37,140 bases of DNA from Thermoplasmata archaeon (GTDB lineage: Archaea; Thermoplasmatota; Thermoplasmata; Lutacidiplasmatales; UBA184). This document shows positions 1-37,140 of the stretch, one piece after another (the first letter of the stretch is position 1; each line of letters begins with the position of its first letter). The stretch covers positions 1 through 37,140 of the forward strand of contig JAJZGO010000005.1 of NCBI GenBank assembly GCA_021798415.1, given 5' to 3'. The notes beneath the pieces were generated by a model, which did no database searches, was not told the origin of the DNA, and saw only the letters and a list, made by a program, of their open reading frames with translations. The translations under genes were made by a program, and so were the position numbers.

Positions 1-927
1 CAGCGCCGCCGCGTGAGCTTCCCACCCTATCGATCGCGATAAGCTCGAGGCCCGCCGCCGTAGGAACGATAGCTCGAACCGCCCGGCCCGCTGCGCCCGC
101 CCGTCCTTACGGATCCGGGAACGGTGGTAGCTGGCGTTGTCGCGGATTACCACGGCGCACCGCGGACCTCGCGTGCGGGCACGGTCGAACTGTCCGAGGA
201 ACGTCGCGCCGATGGGGCTTTCGAAGGTTCCCGGCTCCCGCCGATAGACCAGCTTGCCCTCATTCGGGCGAACCGCTCCCCAGTAGCCGATGGTCTTGTG
301 GGTCCAGACATGGAGAAGGACCGGATCCTTCACCTCGGGGGGACCCACATGAGGCAGCGGGACCTGTGTTGCTGGAGTGGACCTCGTCCATCGCTCAGAG
401 GTCCACCGGGGAATCGTGGTTCAGCGCCGCGAGTCTTTTTTGTGAGCCGCCGGCAGCTCCGGGTGCGGGTGAGGGAGCATCGGTCGAGGCGTTCGGAGGC
501 GGAACCCGAGCCGGCGGAACAGACGCTGGCACTGGTGGACGCCGAGGTCGACGGAGAACCGACGCTGAAGGAACGCGGAGAGGGTCTTGCCGTCCCAGAG
601 ATTGTCAGGGAGGCCAGCCTCCTCCGGTCGCTGACGGAGAGCACCCTCGACCGCCTTCAGTTGGGACTCTGTAAGACGACGGGGGCGACCCGGATGCGCC
701 CCCTCGACCGGGCCCGCCAGCCCCTCTTCGTCAAACTGACGGACCCAATACTGGGCGCTCCGGGGGGAATCACCCAATAGCCGCCCGGCTTGGGGCGCGG
801 TCATTCCTTGGGCGACGAGGAGCAGCCCGTGGGGTCAATGGTCTTAGCGGGACTCGTCCGTACGGTGAGTCTCGTCCTGGAGGGCGAGGATCACGTTCTC
901 GGCATCGGGTACGGTCAGAGGTCGCAT
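1..927 (-). pseudogene. Decayed IS630-family transposase, continues past the left window edge
   Basis: Minus strand from ATG at 925-927 reads MRPLTVPDAENVILALQDETHRTDESR*DH*PHGLLLVAQGMTAPQAGRLLGDSPRSAQYWVRQFDEEGLAG... (HTH region, listed ORF 421..804). In another frame it continues DPVLLHVWTHKTIGYWGAVRPNEGKLVYRREPGTFESPIGATFLGQFDRA...CAVVIRDNASYHRSRI, which is DDE-domain-like (DNASYH). Two in-frame stops near the N-terminus plus frameshifts. Confidence 0.8.
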
Positions 928-950
928 GAGGGGACCTCGTCCCCCTCATG
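925..950. repeat. Perfect 9-bp inverted repeat CATGAGGGG-acctcgtc-CCCCTCATG over the transposase start codon
   Basis: Left arm 925-933, right arm 942-950, exact reverse complements with an 8-nt loop. Confidence 0.85.
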
Positions 951-1021
951 CACGCGCAATTGGCTGTGACGCTATGTTCAGCAGCTAAATTTGTCTACCT
1001 ATACGCCCCTCCAGTGCACCT

Positions 1022-1285
1022 ATGAGCGCCACCGTTGGAAGCCCCCGGTGGAGAATCAGTCCGAGTGCGCTTCTGAGGTTCACAGGATTGATCTTTGTCG
1101 CCGCCGGGGCCTTCGAGTTCGCGTGGTCATTTACCCAGGGTTGGTCGAACGCCTCCGGTCAGGCCGCCGCTTACTCCGACCAGAGCATTTGGCTCGCTGA
1201 AGCTGTGGGGGGATACCTAGTGGGGATTGGTCTCGTCTTGCTGGCCGTTGGAGTCGTCCTTGCCGGATTCCGCAGGAAGAGCTAG
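1022..1285 (+). CDS. Small membrane protein, about two hydrophobic segments, unknown function
   Basis: ORF with hydrophobic stretches LLRFTGLIFVAAGAFEFAWSF and AVGGYLVGIGLVLLAVGVVLAGF followed by RRKS. Confidence 0.6.
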   Translation: MSATVGSPRWRISPSALLRFTGLIFVAAGAFEFAWSFTQGWSNASGQAAAYSDQSIWLAEAVGGYLVGIGLVLLAVGVVLAGFRRKS

Positions 1286-1334
1286 ACTACACCCGGCCCC
1301 GGAGTCCTATCGGAATGGGGCCGTCTCATTGAAG

Positions 1335-2642
1335 ATGTTGCCGTTTGGGAGGCGGGAGCTCTTCCGCTGTCATGGCAGACAGCCGGTGATCCGCCCGCTG
1401 TGCCCCCAGACCATAGCCGCAGCACTGACCCTTCTCGTGCTGGGGGCGGGTTGGAGCCACGCGAGCCTCTCGAACTCCTGGACTTCAACGACGGCCGCCG
1501 GGGCGACGGCTAATCTCGAGTGGAGGGAGATTTCCTCCGCGGCCCAAGCTGGCCCCGCGCCCACACTTCCCAGCGCACGGTACGGCGCGGCCTTCGCGGA
1601 TGACCCCGCATTGGGAGCCACCCTCCTCTTCGGAGGGATGTGGCAGTACGAGATTTCGGTGTATCCCTACGCCATTTTCGAGTATTTGCTGAACGATACG
1701 TGGACTCTCTCTGACGGAAAGTGGACCAACCTCACTGAATCTGGCCCGTCTCCTCCTGCTCGGTGGGGCGCATCGATGGCATACGACCCGGCCTTGAACG
1801 GCGTCGTGTTGTTTGGGGGGCAGACGATAGTATGTCGTCCTCTCTACTGTGCAATCGTTACCCCGCTCAATGACACCTGGTTGTTCTCCGACGACCACTG
1901 GACGAACGTCACCTCCCAGTCGCCCCTGCGCCCACCTGCCCGATACCAAGCAAGCATGGTCTACGACCCGGCCGAAGGAGCCCTCGTGCTCTTCGGCGGT
2001 ATTCAGCAGCCGGACGGTCAAGCCCTCAATGACACATGGGAGCTCCGCGGTGAGGCGTGGTCGCACGTAACGGATTCGCGCACGCCGCCCGCGCGTTTCG
2101 GGGCTGCCTTCGGATACGATCCGCAGGCCGGCTCGACCCTCCTGGTCGGCGGGTCAGTGTATCGCGGTCCAAGCCTCGTGGCGACGACTGTTCCGGACGC
2201 GTGGAGCTTCTCCGCGGGTGCGTGGACTAACATCACGGCGACCGAAACTCCCGCCGTGGCGGCCACCTCCGCCCTCGGATTCGACCTCAGCGCGAACCTA
2301 ACCCTTCTTTGGGGCGCCTATGGCACCGGCGTTTGGTCCTTCCAAGCTGGACAGTGGACAGCAGTCAGGACCCTCGGCTCGCCTCCCTCGCGGTCTGAAG
2401 CGAGTTTCGCCTGTGACGCCACTCTTCAGGGCTGCATCCTTTTCGGCGGAATAGCCACGAGCGGGAACGGAATCACTCCCGTCCTGGGGGACGCTTGGTT
2501 GTTAACGCCCTCCGTGAATCTGCCCCTGTCGGAGATCGTGGTGACGGCCCTGCCCGTCGCCTCAGCTATCGCCGGAGCGCTATTTGTAACGTACTTAACA
2601 CGAGCACGGGGTCGCTCGAAAAAGGGAATGGACCCGCACTGA
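1335..2642 (+). CDS. Kelch-repeat surface protein with N-terminal signal-like and C-terminal membrane-anchor segments
   Basis: Repeated units of the type LLFGG...NDTW.....W.......PPAR..ASM.YDP (about 6); signal-like TIAAALTLLVLGAGWSHA; C-terminal IVVTALPVASAIAGALFVTYLTRARGRSKK. Start set at ATG 1335 in the 1227..2642 ORF frame. Confidence 0.75.
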   Translation: MLPFGRRELFRCHGRQPVIRPLCPQTIAAALTLLVLGAGWSHASLSNSWTSTTAAGATANLEWREISSAAQAGPAPTLPSARYGAAFADDPALGATLLFGGMWQYEISVYPYAIFEYLLNDTWTLSDGKWTNLTESGPSPPARWGASMAYDPALNGVVLFGGQTIVCRPLYCAIVTPLNDTWLFSDDHWTNVTSQSPLRPPARYQASMVYDPAEGALVLFGGIQQPDGQALNDTWELRGEAWSHVTDSRTPPARFGAAFGYDPQAGSTLLVGGSVYRGPSLVATTVPDAWSFSAGAWTNITATETPAVAATSALGFDLSANLTLLWGAYGTGVWSFQAGQWTAVRTLGSPPSRSEASFACDATLQGCILFGGIATSGNGITPVLGDAWLLTPSVNLPLSEIVVTALPVASAIAGALFVTYLTRARGRSKKGMDPH

Positions 2643-2651
2643 TCGCGTGGG

Positions 2652-3255
2652 TCAAGCCTTGCGATCCATGAGCGCCCCGTGCACTATGAAGTTACCGAAG
2701 ACAGTTGTTACCGCATCGTAGACAAGGGTGTGATCCTGAACGGTCTGGATGCTCGTTAACGGTATCCAAGTCATGGTCACGGGGTCGAAGATTCGGTCAC
2801 TTGTGGTCAAGTTCTGGGGGTCCTTCAACCCGCCTTGGTACGTCGCGCTCTTGATGTAGATCGGCTGATCGGTAGGGGTAACACGCAAGAACCCGTGGTG
2901 GATTTCCCGCACGGTCGAGACGTCGGTGGTATTGGCCGACAGCAATGTCCGTCCCACTAGACTAAGTCGCGAGGTCATACTCCTCGACCGCACTTTGCTG
3001 CCTCAAGTCGTGGATGGGAACGTACCCTTGGGGGGGTGAGAGTGGGCGTCCCAGAGGCGACACATCCGCCCCCTCCCGGTTCGGTGGTGATTCCCATCAA
3101 TGGAAGGTCACCGTACCCCGAGGGCATCACGTAACTCGTGCTTCCAATTCAGGCGTGGAGGGCGACGGCATCGCCAGACGGTCCGTCGAGTTGGGTCCAC
3201 GCCTCGATTGAGCCGAAGGTCATTGCCCCGGCGGGTGCGCTTTCCGCATCTAAAC
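2652..3255 (-). pseudogene. Frameshifted Hint-domain-containing surface protein remnant
   Basis: Listed ORF 2652..2993 gives ...TTDVSTVREIHHGFLRVTPTDQPIYIKSATYQGG...DRIFDPVTMTWIPLTSIQTVQDHTLVYDAVTTVFGNFIVHGALMDRKA. Upstream in other frames: GGGGCVASGTPTLTP (Cys codon 3062-3064), shift at a 7-G run 3030-3036, then QGYVPIHDLRQQSAVEEYDLAT, then another shift into the listed ORF. Further upstream IGSTSYVMPSGYGDLPLMGITTEPG with a stop at 3149-3151. Confidence 0.65.
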
Positions 3256-3263
3256 GCGGCGTC

Positions 3264-3410
3264 CTAATTTATTGCGCATAGCCGCCGAAGTGTGTCGTTC
3301 GGAGCGCGCCGTTCGTCGAAGGCCATCTTCACCGCCGAACGATCGAGTCAATAGCGGGGCAGCACCGAGTGGGGAGGCAGCGCCCCCGCGTGAGCTTCCA
3401 CCTCGCCACC
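3264..3410 (-). pseudogene. 3' remnant of an IS630-family transposase
   Basis: Minus strand reads ARWKLTRGRCLPTRCCPAIDSIV then, after a frameshift, AVKMAFDERRAPNDTLRRLCAIN* (stop 3264-3266), matching the WKLTRR...TLRRLCAI C-terminus typical of IS630 transposases. 3378-3402 matches window bases 1-26 with one substitution and one indel. Confidence 0.7.
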
Positions 3411-3426
3411 GTGTCGGGCAGTATCT

Positions 3427-4749
3427 CTAGCCGCTCGCGCCCTCGGCGTCGACCGGGCGGACGGGCTCGTAGCCGAGCCGTCGCAGGGCGCCGAACCCGA
3501 CGACCATCACGAGCCCGAAGAGGGCGATCGCTCCGCCGGCGGCGAGGTACGTCCCCTGGATCCCGACCGCGAGAAAGATGAGGCCGCCCGAGAACTGGCC
3601 GACGGGAACGAGGGCGTAGCTGCCGACCTCGTCGGCCGAGAAGACGCGCCCCATCATCTCGTCCGGGACGGTCGCCTGCACCGTCGAGAGGAAGACGGTC
3701 GTGATCATGCCGGGCATGAGGCCGTAGACGAACGCGATCGGGAGCGCGAGCCAGATCGACCGCACGAGCCCGAACGCGAGGAGCGCGACCCCCATGAGGA
3801 GCGTGAGCGCGATGATGACCCGACCCGCCCGCGGCTCGAACTTGAGATGGGCCACCAGCACGAACCCGACCGCGGTCCCGATGGTGACGACCGCGATCAT
3901 CCCGCCGTACCAGATCCCGTTCGCGAGCCCGAGCCAGTCCTTGAGGTAGAGCGCGAGCTCGACCAGCGCGACCGCCGACAAAAAGTTCACGACGAGCGCG
4001 GCCACGGTGATCTCGAGGAGGTCGCGACGTCGTCCGAGATAGGCGAACCCCGCCCGCGCCTCGGTGAGCACCGCCCGCGGCTTCGCCTTCCGCGTCACCG
4101 AGAGATCGATGTCGAGGACGATCAGCGCGACCTGGGTCGCGAAGAACAGCACGAACGGGATCGCCAGGGCGTAGACCATCGGCACGACCGCGAGCAGCAC
4201 CCCGACCGCGATCGCCCCGACGGCGCTCGCCACCGCCGCGACCGCGTAGATGATCCCGTTCGCGCTCCCCAGGTCGCGCGACTCGACCAGGCGGGGGACG
4301 GACGTGTTGAAGGCCGGCCGGAACAAGGTCGACGTGGTCGTGACGAGCGCCCACCCCGGGTAGAGGAGGACGACCCAGAGCGGCAGGTAGAACCCCGGCG
4401 GTCCCGGGAGCGCCAGGTGCGTCGCGGGCGCGTAGACGAGGTCGGCCGCGAGGGCGGCGGTCGCGAGGATCGAGACGAGGTTGACCGTGCGCATCAGGTG
4501 GCCCCGGTCGTGGCGGTCGGCGAGCGCTCCCGAGACGAACGCGCTCCCGAGCGTCGGCAGCGTCGAGGAGAGGCCAAGGAAGGCGAGCGCGATCCCCGCG
4601 TAGCTCGTCGGGGTCCCGGACGGGTACGCGAACGCGACCGCGAACAAGAGGACGACGAGCACGGTCGACGGCGCCGCGAACTGGAGCGCTCCCGCGCACA
4701 GGAACGCCGGGAACGACCGGTGTCGGAACAGGGCCCCGTACCGGTTCAG
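3427..4749 (-). CDS. MFS transporter
   Basis: Polytopic protein with MFS-like GALADRHDRG loop. Homologous-looking sequence (LNRYGALFRHRSFPAFLCAGALQFAAPST) continues upstream of the listed GTG start at 4662 to a CTG at 4747-4749; true start uncertain. Confidence 0.75.
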   Translation of the reverse strand: MNRYGALFRHRSFPAFLCAGALQFAAPSTVLVVLLFAVAFAYPSGTPTSYAGIALAFLGLSSTLPTLGSAFVSGALADRHDRGHLMRTVNLVSILATAALAADLVYAPATHLALPGPPGFYLPLWVVLLYPGWALVTTTSTLFRPAFNTSVPRLVESRDLGSANGIIYAVAAVASAVGAIAVGVLLAVVPMVYALAIPFVLFFATQVALIVLDIDLSVTRKAKPRAVLTEARAGFAYLGRRRDLLEITVAALVVNFLSAVALVELALYLKDWLGLANGIWYGGMIAVVTIGTAVGFVLVAHLKFEPRAGRVIIALTLLMGVALLAFGLVRSIWLALPIAFVYGLMPGMITTVFLSTVQATVPDEMMGRVFSADEVGSYALVPVGQFSGGLIFLAVGIQGTYLAAGGAIALFGLVMVVGFGALRRLGYEPVRPVDAEGASG

Positions 4750-4880
4750 GCTGCTCGTCCTCCCGGGCCGTCCCTACTCGGGCGGGGTGCGATAAGCCTG
4801 TCGAAGTCCGCGTCGTGCGGCGCCGGTCCACATCGAAACGCGCTTGTACTCCGCGAGACCCTCGGCCCGGGGGGTCCACC

Positions 4881-6002
4881 GTGCGGCTCGTTCATCGCGA
4901 CGCGTCGACCGGCCTCCTCAAGCTGCGGCTCGAGACGCCGAGCGACCTCTGGCGGATCTCCCGGTTCGTGAGGGTCGGCGAGCGCGTCGGGGCGTCCACG
5001 ACCCGGCGCGATCCCGAGGCGCCGGCCGACGTCGCCGGCGCGGAACGGACGCGCCGGCGCGTCACCCTCGTCGTGCGGGCCGAGCAGGTCGAGTTCCACG
5101 GGTTCTCGAAGCACGTCCGCATCACCGGGCCGATCGTCGAGGGACCGTTCGACATCGGGCGGCACCACACGCTCGACCTCGCGGAGGGCGACGACGTGAC
5201 GGTCGTCAAGCCGGTCCTCTCGGCCGGCGAGCACGCGATCCTCGACGAGGGGCTCGCGGGCCGCGGAGAACCCGCCATCGTCCTCGCGGCCGTCGACTGG
5301 GGCGACTCGTCGATCGTGCGCCTGCACGGCCGCGCGGTCGAGCCGGTCGCCGACCTCCGTCGCACGATCGCGGGGAAGCGGTACTCCGGCGGTCAGGGCG
5401 AGAAGGACCGGGCGACGTACGTCGGCGAGCTGATGGACGCCCTGCGACGCGAGGGCGCCAACGCGACCGCGCTCGTCCTCGCCGGCCCGGGGTTCCTCAA
5501 GGAGCAGCTCTACCGCCGCCTTCTCGAGGACGACCCGACGCTCGCGAAGAGGACCCGGGTCTACCCGACCGCGGAGTCGGGCCGCGTCGGGGTGGACGAG
5601 CTCCTGCGCTCGGGCCGGGCGAGCGAGGCCCTGCGCGGGAGCGTCGCGGCCGAGGAGGCCGAGGTCGTCGAGCGCCTCGTCCGCGCGCTCGCCGGCGGGC
5701 AGCGCGCCGCCGTCGGGCGGACCGAGGTCGCCGAGGCGGTCGACGCGGGGGCCGTCGAGACGCTCCTCGTCTCGGAGACGCTCCTCACGGACGAAACGAT
5801 CGCCCCGGCGCTCGACCGCGCGCGGGCGGCCCGAGTGCACGTTCTCGTGGTGCGGGAGGACGGGGAGGCCGGACGACGCCTCGCGGGTCTCGGCCGCGTC
5901 GCGGCGCTCCTCCGCTACGACTGGGTCGCGCCGAGCCGCCTCGCTACGGGATCGCCTGGACGGCCTCGCGCAGCTCCTCGAAGCGGCGCTTCAGGTCCTT
6001 GA
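4881..6002 (+). CDS. pelA: mRNA surveillance protein Pelota
   Basis: VRLVHRDASTGLLKLRLETPSDLWRISRFVRVGERVGASTTRR... Pelota/Dom34 N-terminus; C-terminal LLRYDW. GTG start at 4881. Residues after LLRYDW are antisense to rpoD. Confidence 0.88.
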   Translation: MRLVHRDASTGLLKLRLETPSDLWRISRFVRVGERVGASTTRRDPEAPADVAGAERTRRRVTLVVRAEQVEFHGFSKHVRITGPIVEGPFDIGRHHTLDLAEGDDVTVVKPVLSAGEHAILDEGLAGRGEPAIVLAAVDWGDSSIVRLHGRAVEPVADLRRTIAGKRYSGGQGEKDRATYVGELMDALRREGANATALVLAGPGFLKEQLYRRLLEDDPTLAKRTRVYPTAESGRVGVDELLRSGRASEALRGSVAAEEAEVVERLVRALAGGQRAAVGRTEVAEAVDAGAVETLLVSETLLTDETIAPALDRARAARVHVLVVREDGEAGRRLAGLGRVAALLRYDWVAPSRLATGSPGRPRAAPRSGASGP

Positions 6003-6789
6003 GGGCGAATCGGAGCGCCTCGCGGGCGCTCAGCGAGCCGTCGGTGTCGAACCGCAGGAAGAACCGCTCGGGGTCGGTCTCGATGTGGATCGACCCGTGC
6101 TCGCACGTCTCTTCGCACGCCCCGCAGTCGATGCACTTCGTCTCGTCGGTGACCGAGAGCTTGGGGCTCGCGAACTCGAGGATGTTGACCGGGCACGAGG
6201 CGGCCGTGCGCTTCAAGCAGGCGTCGGTGCAGCCCTCCTTGCGCTGGATCTTGACGTGCGGGCGGGGGAACATACCGACCCCCTGGGCGACCTGCCACTT
6301 CCCGTGCTCGCGGGCGGTCCCGACGACCGCGGTCGCGTAGGCGAGCAGGGCCTGCCGGGCGCCGAGCCGGACGATCGGCACCTCGGGCTCGAGGATCGCG
6401 AGGGTCGGGTCGCCGAGCGGGACGACGTCGCGGGCGTAGACCGTGCAGGGTCCCTTCTTGTCGACGGAGTACATCACCTGACAGTGCGGGCACCCGGTCC
6501 CGCCGCACTCGCACTCCGACTTGCGTCGGAACTGCGAGAGGTCGGTGGGGACCGGCAGAAGCCCGAGCCGGAGCGCGACGGCCTCGTCGAACATGCTCGT
6601 CGACGAGTCGTAGTCCTTGCCGGTCGTCTCGTCGCGGATCGGGCCGAGGTGGAACTCGACCTCCTCGATCGCCAGCTTGGGGACGTCGGAGAGCAGCGTG
6701 CGCCGGATCGCGTTGACCTGGGACGCCGTGACCCCCTCGAGCTCGAGCGACGTGCTCCGAACCTTGAGGTCCTCGATCGTGACGGGCAT
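5944..6789 (-). CDS. rpoD: DNA-directed RNA polymerase subunit D with ferredoxin-like insert
   Basis: MPVTIEDLKVRSTSLELEGVTASQVNAIRRTLLSDVPKLAIEEVEFH...; CECGGTGCPHC; CTDACLKRTAASCP...CIDCGACEETCEHG. Confidence 0.95.
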   Translation of the reverse strand: MPVTIEDLKVRSTSLELEGVTASQVNAIRRTLLSDVPKLAIEEVEFHLGPIRDETTGKDYDSSTSMFDEAVALRLGLLPVPTDLSQFRRKSECECGGTGCPHCQVMYSVDKKGPCTVYARDVVPLGDPTLAILEPEVPIVRLGARQALLAYATAVVGTAREHGKWQVAQGVGMFPRPHVKIQRKEGCTDACLKRTAASCPVNILEFASPKLSVTDETKCIDCGACEETCEHGSIHIETDPERFFLRFDTDGSLSAREALRFALKDLKRRFEELREAVQAIP

Positions 6790-6791
6790 CG

Positions 6792-7175
6792 CTACACGCG
6801 CCGGCCGCGGCGCCCTCCCTTCGGCTTCGTGCCGTCGTGCGGCACCGGGGTCACATCTTCGATCCGCTGGATGCGCACGCCGGCCCGCGAGAGCGCGCGG
6901 ATCGCGGCCTGGGCGCCGGGCCCCGGCGACCGGGAGCGGTTCCCGCCGGCGGCCCGCACGCGGACGTGGAGCGTGTCGTACCCCTTCTCCTTGATCACGC
7001 CGGCCACCTGGTCGGCGGCCTTCATCGCCGCGTAGGGACTCGACTCGTCCCGCGCGGCCTTCACGACCATTCCGCCGGTCGCCTTCGCCAGCGTCTCGGC
7101 ACCGGTGATGTCGGTGACGGTGATGTGGATGTTGTTGTAGCTCGCGTAGATGTGCGCGATGCCGATCTTCGCCAT
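6792..7175 (-). CDS. rps11: 30S ribosomal protein S11 (uS11)
   Basis: [39 protein letters not shown]...GGRRGRRV. Confidence 0.96.
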
Positions 7176-7178
7176 GGC

Positions 7179-7772
7179 CTACGCCGCTCCTTCGGGGGCC
7201 GGTGTCGGTTCCGAGGCCGCGCCGGGGCGGGCCGCGAGCCGTTCCCGCAGCGCGACGCGGGCGGTGTGGTCGTCGCTCGAGAGGGGGCTCGTCGGCGCGT
7301 AGGCGATCTGCATCTCCTCCGCGGAGGGGACGAGGTACCCCGGCCGAGTGACCCGGTGGTCGCCGATAGAGAAGTGGCCGTGCACGATCCACTGGCGGGC
7401 GCCGTACGGGGTGGGCGCGAGGCCCCGGGTGAAGACGATCCACTCGAGACGGCGTCGAAGGAGGTCCTCGGTGCGGAGCCCGAGAACGTCGTCGATCGTC
7501 GGCGTGCCGACCGGAAGGACGCCGAGCCGCGTGAGGCGGCCCAGCAAGTTGTCGGTCTCCCGTCGCGCCTGCTCCTCGCCGGCGCGCAACCGCGCCTGCA
7601 GGTCCCGTGCCTGGCGGCGCAGGCCCCTCAGCTCGGACTGGGCCTTCCAGAGCTCGCGCTTGTTCTTGAGACCGTACTTGCCGAGGAGCTTGCGCTCCTC
7701 CTCCATCCGGGCGGCCTCCCACGGGTGCTTCGGGGTCTCGTAGGTGCGGCGCAGGAACTTCGGGTCGCCCAT
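7179..7772 (-). CDS. rps4: 30S ribosomal protein S4 (uS4)
   Basis: MGDPKFLRRTYETPKHPWEAARMEEERKLLGKYGLKNKRELWKAQSELR...QWIVHGHFSIGDHRVTRPGYLV. Confidence 0.95.
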   Translation of the reverse strand: MGDPKFLRRTYETPKHPWEAARMEEERKLLGKYGLKNKRELWKAQSELRGLRRQARDLQARLRAGEEQARRETDNLLGRLTRLGVLPVGTPTIDDVLGLRTEDLLRRRLEWIVFTRGLAPTPYGARQWIVHGHFSIGDHRVTRPGYLVPSAEEMQIAYAPTSPLSSDDHTARVALRERLAARPGAASEPTPAPEGAA

Positions 7773-7782
7773 CGGTCGAGGA

Positions 7783-8559
7783 TCACTCCTTCTTCGCCGG
7801 GGCGGCCGGGGCCGCCGGGGCGGGCGCTGCGGCCGGCGCTTCCTTGCCCGCCGCGGCCGCCGCTTCCTTCGCGGCCTTCTTGAGGACGCCCGCGGCCATC
7901 CCGGTGCGCCCGTTCGACCGGGTGCGCTGGCCCCGGACCTTCTGGCCCCTCTCGTGGCGGACCCCGCGGTAGCTTCGGATCATGCGCATCTGGTTGACGT
8001 CATCACGCCGCCGCGTCTCGAGGTCCGGCCCGATGTAGTGCAAAAACGCTCCGGCCACCGGCTCTCGGGGATGGTTGACCATCCAGCCGGGGACTTTCGT
8101 GGTGAGCGACGTGAGGGTCGCCTCGAGCCCTTCGACCGTAGGCTCGGGAACGTTGCCGATCATCTCCCGCGCCGGGACGCTCGCGAGGCGGCACGCCACC
8201 TCGGCGAGCCTCAGCCCGACGCCGCGCACGCCCGTGAGGGCGAGCGCGATCGGCCGGGTGCCGTCGAGGTCGGTGTTCGCGACGCGGACGATGTAGCGGA
8301 AGTTGGGGTTGTCGGGGACGAACTTCGGGCTCTTGGTCGGCCCGCCGGGACGACCCTTCCCCTTCGCCTCCTTGCCCTCCTTCCCTTCCTTGGGCTCCTT
8401 GGCTTTCCCGCCGCGCTCCTTCTTCGGGGCCTTCTCGGTCGGGGAGCCTTGCGGCTCGGCCGGCGTCGCGGGTGGGGCCGGGGCGTCCTTCGTCTCCTTC
8501 GGCGCGGTCCTCACTCCCCTCGAATCAGCCCCCGGGCGCGGGGGGCCGAACGCGGGCAT
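7783..8559 (-). CDS. rps13: 30S ribosomal protein S13 (uS13) with long low-complexity N- and C-terminal extensions
   Basis: Core NFRYIVRVANTDLDGTRPIALALTGVRGVGLRLAEVAC...SYRGVRHERGQKVRGQRTRSNGRTG; ATG at 8559; K/E/P/A/G-rich N-terminus; A/P/K-rich tail. Confidence 0.93.
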   Translation of the reverse strand: MPAFGPPRPGADSRGVRTAPKETKDAPAPPATPAEPQGSPTEKAPKKERGGKAKEPKEGKEGKEAKGKGRPGGPTKSPKFVPDNPNFRYIVRVANTDLDGTRPIALALTGVRGVGLRLAEVACRLASVPAREMIGNVPEPTVEGLEATLTSLTTKVPGWMVNHPREPVAGAFLHYIGPDLETRRRDDVNQMRMIRSYRGVRHERGQKVRGQRTRSNGRTGMAAGVLKKAAKEAAAAAGKEAPAAAPAPAAPAAPAKKE

Positions 8560-8615
8560 AGGCCCACGGTTCGACCCTCTCGCCGAGGGCGCGGCCGCCG
8601 AGAAGACCCTTGCTT

Positions 8616-9332
8616 TTAAGCGCTTCGGCCCGCGGGCCGCCGCGAGAGGGCGACGGCGCGTGCGCGGGCCGGGCCGGCTCGGTACGTTGCCCCGACGCGG
8701 GCGCCTGCGGACGCCGGCCGACGGGCCTCGAGCACCCGGTAGCCCGAGCCGCGGGCGAGCACGGTCACCGGGCCCGCCCAGTGCTCCTCGAGCCATTCCT
8801 GGTAGTACCGGATCCCTTGCGAGCCCTTTCCCACGAGGACGAGCCGGCCGCCGGGGGCGAGATGCTCGAACGCGCGGGTGAGGATCTCGAGGATCCGCTC
8901 CCGTCCGATCCGGTAGGGCGGGTTGGTCGCGATGAGGTCGAACGTCTCCCCGACGACGGGCGAGAAATCCTCGCCGACGCGCACTTCGGCGTGGAAGATC
9001 CCGTTGCGCGCGAGGTTCGCGCGGGCGAGTCGCGCCGCCCGACGGTTGACGTCCGTGAGGACGACGTGGCCGCGGGTCGCGGCCTTGGCCGCCGCGACGC
9101 CGACCGACCCCCACCCGCACCCGAGGTCGAGCACCCGGTCCACGGGGCGGACGCCGAGGTTCTCGATCAGGAGCGCGGTCCCGGGGTCGAGTCCGTGCGA
9201 GGAGAAGACCCCCGCGTCGACCGTGAAGGCGAGGAGTTCGCCCCGGTAGAGGAAGCGTCGCTCGGAGGGGGCCGAGCGGGAGCGCGGTCGCTCGGTCCAG
9301 TACGGCTCGCTCTCGCCGTGACGCTCGTCCAT
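8616..9332 (-). CDS. Class I SAM methyltransferase, RsmC/HemK-like N2-guanine or protein methyltransferase
   Basis: VLDLGCGWGSVGVAAAKA...VVLTDVNRRAARLARANLARNG...FDLIATNPPYRIG (NPPY motif). Confidence 0.85.
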   Translation of the reverse strand: MDERHGESEPYWTERPRSRSAPSERRFLYRGELLAFTVDAGVFSSHGLDPGTALLIENLGVRPVDRVLDLGCGWGSVGVAAAKAATRGHVVLTDVNRRAARLARANLARNGIFHAEVRVGEDFSPVVGETFDLIATNPPYRIGRERILEILTRAFEHLAPGGRLVLVGKGSQGIRYYQEWLEEHWAGPVTVLARGSGYRVLEARRPASAGARVGATYRAGPARARAVALSRRPAGRSA

Positions 9333-9334
9333 GG

Positions 9335-10483
9335 TCAGGACGGCCGGCGGCGGAAGAGCGACTCCCGGCGGGAGTTGCTCGACCGCGCCGCGGGGCCGAA
9401 CGCTTCGCGCAGGAGCTCCTTCTCGTGCCCGGAGAGCGAGCGCGGGATCTCGACGTGGACGATGACGATGAAGTCGCCCCGGTGGGAGCCCGGGTACGCC
9501 GGGAACCCCTCGCCGCGCAGGCGGAACGGAGTCTCGGGCTGGGTTCCCGGCGGGATCTTGAGGTTCGCATGGCCCTCGACCGTCGGGATCGTCACTTCGC
9601 CGCCGAGGAGCGCGGTCGCGAGCGGTACCGTCGTCTCGGAATAGGCGTCCTTCCCCTCCCGCCGCACGTGGTCGAGCGGCTCGAACTCGAGCTGGACGAA
9701 GAGGTCGCCCGACGGCCCGCCGCGCGTTCCCCCCGTGCCGTGGCCGGGGACCCTCAGGACCGCTCCGTCGTCGACGCCCGGGGGGACCGTGAGCTCGATC
9801 TTCTCGACGGTCGACCTCTGCCCGCTCCCATCGCACGTCGCGCACGGCGAGAGGATCTTCCGCCCGCTGCCGTGGCACCGGGGGCACTCGCCGATCGTGA
9901 GAAGCTGGGAGAAGCCCCGGGCCTGGACCCGACGCACCTGGCCCTCGCCGTGGCATTCGGGGCACGTCTCGTAGGCCGTTCCGTCCCTCGCCCCGGTGCC
10001 GCGACAGTCGGGGCACGGCCCCGTGTGCGGCACGTCGATGGTCGGGTGCGCCCCGTGGACGGCCGCCGAGAGCGGCAGGCGCAGCGTGAGCTCGACGTCC
10101 CGGCCCCGGGACCGACCGCCGCGTCGGCCTCCCCCGAACGGAGAACCGAAACCGCCGAAGAACTGCTGGAAGAGCGGCGAGGAACCGAGGAGGTCCTCGA
10201 GGTCCCCGACGTGGGTGAAGTTCTGCCACGTAAAGCCGCTCGGGCCGAAGTCGGAGGCGACCCCCGAGAAGCCGAGCTGATCGTAGCGCTGGCGCTTCTC
10301 GGTGTCGGCGAGGATCTCGTAGGCCTCGGAGACCTCCTTGAACTTCTCTTCCGCCGTCTTCGGGTTCTCCTTGGCGACATCGGGGTGGTACTGGCGGGCG
10401 AGCCGTCGGTAGGCGCCCTTGATCTCGTCCGCACTCGCCGTCTTCGGAACGCCGAGCACTTCGTAGTAGTCGCGCTTGGGCAT
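9335..10483 (-). CDS. dnaJ: Molecular chaperone DnaJ
   Basis: MPKRDYYEVLGVPKTASADEIKGAYRRLARQYHPDVAKENP; four CxxCxGxG-type repeats (CPDCRGTG, CPECHGEG, CPRCHGSG, CATCDGSG). Confidence 0.95.
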   Translation of the reverse strand: MPKRDYYEVLGVPKTASADEIKGAYRRLARQYHPDVAKENPKTAEEKFKEVSEAYEILADTEKRQRYDQLGFSGVASDFGPSGFTWQNFTHVGDLEDLLGSSPLFQQFFGGFGSPFGGGRRGGRSRGRDVELTLRLPLSAAVHGAHPTIDVPHTGPCPDCRGTGARDGTAYETCPECHGEGQVRRVQARGFSQLLTIGECPRCHGSGRKILSPCATCDGSGQRSTVEKIELTVPPGVDDGAVLRVPGHGTGGTRGGPSGDLFVQLEFEPLDHVRREGKDAYSETTVPLATALLGGEVTIPTVEGHANLKIPPGTQPETPFRLRGEGFPAYPGSHRGDFIVIVHVEIPRSLSGHEKELLREAFGPAARSSNSRRESLFRRRPS

Positions 10484-10545
10484 GGAAACCGGGGCCCGCA
10501 AGGGCTCCTCGTGGTCGGCGTCTAGGGCGGACGCTATTTACGCTC

Positions 10546-11373
10546 TCACCCGGCCCGCCGCCCGTCGTTCCAGCGGAATCGGACCGTCGAACCGACGCGA
10601 GCCCCCAGCCGACGGTCGGCCCGGCCTCCCGAAACGAAGAGCTCGACCGAGCCGAAGCTCGATCCAAGGACACCGAGGTTCCCGATGCTCGCGGCCTCGT
10701 AGCTTCGAACGACGCGCAGGCGTCGATCTCGCGCCCGTCCGCACGAGAGGCCGATCCGTTCGGCGAGCGGGGGGAGCCAGTCGGTCGGGACGTTGGTGAT
10801 GAGGTTGCCGAAACGGTCGACATGGACGACCTCACCGCGCGCCCCGCCGGGGCGCTTCTCGGGTCGAGGGATCGACCAGCGGTGGGGGACGACCCGCGGC
10901 CCGAGCCGGCGGGGCGGGGTCCCGGCGGCCAGGAGGGCGGCCGCCGGCGCGAAGACGTCGCGGCCGTCGAACGTCGTCCCGACCCGGGGGCCTTCCCCCA
11001 GCGTGCGTCGGTCGATCCGGTAGGCCGCGCGGAGGCCGAGGGTCTCGGCGAGCGGGTAGAGGACCCCGTTGTCCGGGCCCACGAGGCGCGAACCGTCGCG
11101 GCATTCGACCACGATCGGGGCCCGGCGACCGCCCACGCCCGGGTCGACGACGACCACGTGAACGGTCCCGGGCGGAAACGTCGTGGCCATCGCGCGAAGG
11201 ACGAACGCCGCCTCGCCGACCCCGTGCGGAGGGAGGTCGTGGACGAGGTCGACGACCCGCCCCGGGGGAAGAGAGCTCAGGAGCCTCCCTTTCATCTGGG
11301 CGGCGTACGCCGCGCCGATGTCGCTGGTCAGGGTAACGAGACGAGCGCTCGGGAGCCCGCGCCGGCGCGCCAA
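10546..11373 (-). CDS. SAM hydroxide adenosyltransferase (DUF62 family)
   Basis: LVTLTSDIGAAYAAQMKGRLLS...VVDLVHDLPPHGVGEAAFVLRA...GTVHVVVVDPGVGG...LVGPDNGVL; start codon would be TTG, so uncertain. Confidence 0.85.
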   Translation of the reverse strand: MARRRGLPSARLVTLTSDIGAAYAAQMKGRLLSSLPPGRVVDLVHDLPPHGVGEAAFVLRAMATTFPPGTVHVVVVDPGVGGRRAPIVVECRDGSRLVGPDNGVLYPLAETLGLRAAYRIDRRTLGEGPRVGTTFDGRDVFAPAAALLAAGTPPRRLGPRVVPHRWSIPRPEKRPGGARGEVVHVDRFGNLITNVPTDWLPPLAERIGLSCGRARDRRLRVVRSYEAASIGNLGVLGSSFGSVELFVSGGRADRRLGARVGSTVRFRWNDGRRAG

Positions 11374-11392
11374 AGGTGCGACCGGGGCCGGC

Positions 11393-11725
11393 CTACGACT
11401 TCATGATCGCGACCAGGAAGATCCCGACCGCGATGAGCGCCCCGATGACCGCGGCGATGATCACGAGGAACGACTCCCAGAGCAACGAGCCGAGCGCCCC
11501 CGGGTGGCCCGAGTTGAGCGTCCCGGAGTGGTACAGATACCCGACGAGGACGCCGACGACGAGACCGACCACGAGGAGGGTGACCCCGATCGTCCGGCTC
11601 TTCCCGCTGCCGAAGTAGGCGGTAAAGATCCCCGCGAGGATCAAGAACAGCGCGAAGACGAGCAAGAGGATCGAAAGGAACTGCCAGCCGCCGACGTCAA
11701 ACCCAGTCGCTACGAATTCGAACAT
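11393..11725 (-). CDS. Small membrane protein, about three TM segments, unknown function
   Basis: Hydrophobic segments FLSILLLVFALFLILAGIFTAYF, TIGVTLLVVGLVVGVLVGYLY, FLVIIAAVIGALIAVGIFLVAIM. Confidence 0.65.
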   Translation of the reverse strand: MFEFVATGFDVGGWQFLSILLLVFALFLILAGIFTAYFGSGKSRTIGVTLLVVGLVVGVLVGYLYHSGTLNSGHPGALGSLLWESFLVIIAAVIGALIAVGIFLVAIMKS

Positions 11726-11735
11726 GGTCCCTCTC

Positions 11736-11969
11736 TCAGAATTTGATGCCCGTCAGGGTCTTGGTGTCGATGACGCCCGCCACCGATCGGATCTTGTCGA
11801 CGACGAGCTGTCCGAGCGCGTTGAAATCCTCGGCCTCGACCTTCGCGATGAGGTCGTACTCGCCAAAGAGCGGATGGAGCTCGACGATCCCTTTGACGCG
11901 CAGGAGCTCGGTGTAGACCTCGTGCTCCTTCGCGGGAGCCGTGCTGATGAGGACGAAACCGATCGCCAA
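11736..11969 (-). CDS. Stand-alone Lrp/AsnC ligand-binding (RAM/ACT-like) domain protein without HTH
   Basis: AIGFVLISTAPAKEHEVYTELLRVKGIVELHPLFGEYDLIAKVEAEDFNALGQLVVDKIRSVAGVIDTKTLTGIKF; probable TTG start at 11967-11969; long upstream extension in the track looks spurious. Confidence 0.8.
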   Translation of the reverse strand: MAIGFVLISTAPAKEHEVYTELLRVKGIVELHPLFGEYDLIAKVEAEDFNALGQLVVDKIRSVAGVIDTKTLTGIKF

Positions 11970-12094
11970 CTCCCGGAGCCTCTCTACGGAGCGCGCGAGA
12001 ATTCCTCGGCCTAATAAGGGTGTCGCGAAGGCTACCCCGCCGTCCCCCGGGGCCGCGCCCCCTCGACCCCCTCCGCCACTCCAGTGAACGGCGC

Positions 12095-12102
12095 TTAAAT
12101 AT
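12095..12102 (+). promoter_or_regulatory. TATA-like box upstream of the second MFS gene
   Basis: TTAAATAT about 27-34 bp before ATG 12129 in otherwise GC-rich DNA. Confidence 0.55.
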
Positions 12103-12128
12103 GGACCCTCTAGCGCCGGGACCGAGCG

Positions 12129-13547
12129 ATGGCGAACTCGCTGCACACCTGGCCCTCCCGGCTCGTCGCCCGGCCGTGGCTCCTCGCGTTCGTCCCGATC
12201 AACGCGGCGACCGCCGGATTCGGGGTCATCCTCCCGCTCCTGATCCTCATCTCGCTGCACGGAAGCTGGGCCGACGTCGCGGTGGCGGCGACGCTCTTCA
12301 ACGCGGCCGTGATCCTGATGTCGGTCGTCTGGGGCCACCTCTCCGACCGGTACCCCCGCCGACGCCTGTTCCTCGTCGTGAACTACGCCGGCTACGCCGT
12401 CCTCTACGTCCTGCTCGCGCACGTCGGCTCGCTGACGGCGCTCTTCGTGATCTACACCGTCATCGGGGTCATCGCCCCGGCCGGCGCGAGCGCCTCGAAT
12501 CTCCTGATCCTCGAGAAGTTCACCGAGGAGGAGCGCGCGAACGCCTTCGCCTCGTTCCAGGAGGTGAGCATGATCGGGTCGATCGTCGGCCTGCTCATCG
12601 GCTACTTCTGGACGCTCGCGAGCGACGCGCTGCTCTCGCTCCTCTACGTCTTCGGCGCCCTCGCGGTCGTGAGCGCGATCGCGATCTGGTTCGGCATTCG
12701 GGAGTCGACCCGGCCCCTCACGACCCTCACGGTCGCGCGCCACCCCGAGAGCCTCTTTTCGAGGATCCGGGTCGTCACGTCGTTCGGCATCCCGATCCCG
12801 TTCTTCCCCCGCCGTCCCGCTCTCGGGCCCGCGCCGCTCGCCCGGCTACGGCGTTGGGCGCGCGAGGAGCTCCACCACGAGCTGCCGCTCATCGTGATCG
12901 CGTCGTTCCTGTTCAACCTCTCCGCGAATCTCTACAACATCTCCTACACTCCGTACCTCTACACCGCGGGGCTCACCGCCGCGTCGATCTTCCTCGTGAA
13001 CGTCTCGAACAATTTCGTCCAGACGCTCGTCTTCCCGTTCACCGGGGGCCTGTCGACCCGGGCGGGGCCGGACAAGCTCGTCCACCGCGCGACGTACCTG
13101 CGGAGCGTCGGCTACCTCGCGACCGCCGGGTTCACGTTCATGTTCTTCAACCACCGCGAAGCGTTCGGCGCGAACCTCGTGGTCTACTCGATCCTCGGCG
13201 GGGCGATCGCGGTCTACACGACGGCGAGCTCCCTCATCCTGTTCCGGGGCCTCATCGGGCGGGACGCGGGGAGCCTGCTCGGCGTCAACAGCGCGTTCGG
13301 TGGGGCCGCGGCCGTCCTCGGTGCGGGTCTCTCGGGCGTGCTCTCCCTTTACGGGAGCTACCGGCTCGTCTTCCTGGTCGCCGGAGGGCTCCTCCTCGTC
13401 TCGCTGCCGCTCTGGACCGCCGCCTCGGTCGCCTACGCCAAGCGCCGGTTCGGTCGCACGACCGTGATCGTCCGTCCCGAGGTGCCGACGCGCCCGGAGC
13501 GGCCGGCGCGGCCCGTCGAGGGGAGCGCCGCCGCAAAAACCCCATAA
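12129..13547 (+). CDS. MFS transporter
   Basis: Polytopic; VVWGHLSDRYPRRRLFLVVNYAGY MFS motif A-like loop. Confidence 0.85.
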   Translation: MANSLHTWPSRLVARPWLLAFVPINAATAGFGVILPLLILISLHGSWADVAVAATLFNAAVILMSVVWGHLSDRYPRRRLFLVVNYAGYAVLYVLLAHVGSLTALFVIYTVIGVIAPAGASASNLLILEKFTEEERANAFASFQEVSMIGSIVGLLIGYFWTLASDALLSLLYVFGALAVVSAIAIWFGIRESTRPLTTLTVARHPESLFSRIRVVTSFGIPIPFFPRRPALGPAPLARLRRWAREELHHELPLIVIASFLFNLSANLYNISYTPYLYTAGLTAASIFLVNVSNNFVQTLVFPFTGGLSTRAGPDKLVHRATYLRSVGYLATAGFTFMFFNHREAFGANLVVYSILGGAIAVYTTASSLILFRGLIGRDAGSLLGVNSAFGGAAAVLGAGLSGVLSLYGSYRLVFLVAGGLLLVSLPLWTAASVAYAKRRFGRTTVIVRPEVPTRPERPARPVEGSAAAKTP

Positions 13548-13583
13548 CCCCCACCCCTCTGCCCGGCCCCGCCGGAGGGGGTC

Positions 13584-14714
13584 GTGGTCGATTCGAGCGA
13601 GGTCCAAAGGGGTCTCCAGGACGTGGTCGCGCTCCAGTCGCGCATCTGCTTCATCGACGGGGTGCGAGGGCGTCTCATCTACCAGGGCTACGACATCCGC
13701 GACCTTGCGGCGCGCTCGACCTTCGAGGAGGTCGCCTACCTGCTCTGGTACGGCCGGCTCCCGAACGCCGCCCAGCTCGCCGAGCTCACCGACCGCATCG
13801 GCGCGCTGCGGGCGCTCCCCCCTCCGCTCGCCGAGCGGGTCGAAGCGATGCCCGTCGACGCCCACCCGATGGACATCCTGAGGACGGCGGTCAGCGCGCT
13901 CGCGTTCTTCGAGCCCGAGGAGACGAAGCCGGGCCCGAGCTCGATCGGGGGTGCCCAGCGCCTGACCGCGGTCCTCCCGACGATCCTGGGCCAGTTCCAC
14001 CGCCGACGGGCGGGCCTCCCGCCGATCCGCGAGCGGCCGGAGCTGTCGCAGGCGGCCTACCTCCTCTACGCCCTCCTCGACCGCGAGCCGAGCGAGCTCG
14101 AGGAGAAGGCGATCGACGTCGCGCTCGTCCTGCACGCCGACCACGAGCTCAACGCATCGACCTTCGCGGCGCGGGTGACCGCCTCGACGCTCTCGGACCT
14201 CTACAGCGCGATCACGAGCGCGGTCGGGACGCTGAAGGGCCCGCTGCACGGCGGCGCGAACGAGCGGGTGGTCCGTCTGCTCGACCAGATCGGCTCGACC
14301 GACCGGGTGGAGGAGGTCGTGCGGGGGATGCTCGACCGCCACGAGCGAGTGATGGGGTTCGGGCACCGGGTCTACAAGGTCGAGGATCCGCGGGCGACGA
14401 TCCTGCGAGACTGGTCGCGCCGCATCGGGGAGGCGAAGGGCGACCGTCACTACTTCGACCTCCTGCGACGCCTCGAGGAGGTCGTCCACCGCGAGAAGGG
14501 GCTCTACCCGAACGTGGACCTCTACTCGGGGTCGATCTACGCCCTCCTCGGCGTGCCGTACGACCTCTTCACGCCGATCTTCGCCGCGAGCCGCGTCGCG
14601 GGCTGGACGGCCCACGTCCTCGAGGAGTACGAGGACCTACGGCTCATCCGTCCGACGGCGAAGTACGTCGGCGCGCTCGACCTTCCGTACGTCCCCGTCG
14701 ACCAGCGGGGCTAG
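13584..14714 (+). CDS. gltA: Citrate synthase
   Basis: LIYQGYDIRDLAARSTFEEVAYLLWYGRLP...LHADHELNASTFAARV...GPLHGGANERV...MGFGHRVYKVEDPRA. Confidence 0.95.
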   Translation: MVDSSEVQRGLQDVVALQSRICFIDGVRGRLIYQGYDIRDLAARSTFEEVAYLLWYGRLPNAAQLAELTDRIGALRALPPPLAERVEAMPVDAHPMDILRTAVSALAFFEPEETKPGPSSIGGAQRLTAVLPTILGQFHRRRAGLPPIRERPELSQAAYLLYALLDREPSELEEKAIDVALVLHADHELNASTFAARVTASTLSDLYSAITSAVGTLKGPLHGGANERVVRLLDQIGSTDRVEEVVRGMLDRHERVMGFGHRVYKVEDPRATILRDWSRRIGEAKGDRHYFDLLRRLEEVVHREKGLYPNVDLYSGSIYALLGVPYDLFTPIFAASRVAGWTAHVLEEYEDLRLIRPTAKYVGALDLPYVPVDQRG

Positions 14715-15120
14715 GCCGGCGCGCCCGGCGGCGCGGGCGCCGGCGCGGTCCGAGCCGGTCGACGCTCATGAGCGGGTAGCGGAGGTCGGGGCGGTGGGCG
14801 AGTCGGGCCACGACCTCGACCGGGCCGTCGACGAGGCGGACGCGGACGACGAGCATCTCGGGAGTCAGGTAGCGGTAGGCGAACCGACCGCGGCCGACCG
14901 GTCCGCCGCTCGTGGGGTCGACCGAGACCGAGACCTCGCGAACGAACGGCTGGAGCCCGACCGCGTCCTCGATCGCGCGCGCGAGCGCCCGCGCGGTGCG
15001 CGGGCTCACCGGCATGCCGAGGTACTGGTGGAAGACGCCGCCGAGCTTGACCCCGGCCTCGAAGACGAGCGCCTCGCGGCGCGACAGCCTCGCGCGGTGG
15101 ATCCCGCCCTCCCCGGTCAT
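14644..15120 (-). CDS. mptD: Archaeal dihydroneopterin aldolase-like protein (MptD family)
   Basis: ALVFEAGVKLGGVFHQYLGMPVSPRTARALARAIEDAVGLQPFVREVSVSVD...; tail after about residue 130 is R-rich and antisense to gltA. Confidence 0.65.
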   Translation of the reverse strand: MTGEGGIHRARLSRREALVFEAGVKLGGVFHQYLGMPVSPRTARALARAIEDAVGLQPFVREVSVSVDPTSGGPVGRGRFAYRYLTPEMLVVRVRLVDGPVEVVARLAHRPDLRYPLMSVDRLGPRRRPRRRARRPSPAGRRGRTEGRARRRTSPSDG

Positions 15121-15872
15121 GGCGCCGTCGGCGCGGGTCGGTCGCGCCGCACCGTGAACGGTCCCACGACATAGTAGCTCGCGACCCCGACCAGGAACGC
15201 GAACGCGGCGCCGAGCGCGAGGTCGTAGAGGGCCGAGCCCGTCGAGGGCCGGAACTGGAGCGGGACCAGCGCGAGCGCCGCGGCGACGGCGGTCGCGGCC
15301 ATCGGCAGTCGCATCGCGTTCCCCCGGCGGAGCTTCGGGTACGGGATGGGGACGACCATCAGGAGAGAGATCACGGCCGCGCCCGTCAAGAGGCCGACCG
15401 GCGCGACGCCCGCGAACCCCGGGGTGTCGTGGAAGAGGATCGCGACCGTGACGGCGAGCGCGGCCTGCGGGGTCGGGACCCCGAGGAAGTGGGGGCGCTG
15501 GAAGGCGCGAGCCGTGAAGTAGACGAGTCGCGCGACCGCCGCCGCCAGGTACGCCGCGGCGAGCGCGCTCGCGAGCGGGACCCACGGCGCCCAGGTCCCC
15601 ACGTCCCCGGTATGGACGGCGATCAGGAACGCGGGCGCGACCCCGAACGTGACCGCGTCGGCGACGGAGTCGGCGACGCGGCCGAACCGGCTCGGGCCCG
15701 CGGAGCTCCGGCGGGAGAAGACGCCGTCGAGCCCGTCGAATCCGATCGCCGAGGCGATCAGGAGCATCGCCCAGAGCTTGTTGCCGGCGAGGATGTAGAG
15801 GATCGCGCCGACGCCGAGGGCCGCGTTCGCGAGCGTCGAGAGGTTCGCGTAGACCCGGTAGCGGTCGGTCAC
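15117..15872 (-). CDS. CDP-alcohol phosphatidyltransferase, probable archaetidylserine synthase
   Basis: GFDGLDGVFSRRSSAGPSRFGRVADSVADAVTFGVAPA: DGxxDG...G...D...D catalytic motif; multiple TMs; next to a decarboxylase gene. Confidence 0.85.
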   Translation of the reverse strand: MTDRYRVYANLSTLANAALGVGAILYILAGNKLWAMLLIASAIGFDGLDGVFSRRSSAGPSRFGRVADSVADAVTFGVAPAFLIAVHTGDVGTWAPWVPLASALAAAYLAAAVARLVYFTARAFQRPHFLGVPTPQAALAVTVAILFHDTPGFAGVAPVGLLTGAAVISLLMVVPIPYPKLRRGNAMRLPMAATAVAAALALVPLQFRPSTGSALYDLALGAAFAFLVGVASYYVVGPFTVRRDRPAPTAP

Positions 15873-16495
15873 GGCCGCTCCCGGGCGATGGGGGTCGTAC
15901 CCGCGCGCACGACCTCGCCGACACGTACCGTCGCCTCGGCCCGCGCCGCCGGGAGGAGGACGTCCACGCGCGAGCCGAGCACGATCATCCCGAGGCGCTG
16001 GCCCTTCTGGCGCGCGTCCCCCGCGCGCACGAACGCGATGAGCCGCCGCGCGAGGATGCCGGTGATCTGGACGACCTCGACCTCACCGACCGCGGTCTCG
16101 AGCCGGTAGGAGCGCCGGACGTTCCGGTCGGCGTCGGGGCGGTAGGCGGGCCGGTGGCCGGCGCCCCCCGGCGAGACCTCGGCGACCGTCGCATCGAGCG
16201 GGAATCGGTTGACGTGGACGTTCGTGACGTTCATGAAGACCGAGATGCGCAGCCGGTCGCCGTCGACCTCGACCGCGCGGACCCGACCGTCCGCCGCCGA
16301 GACGATCCCGCCCGCGGGGACGCGCTCGGGATCGCGGAAGAACGCGGCGAAGAAGGCGGCGAGCGCCACCGCGGCGAGGAACAGCCCGACGACGAGGGGC
16401 GAGGCGGGGAGCACGCGCGCTGCGGCCAAGAGCCCGAGGAGGAGCGCCACCGCCCCCGAAGGTCCGACGAACCGACCGGCCCCGGGGGCGAGCAC
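15869..16495 (-). CDS. Phosphatidylserine decarboxylase-family protein, probable archaetidylserine decarboxylase
   Basis: GGIVSAADGRVRAVEVDGDRLRISVFMNVTNVHVNRFPLDATV...LGMIVLGSRVDVLLP (GSR cleavage-site-like). Confidence 0.87.
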   Translation of the reverse strand: MLAPGAGRFVGPSGAVALLLGLLAAARVLPASPLVVGLFLAAVALAAFFAAFFRDPERVPAGGIVSAADGRVRAVEVDGDRLRISVFMNVTNVHVNRFPLDATVAEVSPGGAGHRPAYRPDADRNVRRSYRLETAVGEVEVVQITGILARRLIAFVRAGDARQKGQRLGMIVLGSRVDVLLPAARAEATVRVGEVVRAGTTPIARERP

Positions 16496-16499
16496 GCGC

Positions 16500-16811
16500 C
16501 TATCCGGTCAGCACGATCTCGATGTTGACGCCGTCGGGGACCTGGATCCGCATCACCTGGCGGAGGGCCCGCTCGTCGGCGTCGATGTCGATCAGCCGCT
16601 TGTGGATCCGCATCTCCCAGTGGTCGATCGTGCTCGACCCGCCCCCGTCCGGGCCCTTGCGGACCGGCACCTTGAGGCGTTTCGTGGGCAGCGGGATCGG
16701 GCCGGAGATCGCGACGCCGGTCTTCTGGGAAATATCGCGGATCTGCTTGCAGATCGAGTCGACCTTGTGGGAGTCGCTTCCGCTCAGGGAGATCCGGGCC
16801 TTTTGCGTCAT
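16500..16811 (-). CDS. rps10: 30S ribosomal protein S10 (uS10)
   Basis: [103 protein letters not shown]. Confidence 0.95.
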
Positions 16812-16854
16812 CGATAGCCCCTCCCCCTCGGTCGACCGGTTCCCCGCGCGCGGG

Positions 16855-18132
16855 TCACTCGCGCTTCTTGACGTCCACGACGACGCCCGCCGCGACCGTC
16901 TGACCCATGTCCCGGACCGCGAAGCGGCCGAGCTGGGGGAACTCCTTGTACTTCTCGATGACGAGCGGCCGCTTCGGCGTGATCTTCACGACCGCGGCGT
17001 CTCCCGTCTTGAGCGTCTGGGGGTTCTCTTCGGCGACCTGGCCCGTCTTCGGGTCGAGGCGCTTCTGGAGTTCGGTGAACTCACAGGCGACCTGGGCCGT
17101 GTGGCAGTGGAAGACCGGCGTGTAGCCGACCGTGATGACGCTCGGGTGGTTCAGCACCTGGATGTTCGCGATGAAGCTCTCGACGACCGTCGGGGGGTTC
17201 GCGACGGGACCCGCGACGTCGCCGCGTCGGATGTCGTTCTTGTCGATGCCGCGGACGTTGAATCCGACGTTGTCGCCCGGGATCGCCTCGGAGACGGTCT
17301 CGTGGTGCATCTCGATCGACTTCACTTCGCCCGACTTCCCGCTCGGCAGGAAGATGATCTTGTCGCCGACCTTCAGCTTCCCGGTCTCGACACGGCCGAC
17401 GGGGACGGTGCCGATGCCCGTGATCGTGTAGACGTCCTGGACCGGGAGCCGGAGCGGCTTGTCGGTCGGCTTCTCGGGGACCTTCAGGTTGTCGAGCGCC
17501 TGGAGGAGCGTCGGGCCCTTGAACCACGGCATGTTCGGGCTCGCCTTGTTGATGTTGTCGTCCTTGAACGCCGAGATCGGGGCGAAGACGACCTGCTGGT
17601 CGATCTTGAAGCCGACGTTCTTGAGGAGCTTCGTCAGGTCCTCCTTGATCCCGTTGTACTTCGCCTCGGAGTAGTTGACCTCCTGGCGGTCCATCTTGTT
17701 GATCGCGCAGATGAGCTGGGTGACCCCGAGCGTCCGGGCGAGGAAGATGTGCTCCCGGGTCTGCTCTTGGACGCCTTCGGCGGCCGAGCAGACGAGCACG
17801 GCGGCGTCGGCCTGGCTGGTCCCCGTGATCATGTTCTTGACGAAATCGCGGTGGCCGGGGGCGTCGATGATCGTGAAGTAGTACTTCTGGGTGTCAAAAC
17901 GGCGGTGCGCGATGTCGATCGTGACGCCGCGCTCCCGCTCCTCCTTGAGGTCGTCCATCACCCAGGCGAACTCGAACGTCGCCTTCCCCTTCGCCTCGGC
18001 CTCCGCCCGGAACTTGTCGATCTCTTCCTGGCGAATGTAGCCGGTGTCGAGGAGCAGACGACCGACGGTCGTTGATTTGCCGTGGTCGACGTGGCCGATG
18101 AAGACGATGTTGAGGTGGGGCTTCTGTGCCAT
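16855..18132 (-). CDS. tuf: Translation elongation factor 1-alpha
   Basis: [31 protein letters not shown]...[17 protein letters not shown]...NKMDRQEV. Confidence 0.96.
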
Positions 18133-18162
18133 GCGATGCTCCGGGCGCGCCCAAAAGGTGCC

Positions 18163-18172
18163 CCTATATAGG
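18163..18172 (-). promoter_or_regulatory. TATA box of tuf, perfect palindrome CCTATATAGG
   Basis: CCTATATAGG about 31-40 bp upstream of the tuf start at 18132. Confidence 0.65.
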
Positions 18173-18256
18173 CGTTGTCTCGCCGGAACACCGAGAGCGT
18201 CGCCGCACTCGACGTTCGCGGACCAGCGAATGGTGGGGCGCCGGACCGGAGCCGGG

Positions 18257-18313
18257 GTCCGGGTCCGCCCGGAGCCGGCCGCGCGGCCCACCGGCAACGG
18301 GCCGGACCCGGAC
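18257..18313. repeat. Long GC-rich imperfect hairpin between the VOC gene and tuf
   Basis: GTCCGGGTCCG pairs with CGGACCCGGAC (11 bp), CCCG with CGGG after one bulged C, 2x2 internal loop, GCCGG with CCGGC; about 20 bp in total. Confidence 0.7.
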
Positions 18314-18364
18314 GACCTCGCCGGGTCTTCTACGGCTCCGGGCCCGGTGCGGGGGCCGGACGGC

Positions 18365-18766
18365 CTACGGCTCGGGCATCACGACGTGCTCGTTTCCGTC
18401 CGGGTCCCGGATCGACGCCCACCAGCCCCACGGGTCCTTCCGGGGTTCCTGGTTGAACGCCACGCCCCGCGACTTGAGTTCCGCGCAGCTCGCGGCGAAG
18501 TCCTTGCCGGGCAGCCGGAGCAGGATCCCCGAGTTCCCGGGCTCGAGCGTTCCCTTCGGGTCGTACTCGGTGGTCTGGCAAAGGTGAAGTACGCCCGGCC
18601 GGCCGCGCCGGCCGACCGTCACCCAGTGCTCTTCGTCGTCGATCAGGTCGAGACCGAGCGTCGTCGTGTACCACTCCCGCGCCTTCTTGCGGTCGGAGAC
18701 GACGACCGCGACGCTGGAGAAATACGGTTTCTTGCCGGTCGGCTTCTTGGATTTTACGGGGGACAT
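18365..18766 (-). CDS. VOC (glyoxalase/bleomycin resistance-like) family protein
   Basis: [39 protein letters not shown]...[19 protein letters not shown]. Confidence 0.88.
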
Positions 18767-19010
18767 CGGGGACCTCGGCCGGACGAGGGGGCGCCCGCTT
18801 TTGAGCGGGGCGGGGAGGGGTGCTGAAACGGCCGACCGACGGTCCCGGCCCGTTTCCGACGTCGGGGGAGCCACCGGCGGTCGGTCCGGGGCCCTCCGGG
18901 GGAGGTCGGTCGATCGCCCGCGGTCCCCGATACCGGGCCGCGGTTGCCGGCACAAGCGATTTAGGGTGGGGGCGGGTCGGTCGTCCCGTTCGCGTGCTCC
19001 GGCGGTAACC

Positions 19011-19496
19011 GTGCCCGACCTGACCCTCCACACCGTGGGCGCCAGCCGGGCGTCGGTCGTCCGACTGATGGTCCCGACGGACGCGAACTTCATGGGCAAC
19101 GTCTTCGGCGGTCAGATTCTCGCCGAGGTCGACCGCGTGGCCTACATCACGGCCACCCGCCACGCGAAGTCCAATTGCGTGACGGCCTCGTTCGACCGCG
19201 TCGACTTCATCCTGCCGGTCCACGTGGGGGAGGTCGTCGACTTCGATGCGATGCTCACATTCGTCGGGCACTCGTCGATGGAGGTCTCGGTCCGCGTGCG
19301 GTCCGAAGCGCTCGCCGGCAGCGCGCCCCAGCTCGTCGGGGAGGCGTTCGTCACGATGGTGGCGGTCGACCCTCACGGGCGACCGGTGCCCGTCCCACCG
19401 CTCGTCCTCGAGACCGACGAGGAGCGTCGGCGCTTCGAGGAAGGTCGCCGGCGGATGGAGGCCCGGCGACGGACGCGTTTGGCCGAATCCCGATAG
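19011..19496 (+). CDS. Hotdog-fold acyl-CoA thioesterase
   Basis: VRLMVPTDANFMGNVFGGQILAEVDRVAYITATRHAKSNCVTASFDRVDFILPVHVGEVV; GTG start at 19011. Confidence 0.88.
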   Translation: MPDLTLHTVGASRASVVRLMVPTDANFMGNVFGGQILAEVDRVAYITATRHAKSNCVTASFDRVDFILPVHVGEVVDFDAMLTFVGHSSMEVSVRVRSEALAGSAPQLVGEAFVTMVAVDPHGRPVPVPPLVLETDEERRRFEEGRRRMEARRRTRLAESR

Positions 19497-19504
19497 GAAG
19501 AACC

Positions 19505-19963
19505 ATGCTGTGCGAAATGTGCGGAAAGGAATCTGAGACCGTGAGCCGGGTGCGGATCGAAGGCACGATCCTCCGGCTCTGCCCCGATTGCGCTCGATTC
19601 GGAACCCCGATCGACCCGCCGGCCCCGGCCGCGACGGGCGCCGTGCCGGTCGGCCGGGCACGGGCCTCGGGCGGCCCCGCCAGCCACTCGGCCGGGGGAG
19701 GGCGACGCCTCGAGGAACGGGACCTCTACCAGGACATCGGCGAGATGGAACTCGCCCCCGACTGGTACAAGCGCGTGCGCGTGGCCCGCGAGGCCCTCGC
19801 CTGGACGCCCGAAGACCTCGGGAAGAAGCTCAACGAGAAGAAGTCGGTCGTGCTGAAGCTCGAGTCGGGGAGCCTTCGTCCGCCCGACGCGCTCGTGCGC
19901 AAGATCGAGCACCTGCTCCGGGTCCGCCTGCGGGCCGAGCCGGAGGCGACCGGACCGGCCTAG
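19505..19963 (+). CDS. Archaeal multiprotein bridging factor 1-like (Zn ribbon + HTH)
   Basis: MLCEMCGKESETVSRVRIEGTILRLCPDCARFG plus HTH LAWTPEDLGKKLNEKKSVVLKLESGSLRPPDALVRKIEHLL. Confidence 0.88.
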   Translation: MLCEMCGKESETVSRVRIEGTILRLCPDCARFGTPIDPPAPAATGAVPVGRARASGGPASHSAGGGRRLEERDLYQDIGEMELAPDWYKRVRVAREALAWTPEDLGKKLNEKKSVVLKLESGSLRPPDALVRKIEHLLRVRLRAEPEATGPA

Positions 19964-20349
19964 GGCGACGCGCGCGCGGCCCGCGAGGGTCCGCCGTCGC
20001 CCGCCATCGGCGGTGGGGGACCCCGGCGGCTGTGCGGTGAGCGGCCGGTCGGGGGGCCGACCGGGCGCTCGAGTCCGACCTGCGTGCCGACCTCGGCCCG
20101 CACGAACCCCGAAACGGAGGCGCCCTCGAGCACCCCTCTTAGGTCGGCCGAGTAACGCGCGAGCAACCGGTCGCTCCAGGCGAGGTACCCCAGCCCGACG
20201 GCCGCGAGACCCCCGACCGCCGCGAGCCCGGCCGCGTCGTACGGCATCTCGAGGGCCGCCAGCACGAGCCCGACCACAAGGCCCAAGACGGCCGCCAGGG
20301 CTCGCCAGACGCTTCGGTGGGCTCGGCGGTCGCGGTGCGAGAACGTCAT
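19960..20349 (-). CDS. Hypothetical membrane protein
   Basis: Start at 20349 (MTFSHRDRRAHRSVWRALAAVLGLVVGLVLAALEMPYDAAGLAAVGGLAAVGLGYLAW...); shares a CTAG stop-stop overlap with the upstream gene. Confidence 0.55.
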   Translation of the reverse strand: MTFSHRDRRAHRSVWRALAAVLGLVVGLVLAALEMPYDAAGLAAVGGLAAVGLGYLAWSDRLLARYSADLRGVLEGASVSGFVRAEVGTQVGLERPVGPPTGRSPHSRRGPPPPMAGDGGPSRAARASP

Positions 20350-20380
20350 CGTCGGTCCGACGCCACCCCGCCGGGCGGCG

Positions 20381-21343
<963 letters not shown>

Positions 21344-21541
21344 GGTCGGGGAAAGACGACGACGGCCCAAAATGGTTCCGCCGCCGACCCGGATACCGCC
21401 GGGGGCCGCCGAGGCGAGAGTCCGTAGCGGACCGTGTGCCAAACGGCGGGGAACACTCCGGTCCGTTGCGGGGCCCGGGAGGACCCCGACCCCGTGCGCA
21501 CGTTAAGAACCGGGCCCGGCTGGGGCGGCGGAGGCGTCACG

Positions 21542-22966
21542 ATGCCGGCACGTTCGAAGGCGAGACGACCGACCGCCCGTCCGCGGACCGCCCGACCGAA
21601 GACCCCGCCCTCGAGGGGCCGTCGGGTCTACATGGTGACGGGAGGGCTCACGAAGTTCGCCAAGGCCCATCCGGCGATGGACTTCCGGCTGATGGTGAAG
21701 CGCGCGTACGACTACGCGCTCAAGGGGGTCCCGGGCCTGACCGCCGACCGGATCGACGGCACCCGTATCTCCTACTTCTCCGACCACTTTGCCCGCCAAC
21801 TCAAGGCGGCGAGCATGGTCCAGGATTACCTCGGAATGAACCCGAAGGGGTCGGTGCGCATCGAGTGGGGAGGCGCGACCGGCGGCGAGTGCTTCCAGGC
21901 CGCCTACGAGGCCGTCGCGAGCGGTCGGATGGACGTCTGCCTCGCGGCCGGCTTCGAGACGATGAGCCGTGTGGCGACGTGGAAGGGCAACGAGTTCATC
22001 GCGCTCGCTTCGGACACGAACTTCGACTTTCCCCTCGGGGGATTCTACACGGGCTACTACGCGCTGATGGTCGTCCGCCACATCTACGAGTACCTGCGGC
22101 AGGGGAAGTACGCCGACGTGAAGGACGAACGCGAAGCGCAGCGTCTCGCGATCGCCGAGGGCTCGCGGATCATGAGCAAGGTCTCGGTGAAGAACCACCG
22201 CAACGCGCTCCACAACCCGTACGCTCAGTACCCGAAACGACTGACCGTCGAGGACGTCCTCAATTCCGAGATGATCAGCTACCCGCTCACGCGCGAACAG
22301 ATCTGCACGATGAGCGACGGGGCCGCCGTGGCGGTCCTCTGCACGGAGGAGCGGGCGAAGGAGTTCACCGACCGCCCCGTTCGCATCACGGGAGTGGGGT
22401 GCGGAACGGACACCATGCGGCTCGCGGACCGCCCGTTCGGACGCGTCCCCCTGCTTCCCCACGAGCGGGCGCGCGACTACGAGGACCTCGAGTACCCGGG
22501 CGTCCACTCCTTCCGCGCGGGGCGGACGGCCGGCATCGAGGCGTACCGGATGGCGGGGATCTCCCGGCCGACCGCGGAGCTCGACTTCATCGAGCTGCAC
22601 GACGCGTACGCGTCGAGCGAGATCCAGACGTACGAGGACCTCGGGCTGTGCCGATACGGCGAGGGATACGACTTCGTCGAGCAGGGCGACCCGTTCCTGA
22701 AGGGGATCGACTACGGCTTCTCCACGCCGAGGGCCGGCACGATGCCCGTGAACCCCTCGGGCGGCCTCATCGCGTGCGGCCACCCGGTCGGGGCGACCGG
22801 GCTCATGCAGGGGGTCTTTGCGTTCTGGCAGCTCCAAGGGACCATCGGCAAGCACTTCGGGGACCCGACCCTCCAGCTCAACAACCCCCGTCGCGGCGCG
22901 ATCCACAGCCACGCCGGCACCGGCTCGAGCGTGACGGTCTCGATCCTCGAGAGGGGGTTCCGATGA
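21542..22966 (+). CDS. Thiolase-family protein (archaeal acetyl-CoA acyltransferase/SCP-x type)
   Basis: EWGGATGGECFQAAYEAVASGRMDVCLAAGFETMSRV; NPSGGLIACGHPVGATGLMQ; HSHAGTGSSVTVSILER. Confidence 0.9.
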   Translation: MPARSKARRPTARPRTARPKTPPSRGRRVYMVTGGLTKFAKAHPAMDFRLMVKRAYDYALKGVPGLTADRIDGTRISYFSDHFARQLKAASMVQDYLGMNPKGSVRIEWGGATGGECFQAAYEAVASGRMDVCLAAGFETMSRVATWKGNEFIALASDTNFDFPLGGFYTGYYALMVVRHIYEYLRQGKYADVKDEREAQRLAIAEGSRIMSKVSVKNHRNALHNPYAQYPKRLTVEDVLNSEMISYPLTREQICTMSDGAAVAVLCTEERAKEFTDRPVRITGVGCGTDTMRLADRPFGRVPLLPHERARDYEDLEYPGVHSFRAGRTAGIEAYRMAGISRPTAELDFIELHDAYASSEIQTYEDLGLCRYGEGYDFVEQGDPFLKGIDYGFSTPRAGTMPVNPSGGLIACGHPVGATGLMQGVFAFWQLQGTIGKHFGDPTLQLNNPRRGAIHSHAGTGSSVTVSILERGFR

Positions 22967-23490
22967 GCGCGCGGCCCCCGACCCTGACGAAGTTCCGTGA
23001 CGTCCAGACCGAGCTCGAGAAGAGCGGCGCCGCGATCTTCCGAGACTCGGACGGCGTGGAGAGCCTGATCATCCGCTACCCCTACGCCATCTCCTACATC
23101 CACAGCTACGCCGAAGACACTCCGTTCTTCCTCGGGCTCGCCGAAGGCCGGCTGCGCGGCTCGAAGTGCCGCCGGCCGAAGTGCAAGTTCGTGTTCGCGA
23201 CCCCCCGCAGCCACTGCATGGTCTGTGGGGCGCCGACCGAATGGATCGACCTGCCGACCCACGGCCGGGTCCACTCCTGGACGACCTGCCACTTCGGCGG
23301 CGAGGCGTTCCTGAAGGAGACGCCGTACAACCTCGCGCTCGTCGAGTTCGAGGGGGCGGGGAGCCTCCTCCTCGTGCGCCTCAAGGACTGCGGGGAATCC
23401 GACCTCTTCATCGGGATGCGGGTGGAAGCGCGGTTCGAACCGAACCCGAAGTACTCGGTCACCGACGTCTGGTTCGTCCCCTCGGCCTGA
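22963..23490 (+). CDS. Zn-ribbon OB-fold protein (DUF35 type), thiolase partner
   Basis: GSKCRRPKCKFVFATPRSHCMVCGAPTEWIDLPTHGRVHSWTTCHFGGEAF; ATG overlaps the thiolase stop by 4 bp. Confidence 0.9.
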   Translation: MSARPPTLTKFRDVQTELEKSGAAIFRDSDGVESLIIRYPYAISYIHSYAEDTPFFLGLAEGRLRGSKCRRPKCKFVFATPRSHCMVCGAPTEWIDLPTHGRVHSWTTCHFGGEAFLKETPYNLALVEFEGAGSLLLVRLKDCGESDLFIGMRVEARFEPNPKYSVTDVWFVPSA

Positions 23491-23500
23491 GCGTCCCGAC

Positions 23501-23528
23501 GGAAGGGGGCGGCCGTCCGCCGCCTTCC
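23501..23528 (+). terminator. Hairpin after the DUF35 gene
   Basis: GGAAGGGGGCGG-ccgt-CCGCCGCCTTCC, 11 of 12 positions pair, 10 bp after the stop; no clear U-tract. Confidence 0.45.
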
Positions 23529-23579
23529 CGAGTCCCGAACGGCGCGCCGCGCCCCCGGCCGGACCCCCTCCCCGGGGTT

Positions 23580-23597
23580 CGTAAAACCGGATTTACG
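23580..23597. promoter_or_regulatory. Near-palindrome CGTAAAACCGGATTTACG upstream of the cupredoxin gene
   Basis: CGTAAA-a-CCGG-a-TTTACG, 16 of 18 bases symmetric, 36 bp upstream of ATG 23633, in the position of a TATA box. Confidence 0.5.
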
Positions 23598-23632
23598 GGA
23601 CGCCTAAGTACCCTTCCGGCCGACGGACGACC

Positions 23633-24181
23633 ATGAAGGACTCGGATTGGTTCGGGGCGGTGGCCCTGATCGCCGCGGTGCTCGTGGTCCTCGTCGGCGG
23701 CTGGGCGCTGTCGGCGCAGGGATCGGGGTCCGCGCCGGCGACGAGCGCCACGACGACGAGCGTGAGCTACCTCAACCTCACGATCGCGATCAACGCCACG
23801 ACGGGGATGCCTCAGTACCTGCCCGCGAACTTCTCCGTCCCTCGCGGCGAAGTGAAGGTAACGCTCACCGACGAGGACCTCGTGGCGAACTGGTCGACCT
23901 GCCCGTGCCAAGTGACGGGCACGGTCGGCAACACCGAGTCGATCAACGGCTCCGCGCCGGTGTCGGCCGTGAATCCGATGGACGTAGCCCACACGTTCTC
24001 GGTCCCCCAGCTGGGGATCAACGTCTACAGTCCGGGGCAGAGCACGATCACGTTCACGCTCTCGCTCGACCGGACCGGCCAGTTCTCCTGGTTCTGCGAG
24101 GACCCGTGCGGCGCCGACGGTCTCACCGGTGCCCCGATGGGCGTGCCGGGCTACATGAGCGGCACGATGACGGTCTTCTAG
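23633..24181 (+). CDS. Membrane-anchored cupredoxin with CuA/COX2-like C-terminus
   Basis: N-terminal TM; AHTFSVPQLGINVYSPGQSTITFTLSLDRTGQFSWFCEDPCGADGLTGAPMGVPGYMSGTMTVF resembles the COX2 H...C-x3-C...M ligand pattern. Confidence 0.8.
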   Translation: MKDSDWFGAVALIAAVLVVLVGGWALSAQGSGSAPATSATTTSVSYLNLTIAINATTGMPQYLPANFSVPRGEVKVTLTDEDLVANWSTCPCQVTGTVGNTESINGSAPVSAVNPMDVAHTFSVPQLGINVYSPGQSTITFTLSLDRTGQFSWFCEDPCGADGLTGAPMGVPGYMSGTMTVF

Positions 24182-24248
24182 GCGGGCACCGGCCCGCCGG
24201 CGGACGCCGCACCCGCGAGCCGTCCTAGGGTGCGGTCGACCGGAAGAA

Positions 24249-24322
24249 TGCCGCGGGCCGGGCTTGAACCGGCGGCTTCAAGATCTTCAGTCTTGCACTC
24301 TCCCAAACTGAGTTACCGCGGC
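24249..24322 (-). tRNA. tRNA-Phe(GAA)
   Basis: Minus strand GCCGCGGTAACTCAGTTTGGGAGAGTGCAAGACTGAAGATCTTGAAGCCGCCGGTTCAAGCCCGGCCCGCGGCA: acceptor GCCGCGG/CCGCGGC, anticodon arm CAAGA-CTGAAGA-TCTTG, T-arm GCCGG-TTCAAGC-CCGGC; no intron, no encoded CCA. Confidence 0.95.
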
Positions 24323-24476
24323 GCGCTCGACCCCGACCTTCCGCGGCGTATAAAGAGTGTCCGCGGTCGGTCCGATGCGCTCCGGTCGGGCCGCCGGAGG
24401 TCCGACCGGCGCGTCGGCTCCGGCCGAACGCGCGCGCTCACGTTCGAGCGCCGACCGGGGCGGCCCCCTCCCCTCG

Positions 24477-24487
24477 ATTTTATCTAA
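24477..24487 (+). promoter_or_regulatory. TATA-like box for topA
   Basis: ATTTTATCTAA about 25-35 bp upstream of GTG 24512. Confidence 0.5.
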
Positions 24488-24511
24488 TCCGCGCCGCCTT
24501 CGACGAGCGCC

Positions 24512-26983
24512 GTGACCCGTACCCTCGTCGTCAGCGAGAAGTTCAACACCGCGCTGCGGATCGCGGTCGTCCTCTCCGACGGCCGCATGAAGCGTTCGCG
24601 GATCGAGGGGACGAACGTCTTCGAGTTCGAGCGACCGGACGGGACGTATCTCGTCACCGGCCTTCGCGGCCACATCGTCGAGCTCGACTATCCGAAGGAG
24701 CTCTCGGAGTGGTCGTTCGATAGCCTCCCCCGGCTCCTCGAGACGCCGCCCCTCAAGCGGGTCACGGAGACCGGGATCGTGGCGGCGCTCCAGTCGCTCG
24801 TGCGCGACTGCGACCGGGTCATCATCGCGACCGATTTCGACCGGGAAGGGGAGCTGATCGGGCTCGAGTGCCTCGAGCTTCTCGAGAAGGTCCGGCCCGG
24901 CATCGCCGTGGCGCGGGCTCGCTACAGCGCCCTCACGAGGGAGGCGATCGAGACGAGCTTCGCGAACCTCGAGCACCTCGACCGAGCGCTCGCGGAGGCG
25001 GCCGAGGCGCGCCAGGAGATCGACCTCGTCTGGGGCGCGCTGCTCACCCGGTTCCTCTCGCTGACCGCCGAGCAGCGGGGCCGAAGCTTCCTCTCGGTGG
25101 GGCGGGTCCAGACGCCCACGCTCGCCCTCCTGGTCGAGCGCGACCAGGCGATCAAGGAGTTCGTTCCCACCCCGTTCTACCAGATCGTCGCGACATCGGA
25201 CAAGGGCGGCGAGGAGTTCCGGCTCGCCCACGCCCACGGGACGTGGGAAGAGAAGGCGGCCGCCGAGGAGGTCCACCGCCGGCTCGAGGGGGCGAGCGAA
25301 GGCGTCGTGCGGGAGTTCCGGGAGGAGGAGAGCCGCCGTCGCCCTCCCGTGCCGTTCTCGACGACGCTGTTCGTCGCGGAGGCGACCCGGCTCGGCCTGG
25401 GCGCCGCGAACGCGATGCGGATCGCCGAGGACCTCTACACGCAGGGACTCATCAGCTACCCCCGTACGGACAACACGGTCTATCCCCGCGGCCTCGGTCT
25501 CCGCTCGCTGGTCGAGAAGTTCGTCGACGGTCCGTTCGGCGAGGCCGCGAAGTTCGTCCTCGAGCAGCCGTCGTTCCGTCCGACCCGCGGCCGGACCGAG
25601 ACGACCGACCACCCACCGATCTACCCGACGGGCGCGGTCGATCCGAAGAAGCTGCGGGCCGACCACGCTCGCCTGTACGAGCTCGTGGTCCGGCGGTTCT
25701 TCGCGACGCTGAGCCCGGAAGCGGTCGGCTGGACTCGCAGCGCGACGGTCGAGGTCCGGGGCGAGCCGTTCGAGGCGAAGGGCCACCGGGTGACCGACCC
25801 CGGCTGGTACCGGGTCTACCCGTACTCCCAGCCCGACGAGGCTCCTCTCCCGGTGCTCACGGTCGACGAGGCCGTCCCGATCCGCGACGTGCGGCTCGTC
25901 GAGGACCATACGAAGCCGCCCCGCCGGTTCACTCAGGGGTCGCTCATCCAGGAGATGGAGCGGCTCGGTCTCGGGACCAAGAGCACGCGCCACGACGTCC
26001 TCCAGAAGCTCTTCGACCGCCGGTACGTCAACCAGCGGCAGCTCGAGCCGACGACCACGGGGATCGCCGTCGCGGAGGCGTTGAAGGCCCACGCGCCGCT
26101 GATCACCCGCCCCGAGATGACGCACCGTCTCGAGGAGGACATGGGTCGGGTCGCCGAGTCGAAGAAACCGAAGGCGGAGGTCCTCGAAGAGTCGCGGGAG
26201 ATGCTCCGCGAAGCGTACGCGCTGCTCGCGGCGAACGCGGGCGGCGTCAAGGAGACCTTGACGGGCGCCCTCGACCGCCAGCACTTCGTCGGCCCGTGCG
26301 CGAGGTGCGGAGGCGCCCTGCGTCTCGCCCGCAGTCCGCGCGGCTCGCGCTGGGTCCAGTGCGTGAACAACCCCACGACGTGCACCGCGACGTACGCGCT
26401 CCCGTCCGCCGGGTTCGTGGAGCCGGCGCCCGAGTTCCTCTGCGGCGTCTGCAAGGTGCCGCGCGTGAAGATCATCTTCCGCGGCCAGCGGCCGGATCTC
26501 TACTGCATCAACCCGGAGTGCAGCGAGCACCACCGTGCGTTCCGCATCGGCGTCTGCCCGAGCTGCGGAAGCCCGCTCCAGATCCGTTATTCGTTCGCGG
26601 GCAAGCGGTTCGTCGGCTGCTCGGGCTACCCGACCTGTCGGGTCACCTACCCGCTCCCGCAGCGCGGCAAGCTCGAAAAGGACCAGCCCCCGTGCCCGGT
26701 CTGCCGCGCGCCGGTCGTCACGGCGATCGAGGCCGGCCGGCCCCCATGGACGCTCTGCATCAACCCGGCATGCCCCACCCGCGCGAAGCCCGAAAAGGCC
26801 GAGACGCCGGCGGCGAAGGCGAAACGCGCTCGCGCCCGCCCGAAGGCCGCGACCGCCTCTCGCCCCCGGGCCCGACCGGGAGCGGCCGCCGGGGGGACCC
26901 CCCGCCCGCGGCGACGCGCGTCGAAATCGGCCCCCGGCCCAGCGCCCGGCGAGCCCGCGGGAACCGCCGCGGCACCGCCTTAG
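24512..26983 (+). CDS. topA: DNA topoisomerase I (type IA) with C-terminal Zn fingers and basic tail
   Basis: IIATDFDREGELIGLECLELL; GLISYPRTDNTVYP; LGTKSTRHDVLQKLFDRRYV; CxxC pairs CARCGG, CGVCK, CPSCGS, CPVCR; K/R/A/P-rich C-terminus. Confidence 0.94.
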   Translation: MTRTLVVSEKFNTALRIAVVLSDGRMKRSRIEGTNVFEFERPDGTYLVTGLRGHIVELDYPKELSEWSFDSLPRLLETPPLKRVTETGIVAALQSLVRDCDRVIIATDFDREGELIGLECLELLEKVRPGIAVARARYSALTREAIETSFANLEHLDRALAEAAEARQEIDLVWGALLTRFLSLTAEQRGRSFLSVGRVQTPTLALLVERDQAIKEFVPTPFYQIVATSDKGGEEFRLAHAHGTWEEKAAAEEVHRRLEGASEGVVREFREEESRRRPPVPFSTTLFVAEATRLGLGAANAMRIAEDLYTQGLISYPRTDNTVYPRGLGLRSLVEKFVDGPFGEAAKFVLEQPSFRPTRGRTETTDHPPIYPTGAVDPKKLRADHARLYELVVRRFFATLSPEAVGWTRSATVEVRGEPFEAKGHRVTDPGWYRVYPYSQPDEAPLPVLTVDEAVPIRDVRLVEDHTKPPRRFTQGSLIQEMERLGLGTKSTRHDVLQKLFDRRYVNQRQLEPTTTGIAVAEALKAHAPLITRPEMTHRLEEDMGRVAESKKPKAEVLEESREMLREAYALLAANAGGVKETLTGALDRQHFVGPCARCGGALRLARSPRGSRWVQCVNNPTTCTATYALPSAGFVEPAPEFLCGVCKVPRVKIIFRGQRPDLYCINPECSEHHRAFRIGVCPSCGSPLQIRYSFAGKRFVGCSGYPTCRVTYPLPQRGKLEKDQPPCPVCRAPVVTAIEAGRPPWTLCINPACPTRAKPEKAETPAAKAKRARARPKAATASRPRARPGAAAGGTPRPRRRASKSAPGPAPGEPAGTAAAPP

Positions 26984-27006
26984 CGCGGGCGGCCGAAAGT
27001 CGGGCT

Positions 27007-27041
27007 GGGAGCATCGAGCGGCCTAAAGGGTCGACGCTCCC
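27007..27041 (+). terminator. Hairpin after topA
   Basis: GGGAGC-a-TCGA ... TCGA-c-GCTCCC with a 13-nt loop. Confidence 0.4.
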
Positions 27042-27082
27042 GTCCGGGACCCGATGACCGTTTCCCCACCTCCCGGACCGCG

Positions 27083-27089
27083 TTAAATA
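27083..27089 (+). promoter_or_regulatory. TATA-like box for the creatininase/uvrA/uvrC run
   Basis: TTAAATA 23-29 bp upstream of ATG 27112. Confidence 0.55.
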
Positions 27090-27111
27090 CGGACGCTTGG
27101 TCGTTCGACCG

Positions 27112-27837
27112 ATGAGCTCGACCTCCCGGCGGCTGCTCGAGATCGACTCGCGTTCGTTCGAACGGCGGGTCGCGGCCAACCCGCTCGTGATCGTACCGGT
27201 GGGAGCGCTCGAAGCGCACGGCCCGCACCTTCCCCTCGGCGCCGACCAGATCCAAGCGGAGGCGACCGCGCTCGCCCTCGCCGACCGCGTCGACGGGCTG
27301 GTGGCGCCGACGATCCCCTACGGCAGCGCTCCGGGCGCCCGGCGCTTTCCGGGCACCGTCTCCCTCTCCATGGCCCAGCTCGAGTCGCACGTCGCGGGCG
27401 TGTTGGGCGAGCTCGCGCGCTCGGGGGTCCGTCGGCTGCTCGTGCTCTCGGGCCACGCCGAGCGCGGGCACATGGCCGCGCTCCGCGAGGCCGGCGAGAC
27501 GACCGCCCGCGAGCACCCCGGGACGCGGGTCGTCGTGCTCTCGGACTACGACTTCGTCTACGAGCTCCGCGGCAAGGAGTCCCCGCCCACGGACGGCCAC
27601 GCCGGTCTCCTCGAGACCTCGCGGGTGCTCGCGCTCGCTCCCCACGCCGTCGGCCCCGAGCGCCCGGTCGTCGAGAACCGCTCGAGCCCGTTCGTCCCGG
27701 GCGCCCCGAGCCCGTCCGAGTGGCCCGAGAGCGTCATGGGGGACACCCGGTCCGCGTCGAAGGCGCTCGGCGACAAGGTGCAGGCGTACGTCCTCGACCG
27801 CCTCGCCGCGACGGTCGATGCCCTCCTCCCGCTGTAA
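27112..27837 (+). CDS. Creatininase-family amidohydrolase (ArfB-like)
   Basis: VIVPVGALEAHGPHLPLGADQIQAEATALALA...RFPGTVSLS...VLSGHAERGHMAALREA...DGHAGLLETSRVL. Confidence 0.85.
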   Translation: MSSTSRRLLEIDSRSFERRVAANPLVIVPVGALEAHGPHLPLGADQIQAEATALALADRVDGLVAPTIPYGSAPGARRFPGTVSLSMAQLESHVAGVLGELARSGVRRLLVLSGHAERGHMAALREAGETTAREHPGTRVVVLSDYDFVYELRGKESPPTDGHAGLLETSRVLALAPHAVGPERPVVENRSSPFVPGAPSPSEWPESVMGDTRSASKALGDKVQAYVLDRLAATVDALLPL

Positions 27838-27849
27838 GGTCGGTCCCCG

Positions 27850-30693
27850 ATGCCCGAACCGTCCGACCTCATCCGCATCCGCGGTGCGCGCCAGCACAAC
27901 CTGAAGGACGTCTCGATCGACCTCCCTCGCGGCCGGTTCATCGTGATCACGGGCGTGAGCGGTTCGGGGAAGTCCTCGCTCGCCTTCGACACGCTCTACG
28001 CCGAGGGCCAGCGACGGTACATCGAGAGCCTCTCCTCCTACGCTCGCCAGTTCCTCGGCCAGATGGACAAGCCCGACGTCGATTCGATCGAGGGCCTTTC
28101 GCCCGCGATCGCGATCGAGCAGCGCTCGGGAAGCCGAAACCCCCGCTCGACCGTCGGAACCGTCACGGAGATCTACGACTTCCTGCGCCTCCTGTACGCC
28201 CGCATCGGCACGCCCCACTGCCCGAACGACGGAGAGGAGATCGCGCCCCAGTCCGTCGACCGGATCGTCCTCGCGATCCGCGCCCGGTCGCGCGGCGAGA
28301 AGGTCGACCTCCTCGCGCCCGTGATCCGCGGGAAGAAGGGCGAGCACCGGGACGTGCTCGAAAGGCTGCGCAAAGGCGGGCACCGACGGTTCGTGATCGA
28401 CGGCGTCGAGGTCCGGCTGCCGGGGTCCGAGGTCCGTCTCGAGAAGAACAAGAAGCACACGATCGAGGTCGTCGTCGACAGCTTCGAGGTCTCCGACGAG
28501 GAGGAGAGCCGCCTCGCCGAGTCGATCGAGCTCGCTCGGGAACTCGGCGACGGGCTGGTCGTCCTCCGCCGCCCGGGCGGGGCGCGCGAGACGTTCTCGA
28601 GCCGTCGCGCGTGCCCCACGTGCGGGTTCTCGGTCGAGGAGCTCACGCCGCGGATGTTCTCGTTCAACAATCCGGCGGGCGCGTGCCCCGAGTGCCTCGG
28701 GATCGGCGCGACCCTCCACGCCGACCCCGACCGGATCGTCCCCGACAAGGACAAGCCGCTCGGCAAGGCGATCGTCGTCTGGGGGCTGACGCCCGGCGCA
28801 AACTCGCTCGCCCGCTTCGCCAAGGCGTTCGGTTACGACCTGCGCCGCCCCGTCCGGGAGCTCTCCGCGGACGGCTGGAAGGCGATGATGTACGGCTCCG
28901 CGAAGAGCATCGGCACCGTCGGGGGACCGAGCGAGTGGTGGTGGGGGAGCGGCTGGCTGCGCGAGGGCTTCGTGGCCGCCGTCGAGCGCCGCTGGAAGGC
29001 GACGAAGAGCGAGAGCGCGAAGGAGTACTACCTCGGGTTCCTGTCGTTCGTCCCGTGCCGCTCGTGCCAGGGCCGTCGCCTGAAGCCGGCGAGCCTCGCG
29101 GTGACGGTCGACGGCCGGTCGATCGCGGACGTCGGGGCCATGACCGTCCTCGACGCCGCGGCGATGTTCCGGGGCCTCACGCTCACCGACCGCGACCACC
29201 AGATCGTCGGCCAGGTCGTGAAGGAGATCCGCGCGCGTCTCGGCTTCCTCGAGAACGTCGGACTCACCTACCTCACGCTCGACCGCTCGTCCGGGACGCT
29301 CTCGGGCGGCGAGTCGGAGCGCATCGCGCTCGCGACGCAGATCGGCAGCGGCCTCGTCGGGGTCCTCTACATCCTCGACGAACCATCGATCGGCCTCCAC
29401 CCGCGCGACCACGCCCGCCTCCTCGCGACCCTGAAGACGTTGCGCGACCTCGGCAACACCCTCCTCGTTGTCGAGCACGACGAGATGACGATGCGCGAGT
29501 CCGACTGGCTCGTCGACCTCGGGCCGGGCGCCGGCCGCCTCGGCGGCGAGGTCCTCTACTCGGGACCCCCCGCGTCGATCGGCGGGGCGCCCCGCTCGCT
29601 CACGGCCCAGTTCCTGTCGGGGCGGCGCACGATCGCCGTTCCCGAGACCCGCGCGCCGCCCGCCCGTCGGTGGCTGACGATCCACGGGCCGCGCGAGCAC
29701 AATCTCAAGGGGGACGACCTCAAGATCCCGCTCGGTCTCTTCGTCGGGCTCTCGGGCGTCTCGGGAAGCGGGAAGTCGACGGCGCTCGAGGAGATCCTCT
29801 ATAAGGCGGTCCAGCGGCACCTCGGTCTCGGCCGCGCGACGCCCGGGCGCCACGACTACATCGAGGGGATCGACGAGGTCGACCGGGTCCTCCTCATCGA
29901 CCAGTCCCCGATCGGCCGCACGCCGCGCTCGAACCCGGCGACGTACACGGGCATCATGACGCCGGTCCGCGAGCTCTACGCCGGGCTCCCCGAGGCCAAG
30001 GCTCGGGGCTTCGCGCCCGGACGCTTCAGCTTCAACGTGGCGGGCGGACGGTGCGAGGCGTGCGAAGGGGACGGCGTGATCCGTTACGAGATGCACTTCC
30101 TGCCGGACGTCTACGTCGCGTGCGACGAGTGCCACGGACGTCGGTTCAACTCCGAGACGCTCGAGGTGACGTTCAAGGGAAAGTCGATCGCGGACGTCCT
30201 CGACATGACGGTCGACGAGGCGCACGCGTTCTTCGAGTACCACCGTCGCATCGAAACGCGCCTGCGCCTCCTGAGCGATGTCGGCCTCGGCTACATCCGA
30301 CTCGGCCAGAGCGCGACCACGCTCTCGGGCGGTGAGGCCCAGCGCATCAAGATCGCCTACGAGCTCGCGAAGCCCCCGACCGGACGGACCCTCTACCTCC
30401 TCGACGAGCCGACAACGGGCCTCCACTTCGCGGACGTGGACCGGCTGCTCGCCGTTCTCTTCCGCCTGCGATCGGGCGGCAACACGGTGGTCGTCATCGA
30501 GCACAATCTGGACGTCCTCAAGTCGGCCGATTGGCTGATCGACCTCGGCCCGGAGGGGGGCAACGCGGGCGGCCACGTCGTGGCGCAGGGACCGCCCGAG
30601 GAGATCGCCCGGGTTCCGGCCTCGCACACGGGCCGGTTCCTCGCGCCCCTCTTGCGCGCGCCGGTCCCGGTCGCGCGGCGAACCCGCTCATGA
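27850..30693 (+). CDS. uvrA: UvrABC system protein A
   Basis: IRGARQHNLKDVSIDLPRGRFIVITGVSGSGKSSLAFDTLYAEGQRRYIESLSSYARQFLGQMDKPDVDSIEGLSPAIAIEQ; two ABC domains, GGEAQRIKIAYELAK. Confidence 0.97.
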   Translation: MPEPSDLIRIRGARQHNLKDVSIDLPRGRFIVITGVSGSGKSSLAFDTLYAEGQRRYIESLSSYARQFLGQMDKPDVDSIEGLSPAIAIEQRSGSRNPRSTVGTVTEIYDFLRLLYARIGTPHCPNDGEEIAPQSVDRIVLAIRARSRGEKVDLLAPVIRGKKGEHRDVLERLRKGGHRRFVIDGVEVRLPGSEVRLEKNKKHTIEVVVDSFEVSDEEESRLAESIELARELGDGLVVLRRPGGARETFSSRRACPTCGFSVEELTPRMFSFNNPAGACPECLGIGATLHADPDRIVPDKDKPLGKAIVVWGLTPGANSLARFAKAFGYDLRRPVRELSADGWKAMMYGSAKSIGTVGGPSEWWWGSGWLREGFVAAVERRWKATKSESAKEYYLGFLSFVPCRSCQGRRLKPASLAVTVDGRSIADVGAMTVLDAAAMFRGLTLTDRDHQIVGQVVKEIRARLGFLENVGLTYLTLDRSSGTLSGGESERIALATQIGSGLVGVLYILDEPSIGLHPRDHARLLATLKTLRDLGNTLLVVEHDEMTMRESDWLVDLGPGAGRLGGEVLYSGPPASIGGAPRSLTAQFLSGRRTIAVPETRAPPARRWLTIHGPREHNLKGDDLKIPLGLFVGLSGVSGSGKSTALEEILYKAVQRHLGLGRATPGRHDYIEGIDEVDRVLLIDQSPIGRTPRSNPATYTGIMTPVRELYAGLPEAKARGFAPGRFSFNVAGGRCEACEGDGVIRYEMHFLPDVYVACDECHGRRFNSETLEVTFKGKSIADVLDMTVDEAHAFFEYHRRIETRLRLLSDVGLGYIRLGQSATTLSGGEAQRIKIAYELAKPPTGRTLYLLDEPTTGLHFADVDRLLAVLFRLRSGGNTVVVIEHNLDVLKSADWLIDLGPEGGNAGGHVVAQGPPEEIARVPASHTGRFLAPLLRAPVPVARRTRS

Positions 30694-32411
30694 GCGACCG
30701 ACCGCCGGTCGAGCTCCCGGCGTTCGTTCCGGCGAGCCACCTGGCGGCCGCGACCGGCGAGGGGTTCCGACCGGGCCCGGCCGGTCCGGGGGTCTACCTG
30801 TTCCGCTCGGCGACCGGGGACGTCGTCTACGTGGGGAAGGCCCGCAGTCTGCGGCGCCGGGTCCTCGACCACCTGCGCGCCCGCATCGACAAGGACGGCT
30901 CGATCCTCGCGGAGAGCTCGAGCGTTGAGTTCGTGCCGACCTCGAACGAGCGCGAAGCGCTCCTCCTCGAGGCGAGCCTGGTCAAGCAGTACCAGCCGCC
31001 GTACAACGTCCTCCTCAAGGACGACCGCAGCTACCCGTACCTCGCGGTGACCGTCGGCGAGGAGTTCCCGCGCGTCCTCCTCGTGCGCCGCCCGCGACGC
31101 CGCGCGGGCGTCCAGCTGTTCGGTCCGTACACGAGCGCGCGCGAGGCGCGGGGGGTCGAGCGGCTGCTCGGGGACCTCTTCCGGCTCCGCCGGTGCGTCC
31201 GCCTGCCCAAGGAGGCGTGCCTGTACTACCACCTCAAGGTCTGCAGCGCGCCGTGCATCGGCGCGGTCGACCGCGACGCCTACCGCGCCCAGGTCGAACG
31301 GGCGACCGACGTTCTCCGCGGCCGGTCGCCGCTCGTCCGGCCGGCGATCGAGGCGGAGATGCGGGCGGCCGCGTCGCGCGAGGAGTTCGAGCGCGCGGCG
31401 CTCCTGCGCGACGCGCTCGAGGGCCTCGGCGCGCTCCGGGCTCGGCAGTCGGTCATCGGCCCGGGGAGCGGGCGGGCGGACGTCCTCGCCCTCGCCTACC
31501 CGAACGACCCCTCGACGCTCCGCGTCGCGGTCGGCCTCGTGCGGGTCGACGAGGGGGAGGTGCGCCAGACCGAGCCGCACCTCGTGGCGATCCCGGCCCA
31601 CGACGTCCCCGAACCGGGGGAGATCCTCCGGCAGTTCCTCACCCAGTACTACGGCAACCAGTTCGAGCTCCCCGCGCGGATCTACGTCGCCGGCCCGCGT
31701 CCGGCGGGGATCGATTCGACGTTGGACGAATTGTTCGTCCCGCGCGGCGTCGAGGTCCAGTTCCGCCCGACCGGCCGCTACGCGGCGCTCGCCCGGCTCG
31801 CCGAGCGGCTCGCCCGCGCGACCGTCGACCAGGTCGTCGCCCGGCCCGCGCCGCGCGAGGTCCTCCTCGCCCTGCAGAGCCTCCTCGAGCTCCCGACGAT
31901 CCCGAACCGGATCGAGGGCGTCGACATCTCGATCTTCCAGGGCGCCGAGGCGGTCGGGTCGCTGGTCGTCTTCGAGCGCGGGCTCGCGAAGCGCTCGGAG
32001 TACCGGCGCTACCGCATCCGTTCGGTCGACGGCACGAACGACTTCGCGATGGTCGCCGAGGTCGTGCGACGGCGCTACCTCCGTCGCCTCGCCGAGTCGG
32101 AGCCGCTCCCCGACCTCCTGCTCATCGACGGCGGCGCGGGTCAGCTCTCCTCCGCCGTCTCCTCCCTCGCCGCGCTCGGCCTCGCGGACCGCATCCCGAC
32201 CGTCGGACTCGCGAAGCGGGAGGAGGAGGTCTACCTCGCGGACCGGCCCCGACCGATCTCGCCGAACCCGAACTCCGCGCCGATGCTCCTGCTCCGGGCG
32301 GTGCGCGACGAGGCCCACCGGTTCGCCGTCACGTACCACCGGACCCGGCGGCGCATGCGGCTGCGCGACGAGTTCACCGCGGCGCGCCGGTCGACCGCGC
32401 CGACGGGCTAG
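30690..32411 (+). CDS. uvrC: UvrABC system protein C lacking the C-terminal HhH region
   Basis: GPGVYLFRSATGDVVYVGKARSLRRRVLDHL (GIY-YIG); CLYYHLKVCSAPCIG; RIEGVDISIFQGAEAVGSLVVFERGLAKRSEYRRYRI; LLIDGGAGQL; ATGA overlap with uvrA. Confidence 0.96.
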   Translation: MSDRPPVELPAFVPASHLAAATGEGFRPGPAGPGVYLFRSATGDVVYVGKARSLRRRVLDHLRARIDKDGSILAESSSVEFVPTSNEREALLLEASLVKQYQPPYNVLLKDDRSYPYLAVTVGEEFPRVLLVRRPRRRAGVQLFGPYTSAREARGVERLLGDLFRLRRCVRLPKEACLYYHLKVCSAPCIGAVDRDAYRAQVERATDVLRGRSPLVRPAIEAEMRAAASREEFERAALLRDALEGLGALRARQSVIGPGSGRADVLALAYPNDPSTLRVAVGLVRVDEGEVRQTEPHLVAIPAHDVPEPGEILRQFLTQYYGNQFELPARIYVAGPRPAGIDSTLDELFVPRGVEVQFRPTGRYAALARLAERLARATVDQVVARPAPREVLLALQSLLELPTIPNRIEGVDISIFQGAEAVGSLVVFERGLAKRSEYRRYRIRSVDGTNDFAMVAEVVRRRYLRRLAESEPLPDLLLIDGGAGQLSSAVSSLAALGLADRIPTVGLAKREEEVYLADRPRPISPNPNSAPMLLLRAVRDEAHRFAVTYHRTRRRMRLRDEFTAARRSTAPTG

Positions 32412-32532
32412 GATCGGACGTCCGGCGCCGCGTTCGGACGGATGCGGGCGAATCGTTCCCCCGGGGCTCCGTGCTCCGCCGACGGAAAAGGTCCGGAAAA
32501 ATTATCGCAGCCGCCGCGTTGGCACGACGCCG

Positions 32533-32925
32533 ATGGCGGGGGACCCCCGGGACCGGCCGGTGACCGCTCGGGACCTTTCGGCTGCCGTCATCGTGATCCT
32601 CTCGGGTCTCTTCCTGACATCCTTCACCATCCTCGGAGCCCTCTTCCTGGTGTCGACCCCCGACGGCGAGTTCGCGTTCTTCATCGCGCTGTCCGTGGCC
32701 TTCCTCGGGGTCTTCGCCGGATGGTCGTTCTACCTCGAGGCGGCAGGTCGCCGCTGGTCGACGGCACGCGAGCGCGCTTCGCTTCCCCCGGGCGGGTTCG
32801 CTCGGCCGGTCACCACCCGCCCCGAGGGGCCCCCCGGGGAAGCGGTGTGGCCGCATTCCGTGCCGAACGCCGAGCCGGGAACGGCGGTCCCCTCCCCCTC
32901 GGGGTCCGCGGAAGACCCCGAGTAA
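32533..32925 (+). CDS. Small membrane protein (two TM segments), unknown function
   Basis: LSAAVIVILSGLFLTSFTILGALFLV and FAFFIALSVAFLGVFAGWSFYL; AT-rich TATA-like stretch near 32497-32505. Confidence 0.6.
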   Translation: MAGDPRDRPVTARDLSAAVIVILSGLFLTSFTILGALFLVSTPDGEFAFFIALSVAFLGVFAGWSFYLEAAGRRWSTARERASLPPGGFARPVTTRPEGPPGEAVWPHSVPNAEPGTAVPSPSGSAEDPE

Positions 32926-33020
32926 CCGCCCTGAGGGCAAGGTGCGACCGGGCCGAGGCCCGTTCGCCCGGAAGGGAAACGTCGGTCCGCGGGAACTCCC
33001 GGGGACGATGTCCGGCCGGT

Positions 33021-33779
33021 TCAGCGGGACGCGGGGCGCCGCTCGGGAGCGCCGATGAACGGCATGCCCTGGACACGGCGCGCGACCTCGGTGGCTGCGA
33101 GCCGGCTCAGCTCGGCTTCGGGCTCGAGGATCGCCACGTCGAGCGCCTCGGCCTGGAAGGGCGTCGGCGACCCTTCGGCGACCGCCTGGACCGCGAGCTT
33201 GAACGCGGACTCCTCGTTGAGGTGGTCCGTGACCTTCTCCTCGAGGAAGTCGGCGACCGCCCGACGGTTGCGGCCGATCGCGTACGCCTTCCATCCGATC
33301 GTGGCGCCGCTCGGGTCGAGCTCGACCAGGCCCGCGGTCCGACCGTTGAACCCTCCGAGGAGGAGCGACACCGCGAACGGCCGGGTGCCGCCGAACTGCG
33401 TGTACTGCTGGAGGAGCGTGCCGAGCGCGTGGCCGAGCAGCGAGTACGGGGCGACCTCCCCGTAGCTGATCCGGTGGCGCTGCGCCTCGACGCGGAGGAA
33501 CTCGACGAGGACCCGGGAGTCGGCGATGAGTCCGGCGGTGACGCATCCGAGACCCGCGTCGATCGCGAAGCTCTTCTCGATCGATCCGGACTCCGCGAGC
33601 GAGCTCACGGGAAGGTTGCGGTAGGCCACGAAGACGATCCCCGTGTCGTACGTCACCGCGACGGCGGTGCCGCCCATCTGGATCGCCTGGAGGGCGTATT
33701 CGACCTGGAACAGTCGTCCGTCGGGGGAGAAGACGGTGCTCGCTCGGTCGTACGCCATCTGGCCGGGTTGCATCTCCAT
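33021..33779 (-). CDS. psmA: Proteasome alpha subunit
   Basis: MAYDRASTVFSPDGRLFQVEYALQAIQMGGTAVAVTYDTGIVFVAYRNL...; start assigned at ATG 33779. Confidence 0.94.
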   Translation of the reverse strand: MEMQPGQMAYDRASTVFSPDGRLFQVEYALQAIQMGGTAVAVTYDTGIVFVAYRNLPVSSLAESGSIEKSFAIDAGLGCVTAGLIADSRVLVEFLRVEAQRHRISYGEVAPYSLLGHALGTLLQQYTQFGGTRPFAVSLLLGGFNGRTAGLVELDPSGATIGWKAYAIGRNRRAVADFLEEKVTDHLNEESAFKLAVQAVAEGSPTPFQAEALDVAILEPEAELSRLAATEVARRVQGMPFIGAPERRPASR

Positions 33780-33850
33780 CGTCGAGACTCTCCGAAAGCG
33801 AGGCGGCGGAACCGGGCGGGGCATTTGAGCCTACGCCTCTTCCCCCCTCG

Positions 33851-34054
33851 GTCCCACTAGGTGGCGATCGGTCACCACGGGACTCCGACGTCCCTACGGT
33901 AACGCCGCCCGCAGACGAGTTCTCGCCGACGGTGAAGGCGGGTCGGGGAACCCCACGGAATGCGGGTTCCCCGACATCGCAGCGTTCATGGCTTCGCCCC
34001 GGGTCGAGGGCGCGGGGTCGATGGGCTCCTCTCCGAGCTCCCCTCGGGGAGCTC
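33851..34054. other. Structured intergenic region with several stem-loops
   Basis: GTCCC 33851-33855 / GGGAC 33879-33883 / GTCCC 33890-33894 (alternative pairings); perfect 12-bp inverted repeat 33942-33953 / 33964-33975; perfect 9-bp inverted repeat 34035-34043 / 34046-34054. Confidence 0.5.
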
Positions 34055-34126
34055 CGACGCCTCCGGCCTCCCCCGGACCGCCGGGCGCCAATGCTTTTAC
34101 CCCGACGCCCACCTCCTCCACGTCCC

Positions 34127-35260
34127 ATGGAGATGCGCGGGCTCCACTTGCTCCCGATGGCCTCGAGCTACCGCGGCGAGCTCTCCCCCGCGTGTCGGCA
34201 GTGCGCCGAGGGCCAGAAGATGGTCCTCTTCGTCTCGGGCCTCTGCCGGTTCCGCTGCTTCTATTGCCCCGTCTCCCCGAACCGCAACCAGCTCGACGTC
34301 GTCTACGCGAACGAGCGCCGGGTGACGAGCGACGCCGACGTGCTCGACGAGGCGAGGTCGATCGGGGCGGCCGGCACGGGGATCACGGGCGGGGACCCGC
34401 TCGGCGTGATCGACCGTGTCGAGCACTACGTCCGCCTCCTCAAGGCGGAGTTCGGAGCCGAGCACAACATCCACCTCTACACGCACGAACCGAACCCCGA
34501 GAAGCTCGCGCGGCTCGCCGCGGCGGGGCTCGACGAGTTCCGCCTGCACGTTCCCCACTACCTGTGGGGTCCCCTGTCGGGCGACGGCGGGGCGTACCGC
34601 TCGGTCCTCGAGCGGGCTCCCTCGTGGGGGATCCGGCGCGGAGTGGAGATCCCCGTGCTGCCCGAGAAGGAAGCGGAGCTCCGACGGCTGTTGCGCGCCC
34701 TCGACCGGATCGGCGTCGACTTCGTGAACCTGAACGAACTCGAGTTCTCGGAGACGAACGAGGAGAAGATGCGGTCCCGGGGCTACCGGGTCGACCCGCG
34801 CAACGGCTGGGGGGTTCGCGGCAGCCGTGCCGTCGCCGAGCGCGTCGTGCGCGAGATGCGCCTGTCGGTGCCCGTCCACTACTGCTCGTCGAGGTTCAAG
34901 GACGGCGTGCAGCTGCGCCAGCGCCTTCTGCGTCGCGCCGAGCGAACGGCCCCCGCGTTCGCCGAGCGGACGGGGGATGGGACCGTCCTCCTCGGGATCG
35001 TCGAGGCGAACGGCTCCCCGAACCTCGAGCGCTGGGCGGCGAGCGTCGCCCGGCGGATCGGGTCCGCGCCCGTCGATTACCGCCTGGACACCGCTCGTCG
35101 GCGGGTCGAGCTCGCGCCCGACGTCCTGCGCCGAGTCGCTCGGCGGTTGCCCTGGCCGGCCTTCGAGGTGGAAGTGTACCCGACGGCCGACGCGCTCGAA
35201 GTCGAGAGGGCGCCGCTCAACGACGCCGCCCGGTCGAGCTCTTCGTCCGGCACCACGTAG
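34127..35260 (+). CDS. Radical SAM protein, function unassigned
   Basis: LFVSGLCRFRCFYCPVSPNRNQLDVVYANERRV (CxxxCxxC) ...GAAGTGITGGDPLGVIDRVEHYVRLLKAEFGAEHNIHLYTHEP. Confidence 0.9.
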   Translation: MEMRGLHLLPMASSYRGELSPACRQCAEGQKMVLFVSGLCRFRCFYCPVSPNRNQLDVVYANERRVTSDADVLDEARSIGAAGTGITGGDPLGVIDRVEHYVRLLKAEFGAEHNIHLYTHEPNPEKLARLAAAGLDEFRLHVPHYLWGPLSGDGGAYRSVLERAPSWGIRRGVEIPVLPEKEAELRRLLRALDRIGVDFVNLNELEFSETNEEKMRSRGYRVDPRNGWGVRGSRAVAERVVREMRLSVPVHYCSSRFKDGVQLRQRLLRRAERTAPAFAERTGDGTVLLGIVEANGSPNLERWAASVARRIGSAPVDYRLDTARRRVELAPDVLRRVARRLPWPAFEVEVYPTADALEVERAPLNDAARSSSSSGTT

Positions 35261-35424
35261 CCCTCGTCGCACGCGTGACCTCCCCAGGTGAGGTAGCGTC
35301 GGTCGCCACGGCGGTTCTTGATCGTGCACGGCCCCCAGCCACCGTTCTCGGCGCCGTACCACATCGGACAGTCCTGGCAGTGGAGCGTCACCGCCGCCCG
35401 GGCGGGGCGGGAGGGCGGGCTCAT
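35077..35424 (-). CDS. Small Cys-rich conserved-looking protein, unknown function
   Basis: AVTLHCQDCPMWYGAENGGWGPCTIKNRRGDRRYLTWGGHACDEGYVVPDEELDRAA; start overlaps the folD stop (ATGA); low-complexity tail antisense to the radical SAM gene. Confidence 0.7.
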   Translation of the reverse strand: MSPPSRPARAAVTLHCQDCPMWYGAENGGWGPCTIKNRRGDRRYLTWGGHACDEGYVVPDEELDRAASLSGALSTSSASAVGYTSTSKAGQGNRRATRRRTSGASSTRRRAVSRR

Positions 35425-36371
35425 CCGGTCCCCTCGTCCCGGCGCTGCCAGGCGCGAACGGTGTTCGCGATCAGCTCGGCGACCGTGACCGGGCCCACCC
35501 CGCCGGGGACCGGGGTCAGGGAGTCGGCCCAGCCGTCGAGCGAGGCAGCGTCGGCGTCGCCGGCGGGAACCTGGCCACCGGGGCGGCTCGGGTCGGGAAC
35601 GCTCGAAAGCCCCACGTCGACCACGTTCGCCCCGCGAGGGACGACCGCGCGCGTCAGAAGGCCCGGCCGCCCCACGCACGAAAAGATCGTGCGGGCCCCC
35701 GCGAGGGCGCCCGCGAGGTCCCGGGTCTTCGAGTGGAGGAGCGTCACGGTGGCGTCGATCCCGGTCGACTTGCCCGCGAGCAGCAGGGCGAGGGGAAGGC
35801 CGACCGTCTCCGAACGGCCGATCACCGCCACCCGCTCGCCCTCGAGGGGGAGGTGGTAGTGGCGGGCGATGTCGATCGCGGCGAGAGCGACCGCCGGGAC
35901 GTGGACCGGCCGCTGGGCGACGAGCCGCCCGAGATTCTCCGGCCCGACCCCGTCGACGTCCTTTCGGGGCCGGAGCACGGCGACCGCGGCGTAGAAATCG
36001 AACGGTGGCGGGAGCGGATGCTCGAGCAGGACCGCGTGCACGGCCGGATCCGCGTCGAGCGCGCGCAGCCGGGCGACCAGCTCGCTGGGCCCCGCAGTCG
36101 GTCCGAGGGGGTCGTCCCGGAACTCGATCCCGACCTGGGCCGCGGCCTTCGCCTGCCGGCGGAGGTAGAACCGGAACGGGCTCTCGACCCCCCGGTGGAC
36201 GCTGACGAGCGACGGAGGCGGGGTTCCGGCGGGAGCCGCGGCGACCGCCGCGCGGCTCGCGCTATCCCGCGCGGCGGCGACCGGCTTTCCCTCGAGGCGA
36301 ACGGTCACGGTTCGGTCCGGCGGGCGGAGTTCGGTCCGGTAGATAACGGACCACTTACCGTCGCACCGCAC
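35421..36371 (-). CDS. folD: Bifunctional methylenetetrahydrofolate dehydrogenase/cyclohydrolase FolD
   Basis: VLLEHPLPPPFDFYAAVAVLRPRKDVDGVGPENLGRL...VAVIGRSETVGLPLALLLAGKS...ATVTLLHSKTRDL...NVVDVGLSS...LTPVPGGVGPVTVAELIANTV; true start may be internal. Confidence 0.93.
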   Translation of the reverse strand: MRCDGKWSVIYRTELRPPDRTVTVRLEGKPVAAARDSASRAAVAAAPAGTPPPSLVSVHRGVESPFRFYLRRQAKAAAQVGIEFRDDPLGPTAGPSELVARLRALDADPAVHAVLLEHPLPPPFDFYAAVAVLRPRKDVDGVGPENLGRLVAQRPVHVPAVALAAIDIARHYHLPLEGERVAVIGRSETVGLPLALLLAGKSTGIDATVTLLHSKTRDLAGALAGARTIFSCVGRPGLLTRAVVPRGANVVDVGLSSVPDPSRPGGQVPAGDADAASLDGWADSLTPVPGGVGPVTVAELIANTVRAWQRRDEGTG

Positions 36372-36501
36372 GGTGGCCCCCGGAGCGGGGCCGTCGTGGG
36401 TCCGGCGGTGCGGCCGCCGCTCGCCCCGAAGGGATTTATACGCACCCCCGCTTCGTTTACTTGGCGCTACGACCCCGGGACCAACGGGTTGGGACGCCTA
36501 C

Positions 36502-37140
36502 ATGGAAGAGGGAGCGGAAACACCGCCGTCCGGGGCCGATTCGGCCCCCCCGCCGAACGAGCTCGACACCTGGTCGCGAACGCTGCCGTATACTTCGAGT
36601 GCCCAAGTCGAGGTCCCTCCTCGACTCCTCGAGCAGGTGATCGGTCAGGACGAGGCCGTCGAGGTCGCGCGAAAGGCGGCGACGCAGAAGCGCCACATGA
36701 TCCTGATCGGCGAGCCGGGGACGGGCAAGAGCATGCTCGCCCGGGCGATGGTCGACTTCCTGCCCAAGGAGCAGCTCCAGGACATCCTGGCCTACCCGAA
36801 CAACGACGATCCGAACGAGCCGAAGATCCGGGTCGTTCCGTCGGGCAAGGGGAAGGAGATCGTCGCCGCCCAGAAGCTCGAGGCGGCCCAGAAGAAGGAG
36901 CAGCGCACGATCCTCTTCGTCGTCCTCTCCCTCGCCGTCTTCGCCTTCACGCTCTACATCGTGATCACCCAGCGCGACCTGACCGCGCTCCTGTTCGGCC
37001 TCCTCATCGTGTTCATCATCTACGCGCTCGTCCGGTTCTCGGGCGGCCGCAACGACGCGGGCGCGGGAGTGGCGAAGCTCCTCGTCTCCCATACTCCCGA
37101 CGATAAGCCCCCGTTCATCGACGCCACCGGTGCCCACGCC
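36502..37140 (+). CDS. lonB: Archaeal membrane-anchored Lon protease (LonB), truncated by the window edge
   Basis: VEVPPRLLEQVIGQDEAVEVARKAATQKRHMILIGEPGTGKSMLARAMVDFLP then TM insertion RTILFVVLSLAVFAFTLYIV...ALLFGLLIVFIIYALVRF; open to the end of the window, not in the ORF track. Confidence 0.9.
   Translation, partial: MEEGAETPPSGADSAPPPNELDTWSRTLPYTSSAQVEVPPRLLEQVIGQDEAVEVARKAATQKRHMILIGEPGTGKSMLARAMVDFLPKEQLQDILAYPNNDDPNEPKIRVVPSGKGKEIVAAQKLEAAQKKEQRTILFVVLSLAVFAFTLYIVITQRDLTALLFGLLIVFIIYALVRFSGGRNDAGAGVAKLLVSHTPDDKPPFIDATGAHA

Follow-up and report, generated by a model that had tools for sequence, protein, structure and literature searches.

A decayed Thermoplasmata surface-protein gene ending in a Hint domain, and a clade of relatives with glutamine or glutamate at the block-B histidine position

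The Hint fold is shared by inteins, BIL domains and Hedgehog proteins. No catalytic residue of inteins is more conserved than the block-B His, and Ser is the other nucleophile that inteins use. In Hedgehog the TxxH His of block B is retained, and a sterol-recognition region follows the Hint part. A-type BIL domains have a C-terminal His-Asn and cleave at the C-terminus (PMC7765530). When the block-B His of the Ssp DnaB intein was changed to Ala with Gly at position -1, the N-S acyl shift was abolished (PMC6333167), while other inteins without the block-B His can stay active via compensating residues (PMC7765530, PMC7664689). Here we describe a locus in a stretch of 37,140 nucleotides (the window) from a Thermoplasmata archaeon. 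The window carries a decayed pseudogene of a predicted secreted Thermoplasmata surface protein ending in a Hint domain with Gln at the block-B His position (Q-type). In open-access papers, judged by title and abstract, no description of the Q-type clade was found.

The broken copy in the window

On the minus strand at 2652-3255, three successive reading frames carry the pieces of one Hint domain in order, the domain itself spanning 2655-3096 (Table 1). A profile of 14 relatives (A4), which contains no window sequence and so avoids circularity, was run against the six frames of the window. The top match was 2655-3002 (-) with E = 5e-36 (model 41-142), followed by the segments 2965-3096 (-) with E = 3e-4 (model 11-38) and 2978-3148 (-) with E = 1.3e-3 (model 3-19); the fourth-ranked match had an E of 5. 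Because the pieces are adjacent, on the same strand and in the correct order, an arrangement that chance does not give, they represent a single domain split by two frame changes. This agrees with the first-pass annotation, which had read the frame across a 7-G run and a second shift near 2960. A chance open reading frame was considered and rejected.

Table 1. Features of the locus in window coordinates
Feature	Position	Strand	Remark
Intact Kelch-repeat surface protein	1227..2642	+	Convergent to the remnant; membrane anchor seen by eye at the C-terminus
Hint domain remnant	2652..3064	-	Cys1 codon 3062-3064 to stop codon 2652-2654; frame reading and A4 profile
Gln codon at block-B position	2865..2867	-	TPTDQP; His in inteins, BIL and Hedgehog domains
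Second frame change	2958..2967	-	TAG 2962-2964 in the abandoned frame
7-G run	3030..3036	-	C on the coding strand; site of a frame change
Gly-Gly-Gly-Gly linker	3065..3076	-	Immediately before Cys1; typical of relatives
Upstream coding-like remnant	3077..3249	-	In-frame TGA 3149-3151
Residual 3' end of an IS630-type transposase copy	3250..3484	-
Intact MFS transporter	3427..4662	-	Upstream of the remnant

Compared with its intact relatives, the window copy has two frame changes, a TGA and a 5' truncation, and it is the sole copy detected in the genome (94% complete). By these lesions it is a pseudogene. The remnant also lacks the block-B TxxH His and the terminal HN, as had been noticed at first pass: it ends in LMDRKA-stop. 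Since the same splicing residues are missing across the whole clade, their loss is not decay peculiar to the window copy.

The coding remnant adjoins an IS630-type end that stands in place of the 5' part of the gene, a loss that the IS may have caused or may have followed, and the initial description as a surface-protein remnant next to an IS remnant was borne out. This end was matched at three other places in the genome, at two of them from exactly 3250 and at one a base or a few off, and a related IS630-type copy, on contig C28, includes the HTH and DDE_3 domains of a transposase. The window stretch 3250-3484 is 86% identical to 8196-8431 of contig C7 (G000:C7:8196-8431), a stretch that runs to the end of that contig and is perhaps a repeat at which the assembly broke. 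The upstream sequence had been thought to stay open up to the IS630 remnant, a claim that did not survive the in-frame TGA. For the segment upstream of the Gly linker, a search detected no relative, and it is no more than a putative preceding module of the surface protein.

Pfam gave zero matches to the stitched remnant alone even at E 10, the NCBIfam search returned nothing useful, and a single-remnant scan of the genome contigs found no relatives; an alignment-based profile was needed to find them. Viral contigs gave no match and no sign of a phage origin.

Intact relatives and the Q-type clade

Matches occur in 10 of 103 genomes of the same family, counting that of the window, and most are long intact frames. 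At the level of the class, a profile that includes the remnant has matches in 50 of 400 genomes, a count that also takes in canonical forms. The named records are Thermoplasmata MAGs plus one labelled Bathyarchaeota and one labelled Micrarchaeota, and MAG labels can be wrong. The first-pass annotation had proposed looking for intact homologues in related archaea and for Hint families in Pfam. The former were found in other Thermoplasmata, and on these intact relatives the latter gave sub-threshold matches, with Hint_2 aligned to the N end, Intein_splicing to the C end and PT-HINT spanning the domain. Because all Pfam matches fall below the gathering scores (Intein_splicing at best 25.1 bits vs 35.8, in L111; Hint_2 24.0 vs 28.4), the clade lies outside the existing Pfam models.

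The profile searched against the PDB had its best match in the C. thermocellum BIL domain 2lwy (1.6e-9), followed by other Hint proteins and, lower, by weak Kelch matches. AlphaFold modeled the domain of L110, an intact relative 55% identical to the broken copy, with a pLDDT of 90.8 and a pTM of 0.84. Among the 50 Foldseek matches listed for this model against the PDB, all were Hint-fold proteins (BIL2, BIL, inteins and Hedgehog), all had E <= 5.1e-4, and the TM score by query length reached 0.80. By its predicted fold, the domain belongs to the HINT superfamily, and the Cys-initiated Hint-like fold suggested from the remnant is upheld.

The relatives are mostly proteins of about 400-1060 aa that are predicted to be secreted and usually end in a Gly-run, a Cys and a domain of about 140 aa. 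Most long ORFs have an N-terminal hydrophobic stretch, signal peptides being judged solely by hydropathy scan. The ectodomains are varied, with an S53-type pro-domain in L119, a NEW3-like domain (sub-threshold) in L120, and Big_1 plus InlB-type repeats in L123. Among relatives of the L118 ectodomain, 8 end in Ig-like repeats and a membrane anchor (L129, L133-L135, L137-L139, L141), 6 end in nothing (L131, L132, L136, L144, L146, L148), and 3 end in a Q-type Hint domain (L127, L128, L143). These alternative ends fit, without proving, a role of the Hint domain as a substitute anchor in fixing or releasing the protein. Beside the block-B region, an N-x-T sequon (A4 columns N83-x-T85) is invariant in the aligned relatives, as would be expected of a glycosylated extracellular domain. 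Across 13 loci, the only conserved gene was that of the Hint protein itself, and no conserved partner gene was found nearby.

An unrooted maximum-likelihood tree of 60 domains separates the 51 Q-type rows from the others at a branch supported at 100/99; its His-type sample is small and partly bacterial. Residue statistics were scored on 47 full-length Q-type domains. At the block-B position 45 carry Gln, 2 carry Glu and none has His; in the alignment with 2lwy, the block-B His falls on this Gln. Position 1 is Cys in 42 domains, Ser in 4 and Tyr in 1, so that four of the five substitutes are Ser. Position 4 of block F is Asp in 41/47, and residue -1 is Gly in 36/47. The columns of lowest entropy are Val2 and the block-B Gln, with Cys1 tied fourth; the block-F Asp also ranks with the most conserved columns, and Val2, Gly23 and hydrophobic positions match Cys1 in conservation. 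On the other hand, the penultimate His and the terminal Asn, which inteins require solely for C-terminal cleavage, are lost: the penultimate residue is Asp in 25 domains, Tyr in 7 and others in the rest, and the last position has 3.27 bits. Where a class 1 intein has a C-terminal His-Asn followed by Cys, Ser or Thr, these proteins have LLDxK or variants and then end. The nine His-type rows included for comparison have the block-B His (9/9), Cys1 (9/9) and a block-F Asn (8/9); by eye, some of the His-type domains from other classes likewise have a block-F Asp, which is not exclusive to the Q-type. With Tyr for Cys1, the Q-type Hint domain at L106:2986-4995 would suit as a natural inactive control.

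In almost every Q-type protein, no more than 14 aa separate the end of the domain from the C-terminus. The exceptions are L026/L112, with 321 aa after the domain, and L100 and L030, with about 35, and no membrane anchor was found after a Q-type domain. The first of these (L112:2999-5797, L026) is the only long Q-type protein with about 320 aa after the Hint domain, which by eye resemble beta-propeller (YVTN-like) repeats. In five His-type proteins, four from the same class and one from an Opitutaceae, the first or only listed Hint domain is followed by about 700 aa. In the other classes of the phylum, the sampled domains are His-type, often tandem and mostly internal, and the stretches read continue for 19 to 1290 aa beyond them; a few are also near the C-terminus. 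Giant proteins with tandem canonical Hint domains occur in these classes (L152 = G486:C62, L153, L154, L155 and L171). L152 has nine in a row, each ending in about HN with the Cys of the next domain close behind. The Opitutaceae (Verrucomicrobiota) protein at L124:4731-7460 has three tandem canonical Hint domains.

Possible activity of the Q-type domain

We infer from the residue pattern and the C-terminal position, as the likeliest reading, that the Q-type domain works like that of Hedgehog, with an N-terminal acyl shift only and no splicing, a proposal for which we hold belief and doubt to be evenly balanced. In the intact relatives, the protein would be exported and its C-terminal domain would fold as a Hint disk. 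Cys1, aided by the block-B Gln and the block-F Asp in place of His, would attack the residue before it, which is usually Gly, and so make a (thio)ester. Water or another nucleophile would then resolve the (thio)ester, and the C-terminus of the ectodomain would be released or modified with neither splicing nor Asn-driven C-terminal cleavage. The proposal is favored by the retention of the acyl-shift residues apart from His while those of the C-terminal step have drifted, by the C-terminal position of the domain with no membrane anchor after it, and by the activity of the inteins without a block-B His cited above. Against it are the usual Gly at -1, which is the context in which the Ssp DnaB His is essential, the block-F Asp that is not unique to the clade, and the Tyr1 of L106.

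A Q-type domain that is catalytically dead is a serious, if tentative, possibility. The domain would then be a stable C-terminal beta-disk serving as a cap or as a binding or assembly module, with His to Gln as a fixed loss of activity and Cys1 kept for packing. The Ssp DnaB result, the loss of the terminal His-Asn, the equal conservation of Val2, Gly23 and hydrophobic positions with Cys1, the lack of a conserved partner gene nearby and the existence of ectodomain relatives without a Hint domain all fit such a disk. However, the substitutes of Cys1 are mostly the intein nucleophile Ser, the block-F Asp is kept, and Gln or Glu stands at the catalytic His position in 47/47 domains, unlike the free drift of a dead site. 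Because the His is essential with Gly(-1) in Ssp DnaB and Gly is usual here, we leave the acyl shift at about an even chance and rate the dead disk somewhat lower. A further extension of the acyl shift appears unlikely to us, namely that in Thermoplasmata and a small number of further archaea the His-free (Gln/Asp) Hint domain links a surface protein, through its C-terminal Gly, to a lipid or other cell-surface nucleophile, as a Hedgehog-like, self-catalysed alternative to the C-terminal membrane anchor carried by other proteins with the same ectodomain.

Two other readings concern the window copy itself. It is very improbable that the organism has an intact gene and that errors of sequencing or assembly produced the frame changes and the stop. 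One frame change does lie within the 7-G run, and the assembly is a draft of 182 contigs, but some 200 bases hold two frame changes and a TGA, and the neighbouring Kelch and MFS genes read through without a break. Moreover, the 5' part is missing with the IS end in its place, a search of the genome with the ectodomain of one relative as probe found no piece of it at another place (ectodomains vary), and a Trp that is invariant among relatives is Gly in the remnant. Scarcely credible is descent of the remnant from an ordinary intein, or from a canonical BIL domain, that spliced or cleaved at both ends: the fold is the same and a BIL domain is the nearest solved sequence, but the block-B His and the terminal His-Asn are absent from the remnant and throughout the clade, and a domain at the very C-terminus has no C-extein. 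A canonical intein and an A-type BIL domain were rejected on these missing residues.

Comparison with known Hint systems

The window copy is a dead pointer to the Q-type family. With a uniform block-B Gln or Glu, Cys1 and block-F Asp kept and the C-terminal residues drifting, this family is a natural experiment on the catalysis of the N-S acyl shift or on its loss, and it places Hint domains in the Hedgehog position, at the C-terminus of predicted secreted proteins, in archaea. Like the Hog/Hint domain of Hedgehog (1at0, Foldseek E 7.6e-5), the Q-type domain has the Hint fold, begins with Cys1 (42/47, with Ser in 4/47) as the C-terminal domain of a predicted secreted protein and lacks a terminal Asn; unlike Hedgehog, it has Gln at the block-B His, and the protein ends a few residues after the Hint domain. 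BIL domains (2lwy and the Tetrahymena BIL2 6y75) are the closest by profile (1.6e-9) and by structure (TM 0.78-0.84) and likewise occur in variable secreted proteins, whereas the Q-type domain is C-terminal in its protein and has neither the block-B His nor the C-terminal pair. Class 1 inteins share the fold, Cys/Ser1 and the block-F Asp with the Q-type domain, which lacks their block-B His, penultimate His, terminal Asn and C-extein nucleophile. The Pfam families PT-HINT (PF07591) and Hint_2 (PF13403) match the Q-type domain in the expected registers, but every match is below the Pfam gathering score.
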